A stretch of DNA of 38,939 nt. Source: Alphaproteobacteria bacterium (GTDB lineage: Bacteria > Pseudomonadota > Alphaproteobacteria > Rs-D84). Below the pieces are notes generated by a model, which ran no database searches, was not told the DNA's origin, and worked only from the letters and a program-made list of their open reading frames with translations. Location of the stretch: NCBI GenBank assembly GCA_017383325.1, contig JAFNYG010000061.1:1-38939 (forward strand), in the 5' to 3' direction. Made by a program: the position numbers and the translations under genes. Each line of letters begins with the position of its first letter. The stretch's first letter is position 1. This document shows positions 1-38,939 of this stretch, in pieces.

Positions 1-276
1 ACATTTTTCGCAGAATTCGGCATCAAATCCAGAACCAGACAATATGCGTTTGGTATTGGTCATCAGGCGTTCAGATTCTTCACCAAACAGTTTATAATCA
101 TCACAATCATGCAATAATGCAGCAGCAGCCACCAAATCACGATTAGCAGATGTAATTTCATCACAAAATTTCATTGCCATATTATAAACGCGAAACACAT
201 GTTTATCATCATGCCCGTTAGAGTTATTTTTAAGTAATTCAATCACTGCATTTTTTATATATTCAACACCTGTCAT
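1..276 (-). CDS. HD-domain phosphohydrolase, 3' end outside window
   Basis: The first 92 codons of a leftward gene are present; the 3' end lies beyond the window edge. The ATG is at 274-276 with an AAAGGTG Shine-Dalgarno about 6 bases upstream. The protein begins MTGVEYIKNAV and shows the HD signature: a His in GHDDKH, then HVFRVYNMA, and LLHDCDDYK with the HD pair near residues 58-59. HD-superfamily proteins are metal-dependent phosphohydrolases, often acting on nucleotides or phosphate esters. The spacing resembles small uncharacterised HD proteins of the YedJ type, but substrate cannot be told from this fragment. The long non-coding region upstream gives no functional context. Confidence 0.75.
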   Translation of the reverse strand, partial: MTGVEYIKNAVIELLKNNSNGHDDKHVFRVYNMAMKFCDEITSANRDLVAAAALLHDCDDYKLFGEESERLMTNTKRILSGSGFDAEFCEKC

Positions 277-345
277 ACAGACACCTTTATTGCAGCATGA
301 CATGCTATCATAAAAAACTATATATGTCCAAATGTTATTAAAAAA

Positions 346-394
346 GTTCGAAAGTTGAAAAAATTTACAAATTTTTATTTGTTGACTTTCGAAC
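346..394. repeat. Inverted repeat with TTCGAA core
   Basis: GTTCGAAAGT at 346-355 is perfectly inverted as ACTTTCGAAC at 385-394, with a 29-base AT-rich spacer. Each arm contains the palindrome TTCGAA. There is no T-run, so it is not an obvious terminator. The right arm overlaps the -35 of the possible promoter at 382-411, so an operator is possible. Confidence 0.5.
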
Positions 395-600
395 TCGCCA
401 AAGTCTTATATTTTTGCCCTCTGGAATGCGCACGAGACCTTGATAAACAATAACCAACCGCAGGGCAAAAAGTCTATCAAAAACATCCGTTTTTGCGCGG
501 TTGCTAATTGTTCATCTGCGTATTCGCCATGCGCTTTGCTCTGGCGTATCCGTGCGCCCAGGAATAAATAAAAACACCCAAAAGGGTGTTTTTGTTTATT
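382..600 (+). ncRNA. Candidate small RNA between promoter and terminator
   Basis: TTGACT at 382-387 is followed after 18 bases by TTATAT at 406-411, a plausible sigma70 promoter. About 150 bases downstream a strong hairpin with a T-rich tail (563-600) could end the transcript. Between them lies a 10-bp inverted repeat (411-420 with 462-471, 41-base loop). No reading frame with a ribosome-binding site is present. I do not recognise 6S, 4.5S, tmRNA or RNase P signatures. This is a structural guess only. Confidence 0.25.
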
Positions 601-615
601 TTGGTTGGGGCGCAC
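549..615. repeat. Copy 1 of duplicated tRNA-end/terminator module
   Basis: The module consists of TCCGTGCG, a short variable stretch, AATAAA leading into a terminator hairpin, TTTATT, then TGGTTGGGGCGCAC. The last part matches the reverse complement of the tRNA-Gln 3' end including CCA. The outer arms GTGCGCCC (552-559) and GGGCGCAC (608-615) are themselves inverted. A second copy lies at 722-785 and includes the real tRNA end. Confidence 0.6.
563..600. terminator. Bidirectional hairpin terminator
   Basis: A 17-base arm (563-579) pairs with 584-600 with one G-T wobble around an AAAA loop. Both sides are A/T-rich, so it could terminate in either direction. Confidence 0.75.
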
Positions 616-721
616 ACAGGGGTGTGGGGATGTCCCCCACTAGGGTTTTGGGAAATCTGTGATTTTCCGAAACACGTACAAAACATTGATAATGTTTTGC
701 AGTACAATCACCGATTGTACA

Positions 722-785
722 ATCCGTGCGTATACCAAATAAAAAATGCCCCACCGGGCATTGTTTATTCTGGTTGGGGCGCACG
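722..785. repeat. Copy 2 of duplicated tRNA-end/terminator module
   Basis: Same order as copy 1 at 549-615: TCCGTGCG, short spacer, AATAAA, hairpin, TTTATT, TGGTTGGGGCGCAC. Here the right end is the genuine 3' end of tRNA-Gln. The two copies are about 172 bases apart and their hairpin stems differ in sequence. Confidence 0.6.
741..766 (-). terminator. Terminator of tRNA-Gln
   Basis: The stem AATGCCC (745-751) / GGGCATT (756-762) lies just after the tRNA 3' CCA on the minus strand and is followed by a T-run in that direction. Confidence 0.75.
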
Positions 786-844
786 GATTCGAACCATGAT
801 AAAGAGAACCAAAATCTCTTGTCCTACCATTAGACGACACCCCA
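771..844 (-). tRNA. tRNA-Gln (anticodon UUG)
   Basis: The minus strand folds into a full cloverleaf of 74 bases with CCA encoded. The acceptor arm TGGGGTG pairs with CGCCCCA (one T-G wobble), followed by discriminator A and CCA. The anticodon stem AGAGA/TCTCT encloses loop TTTTGGT with anticodon TTG. The T arm is CATGG/CCGTG with loop TTCGAAT, and the D arm carries AATGGTAGG. The U1-A72 weak first pair is typical of bacterial tRNA-Gln. A promoter sits just upstream (856-883) and a terminator just downstream (741-766), so it is a single-gene transcription unit. Confidence 0.95.
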
Positions 845-855
845 ATGTACCGGCA

Positions 856-883
856 ATTATAACTGTTGCACAAATTTTTGCAA
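856..883 (-). promoter_or_regulatory. Promoter of tRNA-Gln
   Basis: On the minus strand TTGCAA (878-883) and TATAAT (856-861) are separated by 16 bases. The predicted start lies a few bases before the tRNA 5' end at 844. Confidence 0.7.
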
Positions 884-904
884 TAACAAAATACAGATTT
901 TCCA

Positions 905-936
905 TACAAAAAAATCCCCCAAATTTTTTGGGGGAT
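905..936 (-). terminator. Terminator of aspS
   Basis: The stem ATCCCCC (914-920) / GGGGGAT (930-936) is followed on the minus strand by a run of Ts, 6 bases after the aspS stop codon. Confidence 0.85.
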
Positions 937-942
937 AATTAC

Positions 943-2712
943 TCAGTTTTTCTTGCGTACCTGAATATGTACTTCGCGCAACTGTTTTTCTGTCACAGTT
1001 GTTGGCGCCCCCATCATCAGGTCCTGTCCCCTTTGATTTGTTGGGAATATCACAACCTGGCGCAGATTTGGTTCATCCAACATAATCTGAACCAGTCGAT
1101 CCAAACCGAACGCGCACCCACCGTGCGGTGGCGCACCATATTGGAACGCGGTATACATTCCGCCAAACTTTTCTTTGACGATTTCTTCACTGTACCCTGT
1201 TATGTCAAAGCACTTTAACATAACCTCTGGGTTAAAGTTACGCAAACCACCACTGCAAATTTCTGCGCCATTTAACACCATATCAAATTGCGCAGCCTTG
1301 ATTTCCAATGGATTTTTAGTATTCAATTCTTGCAATGTCGCCATCGGGAACGAGAACGGATTATGCGTAAACGCGATACCTGTTGGCGATTCTTCATCTG
1401 CCTCAAAGAATGGGAATTCTTCTATCCAACAGAAACGGAATTCTTTTGGATCAATCAGCCCCAAATCATCGCCTAATTTATTACGCAGTTTTCCTGCGGC
1501 CTTGGCGGCTGCATTCTTTTCATCACACACAAAGAACAACGACGAATTATCACCTGCAATTTCGCGCAGTTTTGCAACCCGTCCTTCGTCTAATTTTTTA
1601 GCAACCGGCCCCTTGGCTTCGTCGGCAAAAACAATATATCCCAATCCACCCAGTCCTAATTCTTTGACCGCAAATTCACCCAATTTATCAAACCAAGAAC
1701 GTGGTTTGTCCGCTGAATTTGGTGCGGGTATTGCACGCACAACACTGCCATTTTCAACCGCATTTGCAAAGATTCCAAAATCAGATCCACGGAAAATTTC
1801 CGTCACATCATGAATAATGATTGGATTACGCAAATCTGGTTTATCTGATCCATATTTCAACATTGCTTCATCAAATGGAATATGTGGTATTTCTGGATGC
1901 ACCTTGGCCCCTGGGACAAATTCGCGAATCATTTCTGGCATCAGCGTATTACCCACCGCCTGAATATCTGGCAAATCCACAAACGACATTTCCAAATCCA
2001 ACTGATAGAATTCCAGTAATCTGTCTGCACGCAAATCTTCGTCACGGAAACATGGCGCAATCTGGAAATAGCGGTCAAATCCCGAAATCTGAATAAACTG
2101 TTTGAACTGTTGTGGCGCCTGTGGCAATGCATAGAACATACCATGATGATTGCGGCTTGGCACAATAAAGTCACGTGCACCTTCTGGGCTGGACGCGGTT
2201 AAAATAGGTGTCTGGAATTCCGAAAAACCCATATCCCACATTTTATCACGAATATATTTCATCACACGGTTACGGAACAAAATATTTTTATGCAAACTTT
2301 CACGTCTTAAATCGATATATCTATATTTCAAACGCAAATCTTCGGCGACCGAATCGTCATCCCCGAACACCTGGAACGGCAACACATCTGAATTAGTCAA
2401 CACTTCAAAAGAATCTGCCTGAATTTCAATACCACCGGTTGGAATTTTATCATTAACTGCATTTGCGTCACGCGCAACGACACTGCCCTGCACCTTGATA
2501 ACAGATTCCGGGCGCACTTTTTCCAGTGCTTCATTTCCCCCATCAAAAACAATCTGTGTAATTCCATAATTATCGCGCAGGTCAACAAACATCAACGCCC
2601 CATGGTCGCGTTTACGATGCACCCACCCCGACAAGACAACTTGTTCACCAACATTACTTGTATTTAATTCGCCACAAGTATGCGTTCTGTACTTTGATTT
2701 CAAAGATAACAT
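943..2712 (-). CDS. aspS: Aspartyl-tRNA synthetase, non-discriminating type
   Basis: A 589-residue class IIb synthetase that charges tRNA with aspartate in the cytoplasm. An N-terminal OB-fold anticodon domain (about 1-105) precedes the catalytic core. Motif 2 is FRDED (222-226) and motif 3 is AFGLDR (534-539); the insert between them is the length of the bacterial GAD domain. Residue H37 in RKRDHG is the His that marks non-discriminating AspRS (also able to charge tRNA-Asn for GatCAB), where E. coli has Leu. The ATG at 2712 is chosen because homology starts there and AGGGA lies about 8 bases upstream; the open frame runs a further 44 codons into the leader, which is untranslated RNA structure. 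Regulation is probably by the upstream T-box. A terminator follows the stop. Confidence 0.97.
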   Translation of the reverse strand: MLSLKSKYRTHTCGELNTSNVGEQVVLSGWVHRKRDHGALMFVDLRDNYGITQIVFDGGNEALEKVRPESVIKVQGSVVARDANAVNDKIPTGGIEIQADSFEVLTNSDVLPFQVFGDDDSVAEDLRLKYRYIDLRRESLHKNILFRNRVMKYIRDKMWDMGFSEFQTPILTASSPEGARDFIVPSRNHHGMFYALPQAPQQFKQFIQISGFDRYFQIAPCFRDEDLRADRLLEFYQLDLEMSFVDLPDIQAVGNTLMPEMIREFVPGAKVHPEIPHIPFDEAMLKYGSDKPDLRNPIIIHDVTEIFRGSDFGIFANAVENGSVVRAIPAPNSADKPRSWFDKLGEFAVKELGLGGLGYIVFADEAKGPVAKKLDEGRVAKLREIAGDNSSLFFVCDEKNAAAKAAGKLRNKLGDDLGLIDPKEFRFCWIEEFPFFEADEESPTGIAFTHNPFSFPMATLQELNTKNPLEIKAAQFDMVLNGAEICSGGLRNFNPEVMLKCFDITGYSEEIVKEKFGGMYTAFQYGAPPHGGCAFGLDRLVQIMLDEPNLRQVVIFPTNQRGQDLMMGAPTTVTEKQLREVHIQVRKKN

Positions 2713-2766
2713 CTTGGTCCCTTTTTCATTTTGGGCGCGAAATAAAACATTGGAATTTCGGCACCC
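2713..2766 (-). promoter_or_regulatory. aspS leader hairpin and ribosome-binding site
   Basis: Between the T-box and the start codon a hairpin pairs GGGTG-C-CGAAAT (minus strand, plus 2755-2766) with ATTTCGCGCCC (plus 2733-2743), 11 pairs with one bulged C. No T-run follows, so it is not a normal terminator. AAAAAGGGA then lies before the ATG. The 5' strand GCGGGTGCC (plus 2760-2768) can alternatively pair with GGCACC[G]CGC of the T-box motif, so the two folds compete. How this controls translation or termination is not clear. Confidence 0.45.
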
Positions 2767-2784
2767 GCTTTTAATTGTTAAACC

Positions 2785-2921
2785 TTGGGGGCGCAAGTCA
2801 TTTATGGCTGCGCGGTGCCACCCCAAACTTATAACTTTATTCACCCAGGAACGAACACTCTATGGTTGTCAATCACGTCATCATGTTCCAGCCTGCGACG
2901 TGCAGATTCTAAATCATAAAA
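2785..2921 (-). promoter_or_regulatory. T-box-like riboswitch upstream of aspS
   Basis: On the minus strand GGGTGGCACCGCG (plus 2811-2823) matches the T-box consensus GGGUGGNACCGCG at every fixed base. The antiterminator-type fold is complete: UUGGGG (2821-2826) pairs with CCCCAA (2785-2790), the bulge is UGGCACC (2814-2820), and GCGCA (2809-2813) pairs with UGCGC (2791-2795). The bulge UGGC would pair with GCCA, the 3' end of an uncharged tRNA with discriminator G, as tRNA-Asp has. Upstream a short stem (CACGTC 2897-2902 / GACGTG 2874-2879) and a weaker lower stem (2915-2921 / 2858-2864) flank a loop containing GAC (2868-2870) followed by A, a candidate Asp specifier. Stem I would be very short and is the least certain part. 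Confidence 0.75.
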
Positions 2922-2936
2922 AATAAAATTTCAACA

Positions 2937-2965
2937 AAAAACCCGCATTTTCATTGCGGGTTTTT
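2937..2965. terminator. Bidirectional terminator between ligase gene and aspS
   Basis: AAAAACCCGCA and TGCGGGTTTTT form an 11-pair hairpin with A/T tails on both sides. It follows the stop codon of the ligase gene and separates it from the aspS leader. Confidence 0.85.
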
Positions 2966-2983
2966 CTGTCTGACATCATGCAA

Positions 2984-4564
2984 TTATTCATGACGATCTG
3001 GATATTTACCATCTATCAGGTTTTTGCGCACCACATGGTGTTTAACCTTTTGTGTACTGGTCAATGGCAAATCATCTGTTGTCATTGCAAAATGGGTCAC
3101 CCATTTATAGCTGGCAACCTTTTTATTTTCTGCTGCGATTGCCGCCCCCAGTTTTTCTAATGTCATACCCTCTTCTACGCTAAACACCGCATATGTTACG
3201 GTTTTATCCTTTACCCGATGTTCGAACACTGCAACATTTTTAACGCCTGGGATGGTAATGAACATACCTTCCAACTCGTCCGGATAAACATTTTTACCAC
3301 TGTCCAAAACGATGACCTGCTTTTTACGACCAGCAAAATGCAATTCACCATTTTTATCCATAGACACCATGTCACCTGTATTAAAGAATCCACGTTCATC
3401 AAATATTTCTTTATTTGCTTCTTCGTTATTCAGGTATCCACCGAACACCTGGTGACCGCGCAACCACAGAACCCCAACACCATCTTCGTTTTTATCACGA
3501 ATTTCACATTCGTTATTCAGTGTTGGTCCACCAAAGGCAAATGGGAAACGCTTTTTAGTTGGTTTTGAAATACAGATTGGTCCAACAGTTTCTGTCAAAC
3601 CATATCCCTGAATAAATGTCAGCCCCAAACGTTCATAGAACGTTTCAACCTCTGGCTTGGTTGCGGCCCCACCTGCGATTAACAGACGCGCCCGTCCACC
3701 AAACACATCCAAAATTGGTTTTTGAACCTTGCGTACCAATGCACCCAGACCAATTTTTTGCAAGAGCTTACCACGCTTTAACACAAGTGATACCAACCAC
3801 CATTTTTTCTGTGCCTTGACATTATCAATAATTCTGTTACGGAAAACTTCCCACAATCTTGGCACCGCCGGGATAACCTGTGGACGGTATTTTTTAAAGT
3901 CCGCCATAATTTCCTTTGGATTAATTGTTGGCTGTAATAACACACCTGCCCCGAAATGAATTGTTGCCAAAATTTCGACACCAAATCCAAACACGTGATA
4001 CATTGGCAAGAATCCGTACAATATATCCCCTTCGCGAATCCATTCCGCCATCGATTCCAACGAATTTGCACATTCAACCAGATTAAAGTGTGTCAGTGGC
4101 ACAACCTTTGGCGTACCTGTTGAACCCGACGTAAACGACATTGTTGCGATATCCAAAGATTCAACCGCCGCCGGTTTCAAATCTGGATTCACCTTGCCAT
4201 CTTTTTTGGTGATATCATAAAATGTAAATTTATCTGTTTTATAAAAGAAAGACTTTTCCGCACAAACCAATTTACAATTTGTCGTTGTTGTCATATTGTC
4301 ATATTCAAACGGCGTCAGATTTGTATCCAGCAACAACACCGTCCCCCCCAGATACCAAATCGCAAACAGCGAAATTGGAAATTCAGGAATATTATGTGAC
4401 AAAATACCAACCACATCACCTTTTTTCACACCGGCCTTATCCAGTGACGCTGCGCGCGCCTTGACCAAGCCGACAAAATCTTTGTACGAAACGCCTTCGC
4501 GCACCAGATACAAATTATCTGGCCATGTTTGGGCAGCTCTTTCTAACAATTGATACATATTCAT
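2984..4564 (-). CDS. AMP-forming acyl-CoA synthetase/ligase
   Basis: A 526-residue member of the ANL adenylating superfamily, which activates a carboxylate with ATP and usually transfers it to CoA. The P-loop-like motif A3 TSGSTGTPK lies at 145-153, YGLTET at 321-326, TGD at 397-399, and the C-terminal catalytic Lys region LTSTQKVK near 501-508. Length and motifs fit long- or medium-chain fatty acyl-CoA ligases, but substrate is not determined; o-succinylbenzoate-CoA ligase or an acyl-ACP synthetase are alternatives. The ATG at 4564 follows AAGGA by 9 bases; a second in-frame ATG is at 4558. The open frame extends further upstream, but that part overlaps the divergent xthA promoter and is not protein-like. 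A terminator follows at 2937. Confidence 0.85.
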   Translation of the reverse strand: MNMYQLLERAAQTWPDNLYLVREGVSYKDFVGLVKARAASLDKAGVKKGDVVGILSHNIPEFPISLFAIWYLGGTVLLLDTNLTPFEYDNMTTTTNCKLVCAEKSFFYKTDKFTFYDITKKDGKVNPDLKPAAVESLDIATMSFTSGSTGTPKVVPLTHFNLVECANSLESMAEWIREGDILYGFLPMYHVFGFGVEILATIHFGAGVLLQPTINPKEIMADFKKYRPQVIPAVPRLWEVFRNRIIDNVKAQKKWWLVSLVLKRGKLLQKIGLGALVRKVQKPILDVFGGRARLLIAGGAATKPEVETFYERLGLTFIQGYGLTETVGPICISKPTKKRFPFAFGGPTLNNECEIRDKNEDGVGVLWLRGHQVFGGYLNNEEANKEIFDERGFFNTGDMVSMDKNGELHFAGRKKQVIVLDSGKNVYPDELEGMFITIPGVKNVAVFEHRVKDKTVTYAVFSVEEGMTLEKLGAAIAAENKKVASYKWVTHFAMTTDDLPLTSTQKVKHHVVRKNLIDGKYPDRHE

Positions 4565-4580
4565 GTTATAAAAATCCTTG

Positions 4581-4609
4581 TTGTTTTTTATATTGGACAC
4601 GGATATTAT
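4581..4609 (+). promoter_or_regulatory. Promoter of xthA
   Basis: TTGTTT (4581-4586), 17-base spacer, TATTAT (4604-4609). The start would leave a leader of roughly 20 bases holding AAAGGA. Confidence 0.6.
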
Positions 4610-4634
4610 ACTCATGAATAAAAGGAAAGCAAAT

Positions 4635-5405
4635 ATGAAAATCTTGACATTAAATATCAACTCTATACGCGCCCATATTGAAAGCTTTATTGACATCCTG
4701 CGTCGTGGTGAATATGACACAATCCTGGTCCAGGAATTAAAGGTTGAAACCGCAAATTTTCCCCACATGCTGTTTGACGAATTCGGCTATAACATCAAGG
4801 TTTTTGGTCAAAAATCATGGAATGGGGTTGCTATTTTCTCTAAATTTTCAATAGAAGACACCATTCTTGGCATGCCAAATTACGCCGACCCGAATGCCCG
4901 CTTTCTTGAATGCGTAATTGACGGTCGCATACGTATTATCAACACATACATGCCCAATGGGGACACCGTCGAATCACCAAAATTCCCGTACAAATTGGAA
5001 TGGATGCGTGCATTCACAGACTATATCAGCCAATATCTGGATTCCCCAGAACCTGTAATTATCGGTGGCGACTTTAACGTTGCAATCGAAGATCGCGACA
5101 TCTGGAAACCAAAAAATTACGAAGGCATTGCAATTTCTGCACCCGCCGCACGCGCCATTATGAACGAATGGTTAAACGCCGGTTGGACAGACGCATGGCG
5201 TACCCTGCACCCGGACGAAATTGATTACACATGGTACGGATACCGCGGTCGCGATACTGTTGGCAATAAACAAGGCCTGCGCCTGGATTATTTCCTGTGT
5301 AATAAAACAGCGGCAAAAATGATAACCAATTGCGAAATCGACATTGAACCGCGCCTGCACAGCAAACCCACAGACCATTGTGGATTGATGCTGGAACTGA
5401 AATAA
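4635..5405 (+). CDS. xthA: Exodeoxyribonuclease III (AP endonuclease)
   Basis: A 256-residue EEP-family nuclease that cleaves at abasic sites and removes 3'-blocking groups in base-excision repair. The expected motifs are in order: LNINSIRAH near the N-terminus, QELK (normally QETK), the GGDFNVA motif with following acidic residues, LRLDYFL, and TDHCGL near the C-terminus supplying the catalytic Asp-His. The length is typical for the family. The ATG at 4635 has AAAGGA about 8 bases upstream; an earlier in-frame ATG at 4614 lacks a good site. The gene is divergent from the ligase gene and converges on ftsA-rpe across a shared terminator. It could act with the ung and HhH-GPD glycosylases encoded elsewhere in the window. 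Confidence 0.93.
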   Translation: MKILTLNINSIRAHIESFIDILRRGEYDTILVQELKVETANFPHMLFDEFGYNIKVFGQKSWNGVAIFSKFSIEDTILGMPNYADPNARFLECVIDGRIRIINTYMPNGDTVESPKFPYKLEWMRAFTDYISQYLDSPEPVIIGGDFNVAIEDRDIWKPKNYEGIAISAPAARAIMNEWLNAGWTDAWRTLHPDEIDYTWYGYRGRDTVGNKQGLRLDYFLCNKTAAKMITNCEIDIEPRLHSKPTDHCGLMLELK

Positions 5406-5426
5406 AAATCCCCATTTGGGGATTTT
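5405..5426. terminator. Bidirectional terminator between xthA and ftsA-rpe
   Basis: AAAATCCCC pairs with GGGGATTTT around ATTT, located between the convergent stop codons at 5405 and 5429. Confidence 0.85.
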
Positions 5427-5428
5427 AT

Positions 5429-7204
5429 TTATTCTGTTTTTTTCATCAAACTGAATACCGCCAACGGGAAATCCGGCGCATTGGCCAAATATGATCCAGA
5501 CACCAGCAAATCCGCACCTGCATTCCAACACAACTGGGCCGTCTTGTCATTAATCCCCCCATCAACAGATATCGTAAATTTCAACCCATACTTTTTTCTG
5601 GTTGCCGCCAAAATTGAAATCTTGTGCAAAGCCCCTGGATCAAAGACCTGGCCTGCGGCCCCCGGTTTTACAGACATAACCACAACTTCGTCCAAATCAC
5701 GCAAAATCTGCGTCAGCAATTTCACCGAAGAATCAGGATTTAACGCCACCCCAACACGTCGCCCAGACGCACGAATATTTCGCACAGCGGTTTTCAACCC
5801 TGACGTATTGGTCGACAATATCACGGTATCCGCGCCCGCTGCAATTGCATCTGCGGCCCAGACAACGGGGCTTTCTGTCATTAAATGCACATGCAAATGC
5901 GCATTTGTTCGTGCCCGAATATTTTTCAGTTCTTCGATACCACCTGTGATTCTATCCACATAAAACCCATCCATTATATCGACATGAATCATCGATATTC
6001 CTGCGGACCTGAACATGGTATATGTATCTGCGCGTTGCATATCAAAACATAGCGTACTGGGCAATATCGGCACAAATTTCTTAACTGGCCGGGACTTTCT
6101 GCGCAGTATTTTTCTGAACCACCCTGTACGCTGTGCCCAGCGCTCGTGCCGCGCGATATAGTTTTTACGCCTACCCTCTTCGCCTTGCCAAATATATTCC
6201 CCCAGCGCACGCACAGTTGCATCCATCGGCAGTAGCTCTGTAACAACGGCGAATGCATTTTCTATGAAATCACGCAATCCTTCTATCTCTGCGCCACCAC
6301 CTGTCAGAATAATTTTTGTTGGTTTATACTTTGTAAATGACGGCAAACACCTGTCTTTTAGTTGTCCAATAATATCAACCAATATCGGCAACACAATATC
6401 ATTTACATCGCCACGTGAAAAATCATATGCCCTGTCTGCCGGCGCAAATCGGTCCATTTCCTTTGGCACCAAAGACGCCACCGCGCGTTTAATTCTGTCT
6501 GCGGCATCAAAATCAATATTTAAATTCTGACAAATTGCATTTGTGATATCCGTTCCACCCAGCTTGATTTTTGTATGCCAAACCGGCCCACGATCTGTCC
6601 AAATTGACGCAGACGTAAATTCAGCCCCAAAATCTATAAACAGTGTTGTTTGTTTTTCTTGGCGGTACATTGCATTTTGCACCAACTGCGGGTCGAACAT
6701 TGCGTCCGCCTGCATATGTGCCCCGCGCAACTTTTCACAGATTGCATTCACGCCATCACACGAATAAAAGATAACCCCAAACGCAGATATTAATTGTTTA
6801 TCAACATGCCCCACAGGCGTATACATATTACGTGCCTGATTCGAATAATACCTCAGCGGGATAATATGCATTGGCACGAATCCATCTGGTGGGACAATCT
6901 GTGCAATTTGATTTCTAACATCCGTTGTTGTGATTTTGTGTTCCCCGCCCCACACTGTGCTTTTCGCCAGCATTTCATACTTTGCTTCGCCAAAATTTCC
7001 TGTTATATATGCAGAATCAAAATGTGTTGCGATTTGTTTTTCCAATTCATCCACAACAGACTTGATTGCAAACACAGTGTCAGTACTGTCGACCGAAAAA
7101 AATGCAGACTTGTCAATTCTGGCGCCGCGCACACGATATGCGATACCACGAACACCATACGAACCGATATCCAGGCACAAAAAAGAAGAATCGAACAAGT
7201 TCAT
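5429..7204 (-). CDS. ftsA-rpe: FtsA fused to ribulose-phosphate 3-epimerase
   Basis: One 591-residue frame joins two proteins. Residues 1-350 are FtsA-like: phosphate motif LDIGSYGVRG (11-20), second phosphate motif IDFGAEFTS (190-198), adenosine motif TGGGAEIEG (301-309). FtsA is the actin-like anchor of FtsZ. Residues 352-372 (WAQRTGWFRKILRRK core) form a basic amphipathic stretch like FtsA's membrane-targeting helix, but here it is internal. Residues 377-591 are a full-length Rpe: PSTL (381-384), HVDIMDG (407-413), VHLM (439-442), MSVKPGAAGQ (510-519), SVDGG (546-550). The metal and catalytic His and Asp positions are kept; MSVNPGFGGQ is altered to MSVKPGAAGQ. Start is 3 bases after the ftsQ stop. 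No ftsZ follows. Fusion is within one uninterrupted frame, with no sign of frameshift. Confidence 0.88.
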   Translation of the reverse strand: MNLFDSSFLCLDIGSYGVRGIAYRVRGARIDKSAFFSVDSTDTVFAIKSVVDELEKQIATHFDSAYITGNFGEAKYEMLAKSTVWGGEHKITTTDVRNQIAQIVPPDGFVPMHIIPLRYYSNQARNMYTPVGHVDKQLISAFGVIFYSCDGVNAICEKLRGAHMQADAMFDPQLVQNAMYRQEKQTTLFIDFGAEFTSASIWTDRGPVWHTKIKLGGTDITNAICQNLNIDFDAADRIKRAVASLVPKEMDRFAPADRAYDFSRGDVNDIVLPILVDIIGQLKDRCLPSFTKYKPTKIILTGGGAEIEGLRDFIENAFAVVTELLPMDATVRALGEYIWQGEEGRRKNYIARHERWAQRTGWFRKILRRKSRPVKKFVPILPSTLCFDMQRADTYTMFRSAGISMIHVDIMDGFYVDRITGGIEELKNIRARTNAHLHVHLMTESPVVWAADAIAAGADTVILSTNTSGLKTAVRNIRASGRRVGVALNPDSSVKLLTQILRDLDEVVVMSVKPGAAGQVFDPGALHKISILAATRKKYGLKFTISVDGGINDKTAQLCWNAGADLLVSGSYLANAPDFPLAVFSLMKKTE

Positions 7205-7207
7205 ATT

Positions 7208-7888
7208 TTACTTCACCAAAATTCGTGCATCATCGCGCATATCTATGACTGTGATATCACGGCTTAATATTTTATGATTATTATTCAATGTCACCAATGC
7301 CCCAATTGCCGCCACTGGATTTTTTTCTGGCAACATAACTGTTATTCCACCAAACGTATGCAGATTCCACCTGCGATTTTCTATCCATTCCAGACAGTCC
7401 AAGATTCCGACTAAATTATGTGCCGCCGTTGTAATTTCCGAAATATCATTTGGCACCGTCCCCCGAAATACCACATGCGCATCATCCCGAACCCCTGTTG
7501 GTCTGTTTACAACCGTCCCATCTGCAGACAACGGAAAGAAATTTTCACCATCTGTCCACAATGCCACCGCCGTATACAAAGACACCCGCACCGCCAAATT
7601 TCCATTTGGCAATCTGCGCACTGCCGACTGTTTAACCCCCGGCACATTACCAACCCGCGCATTCAGTGCCCCCAAATCAACAGAATACGAACGCGTTCCC
7701 GGCGCGACCCCCAATGCCGCCGCCAACCCCGACAAATCTTTATCATTTTTATCTGCCTTAATCGAAATATTCCGCACATGGGCCAGATTTCCCCGCCCCA
7801 TTGCAACCATAATAACACGCGTTGCAAAATACACCGCCAAAATCACGGCAACAACAAATGACAACCAAAACCACACAGATCTTTTCAT
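7208..7888 (-). CDS. ftsQ: Cell division protein FtsQ
   Basis: A 226-residue single-pass inner-membrane protein. After a short cytoplasmic MKRS the TM segment runs about 5-25 (WFWLSFVVAVILAVYF), followed by a POTRA-type region (about 40-110, containing VPGVKQSAVRRLPNGNLAV) and the beta domain. FtsQ links early FtsZ-ring proteins to FtsBL in the periplasm. Sequence conservation in this family is low, so the call rests on topology, length, the POTRA pattern and position between ftsK and ftsA. The ATG at 7888 is preferred over a start 9 codons upstream because a TATAAT box sits only 7 bases before it. ftsA-rpe begins 3 bases after the stop, so the two are co-transcribed. Confidence 0.85.
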   Translation of the reverse strand: MKRSVWFWLSFVVAVILAVYFATRVIMVAMGRGNLAHVRNISIKADKNDKDLSGLAAALGVAPGTRSYSVDLGALNARVGNVPGVKQSAVRRLPNGNLAVRVSLYTAVALWTDGENFFPLSADGTVVNRPTGVRDDAHVVFRGTVPNDISEITTAAHNLVGILDCLEWIENRRWNLHTFGGITVMLPEKNPVAAIGALVTLNNNHKILSRDITVIDMRDDARILVK

Positions 7889-7895
7889 AGGCCTA

Positions 7896-7924
7896 ATTAT
7901 ATCACAAACAAACACTTTTTCTAA
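7896..7924 (-). promoter_or_regulatory. Promoter of ftsQ, apparently leaderless
   Basis: TTAGAA (7919-7924), 17 bases, TATAAT (7896-7901) on the minus strand. Only 7 bases separate the -10 box from the ftsQ ATG, so transcription would start at or next to the start codon. Confidence 0.55.
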
Positions 7925-7968
7925 GACAAATCAGAATCCGTCCCAGATTATTTTTATTCCCGCCCAGA

Positions 7969-10245
7969 CTATAAAATATGTCGTTTATTATTTACATCTG
8001 GTGCCGACACAATACCATCTTGTTCCATACGTTCCATAAAGCCCGCAGCCTTGTTATATCCGATTTGCAAACGACGCTGGATATATGAAATGGTTGGTTT
8101 TTTATCACGAATCACACATTCCTTGGCGCGTTCATACAGGTCTGCTTCTTTATCACCTGATGCGTTTCCTGGGATTGCCCCTGGCAACCCTGAAACATCG
8201 CCACCACCACTGCCTTCGTCATCTGTCACACCGTCAACATATTCCGGCGTCCCCTGTGAACGCAAGAAATCACCAATCTTGGCCAATTCATCATCGGCAA
8301 TAAACGCGCCATGTATACGCACAGGCACGCGTCCTGCTTCACTAAACAACATATCACCACAGGCCAACAATTGTTCTGCACCACCTTCGCCCAGACACGT
8401 TACACTGTCGATACGGCTGCGCGCTTGGAATGACACACGCGTTGGGAAATTCGCCTTGATAACACCGGTAATTGTTGTTGCATCTGGTCTTTGCGTTGCC
8501 ATCACCAGGTGAATACCCGCCGCGCGCGCCTTTTGCGCGATACGCTGAACGCATGCCTCAACATCCTTGCGTGCCAGACTCATCAGGTCGGCCACCTCGT
8601 CAATAATAATAACGATATATGGAATATCCGACAAATCGATTTCCTGGGTTTCGAACAATAATTCACCTGTTTCTGGATCTGTCCCGACGGCGACTTGTTT
8701 TGTCATTTTTTCACCTGCTGCGCGTTTTTCAGCCGCCATTTCGTTATAGCTTTCGATATTACGCGCATTCAACAACTGCAACTGTTTATACCGTTCTTCC
8801 ATTTCACGCACCGCCCATTTCAGTGCATTCACCGCCGCCGCGGGGTCTAACTTCACAATCGGTGTAATCAGGTGCGGAATATCATCCCAGAACCCAAAGT
8901 CCACCCCCTTTGGATCAATAATCATTAATTTACATTTATCTGGCGTAAAGTGATACACAATTGACGTAATAATCGATTGCACAAACACCGACTTACCTGA
9001 CCCTGTACGTCCTGCGATTAACATATGCGGCATTTTTGCCAAATCAAAGTACATTGGATTTCCACCAATATTTACCCCCAACGCCAACGGAATTTTATAC
9101 TTTGTATCAACGAACAAATCATCTTCCATCAGGCTGCGATATCGCACGGTCTGTCGTGTCACATTTACCATTTCCACACCGATAAAGTTCGTGCGTGGGA
9201 TATGTGCAATACGAATATTTTCCGTTGCCATTGCGCGCGTCATATCCTTGACTGTTTTTGTAATATCTGCGATACGCATACCTGTATCTGGTTCGAATTC
9301 ATACAGCGTCACAATTGGCCCTGGTTTAATTCCCATAACCTTGCCAAACACACCATATTCTGCGAAATGCGTTTCCATATTTCGTGCGTTTTGTTTCAGT
9401 TCTGGTGTAACGGTGCACTTGCTAAAATTAGATCGTTCCAACAATCTGGGATCTGGCAAAGAATATTGTGAATTTGCCCGCACTTTCTTTGGTGTTGCGG
9501 CCGGTGCAACTGGTGCCGCGACGGCTGCGACTTTTTTTGCCCCCCGCCGCGCCAACAATCCGCGCTTTTGTTTTTCGGGCTTTTCTTGATTTAAATCTTC
9601 TTTTGTTTCTTCTTGGGCTTGCTCATCTGGTTGCGCATTTACATCGGCCACGCCCGTCAAATGGAATGCCGCCGCAATTGCGCGCATTGAACGCCACCCT
9701 AACTGTACTGCGCCACGCACATGCGCCCATTTTATATGCAGCAAACTGCCCCCCATCCATAAAAACGCCAACAAACATAAAATCCCGACCAACACAACCA
9801 AATTCCCAATCAGGGCACCCAAATCATTTGCCACAATTGCCCCAAATATTCCACCAAAGGTACCCATCGGCGCCAGCATTCCAAACGCCCCTGCCCCCAA
9901 ACATATCGCGATAAACCCGCGCAAGAAATTATATTCTGGCGCGCCATCACCACTCAGCGCAATCATCCGCATTCCACCCCAGCGCGCGACAGATAAAAAC
10001 AAGAACAATCCCGGTATCACGCCAATGGCATACCGCACCACCCCAACGACATTGCCCATCACAGACTGTTCCCCGAATGTACTGGCCACACCAACCCCCG
10101 CCAGGTACGGGTCATAAAACAGCAACGCAAACACAGCCCACAGCCCCAGCACACAAACCACGCACCCAAACATGCGTGCCAACAAACTTTTCAGCATCCC
10201 TGAAATACTATCTGGTAAAAACTTACTTGAATTCTTTCCTGCCAT
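7969..10245 (-). CDS. ftsK: DNA translocase FtsK
   Basis: A 758-residue septal DNA pump. The N-terminal ~190 residues hold about four TM segments, shorter than in long-linker FtsK proteins. A charged Lys/Glu/Ala linker covers about 195-265. The motor has Walker A AGRTGSGKS (411-419) and Walker B VIIIDEVADL (about 545-554). The C-terminal ~60 residues form the winged-helix gamma domain (ISYIQRRLQIGYNKAA) that reads KOPS sites and activates XerCD at dif. The gene ends with TAG at the normal family length, showing TAG is a true stop in this genome. It is the first gene of the leftward division block; ftsQ has its own promoter after it. No classical Shine-Dalgarno is obvious before the ATG. Confidence 0.95.
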   Translation of the reverse strand: MAGKNSSKFLPDSISGMLKSLLARMFGCVVCVLGLWAVFALLFYDPYLAGVGVASTFGEQSVMGNVVGVVRYAIGVIPGLFLFLSVARWGGMRMIALSGDGAPEYNFLRGFIAICLGAGAFGMLAPMGTFGGIFGAIVANDLGALIGNLVVLVGILCLLAFLWMGGSLLHIKWAHVRGAVQLGWRSMRAIAAAFHLTGVADVNAQPDEQAQEETKEDLNQEKPEKQKRGLLARRGAKKVAAVAAPVAPAATPKKVRANSQYSLPDPRLLERSNFSKCTVTPELKQNARNMETHFAEYGVFGKVMGIKPGPIVTLYEFEPDTGMRIADITKTVKDMTRAMATENIRIAHIPRTNFIGVEMVNVTRQTVRYRSLMEDDLFVDTKYKIPLALGVNIGGNPMYFDLAKMPHMLIAGRTGSGKSVFVQSIITSIVYHFTPDKCKLMIIDPKGVDFGFWDDIPHLITPIVKLDPAAAVNALKWAVREMEERYKQLQLLNARNIESYNEMAAEKRAAGEKMTKQVAVGTDPETGELLFETQEIDLSDIPYIVIIIDEVADLMSLARKDVEACVQRIAQKARAAGIHLVMATQRPDATTITGVIKANFPTRVSFQARSRIDSVTCLGEGGAEQLLACGDMLFSEAGRVPVRIHGAFIADDELAKIGDFLRSQGTPEYVDGVTDDEGSGGGDVSGLPGAIPGNASGDKEADLYERAKECVIRDKKPTISYIQRRLQIGYNKAAGFMERMEQDGIVSAPDVNNKRHIL

Positions 10246-10295
10246 ATCAAGCTATATTCTATCACAAAACAACCACAAACACAAATACCACCCAT

Positions 10296-10325
10296 AAAAA
10301 AATCCCCTTCCCGGGGATTTTTTTA
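10296..10325. terminator. Terminator after the 145-residue gene
   Basis: A-rich arm with TCCCC pairs with GGGGA and a seven-T tail, lying immediately after the stop of the leftward gene at 10323 and upstream of ftsK. Confidence 0.8.
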
Positions 10326-10760
10326 TCTTAATTTATCTGTTTTAACTGCGTATTTTTCCGGACTTACAAACGGGAAATACAAATCTTTTAATTTGTTACT
10401 TGCATTTTTATATTTCATTTGCTTTAACGAATTTAACAACGACTTTTGTGCTTCTTGTCTACGATAATCAGATTCGCTATACAAATCGGCCATATTCCAC
10501 ACAACATTTCTATAAATCAAGAAAACACTATTGTCATGTGACTTAGGCATAAATGGCGCTGGATCTACCTCCACTTCATCCTTAACACGCACATTGTAAT
10601 CTGCATATTTTTTTGGATTTTCTGCAACTTTGTTCACCTGTATCATCGCCTGAGCAATGCGCGTCTGTTCGACTTTATCCTTAGCGGCATCCAATCGCTT
10701 TTGCAAATACACAATTATTTCATCAAAGAACTTTTTCAGTGTTGCATCATAATCAATCAT
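10323..10760 (-). CDS. Uncharacterised 145-residue protein
   Basis: I do not recognise this protein. It begins MIDYDATLKKFFDEI, has no signal peptide or TM segment, and is rich in Lys, Asp and Tyr, predicted mostly helical and cytoplasmic. AGAGG lies 7 bases before the ATG and a TATAAT box on the minus strand is at 10789-10794, so it has the expression signals of a real gene. It is a single-gene unit between typA (divergent) and ftsK (same strand, beyond a terminator). Confidence 0.75.
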   Translation of the reverse strand: MIDYDATLKKFFDEIIVYLQKRLDAAKDKVEQTRIAQAMIQVNKVAENPKKYADYNVRVKDEVEVDPAPFMPKSHDNSVFLIYRNVVWNMADLYSESDYRRQEAQKSLLNSLKQMKYKNASNKLKDLYFPFVSPEKYAVKTDKLR

Positions 10761-11069
10761 AAATTAACCTCTTTTTTATCTTTAATTAATTATACCACAA
10801 AAAATCTTTTTTAAAAACAATATTATATTCTTTCATAGACTCATGCACATCCTGCACAATCATCCAACCCCAGAAATATTTCATAATTTCGCACCACCTA
10901 AATTAAACTTGTATACCCACATCATTTCGAACACACTTGTGATATATAACTCACACAACAAACATAGACAAACCCAGCAAAAACGTCAATATTTTGTATA
11001 AAAAAAGTTGAAAATTCATATTTTTAGTTATACCCTATACCCGATAAAACAAAAATAGGGTTTAAAATC
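10761..11069. other. Divergent promoter region before typA
   Basis: About 310 AT-rich bases between divergent genes. TATAAT on the minus strand at 10789-10794 serves the 145-residue gene. TTGAAA at 11008-11013 followed by TATACC at 11029-11034 (15-base gap) is a weak candidate for typA, which has TAGGG before its ATG. No RNA gene or reading frame is convincing between them. Confidence 0.5.
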
Positions 11070-12902
11070 ATGAAAATTCGCAACATTGCAATTATTGCGC
11101 ACGTTGACCACGGCAAAACAACATTGGTCGACAACATGCTGAAACAGGCCGGCACATTCCGCGAAAACGAACGCGTTGACGAACGCGTCATGGACAGCGG
11201 CGACATCGAACGCGAACGCGGCATTACCATTTCTGCCAAGCCTACATCAATTCAGTGGGGCGAATACAAAATCAATATTGTTGACACACCGGGCCACGCG
11301 GACTTTGGCGGCGAAGTTGAACGTATTTTATCCATGGTTGATGGTGTTGTCCTGTTGGTTGACAGCGCCGAAGGTCCCCTGCCCCAGACCAAATTTGTAT
11401 TATCCAAGGCATTAAAGCTGGGGCTGCGTCCAATCGTATGTATTAACAAGGTTGATCGTAACGACGCCCGTCCAGACGAAGTCTTATCCGAAACATTTGA
11501 CCTGTTTGATAAACTGGGTGCAACGGATTCGCAATTGGATTTCCCATACCTGTATTCTGTTGGTCGTGACGGCTGGGCAGTGCGCGATTTAAATGACGAA
11601 CGCAAAGATTTGACCCCATTATTCCAATTAATTGTTGATCATGTCCCGGCCCCAGACTGCAACGGCAGCCGCTGCCAACTGAACGCACCATTTACAATGT
11701 TGGCCACCACGTTAGAGGCTGACCCATACGTCGGTCGTATTCTGACCGGAAAAATTGAATCTGGCACCGTTCGTGTTGGTCAATCGGTCAAGGCAATTAA
11801 TCGCAATGGCGAATTTATTGAAAATGCTAAGATTACAAAAATCATTGAACATCGTGGTATTGAAAAGATTTCCCGCGACACTGCATCTGCGGGTGACATT
11901 GTCGTCGTCGCCGGTTTTTCCAAGGCAACCGTGGCAGACACCCTGTGCGATCCATCGGTCACCGAACCAATTCCAGCCATGCCAATTGATCCACCAACCC
12001 TGACGATGACATTTTTTGTAAATACGTCCCCTTTGGCGGGTAAATCTGGTAAAAAATTAACATCACGCATGATTGGCGAAAGATTGTTCAAAGAAGCCGA
12101 AACAAACATCGCCCTAAAAGTCGAACAAAGCGAAAACAACGAAGCATTCGAAGTTTCCGGTCGTGGCGAATTACAATTGGGTATTTTAATTGAAACAATG
12201 CGTCGCGAAGGGTTTGAGTTATCTGTATCGCGCCCACGCGTTGTAATGCAAACAAACGAAAACGGCGAAAAATTAGAACCAATCGAAGATGTTGTAATCG
12301 ACGTTGACGATGAATTTTCTGGCGTCGTCATTGAAAAAATGACCAAGCGCAAGGCAACAATTACCGAAATGCGTGCATCGGGCGCTGGCAAAACACGCAT
12401 TGTGTTTTCTGCCCCATCACGTGGCTTGATTGGATATCTGTCTGAATTCCGCACAGACACACGTGGCACCGGTATTATGAACCGCGTATTTGATAAATAC
12501 GACGTGTATCGTGGCGCAATTCAGCAATATCGCCCTGGCGTTTTGGTATCAATGGAAAAAGGCAGCGCCGCCACATACGCATTATTTAACCTGCAACCAC
12601 GTGGCACACTGTTCATCGACCCACAAACCGAAGTATATTCAGGTATGATTATTGGCGAACACAGCAAAGAAAACGACCTGGAAGTAAATCCGATAAAGGG
12701 CAAAGAATTAACAAACATGCGTTCGGTCACAGCGGATGAAAAATTATTCTTGGCACCACCACGCCGCATTTCATTAGAAGAAGCCCTGTCCTATATCCTG
12801 GACGACGAATTGGTTGAAATTACCCCTGATACGATTCGCCTGCGCAAAAAGGAACTGGACAGCAACACCCGCAAAAAATTAAAGAAACATACCGAAGAAT
12901 AA
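11070..12902 (+). CDS. typA: Ribosome-associated GTPase TypA/BipA
   Basis: A 610-residue translational GTPase acting in ribosome assembly and stress adaptation. The G domain shows AHVDHGKTT (10-18), RGITI (about 50-54), [11 protein letters not shown] and NKVDR. EF-G-like domains follow, and the C-terminus has the TypA-specific region including [18 protein letters not shown] and a Lys/Arg-rich tail. Length is typical. The start ATG is at 11070 with TAGGG about 10 bases upstream. A bidirectional terminator immediately follows the stop, separating it from a convergent pair of secreted-protein genes. Confidence 0.97.
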
Positions 12903-12928
12903 AAAAATCCCCATTTCGGGGATTTTTT
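12903..12928. terminator. Bidirectional terminator after typA
   Basis: AAAAATCCCC pairs with GGGGATTTTT around ATTTC, shared by the convergent typA and the 93-residue secreted gene, whose stop is at 12927. Confidence 0.85.
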
Positions 12929-13208
12929 AGTCACAAAAATTTGTATCAACCTCATAATTACCGGCCCCAGTTGCATCACTAAATGTGGTTCCGGCCGGAA
13001 TATAGCAACTGGTTTTATCGCCCGTATTTTTATCTGCTGATGTACCATAAATACCTGCCAGATCTGATTTCGGACATTGCACACAGTTTCCATTTTCTAA
13101 ATAATAGCCTGGCTTACATGACACATATATCGGCGCATTAGCGGTACATTCTGCATATAAAGCACCACAATTCATACACATAACCAGTATAAAAAAAATC
13201 TTTTTCAT
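12927..13208 (-). CDS. Small secreted Cys-rich protein
   Basis: 93 residues. MKKIFFILVMCMNCGALYA is a signal peptide with a likely cleavage after ALYA. The mature part has a compact motif CKPGYYLENGNCVQCP, resembling short EGF- or TNFR-like disulfide modules seen in exported proteins, and a C-terminal Cys. Function is unknown. The start is 2 bases after the stop of the preceding 140-residue gene, so both form one transcription unit from the promoter at 13657-13685. Disulfide formation in the periplasm or outside the cell is inferred from composition. Confidence 0.75.
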   Translation of the reverse strand: MKKIFFILVMCMNCGALYAECTANAPIYVSCKPGYYLENGNCVQCPKSDLAGIYGTSADKNTGDKTSCYIPAGTTFSDATGAGNYEVDTNFCD

Positions 13209-13210
13209 CC

Positions 13211-13633
13211 CTAGCCCCCTACATTTACCGAACTATCCTGACATGGACAAAAACATTGCGTCAACACCCCCGGCGACGTAACACTTTCGGCCAGACCTGG
13301 TGCACCATAGCAATCTACTTCTGTTTTTGACGTATAATTGCATGTTCCATATGTCGTCTGCGTATACCCGATTGCGGTTGTCCCAGACGTGCTGCTACGT
13401 TCACACCTTTGGTTCAGCGAACTATATGTCCAGCCTGTCGGACATTTATATTCTGTCCTTTTGGTCCCATTGGGACAACAACAATACTTACCCAAATTAC
13501 AATTTATCCGTTCTTTGCACTGGTCCAGCGTCAGACAAATCAGTACTGGCTCAATCGGTTCAAGCTCAATCGCCAACGCCCCACCAGACATCATTCCGCA
13601 TCCTAAAAAAGCTAAAACAAAAAGTTTTTTCAT
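13211..13633 (-). CDS. Secreted Cys-rich protein
   Basis: 140 residues. MKKLFVLAFLGCGMMSGGALA is a signal peptide; the mature protein starts near IELEPIEP. Fourteen or so Cys residues include CNLGKYCCCPNG and CFCPCQD, so several disulfides or metal binding are likely. No known family is recognised. It ends with TAG and is followed after 2 bases by the 93-residue secreted gene. GGGGG lies about 6 bases before the ATG. Confidence 0.75.
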   Translation of the reverse strand: MKKLFVLAFLGCGMMSGGALAIELEPIEPVLICLTLDQCKERINCNLGKYCCCPNGTKRTEYKCPTGWTYSSLNQRCERSSTSGTTAIGYTQTTYGTCNYTSKTEVDCYGAPGLAESVTSPGVLTQCFCPCQDSSVNVGG

Positions 13634-13656
13634 ATTTCATCCCCCAATAACAAACA

Positions 13657-13685
13657 AATATATATATAAAACAAACAATTGTAAA
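13657..13685 (-). promoter_or_regulatory. Promoter of the two small Cys-rich genes
   Basis: TTTACA (13680-13685), 17 bases, TATATT (13657-13662) on the minus strand, about 23 bases before the ATG at 13633. Confidence 0.6.
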
Positions 13686-13703
13686 ATCTTTTTAAAAAAA
13701 TAA

Positions 13704-13727
13704 CAAGCCCACCACATGGCGGGCTTG
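13704..13727 (-). terminator. Terminator of the 746-residue gene
   Basis: CAAGCCC (13704-13710) pairs with GGGCTTG (13721-13727), followed on the minus strand by a T-rich tail. It separates the large gene from the small Cys-rich pair. Confidence 0.75.
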
Positions 13728-13734
13728 CTATTCT

Positions 13735-15975
13735 TTATTTTTCTGTATCATTCATGCTGTTCCATTGTGTTTTTAACCATGAACGAATGGCAACATTTTT
13801 TTCATTTTTTTCATCATTTTCATTATTTTCATTATTTTCATTATTTTCACCAGAATCAAGACCGATTGCTTCCTCCAAACAGTATTCACGCAGTGCCGCC
13901 GAATCAAAGTTTGACGTATCGCCATACAGTGTGCCGTTTCCAGCCGCTTCCCTAACCGCGTTCATTTTTGCCTGGCTTACCCCTGTACCGTTCAGGATTT
14001 CATTCAACGTCACAATATTACGACATGTATTTGTTGTGTAATCCTGGGTATTCAAACATGTCGCAGAATCAGCCTTGTCGATAACAGCCTTGAACTGTGC
14101 CATCGATGGGTTACAAACCATTTCTTCATAACACGACGGAACATTTGCCACCTGGGAACAGTATGTACGTATACGCGATGCTGTCCACACAGAACTATTA
14201 CCCGGCCCATGCGAATCCAGTTGCGCTTCATAACATTCATACAGTTCACTGATACATGCATTAAAGTTTGTTCCTGCTTGAACCGCAGCGGCCAATATAC
14301 CTTCTGTTTCTTCCTGTTCAAATTCCAGACGTTTCTGTTGCAATGCCTGCTGGGCGGCAACTTTCTGATATCCAATATTCTGGGCAGTTGTGCGCAATTG
14401 TTCACCATATGCATCACAATCCGCATTTGCATCCAACGCGTACTTTTGCATAATACTGCGACGCGCATCCGCAACCGGTCCACGCAAATTAGAATACGGA
14501 TCCCCCGACGCCGTCGTATATCCAAAACATGTCGCAGAATTTGATGCCGAATATCCACTGTTTGCATTCACAAAGTTCAGTTCATACGTACCAGTATTAT
14601 TCACAGTAATATGACTATTATAATTATACGGACATTGTGACGCACCATTTGAACATTTTGCCCCAGACGGTGGCGTTCCACAGGCCTCGTAAATACCGTT
14701 AAAGCACGAATCCAACACACGGGCACAAACATTATTATGTGCATATTCAAACAATTCATATCCCCATGTTTCTGCCAGACTGTCGGTTAAACTATCAGAA
14801 TTCGACAACGCCCCATCAATACCGGCCAAACCACTAACCACCGACGATAAATTATCAAATGCCGACGTTAAACTATCATTATCATCACTCAAGATAGTAA
14901 TCGTCTGCTCTTTGGCATCCGCCCATGCCTGCAGCGAAGCCAAAATATCAGAACTGTTTCCATCCAGATTTGTCACCTCAAACCCGAAATCATTCCCTGC
15001 CTCAGAACAATATGCCGGCTTTGCGCACGACGACGCACGTCCACCACCACTGCCATAGAACCCATGTTCATAGCACCAATCTATTGCCTCTTCCGATGAC
15101 ACCCCATAACGATTTGTCACATCCTGCCACGAAACGCAATTCATAACTTTTTCTGCATCCGTTAACTGAAAGGCCCCCGAAACATCCTTGCCTTTATTTG
15201 CAATTAACAACGCCAATTCACCAGAAACTTTAATCAGCTCCTCATTTGCTGTCTCTAATGCGGTTTCCGCCTCTGCAAACGCCCTTACACGCCCTGCACA
15301 TGCACACCTGCGTTGTGCAGTATTACGTGCAGTACAAATTTCATCCATACATGTATAATAAGATTCCAGACAATTATTAAATGCATCTGACGAAATCAAC
15401 CCAGTTGTAGAATCAATAATATTCGAATAATTACCTGTATACAACTTGCTGGACAAATAAGAATATGTCGGCGTTGCCGCGGACATCTTTGACCCACGAA
15501 TTGCACTGCCCTGCAGGGACACACGCGAATTATTAACCGCATCTGTTGTTGCTGTACGCGCCCGAACCGCACGTTGTGCATTTGCATTTGCGCGCGACGT
15601 CACCGCATTTTGACGCGACACAACATTACGTGTTGCCTGTCCGCGGGCATTTGCACGTGATGTGACGGCACGCGACTGAACTGTACTGCGCGACGCAGTT
15701 GCACGCGACATATCTGCCCCGCCTGCGACCGTGGTCCGCGCAACAGTTGCACGTGACGGATTTAAATTCGCACGTGGATTTGCACGCCCAGACGCACGTG
15801 CATTCGCCCCCCCACGCCCAACATTCATCTGGGCCACCTGATCAATTGGTGCAATTGGATCTGCGAACACGGCGCGAATTGACAACATTGTCGAACACAC
15901 AAAAAACGCACCTGCCAACAAAAACACCGTACCAACAGCATTCTTAACAGAATTCGCAAACTTTTGACTTCTCAT
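13735..15975 (-). CDS. Large secreted Cys-rich protein with low-complexity ends
   Basis: 746 residues, function unknown. A long signal peptide ends near VFA-DP (about residue 39). Residues 50-150 are low complexity with degenerate SRA/SRAN/NAR-type repeats rich in Arg, Ala, Ser and Thr. The body has paired Cys patterns such as CLESYYTCMDEIC and CISELYECYE, a coiled-coil-like Ala/Glu stretch (AFAEAETALETANEEL) and another (VAAQQALQQKRLEFEQEE). The C-terminus carries an Asn/Glu tract (ENNENNENNEN) from a 9-bp tandem DNA repeat. It looks like an exported structural or surface protein. It has its own promoter (16063-16091) and terminator; AAGGAGAG precedes the ATG. Confidence 0.8.
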   Translation of the reverse strand: MRSQKFANSVKNAVGTVFLLAGAFFVCSTMLSIRAVFADPIAPIDQVAQMNVGRGGANARASGRANPRANLNPSRATVARTTVAGGADMSRATASRSTVQSRAVTSRANARGQATRNVVSRQNAVTSRANANAQRAVRARTATTDAVNNSRVSLQGSAIRGSKMSAATPTYSYLSSKLYTGNYSNIIDSTTGLISSDAFNNCLESYYTCMDEICTARNTAQRRCACAGRVRAFAEAETALETANEELIKVSGELALLIANKGKDVSGAFQLTDAEKVMNCVSWQDVTNRYGVSSEEAIDWCYEHGFYGSGGGRASSCAKPAYCSEAGNDFGFEVTNLDGNSSDILASLQAWADAKEQTITILSDDNDSLTSAFDNLSSVVSGLAGIDGALSNSDSLTDSLAETWGYELFEYAHNNVCARVLDSCFNGIYEACGTPPSGAKCSNGASQCPYNYNSHITVNNTGTYELNFVNANSGYSASNSATCFGYTTASGDPYSNLRGPVADARRSIMQKYALDANADCDAYGEQLRTTAQNIGYQKVAAQQALQQKRLEFEQEETEGILAAAVQAGTNFNACISELYECYEAQLDSHGPGNSSVWTASRIRTYCSQVANVPSCYEEMVCNPSMAQFKAVIDKADSATCLNTQDYTTNTCRNIVTLNEILNGTGVSQAKMNAVREAAGNGTLYGDTSNFDSAALREYCLEEAIGLDSGENNENNENNENDEKNEKNVAIRSWLKTQWNSMNDTEK
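13803..13847. repeat. 9-bp tandem repeat in the 746-residue gene
   Basis: CATTATTTT occurs three times in perfect tandem (13821-13847), preceded by two imperfect units (13803-13820). It encodes the Asn/Glu tract near the C-terminus. Units are a multiple of three, so copy-number change would keep the frame. Confidence 0.85.
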
Positions 15976-16062
15976 AAAAAACTCTCCTTGTGCTCTGGAA
16001 CCCCCAGAAACCCAACCTTTCTATAAACAAACACCACGCACAATGCATGTATGTTCAGCATG

Positions 16063-16091
16063 ATTATATCAATTTTTTCAAGTCCTGTAAA
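16063..16091 (-). promoter_or_regulatory. Promoter of the 746-residue secreted gene
   Basis: TTTACA (16086-16091), 17 bases, TATAAT (16063-16068) on the minus strand. The leader to the ATG at 15975 is about 80 bases. Confidence 0.65.
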
Positions 16092-16149
16092 CAACAAATA
16101 CTGTATACCACGCCACCGTGCACAAACCCAAACCTGCGTTTTTTTTAAA

Positions 16150-17280
16150 TCAGAACCATCCCTTTTTATCGGATTTCATCCCCGCAAATTCACCCAGCAA
16201 TTTTTTTTGCTTATCCGTCAGCTTGGTTGGAATTTTAATTGCGACATCTATATACAAATCGCCAAATGTCCCGCTGCGCCGTGTTGATGGCATACCATGC
16301 CCACGCACACGCAGCTTTTCCCCAACTTGGGTACCGGCTGGAACCTTGACCGATAATTTTTTATCATCGATTGTTTCAACCTCTATCTCGCCCCCCAGCG
16401 CCAACGTAGTAAACGGCACATCCATTCGCACAATCAAATCATTACCATTGCGTTCAAAGCGTTTATCTGGTCGCACCCGAACATCTAAATAGAAATCACC
16501 CGCTGGCGCACCATTTGCCCCTGCTTCGCCCTGTCCCGCCAGGCGCAACCGTGCCCCATCTTCGATTCCGGCAGGAATCTTAACCTCTAACGTGCGCTGT
16601 TTATGCAAAACCCCTGCCCCGCCACAATCGGAACACTTCTTGTCAATTTTACGCCCCAGGCCATTACATTCTGGACACGGGGCCTCCATCGCAAAGAACC
16701 CTTGGCGTGTTTGAATAAATCCACTGCCCCCACATCGCGGACACGCCGGCGCTGGTTTACCATCTGCGGTGCCATGTCCATGACATTTTTCACATTCTAC
16801 ATTACTGGAAAATTTAACAGTATGCGTTTTTCCAAAATACGCATCTCGCAAATCAATAACCACTTCGTCCAGTAAATCACGTCCACCGCGCTGTGGCGCA
16901 CCCCGTTGCGGTCCACCACCAAAATCCCCGAAACCAAATCCACGCATAGCCTCGCGCAGGATATCCTCCATCCCTGCGCCACCACCCATATTAAAATGGA
17001 ACGCCCCGTTTCCAAATGGATTTCCGCCACCAAACCCAGCGCCTGCCCCATTACCATTTGCAAATGCCGCATCACCAAATCGGTCATACGCCGCGCGCTT
17101 TTGCGGATCTTTTAAAATATCGAACGCATTATTAACTTCTTTGAACTTTTCTTCTGCGTCTTTGTTATCTGGATTTCTGTCTGGATGATACTTCATCACC
17201 AGTTTATGATATGCCTTTTTAATATCTGCATCTGATGCATCACGGGCAACGCCCAAAACTTCGTACGGGTTTTTATTCAT
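16150..17280 (-). CDS. dnaJ: Chaperone DnaJ (Hsp40)
   Basis: 376 residues. The J domain carries HPD in KYHPDRNPD near residues 31-39; a Gly/Phe-rich region follows (about 75-125). Four zinc-binding repeats are present: [32 protein letters not shown]. Two C-terminal substrate-binding domains follow. DnaJ delivers substrates to DnaK and stimulates its ATPase. dnaK is not next to it, unlike the common dnaKJ arrangement. The ATG is preceded by an AT-rich stretch with no clear Shine-Dalgarno; no heat-shock element was recognised. It is divergent from parE. Confidence 0.97.
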
Positions 17281-17376
17281 TTTATATGTCCATATAATTA
17301 ATTCGTTATCAAATATATAGAACCGCCCCGCAAAAAATCAACCCCCAATATTGGTTTAGGCAGAAATTCTTTAGAC

Positions 17377-17405
17377 TTGCACAAAATTCAAAAATGTTTT
17401 AATAA
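17377..17405 (+). promoter_or_regulatory. Promoter of parE with very short leader
   Basis: TTGCAC (17377-17382), 17 bases, TAATAA (17400-17405), then only 10 bases to the ATG at 17416. No Shine-Dalgarno is present between them. Confidence 0.55.
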
Positions 17406-17415
17406 TACAAACATT

Positions 17416-19395
17416 ATGACAGAAAAAAACACACAGACATATGACGCATCAGACATCCAGGTACTAGAAGGGCTTGAACCCGTCCGCCTGCGTCCTGGCA
17501 TGTATATTGGTGGCACCGATGAAAAGGCATGGCATCACCTGCCGATTGAGATTATGGATAATTCCATTGACGAAGCTGTTGCCGGCTTTGCCAAGAAAAT
17601 CACTGTAAATTTGATTGATTCTAAAACGATTGAAATCACCGACGACGGCCGTGGTATCCCGGTTGACGAACACCCAAAATACCCTGGCAAATCCGCACTA
17701 GAGGTTATATTAACAACCCTGCATTCTGGTGGTAAGTTTAATAATAATGTTTATAAAACCAGTGGCGGTCTGCACGGTGTGGGTTCTGCGGTTGTAAACG
17801 CGCTGTCATCTGAAATGGTGGTTGACATTGCCCGCGATGGCTACAACTGGCACCAGACATTTTCGCGTGGTCTGACCACATCACCAATGACCCGCGGCGA
17901 TGCGACCAAGGCACACGGAACCAAAATCCGCTTTACAATCGACGACGAAATCTTTGGCACATCTGCTGTATTTAAACCGATAAAAATATATCGCATGGCC
18001 CGGGCCAAGGCATTCCTGTCACGTGGTGTAAAAATCGAATGGCATTGTAATCCAGAATTATTGACCGAAGATATGAATATCCCTGCCACAACAACATTTT
18101 ATTATCCAAATGGCGTGGCGGATTTCCTGGCCGAAAAGACAGACACAAAACCACGCATCTTGCCACGCATTTTCAGTGGCAGCGTTGATTTCCCAGACGA
18201 TTGTGGCCGCGTTGAATGGGCGCTGACGTTTTTAACCGACGAAAACGGCGCTGCATCTGACGACGGATTTTTCTCGTCATACTGTAATACAATTGCCACA
18301 ATTGACGGCGGCACCCATGAAACCGGCTTTAAATCCGCCATCACCAAGGGGATAAAGGCATACGGGGAAAAGGTTAATAACAAAGCCGCCGCATCAATTA
18401 TCGGCGAAGACGTTTTTGATTCAGTCGCAGCAATTGTTTCTGTTTTTTATAAGACACCTCAATTTCTGGGCCAGACCAAGGAAAAGTTATCAAACCCTGA
18501 AATCGCACGATACACTGAAAACGCACTGCGCGACCCATGGGAAATGTTTCTGGCATCCGACCCCAAGACGGCAAATGCATTACTAGAATTTGTCATCAAC
18601 CTGGCAAACGCACGCATTAAGACCAAGGCGGTCAAAGACGTTGCCCGCAAAACCCCGACAAAACGCATTCGTATGCCGGCGAAACTGGCAGACTGTTCTA
18701 AACACGGCATTGCCGGCACAGAATTATTTATAGTAGAGGGTGAATCGGCCGGCGGCACCGCCAAACAAGCACGCGACCGCGCAACCCAGGCAATCATGCC
18801 ACTGCGCGGCAAGGTTTTAAATGTCATATCAAATTCCGACGAACGCTTTGGCAACAACCGCGAATTAAACGACCTGATTGACATTATTGGCGCTGGCACT
18901 GCGCGCGATTGGAACGAAGACAAACTGCGCTATGAAAAAATTATTGTTATGACCGATGCCGATGTCGATGGCAGTCACATCGCATCACTGTTGATGGCAT
19001 TTTTCTATCAATACATGCCCCAGTTAATTTATGGTGGCCACCTATACCTGTCATGCCCACCGCTGTACAAATTAACATGTGGCACAGAATCAATCTATGT
19101 TGACACGGACGAAGAACTGGAAAACCTGAAATCAACAAAATATAAAAACAAACGCGTTGAAATATCCCGATTCAAGGGTCTGGGTGAAATGATGCCAAAC
19201 CAGTTACGCGAAACAACCATGTCCCCCAAAACACGCAGATTGATACGAGTTGAACTGCCACCGCGCACCGAAGAAGGCGCCGAAGACACCGAAAAAACGC
19301 GCACAATCGTATCCGAACTGATGGGCAAAAAACCAGAATTTCGATTTAAATTCATCACTGAACACGCCCAATTTGTCAAAGACTTGTTCGTGTAA
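17416..19395 (+). CDS. parE: DNA topoisomerase IV subunit B
   Basis: 659 residues. The GHKL ATPase has MDNSIDEAVAG and GGLHGVGSAVVNAL; the transducer follows; the TOPRIM domain has [16 protein letters not shown] and [11 protein letters not shown]; the C-terminus has RFKGLGEMMPNQL. It lacks the ~150-residue insert found in the GyrB at 34048-36447, which together with length supports ParE. Topo IV decatenates sister chromosomes with ParC (not in the window). The ATG at 17416 is chosen over 17377 because the upstream codons overlap the promoter. A terminator follows at 19402. Confidence 0.92.
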   Translation: MTEKNTQTYDASDIQVLEGLEPVRLRPGMYIGGTDEKAWHHLPIEIMDNSIDEAVAGFAKKITVNLIDSKTIEITDDGRGIPVDEHPKYPGKSALEVILTTLHSGGKFNNNVYKTSGGLHGVGSAVVNALSSEMVVDIARDGYNWHQTFSRGLTTSPMTRGDATKAHGTKIRFTIDDEIFGTSAVFKPIKIYRMARAKAFLSRGVKIEWHCNPELLTEDMNIPATTTFYYPNGVADFLAEKTDTKPRILPRIFSGSVDFPDDCGRVEWALTFLTDENGAASDDGFFSSYCNTIATIDGGTHETGFKSAITKGIKAYGEKVNNKAAASIIGEDVFDSVAAIVSVFYKTPQFLGQTKEKLSNPEIARYTENALRDPWEMFLASDPKTANALLEFVINLANARIKTKAVKDVARKTPTKRIRMPAKLADCSKHGIAGTELFIVEGESAGGTAKQARDRATQAIMPLRGKVLNVISNSDERFGNNRELNDLIDIIGAGTARDWNEDKLRYEKIIVMTDADVDGSHIASLLMAFFYQYMPQLIYGGHLYLSCPPLYKLTCGTESIYVDTDEELENLKSTKYKNKRVEISRFKGLGEMMPNQLRETTMSPKTRRLIRVELPPRTEEGAEDTEKTRTIVSELMGKKPEFRFKFITEHAQFVKDLFV

Positions 19396-19401
19396 ATAAC
19401 A

Positions 19402-19430
19402 TATATCGGGAAATATCCCGGTATATTTTT
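19402..19430 (+). terminator. Terminator of parE
   Basis: TATATCGGGA (19402-19411) pairs with TCCCGGTATA (19415-19424), one G-T wobble, followed by ATTTTT. Confidence 0.7.
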
Positions 19431-19442
19431 CGCCACAAAGTA

Positions 19443-19470
19443 TTGACAATTTATATTTTTGTGCTATATT
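19443..19470 (+). promoter_or_regulatory. Promoter of the 163-residue gene
   Basis: A consensus TTGACA (19443-19448), 16-base spacer, TATATT (19465-19470). Confidence 0.75.
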
Positions 19471-19499
19471 ATATACGAAAACAATAACGGAGAAACACA

Positions 19500-19991
19500 A
19501 TGAAATTCTTTAAAACCAAACAAACACAACCTGTTGCAACACCAGTCATGGCAACAATTCCAGAAAATCACGTATCCAAGAAAAAGAAAAATACGTACCA
19601 AATAAAATTTTCACCACTTGCCCAAGACGATTTATTCAGTTTATGCAAAAACACACCACTGGCTGTAGTTGTTTTAAATGGCAAACAGGTTCAAAACACC
19701 GACGGCTGGATGTCTTGCACAGAATTTCCAAACCCATGTGCAAACGAAATGCAATCCCAGCAATCGATGTTACGCGAAATCTTGGGCGAAGAAATTGCGA
19801 CCCAAATCATTGAATACTTGGACAAAGAAACAGGCGAACCAGTCCTTCAGTTATACCCAAGTCGCATCCACTTTTTCCGTCGCGATTATACTGAACGCCT
19901 GAACCATGCAACGCGTCGTGACCTGGCCCGCCAGATTGCCGTACGCGAACAATTGGCCCGCGATTTCTTTGATCGCCAAAAACATCGCTAG
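19500..19991 (+). CDS. Uncharacterised 163-residue protein
   Basis: I do not recognise the family. The N-terminus is basic (KKKKNTYQIKFS), there is no signal peptide or TM segment, and the C-terminal third is strongly charged and helical (RRDLARQIAVREQLARDFF). The gene has a near-consensus promoter, CGGAG 7 bases before the ATG, and its own terminator, so it is likely well expressed. It ends with TAG. Neighbours (parE, glycosyltransferases) give no hint of role. Confidence 0.8.
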   Translation: MKFFKTKQTQPVATPVMATIPENHVSKKKKNTYQIKFSPLAQDDLFSLCKNTPLAVVVLNGKQVQNTDGWMSCTEFPNPCANEMQSQQSMLREILGEEIATQIIEYLDKETGEPVLQLYPSRIHFFRRDYTERLNHATRRDLARQIAVREQLARDFFDRQKHR

Positions 19992-19996
19992 GAAAT

Positions 19997-20024
19997 AAAA
20001 AATCCCCCAACGGGGATTTTTTTA
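19997..20024. terminator. Bidirectional terminator
   Basis: A-rich arm with TCCCC pairs with GGGGA plus T-run, between the convergent 163-residue gene and the family 2 glycosyltransferase. Confidence 0.8.
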
Positions 20025-21050
20025 TTCTACGTGACACGTTTTTATAAAATCACAAATTTGCGCACGTAATTTTTTTGCCCATCGAAACGACGGTCTGTCC
20101 AGTGCCCCTATTCTTTCCAGTTCACGAAAATATTCCTGTGCAGTTGCACGTTCATCTTCGCTTTCTATATATTTCGTTTTACGAAAAGCCCATTTAATAA
20201 AATACCATCTGAAATTTTCCGACCATTTTTTCATCTGGTACGGCGTTGCTGATTCTTGATATTTTAAAAACGCGGTCTTAATCCCCATACACAGGCTTTG
20301 CATTATACGCAATTGCTTGGCACTTAACACAATTCCACCAAAATTAGGTATGTAAAAATACAGTGGCAGTGGCGCAATTGTCACACGTGGGTTTCGCAAC
20401 ATAACCTGACTCCACCATGGGAAATCTTCGAACAAAATCCCCTTGATAAACGGCACATCCGCAATCAGTTCACGTTTGTACATATTTTTCCAAACCTGAC
20501 AATGTTTAATCAGCCATTTTTTCTTTTTCCCCGGCGCATTATGCGTACGTTCAGTCGCATATTCATACACATCATCTGTCACCAATGTTGGTACACGGGC
20601 CACATTGTACTTTTTATGCATGCGCCACGGCACCACATTATCCGTATCCATTTTCAGCACATGCCGCACCATCAATTGTGGCCGATAAATTCTGTCATAT
20701 GTAAAAGACACAATATCCGTCCCATCACGCATCGCCAGCGCATATGCAATTTCCATTGTCTGGGGATGAATAAAATCATCACTGTCCAGGTACAATATAT
20801 ATTCCCCTGTTGCGACCGCCATACCTGCATTTCGCGCATCGGACAGCCCGCCATTTTCCTTGTTTACAATCTTAAAGCGCGCATCATGTGATGCGTATTC
20901 TTCCAAAATAGTTGCACTGTTATCTGGACTGCCATCATTGACACAAATCGCTTCCCAATCCTGGAATGTCTGATTTTTCACACTGTCCAAACATCTGCGC
21001 AAATACTTTTCGACATTATATATTGGAATAATAACTGAAATCGCAGGCAT
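20022..21050 (-). CDS. Family 2 glycosyltransferase
   Basis: About 342 residues. The GT-A fold is visible: SVIIPIYNVEKYL at the start, VNDGSPD (nucleotide-sugar binding Asp), GGLSDARNAG, and the DXD-like LYLDSDDF for metal binding. Enzymes of this class transfer a sugar from a nucleotide-sugar to lipopolysaccharide, capsule or protein glycans on the cytoplasmic face of the membrane. The acceptor is unknown. The ATG at 21050 is preferred to a GTG one codon upstream, with AAGGGGGG about 7 bases before. It follows the other glycosyltransferase by 15 bases, forming a two-gene operon. Confidence 0.9.
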   Translation of the reverse strand: MPAISVIIPIYNVEKYLRRCLDSVKNQTFQDWEAICVNDGSPDNSATILEEYASHDARFKIVNKENGGLSDARNAGMAVATGEYILYLDSDDFIHPQTMEIAYALAMRDGTDIVSFTYDRIYRPQLMVRHVLKMDTDNVVPWRMHKKYNVARVPTLVTDDVYEYATERTHNAPGKKKKWLIKHCQVWKNMYKRELIADVPFIKGILFEDFPWWSQVMLRNPRVTIAPLPLYFYIPNFGGIVLSAKQLRIMQSLCMGIKTAFLKYQESATPYQMKKWSENFRWYFIKWAFRKTKYIESEDERATAQEYFRELERIGALDRPSFRWAKKLRAQICDFIKTCHVE

Positions 21051-21065
21051 CACACCCCCCTTAAT

Positions 21066-21962
21066 TTATTTATTCATATCACAAATCACCTGTGAAAATG
21101 TGCCCGGTTGTGGCGCATCCGCATAGGCCGTCTTTTGAAAAAACGCACCCGACGTTAATTCATCAAACAGTTCTTGATTAAATGGCTTAAACTTATACCC
21201 GTGCCACAGCGTATGCGTTGGGTATTGATCAACATGCGGCATCTGCGCAAAGTATTTTTTTGCCCGTTCATCATTTTGAACCAGCGTCTGGAACAACATC
21301 TGATGCATAAAGTAATCAAAGCTTTTATTTTCATGAATCCAGTATTCTAAAATCATCGCCCGCCATGCCCCCAACAGGTATGCCCCACGGCGACCACGTA
21401 TAAAGCAATTCTGACAGAACATATATTTTTGCCCCACCCTGTCACCTGCCAAATACATAAAGAAATCCGTATCAACAATCCATTTTGGTATTTTATCCAC
21501 AACAAAATCGGTTGAATCCAACCAAAATCCCCCATATTGATACAACAGTTCGACACGACAAATATCTGCGAAATGCGCACGTCTGATTTTCCCAGCCTTG
21601 TATTTATCAACAATCACCTGTGGCAACGTTATATAATCGAAAATATTACTGTCATCTAATACAACCAATTCCTGTTTACAGTGTTTTCTGATACTGCGAA
21701 AACAAGACTTTACCAGTTCAGGCGCCTTATCTTCGCCCTGTTGCCAGATAGTAAAAATCTTTTCGTTTTTATCATCTTTGATTACAGGTCCATCTGCAAC
21801 ATTTTTAACCGCATACAGATATCGCTTAAAATACTGTGGTGCAACCTGGGACAAAACCGTTGTTCTAACATCACGTCTGTGTTCACGCGAACGCCATGGC
21901 CAATTCAAGATATGAGATTTAAAAAATATCTTTGTTAATGCCATCGCCCTATCAATATTCAT
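21066..21962 (-). CDS. Capsular-polysaccharide-type glycosyltransferase
   Basis: 298 residues, resembling the Caps_synth/OCH1-like glycosyltransferase group. Diagnostic stretches are FTIWQQGEDKAPELVKSC, VVLDDSNIFDYI, RRAHFADICRVELLYQYGG and FWLDSTDF, the last holding the DXD-like metal site. These enzymes transfer hexoses onto surface polysaccharides. It is first in a two-gene unit with the family 2 enzyme, suggesting both add sugars to one surface glycan. AGAGG lies about 6 bases before the ATG. Confidence 0.85.
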   Translation of the reverse strand: MNIDRAMALTKIFFKSHILNWPWRSREHRRDVRTTVLSQVAPQYFKRYLYAVKNVADGPVIKDDKNEKIFTIWQQGEDKAPELVKSCFRSIRKHCKQELVVLDDSNIFDYITLPQVIVDKYKAGKIRRAHFADICRVELLYQYGGFWLDSTDFVVDKIPKWIVDTDFFMYLAGDRVGQKYMFCQNCFIRGRRGAYLLGAWRAMILEYWIHENKSFDYFMHQMLFQTLVQNDERAKKYFAQMPHVDQYPTHTLWHGYKFKPFNQELFDELTSGAFFQKTAYADAPQPGTFSQVICDMNK

Positions 21963-21995
21963 AAAAACACCTCTTTCTACAATCGTTATAAAACA

Positions 21996-22016
21996 CCCCA
22001 GCCATAACGACCGGGG
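21996..22016 (-). terminator. Terminator of recA
   Basis: An 8-pair stem (CCCCGGUC with GGCUGGGG, minus strand) with loop GUUAU, followed by a TGTTTT tail. Confidence 0.7.
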
Positions 22017-22023
22017 ATTTTCA

Positions 22024-23106
22024 TTACTCTTCTACTTCACTCATAACTTCATCTGCATCATCAACCGGACCTGTTGTCATTTCTTCGGCAATACCCGATG
22101 CACGCGCCATTATTTTATCCAGCAATTCTTCCTGGACCTGCGGTCTGTCTTTCAGCCATTGGCGTGCATTTGCCTCACCCTGTCCCATTCTTTCGCTGTT
22201 ATAAGAATAGAAACTGCCCGCCTTTTCAATCAGGTCATATTTCACACCCATATCCAAGATTTCACTGATTCTTGAAATACCTTCGCCATACATAATCTTA
22301 AAATCGACTGTACGGAATGGTGGTGCGACCTTGTTTTTCACAACCTTAACACGTGTTTCATTTCCGATAATGTTTTCTTTGTCTTTGATTTGCCCTGTAC
22401 GGCGGATATCCAGGCGCACAGACGCATAGAACTTCAGCGCATTACCACCCGACGTTGTTTCTGGATTACCGAACATCACACCAATCTTCATACGAATCTG
22501 GTTAATAAATATCAACAGCGTATTACTGCGCGACACCGACCCAGCCAGTTTTTTCAAGCTCTGACTCATCAAGCGCGCCGTCGTTCCAACAAAAGAATCA
22601 CCAATATTTCCTTCTAATTCTGCCTTTGGCACCAATGCCGCCACAGAATCGATAACAACCACATCAACCGCCCCAGATTTAATCAGCGTATCTGCGATTT
22701 CCAACGCCTGTTCACCTGAATCCGGCTGTGAAATAATCAGGTTTGAAACATCCACGCCCAATTTTTTCGCATAACTGGGGTCCAGTGCATTTTCTGCGTC
22801 AATATACGCGCACGTTCCACCCTTTTTCTGTGATTCTGCAACCGCGTGCAACGCCAATGTTGTTTTACCCGACGATTCCGGCCCATAAATTTCAACGATA
22901 CGCCCCTTTGGGTATCCACCAACCCCCAGCGCAATATCCAGCCCCAGTGATCCAGACGAAATCGCCTCAATATTTTGTTGCGACCCATCACCCATTTTCA
23001 TAATGGCTTCTTTACCGAACTGTTTTTGAATTTGCGCCAGCGCAGATTCCAACGCAGGATTTTTTGCGAACAAACCACTATCTTTTGCTGCATCTTTTTT
23101 TGCCAT
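22024..23106 (-). CDS. recA: Recombinase RecA
   Basis: 360 residues. Walker [10 protein letters not shown] lies near residues 69-77, followed by the family-typical [24 protein letters not shown], the L2-region sequence [18 protein letters not shown] and an acidic tail ([12 protein letters not shown]). RecA forms filaments on single-stranded DNA for strand exchange and SOS induction. AAAGGGGAAAG precedes the ATG. I looked for the alphaproteobacterial LexA box GTTC-N7-GTTC upstream and saw none, so SOS control is not shown by the sequence. A terminator follows. Confidence 0.98.
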
Positions 23107-23169
23107 AACTTTCCCCTTTATTTCTTATGGAAATCATACAAGCAAAGCCCATAAAAATCAATGAATTTG

Positions 23170-24357
23170 TTATTTTTTCTTTTCTACCAAGACCAACAAA
23201 CTAAACGCACCGATAAAGACCGTCACCGTCCACACCGCCGCCGTCGTTCCAAATATTGCAATCACCGCCGCCGCCAACATTGGCGCAATAACATTTGGTA
23301 AATTTGAACTGGTCCTAAAAACGCCATAATACTTTGTTTGTTGTGCCCGTCCTGTCCCGTCAAAGAACAACAAATCATGCACCGATTCCATCAATGCTCC
23401 CGATACCTGCCACGCAACAAATATCGCCAACAACGGCACACCTGTCACAAACATCGCCGCCGCGGACAGCGCCGCGAACGACCCAAATCCCAACACCATC
23501 CATATTGTTTTTCCAAATCTGCGCACCAAACGCCCCATCATCTCACTTAACACCAGGTACGGAATTATCCCCAACGTCAACACCCATCCCAAAGTATCTT
23601 TATCGAACCCGTTTTCAACGACTAAAATCGGCACATACAGCACACGCATTGCGCGCAACGAATAATATCCAAAATTCACCAGATATGCCCGCATCATTCC
23701 CGGCAAACGGAAAAATTCCATCGTATTTTTCCACAGCGCCTTGAATGTTTTTCGTGGGCTGACTGCCTTTATCTGTTTATCTTCTTGAACAACTTTAAAA
23801 TACTTAAACACCGACCACGCAATCAAATATATTGTTGCCGAACCAAAAAACGCCGCCCGATTACCAAACTGATTTGCAATAAACACCGCCACAGTCGGCG
23901 CAAACAACGCCCCAACATTCATCCACAAATGATACCTTGAATTCAGGCGCGCCATACCAATATTTTTTGAAAAATCCGACATAAACAGCGGGATTAACAT
24001 ACTGGATAACGTAATCGCGATACCCGTTGTGTAATCCAGTATAATAAATGTGCGTGGCAATATTGAAAATCCCATCATCGCATAGCACACCGCCATCATC
24101 AACAGCGCAAAATAAAACACCCGTGTCTTAGCAAACATACGCAGTATTTCATTTGCGAACAACCCAACCAAGAAACAAAATACGGAATAAATCGCAACAT
24201 AAACACCGACAATTGCGGACGACCTGAAAATCTCTAACAAAACCAGGGAATATACAGCATTATAAATACCGTCCGCAAAACCCGTAAACAACCCCAGATT
24301 TGCAAACGAAAACCCATTTACCCGTTTTCCAATTGAAATATATCTATCTCCCGCCAT
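23170..24357 (-). CDS. MFS-type membrane transporter
   Basis: About 395 residues with roughly 12 TM segments in two halves around a basic cytoplasmic loop (VVQEDKQIKAVSPRKTFKAL). The first half has the loop LRMFAKTR in the MFS A-motif area. Substrate is not predictable. An alternative TTG start lies 3 codons upstream, but the ATG at 24357 sits 8 bases after a TATAAT box, so the ATG is preferred and the mRNA may be leaderless. It lies between recA and the CarD gene with its own promoter. Confidence 0.8.
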   Translation of the reverse strand: MAGDRYISIGKRVNGFSFANLGLFTGFADGIYNAVYSLVLLEIFRSSAIVGVYVAIYSVFCFLVGLFANEILRMFAKTRVFYFALLMMAVCYAMMGFSILPRTFIILDYTTGIAITLSSMLIPLFMSDFSKNIGMARLNSRYHLWMNVGALFAPTVAVFIANQFGNRAAFFGSATIYLIAWSVFKYFKVVQEDKQIKAVSPRKTFKALWKNTMEFFRLPGMMRAYLVNFGYYSLRAMRVLYVPILVVENGFDKDTLGWVLTLGIIPYLVLSEMMGRLVRRFGKTIWMVLGFGSFAALSAAAMFVTGVPLLAIFVAWQVSGALMESVHDLLFFDGTGRAQQTKYYGVFRTSSNLPNVIAPMLAAAVIAIFGTTAAVWTVTVFIGAFSLLVLVEKKK

Positions 24358-24365
24358 GACATACA

Positions 24366-24394
24366 ATTATATCATACAACCCAATTTTTTCGAA
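24366..24394 (-). promoter_or_regulatory. Promoter of the MFS gene, apparently leaderless
   Basis: TTCGAA (24389-24394), 17 bases, TATAAT (24366-24371) on the minus strand, then 8 bases to the ATG. No Shine-Dalgarno. Confidence 0.5.
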
Positions 24395-24404
24395 ACAAAA
24401 TCTG

Positions 24405-24436
24405 AAAAAAAATCCCGCGATTGCGGAATTTTTTTC
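24405..24436 (-). terminator. Terminator after the CarD gene
   Basis: AATCCCGC pairs imperfectly with GCGGAATT, with A- and T-runs on either side. Confidence 0.65.
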
Positions 24437-24438
24437 AT

Positions 24439-25005
24439 TCAAGATTCATCATCATCTTCCATATCTTCATCATCATCGGACTCAACCGCATTTAAATCAA
24501 TTTCTTTTGGCACGCCTAAAATATCTTCTATCTTGTCAGACGCTGCATCCAAATCAATTTTATGCAAAACTGCAAATTCTTGGGCCATACGTTCCAACGC
24601 CCGCAAATACAACTGACGCGCAGAAAATGTCATTGTATCCGCCGCGCTGCGCCGTTGCAGGTCACGTACAACCTCGGCCAGTTTCATTGGATCCCCAGAA
24701 TTAATATTTTCTTCGTACTGCGCGGCCCGACGTGCCCAAATCATACGCTTTGCCCCGGCCTTGCCCTTTGCAGACGCAATCGCTTCGTCCATTTTTTTTG
24801 CAGACGTCAACGGCCGCAGCCCTGATATTTCTGCACGTTCCATTGGCACACGCAACGTCATATGATTTCGTTCAAAATCAATGACCAGCATTTTTATTTT
24901 CTGCCCAGCAACTGTTTGCTCTTCTATGCGCAACAGCTTTCCAACACCCTGGGTTGGATAAACGACATACTGTCCTGTTTTAAAATCTAATTTTTTACTT
25001 GGCAT
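24439..25005 (-). CDS. carD: CarD-family transcriptional regulator
   Basis: 188 residues. The N-terminal RNA-polymerase-interaction domain is clear: FKTGQYVVYPTQGVGKLL, MLVIDFERNHMTLRVP, then the helical DNA-binding part (SAKKMDEAI, RMIWARRAAQYEENINSGD, ADTMTFSARQLYLRALERMAQE). The C-terminus is a run of Asp/Glu/Ser. CarD proteins bind the RNA polymerase beta subunit and stabilise open complexes at many promoters. The family is standard in alphaproteobacteria. Its promoter is at 25047-25075. Confidence 0.93.
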   Translation of the reverse strand: MPSKKLDFKTGQYVVYPTQGVGKLLRIEEQTVAGQKIKMLVIDFERNHMTLRVPMERAEISGLRPLTSAKKMDEAIASAKGKAGAKRMIWARRAAQYEENINSGDPMKLAEVVRDLQRRSAADTMTFSARQLYLRALERMAQEFAVLHKIDLDAASDKIEDILGVPKEIDLNAVESDDDEDMEDDDES

Positions 25006-25046
25006 TATCTTACCTTTTTACGGTTGCCATCCTCTCTGTCCTGAGC

Positions 25047-25075
25047 ATTATACCACAAAAAAAAGCAAAAAACAA
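25047..25075 (-). promoter_or_regulatory. Promoter of the CarD gene
   Basis: TTGTTT (25070-25075), 17 bases, TATAAT (25047-25052) on the minus strand. TGTGG directly precedes the -10 box, as also at 10789-10794. Confidence 0.7.
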
Positions 25076-25083
25076 ATACCAGA

Positions 25084-25112
25084 CAAAAAATATCCCGGCC
25101 TGACCGGGATAT
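25084..25112 (-). terminator. Terminator of the envelope operon
   Basis: ATATCCCGG (25090-25098) pairs with CCGGGATAT (25104-25112), followed on the minus strand by six Ts. It lies just after the last gene of the run that begins near 31.6 kb. Confidence 0.85.
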
Positions 25113-25120
25113 CTCAGATT

Positions 25121-25672
25121 CTATCGCCCTATACGTTTAATAGTCCCCGTTCTGCGCAACGTAGACGCACGCGCGGCTTCGCCCTTGTTTGATTCTTTAA
25201 CACATATCCATTTTCCATCTTGCAATATTGCCGCCATCCCCGCATCACAATCCGGCTTTTCCAATCGCCACGCAAAACATCCGCCCTTTTGATACGACTG
25301 ATACGTTGTATTATCACCACCACGTGTATACGCACCATATTCTGGGTTCCACAGGCCTGGCACCTCGCCTGCGCACCATTTGCGTTCACCCCAGCATTCC
25401 ACACACTCGTTTTTTACATCACACAACATCTGCGCAGAATTTGTGGCACGATATCCTGTATTAGGTTTATCTTCATCACCCATTACTTTACCGTTTTCCA
25501 AATCCATACACCACAGCTTTTGACATTCCGCAGTTGGTATACCATCAATCTTTTTTCGCGATTCCACCAACACATACCCCGGCCCACACGACGTAAACGC
25601 CGCATCCGCGCCACAAATTCCTGCAAACACAATTACACAAGACAACAATAAATTCTTTAACATATTCACCAT
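25121..25672 (-). CDS. Secreted Cys-rich protein, last gene of envelope operon
   Basis: 183 residues, family unknown. The signal peptide (MLKNLLLSCVIVFAGICGADA) would be cleaved near ADA-AF. The mature part has about a dozen Cys and Trp-rich segments (CVECWGERKWC, LEKPDCDAGM) and a basic tail. An alternative ATG 3 codons downstream (25663) is possible. It follows the 80-residue gene by 53 bases and is followed by a terminator. Export and disulfides are inferred from composition. Confidence 0.75.
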   Translation of the reverse strand: MVNMLKNLLLSCVIVFAGICGADAAFTSCGPGYVLVESRKKIDGIPTAECQKLWCMDLENGKVMGDEDKPNTGYRATNSAQMLCDVKNECVECWGERKWCAGEVPGLWNPEYGAYTRGGDNTTYQSYQKGGCFAWRLEKPDCDAGMAAILQDGKWICVKESNKGEAARASTLRRTGTIKRIGR

Positions 25673-25725
25673 CCTGTCCTGGTTATATTATTACACAAAC
25701 CCCACTGTTTTTACAAGTACACAAT

Positions 25726-25968
25726 TCAACGCAACGGCGGAAAGCAATCACCACCACCCTCTGGACAGCAATTAAAACCCAAATCATCCATATCTGTATA
25801 CACTTCGCCTGGACAGCATCCGTTTTTATCTGGCACATCACCACTATCGCACACCGACACATCACTGGGTGCCAACGCATCACGACTGGCAAATGCCCAC
25901 ATCCCCAGAACAAAACCGACCAAGAAAGCCACAACAACCGCCACACACGAATTCATACACTTTTTCAT
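25726..25968 (-). CDS. Small anchored protein with CC-CC-CFPPL domain
   Basis: 80 residues. An N-terminal hydrophobic segment (about 8-27) acts as signal or anchor. The remaining ~45 residues are a Cys-rich domain: CDSGDVPDKNGCCPGE, then FNCCPEG and GDCFPPLR at the very end. The same domain ends the neighbouring 174-residue protein, so the two are paralogues in this part. AAGGGGATA precedes the ATG and a TATAAT box on the minus strand near 25990 could act as an internal promoter. Function unknown. Confidence 0.72.
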   Translation of the reverse strand: MKKCMNSCVAVVVAFLVGFVLGMWAFASRDALAPSDVSVCDSGDVPDKNGCCPGEVYTDMDDLGFNCCPEGGGDCFPPLR

Positions 25969-26010
25969 CTTTTTATCCCCTTATTATAAACAAATCTTCG
26001 CGATTACAGT

Positions 26011-26535
26011 TTATTTAAGCGGTGGAAAACAATCCCCCGTCACATCACCCCTGGGGCAACACGCAAACACAGTATCCCCTAAATCCTTAAATATTTCATC
26101 CCCACAGCAACCAAATCTATTTGGTGCACTGCCATCTGCGCACAATCCCGCATCCAGATTTGCCAATTCCTGTTCGGGTGTAATCTCTTCCTGAACTGGC
26201 TCTGGTTCTGCGACCACCTGTTCTGCCAACACGACTTCTGACGTATCGACCACCTGTTCGGGCGTTGTTTCGGCCATTGCAACCTCTTGTGTTACAACAT
26301 GGGCATCCGCAGACGTCCGACGCCCCCGCGCCGATACGACGCACTTTTTGCGATATTCCACCTTCAGCTCTGTCAATTCGTCCAACTGTTCATCTGATGG
26401 CACCTCTATCGCCCCCAGTTCTGAAATACGCAGCGATATATCCGAACACCCAACCCGGTCAACAACCGCCGGCGCATCATCCGCGAACACAGGCAACACA
26501 ACACAACTTAGTATTAAAGCAAAAAGTAATTTCAT
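26011..26535 (-). CDS. Exported protein with CC-CC-CFPPL domain
   Basis: 174 residues. MKLLFALILSCVVLPVFA is a signal peptide. A segment from CSDIS to RKKC (34 residues between the Cys) resembles the repeat in the upstream 244-residue protein. A Pro/Glu/Val linker (EVVLAEQVVAEPEPVQEE) follows, then a C-terminal domain CADGSAPNRFGCC ... FACCPRG ... GDCFPPLK shared with the 80-residue neighbour. It starts 9 bases after the preceding stop, so they are co-transcribed. Function unknown. Confidence 0.75.
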   Translation of the reverse strand: MKLLFALILSCVVLPVFADDAPAVVDRVGCSDISLRISELGAIEVPSDEQLDELTELKVEYRKKCVVSARGRRTSADAHVVTQEVAMAETTPEQVVDTSEVVLAEQVVAEPEPVQEEITPEQELANLDAGLCADGSAPNRFGCCGDEIFKDLGDTVFACCPRGDVTGDCFPPLK

Positions 26536-26544
26536 AACATTAAC

Positions 26545-27279
26545 CTATTGTTCATTAATGATTTTTTCAACTTCTAATATAAAGTCAATCGCAGGATTTG
26601 TTAACTTCTTGGCGGTTTCAAAAATCTCTTCTGCGGACGCCTGCATATTCAGTCTTTTATACGTCTCGACAACCTCGATTGTCTCTTGGTTTTCAAATTC
26701 ATCGTCTTCCAACGCACGCGCGATTTCTAATTCTTGTTTTGCCAAATCAACATACTTGGCACTATTTTCCGCACATCCGCGTTCTGACAAATTCGCATAA
26801 ATTTTCGCCCTATCAATCCTGTATTCAGAAATACCATTCGCATCTGGCAATTGCCGCAACAACAGCGCTTCAATCTGTTCGCACGTCTGCAGCCCCGTCT
26901 CAGAATTCTGTAACGCCACAACAATCTGACGTTCACTTTGCGCCGCATTATGATATTTCTGCTGATTTTGTGAACAGCCATTCATAACCAGTTTTTCATA
27001 AACATCAATATTATATTCATGGTCACGCACATCCTGGCTGTCCATCGGGGCCAAGCGCTCTAACAACAATTCCTCTATAATTTCACAGGTTTCTTTTGGC
27101 TGTGCATCCACAACAGGCGCCGGCACAGCCACCTGCTCTACCTCGGCAACTGGGGCGGGACGACCATTAACCACCAGACCAACCATTACCCCACATCCGA
27201 ATAACGCAGCCAATGCCAACCAGCCAAAAAACTTTTGACGCCTCGTATGAATAACTTGAACTTTTTTATCTTTTTTCAT
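26545..27279 (-). CDS. Membrane-anchored protein with duplicated Cys module
   Basis: 244 residues. A short basic cytoplasmic start is followed by one TM segment (about 18-40), then a Pro/Ala/Val linker. Two copies of a ~65-residue helical module follow: the first from TCEIIEELLLERL to NGCSQNQQKY, the second from TCEQIEALLLRQL to RGCAENSAKY, each with two Cys about 36 residues apart. The C-terminal third is helical without Cys. Predicted topology is N-in with a periplasmic body. AAGGAGAG gives a strong ribosome-binding site. It starts 26 bases after lolD. Confidence 0.78.
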   Translation of the reverse strand: MKKDKKVQVIHTRRQKFFGWLALAALFGCGVMVGLVVNGRPAPVAEVEQVAVPAPVVDAQPKETCEIIEELLLERLAPMDSQDVRDHEYNIDVYEKLVMNGCSQNQQKYHNAAQSERQIVVALQNSETGLQTCEQIEALLLRQLPDANGISEYRIDRAKIYANLSERGCAENSAKYVDLAKQELEIARALEDDEFENQETIEVVETYKRLNMQASAEEIFETAKKLTNPAIDFILEVEKIINEQ

Positions 27280-27305
27280 ATTTCTCTCCTTATATATAAA
27301 AAATA

Positions 27306-28016
27306 TTATCCCACAATCCCATTGTCAATGGTAATCGTTCTGTCGGCGCGCGATGCCAGATTCATATCATGCGTCACAAACAGCATTGCCATTTTATTTT
27401 TTCGCACCAAATCCATCAGCAAATCAAACACTGCGCCTGCATGCATTGGGTCCAGACTGCCCGTTGGTTCATCTGCCAATAAAATATCTGGCCCATTTGC
27501 CAACGCGCGTGCAACGGCGGTGCGTTGTTGTTCGCCACCACTCATTTCCCCGGGAACATGCGACGCCCTGTGCGCGACATTTGCGGCCTTTAACAGCTTC
27601 ATCGCCCGCCCCCGCGCCACATTTTCATCCAGTCCATTTGCCAACATTGGCAACATAACATTTTCCAGCGCCGTGAAATCTGCCAACAAATTATGCTTTT
27701 GATACACAAATCCAATTTTCTTGCGTCGGATTTGGGTACGCATATCTTCATCCATCTTTTGCACTGGCATTTCATTAATTAAAATACTGCCACCACTTGG
27801 CTTGTCCAGCAAACCCACACATTGCAACAACGTCGACTTACCCGACCCCGATGCCCCGACCAGTGCAATAATTTCACCACGGTGCAGATCAAATCCACCC
27901 CCACGCAGGATATGCAATGGTTGTCCACCTTCCATAAATGTCCGCTTGATATCACGCACCGACATAACCACATCGCCACGATTAACCTTTGACAAAGAAT
28001 TTAAAATATTCGCCAT
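27306..28016 (-). CDS. lolD: Lipoprotein-releasing ABC transporter ATPase LolD
   Basis: 236 residues. Walker A GASGSGKST, Q-loop YQKHNLL, signature MSGGEQQRTAVARAL, Walker B ILLADEPTGSLD and the switch His in LFVTHDMN are all present, with the E-P-T-G-S-L-D pattern of the LolD/MacB group. LolD powers release of lipoproteins from the inner membrane to LolA. The ATG follows directly on the stop of the preceding frame, so translation is probably coupled. The permease partner is encoded two frames upstream. Confidence 0.92.
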   Translation of the reverse strand: MANILNSLSKVNRGDVVMSVRDIKRTFMEGGQPLHILRGGGFDLHRGEIIALVGASGSGKSTLLQCVGLLDKPSGGSILINEMPVQKMDEDMRTQIRRKKIGFVYQKHNLLADFTALENVMLPMLANGLDENVARGRAMKLLKAANVAHRASHVPGEMSGGEQQRTAVARALANGPDILLADEPTGSLDPMHAGAVFDLLMDLVRKNKMAMLFVTHDMNLASRADRTITIDNGIVG

Positions 28017-28286
28017 TTATTCTTTCCCATTATTTTGTTTTGCCTGCTCTATTTGTTGAATCTGCTGTTCTGCGACCAATAAAGCTTCATAATGTTCAGG
28101 TGTTGTAAAATGCCCAAATCTCAAATTTTGATAACGCGGATTTTCCATAATTTTCTGCAACTCGCCATGCTTTGAACTCAAACATAAATCAATATCTTCT
28201 GGCGCAAAACCATATGCAACCCCCTGAATAAAATCCCTCAACGGATTTGAAACCGCACTTGTCTTAGAATCCGTTTTTACATTTGC
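28017..28286 (-). pseudogene. Frame continuing past an in-frame TAG
   Basis: After the TAG at 28287-28289 the same frame stays open for 89 more codons to the TAA at 28017, touching the lolD ATG. This part has protein-like composition (FIQGVAYGFAPEDIDLCL, TTPEHYEALLVAEQQ). It has no ATG near its beginning; the only early start is a TTG at 28241 without a ribosome-binding site. It may be the 3' half of one gene broken by a nonsense mutation, a readthrough extension, or a separate TTG-started gene of 74 residues. TAG is used as a normal stop elsewhere (for example ftsK), which argues against codon reassignment. Confidence 0.5.
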
Positions 28287-28721
28287 CTATTCCGGATTCA
28301 ACCGCTTAATTTCCGCAATCATATCATCCGGCGACAATTGTTTTGCCCAATCTACCAGTGCAGCAAATTTATCATATGAAACCGTGCGACAAAATTCCAT
28401 CAACTTTTTTTCATACTCAGACATATCATTAACATTTATGCGATTCAGCTTAGTCCACTCTTCTTCAGTTGCGGGCAACGCGAATCTTTTATCGCCAAAC
28501 TTTAACCAGAACAACAAATCATACGACGATTCCAGACCAAACGGCATCTTGTACTGATAATAAATTTTAAATGGCAATTTTATTCCATACTGCGCATATC
28601 GTTGTTCACACTTCAACGCAGACGGTGGGCTAAATTCATACTCTATCGCCGACCATTCACGCAAAATATTTTTACGTGACACAATCGATTCCGCATTTTC
28701 AAATTTTGTATTTTTATTCAT
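28287..28721 (-). CDS. Uncharacterised protein between lolC and lolD
   Basis: 144 residues before a TAG stop; possibly only the N-terminal part of a ~233-residue protein (see 28017-28286). No signal peptide or TM segment. It is rich in aromatic residues (PFKIYYQYKMPFGLESSYDLLFWLKFG) and ends LSPDDMIAEIKRLNPE. The family is not recognised. Its ATG overlaps the end of lolC by 8 bases, implying translational coupling. Sitting between permease and ATPase of a Lol transporter is unusual. Confidence 0.7.
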   Translation of the reverse strand: MNKNTKFENAESIVSRKNILREWSAIEYEFSPPSALKCEQRYAQYGIKLPFKIYYQYKMPFGLESSYDLLFWLKFGDKRFALPATEEEWTKLNRINVNDMSEYEKKLMEFCRTVSYDKFAALVDWAKQLSPDDMIAEIKRLNPE

Positions 28722-29967
28722 TTCTCAACACCTCAACAGGGTCTGTATTTGCCGCCTTCCACGCAGGATACAGTGTTGCCAAAAACGCCAACAACACCGC
28801 AATCAGCGCAATTCCCAACACATCTGTCCAAATCAACTTGGACGGCAGTTCTGATAAATAATACAGCTCTGCTGGAAACAAATCGCGCCCCGTCAACCAC
28901 TGAAAGAACTGGCGAATTGGTTCAATATAAATCGCGACCAACACCCCAAATATCGTGCCAAAGAATGCCCCAATCACCCCGATTGACGTCCCCGACAAAA
29001 TAAATATTTTCATCATAGACCTGCGCGACACCCCAAACGTGCGCAAAACCGCAATATCTTTGTTTTTATCTTTGACCAACATAACCAAGGACGACACAAT
29101 ATTAAACGCCGCCACAATCACAATCAGCAACAGTATTAAAAACATAACATTTGATTCCACCTGCAATGCACCAACAAATCCGCGGTTTAAATCGCGCCAA
29201 TCACGCACCACAAAACCTTCTGGCAACAATCGCCCCAACGATTCCACCACTGCGGTGGTATCTTCGGGATTATCCAGGAACAAATCAATGTGTGTGACCC
29301 CATTTCCAATATTCAGATATTTTTGCGCTGTTTCCAACGGCATAAAAATATACCCTGAATCATATTCATACATTCCCATAAAGAACGAACTCATCACCGG
29401 ATATGACATAATCCGTGGCATTGACCCAAACGGCGTTGGCGTTGCATTATTTGCCGACACCAACGAAATATTATCCCCCATACCAACGCGCAACGCGCGG
29501 GTCAGCGACGCCCCCGCCACCAATTCACCATCTGCGATTGCCGCCAAATCTTTGCCATAAATACGTGTACCTGTCTGGGTTTTTGCCGCCAAATCAGACA
29601 TACGAATACCGCGCACCATTGCCCCGGTATTATTGCCATTGGCGGTTGCCATAACCTGACCTTCGGCGATTGGAACAATTGATGTCACGCGTTGCGCGAC
29701 GGCCTTGTTTTGCTTCATCTTATCGATTAAGAAATCAAAATCAGAAATCGCCCCATCTTGGTGATAAACAACGACATGCCCATTCATTCCAACAATCCGC
29801 CCCAGCAATGTGTCATGAAAACCACCCATAACCGACATCACCACAATCAGCGTCGCCACCCCCAACATAATACCAATCAGCGACACCCACGAAATTACAG
29901 ACCCAAACCCGCGCTTTTTTGCGCCCAGATATCTAAATGCAATTTTTCGTTCCAACCTTGAAAACAT
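28714..29967 (-). CDS. lolC: Lipoprotein-releasing permease, LolC/LolE type
   Basis: 417 residues. It begins FSRLERKIAFRYLGAKKRG, a hallmark of LolC/E, followed by a first TM (ISWVSLIGIMLGVATLIVVMSVMGGF), a large periplasmic domain (about 45-270) and three C-terminal TM segments. Many alphaproteobacteria have one such permease that forms a homodimer with LolD. ATTGGGTA with AAGGA lies before the ATG. The gene starts 10 bases after the secretin-like lipoprotein gene. Confidence 0.92.
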   Translation of the reverse strand: MFSRLERKIAFRYLGAKKRGFGSVISWVSLIGIMLGVATLIVVMSVMGGFHDTLLGRIVGMNGHVVVYHQDGAISDFDFLIDKMKQNKAVAQRVTSIVPIAEGQVMATANGNNTGAMVRGIRMSDLAAKTQTGTRIYGKDLAAIADGELVAGASLTRALRVGMGDNISLVSANNATPTPFGSMPRIMSYPVMSSFFMGMYEYDSGYIFMPLETAQKYLNIGNGVTHIDLFLDNPEDTTAVVESLGRLLPEGFVVRDWRDLNRGFVGALQVESNVMFLILLLIVIVAAFNIVSSLVMLVKDKNKDIAVLRTFGVSRRSMMKIFILSGTSIGVIGAFFGTIFGVLVAIYIEPIRQFFQWLTGRDLFPAELYYLSELPSKLIWTDVLGIALIAVLLAFLATLYPAWKAANTDPVEVLRNE

Positions 29968-29977
29968 TACCCAATCC

Positions 29978-31300
29978 TTATTCTCTTAAAAAATCCCGCA
30001 ATGCATCGCCTATCAGTTCATTTGATTGTTGTACACCTGCATTATCTGCAATTGAAATAACACGTGGCGACATAAACACCACCAGTTCTGCAAATGGCGA
30101 CACCAACGTTTCCGGTGTGGTCACAAACGAATGTGTTGGAATACCGATAAGAACATAGTTATCACCAATCGTTGACGGGATATTAAACGAACTCAGTTCC
30201 CCCTGCCCTGTACGCAGCACGATTTTCGCATCGATTTTATCACGCCCGCCAAAGTCCCCATACGTACCCGTCGCCCCAATGGTCAAATCTGTTTCCAAAC
30301 GTTCTTCCCGTCCGCACTGTCCGATATCAAACCGCGACTGCCAACCATTTGGAATTGCAAACGTCCCCTGCGACACCAGAACAACATTTGCCTGCTGCGC
30401 CAAAAATTCCTGCAGTGTCTTGGTATTAATTTCGGGTCCCACAACCAGTGCACGCCCAACAACACCTGGGATTGACATTTTTATATTTTTTTCACCAAAC
30501 GCCGGTAACAAATTCATCCACACAATTGGGTTATCTGTGCGCGGATACACGCGATACACGTCTATATCCCAGGCCAGCATATATTTTTTTCCTGAAATAT
30601 CGGCGATTATTTTTGCCACTTCGCGTTCGGTCTGATAATTACCTTCGAACACAACCGTTTTATCCCCCCAATCAACCAGCAGATTTCGCATATCGGCCCC
30701 ATGCATTGCATCCAGCAAAGCCATTATTATGGTCTGATCCTGGGGCATTTTAATCAGCCACTTTCCACGATGCGACAAATTCAATTCGCCATTATGCGCA
30801 TCATAAGAATAATACACCCGCCCCATTTTCGTCATCAGTTCCACCGCATCCGCCAAATTACCTGATGAAATCGTACCGGTAATTTTCTCATACAGCGCAC
30901 CATGTTCTACGACTGCGATATCCGTACCATCCAGCAATTTATCCAGCGCATTTTTCACAGTTAAATTTTTAAATTCATAATCTGAAACCTGCAATTCTGG
31001 CAACGCATCCCCTGTCCCCAGTCGAACCATTTCAATCTTTTCAGCCGGCACCACAGACACAACGCTTTGATTATCCCAGTCAACTTCGCACCGCATTGGC
31101 AATTCCACCGAAAACCGACGTGCTGTATCCGTGGTCAGCGCCGCCTTTTTCGGAAAAATTGGCACAGAATTTTCATCAATTACCAATTCATCAACAACTG
31201 TTATGTTATCAACCATCAGTTCTTGCTGTTGCTGTTTTTGTGCACACCCACAAACAACCCCCGCACATGCGACCCACAATAAAAACCCTGCACACTTCAT
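29978..31300 (-). CDS. Secretin-like outer-membrane lipoprotein
   Basis: 440 residues. A lipoprotein signal ends VCGC, lipidated Cys at residue 19. After a Gln-rich stretch, residues about 105-180 look like a secretin N0/STN-type domain (YEFKNLTVKNALDKLL ... ADAVELMTKMGRVYY). The C-terminal half has secretin-like strands (ETDLTIGATGTYG, IDAKIVLRTGQGEL, SFVTTPETLV, LVVFMSPRVI). The pattern is closest to PilN/BfpB-type secretins of type IVb pili, but no pilus genes are near and the pore motif is incomplete to my reading. It lies 10 bases upstream of lolC, so its own export and sorting may be tied to that Lol system. Confidence 0.65.
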   Translation of the reverse strand: MKCAGFLLWVACAGVVCGCAQKQQQQELMVDNITVVDELVIDENSVPIFPKKAALTTDTARRFSVELPMRCEVDWDNQSVVSVVPAEKIEMVRLGTGDALPELQVSDYEFKNLTVKNALDKLLDGTDIAVVEHGALYEKITGTISSGNLADAVELMTKMGRVYYSYDAHNGELNLSHRGKWLIKMPQDQTIIMALLDAMHGADMRNLLVDWGDKTVVFEGNYQTEREVAKIIADISGKKYMLAWDIDVYRVYPRTDNPIVWMNLLPAFGEKNIKMSIPGVVGRALVVGPEINTKTLQEFLAQQANVVLVSQGTFAIPNGWQSRFDIGQCGREERLETDLTIGATGTYGDFGGRDKIDAKIVLRTGQGELSSFNIPSTIGDNYVLIGIPTHSFVTTPETLVSPFAELVVFMSPRVISIADNAGVQQSNELIGDALRDFLRE

Positions 31301-31312
31301 TTTATTTCCCCT

Positions 31313-31636
31313 CTAGATATTCATTATGCGTTCAAATTCTTCCAATGTCATTTCATGAATTGGTTTTTGTGTTGGCGTTGTTAAATCACGCACTTTTTCA
31401 AACTGAGCCGCGAACCTATTAACCAAAGCCACAATTTCTGGCGGCACATTTTTATTTTGCTGAACCAACCTGTGCCCATATTCAACAATATATTCCAGCA
31501 CATCTGCCATAAAGAATCGTCCGGCATAGTTTTCCATTGCGATTCCACCCTTTTGCACACAAATCGCAGACATCAGCATTGCCGTCTGATTGTAATAATT
31601 CGCCAACTTAATAAACTGTTGTACACTGATTGCCAT
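31313..31636 (-). CDS. Uncharacterised 107-residue protein, first gene of envelope operon
   Basis: No family recognised. It begins MAISVQQFIKLANYYNQ, lacks a signal peptide, and is mostly helical with a hydrophobic middle (RFFMADVLEYIVEYG). It is probably cytoplasmic. AAGGA is about 12 bases before the ATG, a little far. It starts the leftward run of nine frames and lies 12 bases upstream of the secretin-like gene. Confidence 0.72.
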   Translation of the reverse strand: MAISVQQFIKLANYYNQTAMLMSAICVQKGGIAMENYAGRFFMADVLEYIVEYGHRLVQQNKNVPPEIVALVNRFAAQFEKVRDLTTPTQKPIHEMTLEEFERIMNI

Positions 31637-31664
31637 GGGCGTTGTTCCTTCTCTCTTTTTTTAC

Positions 31665-31694
31665 ATTATAAAAACTATTGCCCCCAAAAGGCAA
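31665..31694 (-). promoter_or_regulatory. Promoter of the envelope operon
   Basis: TTGCCT (31689-31694), 18 bases, TATAAT (31665-31670) on the minus strand. It overlaps the divergent plus-strand promoter at 31678-31706. Confidence 0.65.
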
Positions 31695-31706
31695 TTAAAT
31701 TATAAT
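31678..31706 (+). promoter_or_regulatory. Promoter of small lipoprotein, apparently leaderless
   Basis: TTGCCC (31678-31683), 17 bases, TATAAT (31701-31706), then 7 bases to the ATG at 31714. Confidence 0.6.
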
Positions 31707-31713
31707 ACCAGGT

Positions 31714-32100
31714 ATGAGAATGAAGTTCCTAAGCATTTTATCATTAATTATTTTGGCCTCATGCGCATCTGTCAACCGCGGCAGCATTGATGATGCAACG
31801 GTCCTGAACTGGGAAAACGAAGCGGTCACAACCGAACAGTTTGTCCGCGATCACAAGGCATGCCTGGGCATAACCAAACCTGCGCACCAGCCCAGATCAC
31901 GCATTGCCAAATTAATCGCCCCGAACCAATCGGCGGTTATGCCCGATTGGGACGGCCTGTGGGTCACATTCCAGTCAAACGAATACCGCGACGTTGGCCA
32001 GCGCAGCCTGATGTCTGTCCCACGAAACACAACATCTAAATCTGTTGGTTCTTATCGAAAATGCATGTTTCGTCGCGGGTATTTATTGCGTGCGATGTAA
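31714..32100 (+). CDS. Small lipoprotein of unknown function
   Basis: 128 residues. A lipobox LASC places the lipidated Cys at residue 17. The mature part (CASVNRGSIDDATVL ...) has two further Cys (HKACLG and RKCMFRRGYLL), possibly a disulfide, and a basic C-terminus. No family recognised. It is divergent from the envelope operon and shares its promoter region. A hairpin terminator lies about 150 bases downstream (32247-32272); the stretch between holds only a weak reading frame from 32116 that I do not accept as a gene. Confidence 0.75.
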   Translation: MRMKFLSILSLIILASCASVNRGSIDDATVLNWENEAVTTEQFVRDHKACLGITKPAHQPRSRIAKLIAPNQSAVMPDWDGLWVTFQSNEYRDVGQRSLMSVPRNTTSKSVGSYRKCMFRRGYLLRAM

Positions 32101-32246
32101 TCGGAATACAGACCTATGGCAAATTGCATAAAAACATATAATAATATAAATGCGCAAAAAAATGCGTACAATGCGGACACTGCACGAACAAACAACTGGG
32201 CCTATTACGGTCCCGAACCCACATCCCTAAATGCAATGTTTGCAAC

Positions 32247-32272
32247 AAAAGCACCAAATAAACGGTGCTTTT
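32247..32272. terminator. Bidirectional terminator between lipoprotein gene and ung
   Basis: AAAAGCACC (32247-32255) pairs with GGTGCTTTT (32264-32272), with further Ts after it. Confidence 0.8.
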
Positions 32273-32276
32273 TTTA

Positions 32277-32939
32277 TTACCATTCAATTGGCGACATTCC
32301 ACAGCTGACCAAATATTGATTTGCGCGACTGAAATGTTTATTTCCAAAAAAACCGCGATATGCCGACAATGGTGACGGATGGGCACTTTTCAGCACCAAA
32401 TTTTTTTCCGCATTTACAAATGCGGCCTTTTTCTGGGCGTACCCACCCCACAACATATATACAATATTATCGCGGGTACTAACCGCCCGAATAACACCAT
32501 CGGTAAATTCTTCCCAACCGCGCCCTGCGTGTGATGCGGCCGCATGCGCCCGAACAGTTAATGTTGAATTTAACAACAACACCCCCTGATTTGCCCAGTG
32601 TGTTAAATCCCCATTTGTCACAGATTTTCGTCCCAAATCAGATTCAATTTCCTTGTAAATATTTTGCAGCGATGGCGGAATTGGTGTTGGCGGCAACACC
32701 GAAAAACAAAGTCCGTGTGCCTGACCTGGTTCATGATATGGGTCTTGACCAATAATCACAACCCTGACCTGATCCAGCGGACACAAATTAAATGCATTAA
32801 AGATATTTTGTGGCGCGGGGTACACCGTTTTCCCAGATAAATATTCCCCACGCACAAATTCCGTTAATTTGATAAAATAATCCTTATCAAATTCGGTACT
32901 TAACGCATCTTTCCAAGATTGTTCAATTTTCACATTCAT
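32277..32939 (-). CDS. ung: Uracil-DNA glycosylase
   Basis: 220 residues, family 1 UDG, removing uracil from DNA in base-excision repair. The water-activating loop GQDPYH lies near residues 64-69, NSTLTVR follows the expected LLLN, and the Leu-intercalation loop is HPSPLSAYRGFFG. Length is typical. It is last in the leftward run gyrB - 96-residue gene - HhH-GPD glycosylase - ung, separated from the glycosylase by 97 bases with repeats. TATATA 10 bases before the ATG hints at an extra promoter with a very short leader. Confidence 0.95.
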   Translation of the reverse strand: MNVKIEQSWKDALSTEFDKDYFIKLTEFVRGEYLSGKTVYPAPQNIFNAFNLCPLDQVRVVIIGQDPYHEPGQAHGLCFSVLPPTPIPPSLQNIYKEIESDLGRKSVTNGDLTHWANQGVLLLNSTLTVRAHAAASHAGRGWEEFTDGVIRAVSTRDNIVYMLWGGYAQKKAAFVNAEKNLVLKSAHPSPLSAYRGFFGNKHFSRANQYLVSCGMSPIEW

Positions 32940-32961
32940 AACTAAACCTTATATATACAAG

Positions 32962-33084
32962 CAATCGTCCACACTTTTTAAAATTAATTTATGTGTGGCG
33001 AGTGCGCCGCACAAACCAAAGGGAGTGTACATATCGCTACATGACCGGCGGTTTGTGCAAACAATCGTCCACAGAAATTAATTT
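32962..33084. repeat. Direct and inverted repeats between ung and glycosylase
   Basis: CAATCGTCCACA occurs at 32962-32973 and again at 33062-33073, each followed within a few bases by AAATTAATTT (32981-32990 and 33075-33084). The second copy is inside the 3' end of the glycosylase gene. Between them GCACAAACC (33009-33017) is inverted as GGTTTGTGC (33050-33058). This looks like a partial duplication of the gene's end. Confidence 0.55.
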
Positions 33085-33708
33085 TTGTTGAAGTCCTTTC
33101 CACAAAACCACATCTATATACCCACGTGGCAATCCGGTCTCAACACACAAATGCGCAAACATATCATCACACGCCGACCTGATTTCGGGCGACAAATTCC
33201 CATTATCAACGGGCAAATTTTTATTTACGAACGCGCATCCCAAACGCTGAATCCAAATGTCATACTTTACAACATCTTCACCCAAATTACGCGCCAGATG
33301 ATTTGCGGTAATTTTCCCAATATGCGGCAACTTTTGTAAATAATTTAATTTATCATCCAGTGTGTCCTGCGCATAATATCCATCCCGCAAACACTGTCGA
33401 TTTTCCCAGATTTTACAAATGGCGTTAACTTTATTTTTATTATTAAACAATTCAATTATCAGATTGTAATCTGCGCCAAATTTACGCAGTACACACATAA
33501 CTTTTTCGTGAATTTTTTTTGCCGTTTGTTGCGAAAAACCGCCTGCCAAAATCACATAGGCGCAATGCGCTGCAAACGCATCTGCATCATAAATTTTTCG
33601 CGCGCGCAGGTTTTCCAAAATCTCGTCAAACGATTGCGCATCACTGTCCAAACCCGCCCTGCGCAGACGCGCATCTAAATCAAAAAACCAATCCCGCGAA
33701 AAATCCAT
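33037..33708 (-). CDS. HhH-GPD DNA glycosylase
   Basis: 223 residues. The helix-hairpin-helix LQKLPHIGKITANHLARNL is followed by the GPD-type Asp in VKYDIWIQRLG, the catalytic acid of the superfamily. A Lys sits in the hairpin (GKIT), so a bifunctional glycosylase/lyase is possible but not proven. The N-terminal half (YVILAGGFSQQTAKKI) resembles archaeal-type 8-oxoguanine or 3-methyladenine glycosylases more than Nth, and no iron-sulfur Cys cluster is present. The ATG at 33708 follows the preceding stop by one base; a TTG start lies 7 codons upstream. It is grouped with ung. Confidence 0.72.
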   Translation of the reverse strand: MDFSRDWFFDLDARLRRAGLDSDAQSFDEILENLRARKIYDADAFAAHCAYVILAGGFSQQTAKKIHEKVMCVLRKFGADYNLIIELFNNKNKVNAICKIWENRQCLRDGYYAQDTLDDKLNYLQKLPHIGKITANHLARNLGEDVVKYDIWIQRLGCAFVNKNLPVDNGNLSPEIRSACDDMFAHLCVETGLPRGYIDVVLWKGLQQKLISVDDCLHKPPVM

Positions 33709-33709
33709 T

Positions 33710-34000
33710 TTATCCGCGCCCCGCCCCAATCGCCGCCAATTGATCTGGGGTTAATTGCATCCCCTGATTTTGTGCAGCCATCATTTGGTTTAATTTATCG
33801 GCACCTGCATTAAATTTACCCGCCGGCGATTCCAGCCGCGCCAATTCTTTTTTTATCTGTTCTATTCTGGCCTTTTTATGCCAGATTTGCGCATCAGACA
33901 CCGCCGTCCCCAGGGCTTCAATCTCAGCCTCTAATTTATGTAATTCTTCGGTCAGCTTTTCTTTCCCAGACTTGCCCCAATTTACAATTCCATCTGCCAT
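33710..34000 (-). CDS. Small coiled-coil protein downstream of gyrB
   Basis: 96 residues, unknown family. Residues about 14-60 are a strongly charged heptad-like helix (EKLTEELHKLEAEIEALG, IEQIKKELARLE), predicted coiled coil; the end is Gln/Met-rich (MMAAQNQGMQLTPDQL). No signal peptide. It lies 47 bases after gyrB and one base before the glycosylase ATG. Confidence 0.7.
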   Translation of the reverse strand: MADGIVNWGKSGKEKLTEELHKLEAEIEALGTAVSDAQIWHKKARIEQIKKELARLESPAGKFNAGADKLNQMMAAQNQGMQLTPDQLAAIGAGRG

Positions 34001-34020
34001 GTAAAATTCCCCGCAAATTT

Positions 34021-34042
34021 ATGGCGCGGAAACCCGCGCCAT
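34021..34042. terminator. Hairpin after gyrB
   Basis: ATGGCGCGG and CCGCGCCAT form a perfect 9-pair stem with an AAAC loop between gyrB and the next gene. No good T-run follows on the minus strand, so it may attenuate or protect mRNA rather than stop transcription. Confidence 0.5.
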
Positions 34043-34047
34043 TATCA

Positions 34048-36447
<2,400 letters not shown>

Positions 36448-36492
36448 TTAACATTCCTTTCTTTTTTCTGTGTAAAACATAGCAATTTCTGG

Positions 36493-36498
36493 TATAAT
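36493..36498 (+). promoter_or_regulatory. -10 box of the RusA-like gene
   Basis: A perfect TATAAT 23 bases before the ATG at 36522; no convincing -35 at the right distance. AAGGGG follows in the leader. Confidence 0.5.
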
Positions 36499-36521
36499 TA
36501 TCAAGAAAAAAGGGGAATTTT

Positions 36522-37091
36522 ATGAAATTTAAGTTATTATATTTTGGTGACATTTTAATCAATCCTAAAAAGCGGGCCCAGCATATCGCAGACATCCGCA
36601 TGCAGTTTCACCCACAACTAAAAAAGCTGGTTGAACACAGCCCATGGAACAACCTGACCCAGTACATGGTCCCGAATCCAACAAAAAGTCCCGTAACCAC
36701 CCGTCACATTGGTGGCATTGATTGGAATCCGATTATTACACCTAATTTAAAACTGATTGCTGAACTGGACATACAAATGTTGCACCCAGAAATTGTTGGG
36801 GTCCCACGTTCCGACATTGACAACCGTGTAAAAACAATTCTGGACGGCCTGCGTTGTCCACAAAACGAACACGAAATTGGCGCAAACACACCACGCGACA
36901 TTGGACCGATTTACACATTGCTGGACGACGACCATTTAATAACACGACTGTCCGTCAATACCAGCCACCTGCTGGATTCCGAAATATTTGCCGAACACGC
37001 AATGCGCACACCAGATTCAGTATTCATGATGATTGACGTCAATGTTCGTGTTGCCGAAGGCACCCTGGAAAACCTGCCATTTATGGTATAA
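36522..37091 (+). CDS. RusA-like Holliday-junction nuclease
   Basis: 189 residues. The core SDIDNRVKTILDGLR matches the RusA motif D-x-D-N-x-x-K-x-x-x-D-x-L, and LLDDDHLITRL matches the second acidic motif D-D-x-x-I. RusA enzymes cut four-way DNA junctions and are usually phage-borne. Here the gene is alone among housekeeping genes, and is longer than phage RusA (~120 residues), with N- and C-terminal extensions. AAGGGG precedes the ATG by about 7 bases. A terminator follows. The call rests on two motifs. Confidence 0.6.
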   Translation: MKFKLLYFGDILINPKKRAQHIADIRMQFHPQLKKLVEHSPWNNLTQYMVPNPTKSPVTTRHIGGIDWNPIITPNLKLIAELDIQMLHPEIVGVPRSDIDNRVKTILDGLRCPQNEHEIGANTPRDIGPIYTLLDDDHLITRLSVNTSHLLDSEIFAEHAMRTPDSVFMMIDVNVRVAEGTLENLPFMV

Positions 37092-37093
37092 AC

Positions 37094-37116
37094 AATCCCC
37101 CAAACGGGGGATTTTT
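37094..37116. terminator. Bidirectional terminator
   Basis: AATCCCCC pairs with GGGGGATT plus Ts, between the RusA-like gene and the convergent tsaE. Confidence 0.8.
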
Positions 37117-37142
37117 ACACATCCATTGAAACACAACGAATT

Positions 37143-37541
37143 TTATTTAACACGAACAACGCGCCCATCACCATGCGCGGCGATATATACATGAATTGTA
37201 TCATCTGGCAATAAATCGTTGGCGATTTCAGGCCATTCAATCAGCGTTATATCATTTTGAATCGCATGCCCCAGCCCAATCTCAACCAATTCCGACGCAT
37301 CTTCGACCCGATACAAATCAAAGTGTGAAATTCCATCATACGATTGCACAATTGTAAATGTCGGACTGGGGACAACCGTATCCGCCCCACGCTGTGTTTT
37401 AATAACACTGCGCGCAATTTCAGACTTCCCCATTCCCAAATCCCCGTGCAACGCAACAACACACGGCGCAACCAGCGTTTGCGCAAAATCCCGCGCCCAC
37501 GCCCGCATTTGTTCAACATTTTCTAAAAAATATTCTTTCAT
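37143..37541 (-). CDS. tsaE: tRNA t6A biosynthesis ATPase TsaE
   Basis: 132 residues. Walker A GDLGMGKSE (about 34-42), SPTFTIVQSY, HFDLYR and the catalytic-site EWPE (IEWPEIA) define TsaE, which works with TsaB and TsaD to make t6A37 on ANN-decoding tRNAs. The family normally has GAGKTT in the P-loop; here Thr is replaced by Ser, a conservative change. Start overlaps the stop of the upstream 80-residue gene as ATGA. AAGGGG lies before it. Confidence 0.93.
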   Translation of the reverse strand: MKEYFLENVEQMRAWARDFAQTLVAPCVVALHGDLGMGKSEIARSVIKTQRGADTVVPSPTFTIVQSYDGISHFDLYRVEDASELVEIGLGHAIQNDITLIEWPEIANDLLPDDTIHVYIAAHGDGRVVRVK

Positions 37542-37780
37542 AATCCCCTTCCTTGATTCAACACATGAACAACCGGTCTGTAATCAGGCGCCTTTATATT
37601 TTTCTGTCCCTGCTTTATTTGATTCAAAGCATTTTGCGCATCACCAATTAATTTATACGGATATCTAATTCTAAAAATACTGTTTTCACGTTGCACCAAC
37701 ACCTCTACTGCATACCAATTTGCATACAGTTGCGAAATATAAATCCCATTTATAGCAATTATTTCATTTACATTAATCAT
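37538..37780 (-). CDS. Uncharacterised 80-residue protein between uvrB and tsaE
   Basis: No family recognised. It begins MINVNEIIAINGIYISQLY and has a beta-rich pattern (WYAVEVLVQRENSIFRIRY), no signal peptide. GTAGGTG precedes the ATG. It overlaps tsaE by 4 bases (ATGA) and starts 7 bases after the uvrB stop, so it is the middle gene of a three-gene operon. Confidence 0.72.
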   Translation of the reverse strand: MINVNEIIAINGIYISQLYANWYAVEVLVQRENSIFRIRYPYKLIGDAQNALNQIKQGQKNIKAPDYRPVVHVLNQGRGL

Positions 37781-37787
37781 GTTTCAC

Positions 37788-38939
37788 CTACTCTACCAAC
37801 AACAGGTCATCTTCCAGTTTATGAATCTGGTCACGAATTTCTGCGGCCAATTCAAATTCTAAATCTTCTGCGGCACGGTGCATCTGCTGGGTCAGTTTTT
37901 TAATATCACGACGTATCGAATCTGCATCCATCACCCCACCCGATTTATCATAGACAAATCTGCGTGACTTGTCTGTTTTTTCTTGTTTTTCACCGACCTC
38001 GGCAAATATTGCCTTGGTCACAGTTTTTGGCACAATTCCATGGGCTGTATTATACGCCATTTGTTTTTCGCGACGACGTGCCGTTTCATCCAGCGCACTT
38101 TTCATAGAATCCGTAATTTTATCCGCATACAAAATCACACGCCCATTTGCATTACGCGCCGCCCGGCCGATTGTCTGAATCAGCGACCGCGTCGAACGCA
38201 AGAACCCTTCTTTGTCTGCATCCATAATGGCCACCAATTCGCATTCTGGCACATCCAGCCCTTCGCGCAACAAATTAATTCCAACCAAAACATCAAATTT
38301 CCCCATACGCAATTCGCGCAACAGCTCTATACGTTCCAGCGTTTCTATATCACTGTGCAAATACTTTGCCCTGACATTATTTTCATTCAGATAATCTGTC
38401 AATTGTTCTGCCATTTTTTTGGTCAGTGTTGTCACCAACACACGACCGGACACATTTTTCACAGTATCCAGCAAATCATCAACCTGATGTTCCGTTGGTC
38501 GTACTTCGCATATCGGATCTAATAAACCAGTGGGGCGAATAACCTGTTCAGACACAACCCCACCGGCCTGCCCCATTTCCCAATCCGCAGGCGTTGCCGA
38601 TACAAATATGGTCTGGGGGCGCAGACTGTCCCATTCATCAAATGTCAACGGCCGATTATCAACACATGCCGGCAATCGAAATCCATATTGCGACAAAGTT
38701 TCTTTACGTGCACGGTCACCGCGGCTCATTGCGCCGATTTGCGGCACGGTCACATGACTTTCATCAATAAATAAAATCGCATCTTTTGGTAAATATTCGA
38801 ACAATGTTGGCGGTGGCTGTCCGGGCAACCGTCCCGATAAATACCGCGAATAATTTTCCACCCCGCGACAGGTCCCCGTACTTTCCATCATTTCAATATC
38901 AAAATTCACACGTTCCCGCAGACGTTGTTCTTCTATGTA
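37788..38939 (-). CDS. uvrB: Excinuclease ABC subunit B, 5' end outside window
   Basis: The C-terminal 383 residues are present; the frame is open to the window edge. Helicase motifs seen include [48 protein letters not shown] and QTIGRAARN. The C-terminal UVR domain ([20 protein letters not shown]) that binds UvrC is intact. UvrB loads at lesions with UvrA and is central to nucleotide-excision repair. It is followed by the 80-residue gene and tsaE. Confidence 0.97.

Follow-up and report, generated by a model that had tools for sequence, protein, structure and literature searches.

The window, by which we mean the whole stretch of 38,939 bases analysed here, carries a real and conserved variant of the T-box ahead of aspS, and by anatomy its membership among T-boxes is good. 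We consider it highly probable that the element is a reduced T-box riboswitch that senses uncharged tRNA-Asp, or tRNA-Asn in some relatives, and that it probably controls the translation of aspS. Computed support comes from its anatomy, from covariation, from a conserved specifier, from the fit of specifier and discriminator to the tRNA, and from the lack of an intrinsic terminator. By analogy with known T-boxes, we infer that the leader binds the tRNA and senses its charging state.

The gene downstream of the element, which would be the regulated gene, lies on the minus strand (943..2712, ATG at 2712) and encodes an aspartate--tRNA ligase of 589 amino acids (NCBIfam, 747 bits against a cut-off of 443; Pfam tRNA-synt_2, OB-fold and GAD domains). 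The leader features described here are on the same strand. The T-box motif, GGGTGGCACCGCG, is present in a single copy at 2823-2811, against 0.01 copies expected per shuffled window and a copy in one of 100 shuffles; GGGTGGNACCGCG also occurs once in the 38,939 bases, again with 0.01 expected. The motif sits in an antiterminator-type fold, or antisequestrator (2785..2826), in which an outer helix pairs UUGGGG (2826-2821) with CCCCAA (2790-2785) and an inner helix pairs GCGCA (2813-2809) with UGCGC (2795-2791). Between the 5' strands lies the T-box bulge UGGCACC (2814..2820), whose UGGC would pair with the GCCA at which the tRNA-Asp and tRNA-Asn of relatives end. Towards aspS follow a hairpin, P3 (2733..2766), with the bulge complement GGUGCC on its 5' strand (2765-2760) and GCGCCC, a candidate anti-Shine-Dalgarno sequence, at the end of its 3' strand, and then a Shine-Dalgarno-like AGGGA (2718..2722). 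Upstream of the leader are a terminator-like hairpin at about 2939-2968 and a promoter-like site, TTGAAA-17-TAGAAT (2906..2934, minus strand), from which a transcript would start near 2899. This site is weakly indicated, since the consensus scan found one site against 2.1 expected in shuffles. Elsewhere in the window (5429-7204, minus strand), a single open frame of 591 residues joins an FtsA-like part (189-319) to a complete ribulose-phosphate 3-epimerase domain (381-573), possibly a fusion or a read-through of two genes.

An Rfam scan of the window at gathering scores returned one match only, a tRNA (tRNA-Gln by ARAGORN), and RF00230 was not found at its gathering score of 93. In a permissive search, RF00230 aligned with the window at 24.1 bits (E 0.0017 for 401 bases). 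We read the RF00230 cut-off as a detection limit for forms with a long Stem I rather than as a defining part of the T-box. The single-sequence fold of the window leader is no better than shuffles (z 0.24); it is therefore conservation and covariation among the relatives that carry the case, and not folding energy.

Scanning genome contigs with the AspRS of the window gave 68 loci. They come from MAGs of uncultured Alphaproteobacteria or Proteobacteria, some of which bear the label Rickettsiales or just 'bacterium', and include one Candidatus Enterousia merdequi and Candidatus Deianiraea vastatrix; animal guts or faeces are named for many of the relatives. The window AspRS is 97% identical to that of L001. 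The motif and its matching 3' strand are present in 66 of the 67 aspS leaders with upstream DNA (L060 begins at the gene and is outside this count), the one exception being Deianiraea (L066), in whose leader the motif was not found. A tRNA-Thr (GGT) gene in the same orientation ends immediately ahead of the aspS leader in L001, L009, L012, L014, L019 and L023.

Covariation was assessed on a MAFFT alignment of 52 of the 66 rows available for Stem I (65 loci plus the window, L022 ending before Stem I), near-duplicates having been dropped. In the 20-pair structure four helices covary: 92.3% of cells are paired against 77.6% in shuffles, the covariation score is 0.487 against 0.197, and 14 of the 20 pairs have changed on both sides. 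None of 500 shuffles reached any of the five covariation measures, versions in which the structure was slid scored far lower, and RNAalifold, run on the same alignment, predicted 18 pairs, all among the 20 and in the same four helices. The shuffle and swap tests reported here leave the relatedness of the leaders in place. The initial annotation had described the T-box motif within a complete antiterminator fold, and both stand where it put them, conserved and covarying in relatives; its wider claim of a T-box-type element with a very short Stem I in an alphaproteobacterium also holds, the relatives being alphaproteobacterial. By its own terms, the claim would have fallen only if a covariance-model hit and conservation in the aspS leaders of related genomes had both been absent. 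The RF00230 cut-off was not reached, whereas motif and helices proved to be conserved and to covary.

Stem I (2846..2895) is only about 50 nt long, is closed by the specifier loop and has no elbow-binding arm. A basal helix, CAGG/CCUG (2895-2892 with 2849-2846), is followed by the helix GAACAU/GUGUUC (2888-2883 with 2858-2853), by a K-turn signature in which the bulged strand reads GAU, the three-base bulge, and then GA (2878..2882) opposite a GA at 2860-2859, by a 3-bp helix, GUG/CAU (2876-2874 with 2864-2862), and by a 7-nt loop, UUGACAA (2866..2872). Pairing of the basal helix scores 5.97 with its own partner and 4.80 with swapped partners, and none of 200 swaps reaches the former. The GA of the bulged strand is found in all 66 rows and the opposite GA in 61, counts that are partly built in, as the anchoring of rows favoured GA, and that describe a sequence signature of a K-turn. 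The commonest specifier loop, CUGACAA, occurs in 40 of 66 rows. Between Stem I and the antisequestrator runs a purine-rich linker (2827..2845) that holds a AAAAGUUAUAAA-like conserved stretch. Prediction from the 52-row alignment places no helix there, so that Stem II, the IIA/B element and Stem III are absent from the short form. A search for the purine string RRRxG...AA showed AAAAG...AA to be conserved in the linker without a Stem III helix, and this may be a remnant of the purine string around Stem III.

The triplet in the loop points to the probable partner. GAC is an Asp codon and AAC an Asn codon. In the window the candidate specifier is GAC at 2870-2868. Before aspS, anchoring on (G/A)AC yields 54 rows with GAC and 12 with AAC out of 66; when the triplet is located from pairing and GA only, the counts are 52 for GAC, 12 for AAC and two for other triplets (L056 and L057). 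Five consecutive loop bases, UGACA, are the complement of UGUCA in the anticodon loop of tRNA-Asp. At the other contact, the bulge base is C in all 66 leaders. Two pattern searches missed tRNA-Asp in most genomes; with RF00005 it was recovered in G049, a genome of one contig (1,001,484 bases), where a single tRNA-Asp (GTC) and a single tRNA-Asn (GTT) were found, both ending in GCCA. The tRNA-Asn genes of nine genomes, G049 included, end in GCCA and so carry G73, a discriminator that is not unique to them (13 of the 45 tRNAs of G049). The earlier suggestions that a GAC lies in a specifier loop and that the bulge C suits a tRNA with discriminator G are upheld by the conserved triplet and by G73 on both tRNAs of G049.

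The 7-nt loop that closes Stem I resembles an anticodon loop and stands ahead of a synthetase gene, which could also point to an operator bound by AspRS itself, acting by feedback through tRNA mimicry in place of tRNA sensing. Synthetase feedback by tRNA mimicry is known from E. coli thrS. We regard such an operator as very improbable here: what the loop presents is a codon, GAC or AAC, which complements the anticodons GUC and GUU instead of repeating them, the UGGCACC bulge and its flanking helices would be left without a role although they are the best conserved part of the leader, and the related fuller forms described below align with RF00230.

If the leader is instead a tRNA sensor, the two triplets would match an enzyme with two substrates. 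No recognised AsnRS exceeded the cut-off in any of 29 genomes (28 plus Deianiraea, mostly incomplete MAGs), and GatB was found in 27 of the same 29, which makes it likely that one AspRS charges both tRNA-Asp and tRNA-Asn. Matches to AsnRS below threshold exist in all 29 genomes; the three best, in G011, G017 and G018, fall on genes with 73% identity to the second AspRS described below. We also considered whether the presence of a second AspRS causes AAC before aspS. Of these three genomes, two have AAC before aspS and one has GAC, and in other AAC genomes no gene for a second AspRS is seen; the second enzyme therefore does not explain AAC. The choice between GAC and AAC links the specificity of the RNA to the indirect route to Asn-tRNA.

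In a T-box of this kind, Stem I, bent by the K-turn, would offer its terminal loop (C/U)UGACAA for pairing with the anticodon loop of tRNA-Asp (GAC-GUC plus neighbours), and the free GCCA end of the uncharged tRNA would pair with UGGC in the bulge, holding the antisequestrator in place; an aminoacyl group on the tRNA would block the latter pairing. Judging from complementarity, GGUGCC would stay in P3 while tRNA is held, leaving the Shine-Dalgarno free and allowing more AspRS to be made, and UGGCACC would pair with GGUGCC when no tRNA is held. That second pairing would overlap the Shine-Dalgarno in two leaders and release the anti-Shine-Dalgarno strand in most others.

Several comparisons bear on this expression platform. 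A complement of the bulge of at least 7 bases lies downstream in 58 of 66 leaders, and the mean longest complementary run is 7.18 against 5.40 in shuffles, the highest mean of a shuffled set being 5.64. It overlaps the Shine-Dalgarno in L057 and L065 and is missing in eight leaders (L020, L025, L027, L036, L037, L038, L040 and L059); in all of these except L059 the start codon is only about 60 bases past the T-box. Where there is room for P3, in 54 leaders, its strands pair better with their own partner than with swapped ones (-10.69 against -9.61, 0 of 300 swaps, with relatedness remaining in the swap), and so does the P3 3' strand with the Shine-Dalgarno (-7.31 against -6.63, 1 of 300, relatedness again remaining). 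In L022, L032, L053 and L056 a palindromic repeat (ATCCCACTTCGCC...GTGGGAC-like) separates P3 from the Shine-Dalgarno and gives the impression of a small mobile element inserted into the switch.

Folding energies, by themselves, do not show the switch, either in the window folds or in Shine-Dalgarno pairing over the 66 leaders. The ON fold of the window is 5.7 kcal/mol better than the OFF fold as drawn, and the mean pairing of the Shine-Dalgarno moves only from 0.60 without constraint to 0.57 when the ON fold is imposed, lower in 22 leaders and higher in 9. This result and the leaders that lack a bulge complement would suit a T-box that acts on transcription, through a Rho-dependent or unusual terminator and not by hiding the Shine-Dalgarno, and transcription is the target of most T-boxes described (PMC7583486). 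Counter to this, a terminator-like hairpin between the fold and the start codon was found in just one of 66 leaders (L009). The scan used was our own, written because the consensus scan missed the clear terminator at about 2939-2968, and it did find that hairpin, its positive control. The complementarity of the anti-Shine-Dalgarno strand and the Shine-Dalgarno follows the individual leader, and in two leaders the bulge complement reaches the Shine-Dalgarno itself. We thus think a transcriptional target unlikely. With no terminator in 65 of 66 leaders and the bulge complement in 58, translational control of aspS rather than termination is likely on the pattern of the sequences.

Most genomes sampled from one alphaproteobacterial order carry T-boxes, which go undetected at the Rfam cut-off. 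Model R1, which describes the short aspS element, derives from members of the order of G008, so that its own members score by construction; it matches 167 of 201 genomes of that order at E<=0.01, 161 of them at E<1e-13, and gives no match in 34. Among the six weaker matches, the motif is present in G042, G045, G197, G198 and G202 and absent from G037. Across the class, sampled evenly with 385 genomes, R1 has eight matches at E<=0.01, four of them in the same order; the remaining ones are other T-boxes (G290 and G401) or lack the motif (G445 and G450). Matches at L109, L131 and L132, where GGTGGNACC is missing, were taken as chance. The pattern GGTGGNACCRCG has 58 matches in 29 genomes, and in the one-contig G049 a single one, the aspS element. 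Twenty of the extra matches were fetched and rejected as T-boxes: each falls within an open frame, of 71 to 133 residues (133 being the whole stretch), and they keep 5 to 8 of the 9 antiterminator pairs, none all nine, on a count that has no reference score from true T-boxes. Three MAGs (G062, G112 and G183) each hold two strong aspS-type T-box copies on different contigs, either mixed bins or real duplicates.

Weak R1 matches led to leaders of a fuller form, with the same short Stem I followed by a Stem II-like GAAGAA/UUAGAA and an F-box-like CGGG...CCCGUUA. Such forms precede aspS in L104, L106, L107, L108, L130 and L263, and in L126 a second gene of the aspartate--tRNA(Asn) ligase class (451 bits, cut-off 353). 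In the order, 35 of 201 genomes match model R2, which was made from the 5' part of nine fuller forms; in the class sample the figure is 4 of 385. G291 and G401 are among the genomes matched. Of 30 R2 loci fetched from the order, 24 best match the second AspRS and three aspS, two have no gene assigned, and one (L259) escaped the search pattern. All 24 loci assigned to the tRNA(Asn)-type AspRS read AAC; in one of them, L257, a T-box motif was not detected by the pattern within 260 bases. End-to-end alignment with RF00230 was obtained for 9 of the 11 fuller loci searched (29.0 to 55.9 bits, best E 7.3e-10), but not for L150 and L111 at this threshold, and none of the 11 reaches 93 bits. A further variant is seen in G045 (L105, with no clear F-box) and G038 (L111), where a tRNA(Asn)-type AspRS has the T-box motif upstream and the usual F-box stretch is missing. 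Short and long T-boxes stand back to back on contig C64 of G021 (R1 at 2238-2335, plus strand; R2 at 2061-2160, minus strand) and on contig C26 of G183 (R1 at 23793-23889, minus strand; R2 at 23989-24082, plus strand), where they probably serve divergent genes for aspS and the second AspRS. Genomes with the long and the short form together are natural controls.

An AspRS tree built from 41 chosen rows puts most of the fuller forms in outlying positions, with L107 and L106 grouping with the short L057, L058 and L125. The short label needs three changes on this tree, whose root is unsure and where long branches meet; the fuller form may thus have been reduced to the short one more than once. The outlying position of the fuller forms, and the loss of Stem II, IIA/B and Stem III, which published work treats as essential alongside a short Stem I, might suggest that the element is a decaying relic of a fuller T-box with tRNA sensing lost. 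In most genomes of an order, the bulge, the specifier loop, the K-turn and the helices are all preserved, with compensatory changes, as would not be expected of a relic, and we find this explanation highly implausible.

A stronger version of the tRNA-sensing reading is, in our view, only just on the probable side. Here the element would be the smallest T-box so far, working by two contacts with a K-turn and a purine linker, without elbow grip, Stem II, IIA/B or Stem III, serving tRNA-Asp and tRNA-Asn for a dual AspRS, and derived, perhaps repeatedly, by stripping a fuller T-box. Its hairpin would kiss the anticodon loop (UGACA against UGUCA, up to five pairs) while the bulge takes GCCA. With GAC or AAC it would watch tRNA-Asp or tRNA-Asn, AspRS serving both where no AsnRS is recognised, and the ancestral fuller alphaproteobacterial T-box would still stand at the second AspRS gene in some of the same genomes. 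Beyond the initial annotation are the K-turn and anticodon-loop-like Stem I, the missing Stem II, IIA/B and Stem III, a control that is more probably translational than by termination, AAC in 12 of 66 rows, and the fuller T-boxes of the same order.

In the open-licence literature we found no report of such a T-box in alphaproteobacteria or at aspS. Among 125 proteobacterial genomes, the 2008 study of Wels counted two with a T-box, in each case at leuA (PMC2494555), and a 2013 survey gave the same narrow range of Firmicutes, Actinobacteria, few other groups and two deltaproteobacterial cases (PMC3766115). TBDB ran its translational model on Actinobacteria and on truncated-Stem-I matches of another model (PMC7778990). 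A 2023 study stresses Stem II and IIA/B (PMC10651847). The reduced form drops parts described as essential in published work, and it thus offers a direct test of the least RNA that can read a tRNA and its charging state.

The element can be compared with several known systems. The leuA T-boxes of Geobacter and Pelobacter are also proteobacterial, but they are described as typical T-boxes before a biosynthetic gene (PMC2494555). With RF00230, mainly transcriptional and from Firmicutes, the window element shares the T-box sequence and antiterminator helices, and the fuller forms share an F-box-like stretch; the long Stem I arms and the terminator are absent here and the cut-off of 93 is unreached. 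The glyQS-type T-boxes (PMC7583486) likewise follow a Stem I-linker-discriminator layout without Stem II. They have an elbow-binding Stem I, a Stem III and a GC-rich codon, whereas the window form has neither the elbow-binding arm nor Stem III. The translational, class II T-boxes of Actinobacteria, for instance at ileS in Nocardia farcinica and Mycobacterium tuberculosis (PMC7583486, PMC10651847), differ in that the window form lacks Stem II with its S-turn, the IIA/B pseudoknot and the Stem III helix, and has an alphaproteobacterial host, a GAC or AAC specifier and a GGUGCC bulge complement as its likely sequestrator. The two share a short or ultrashort Stem I, a K-turn and a specifier, an antisequestrator with a UGGN bulge, the absence of a terminator and a position ahead of a synthetase gene, and the fuller forms (L104, L126, L130, L151 and others) resemble class II further in having Stem II and an F-box-like IIA/B stretch.
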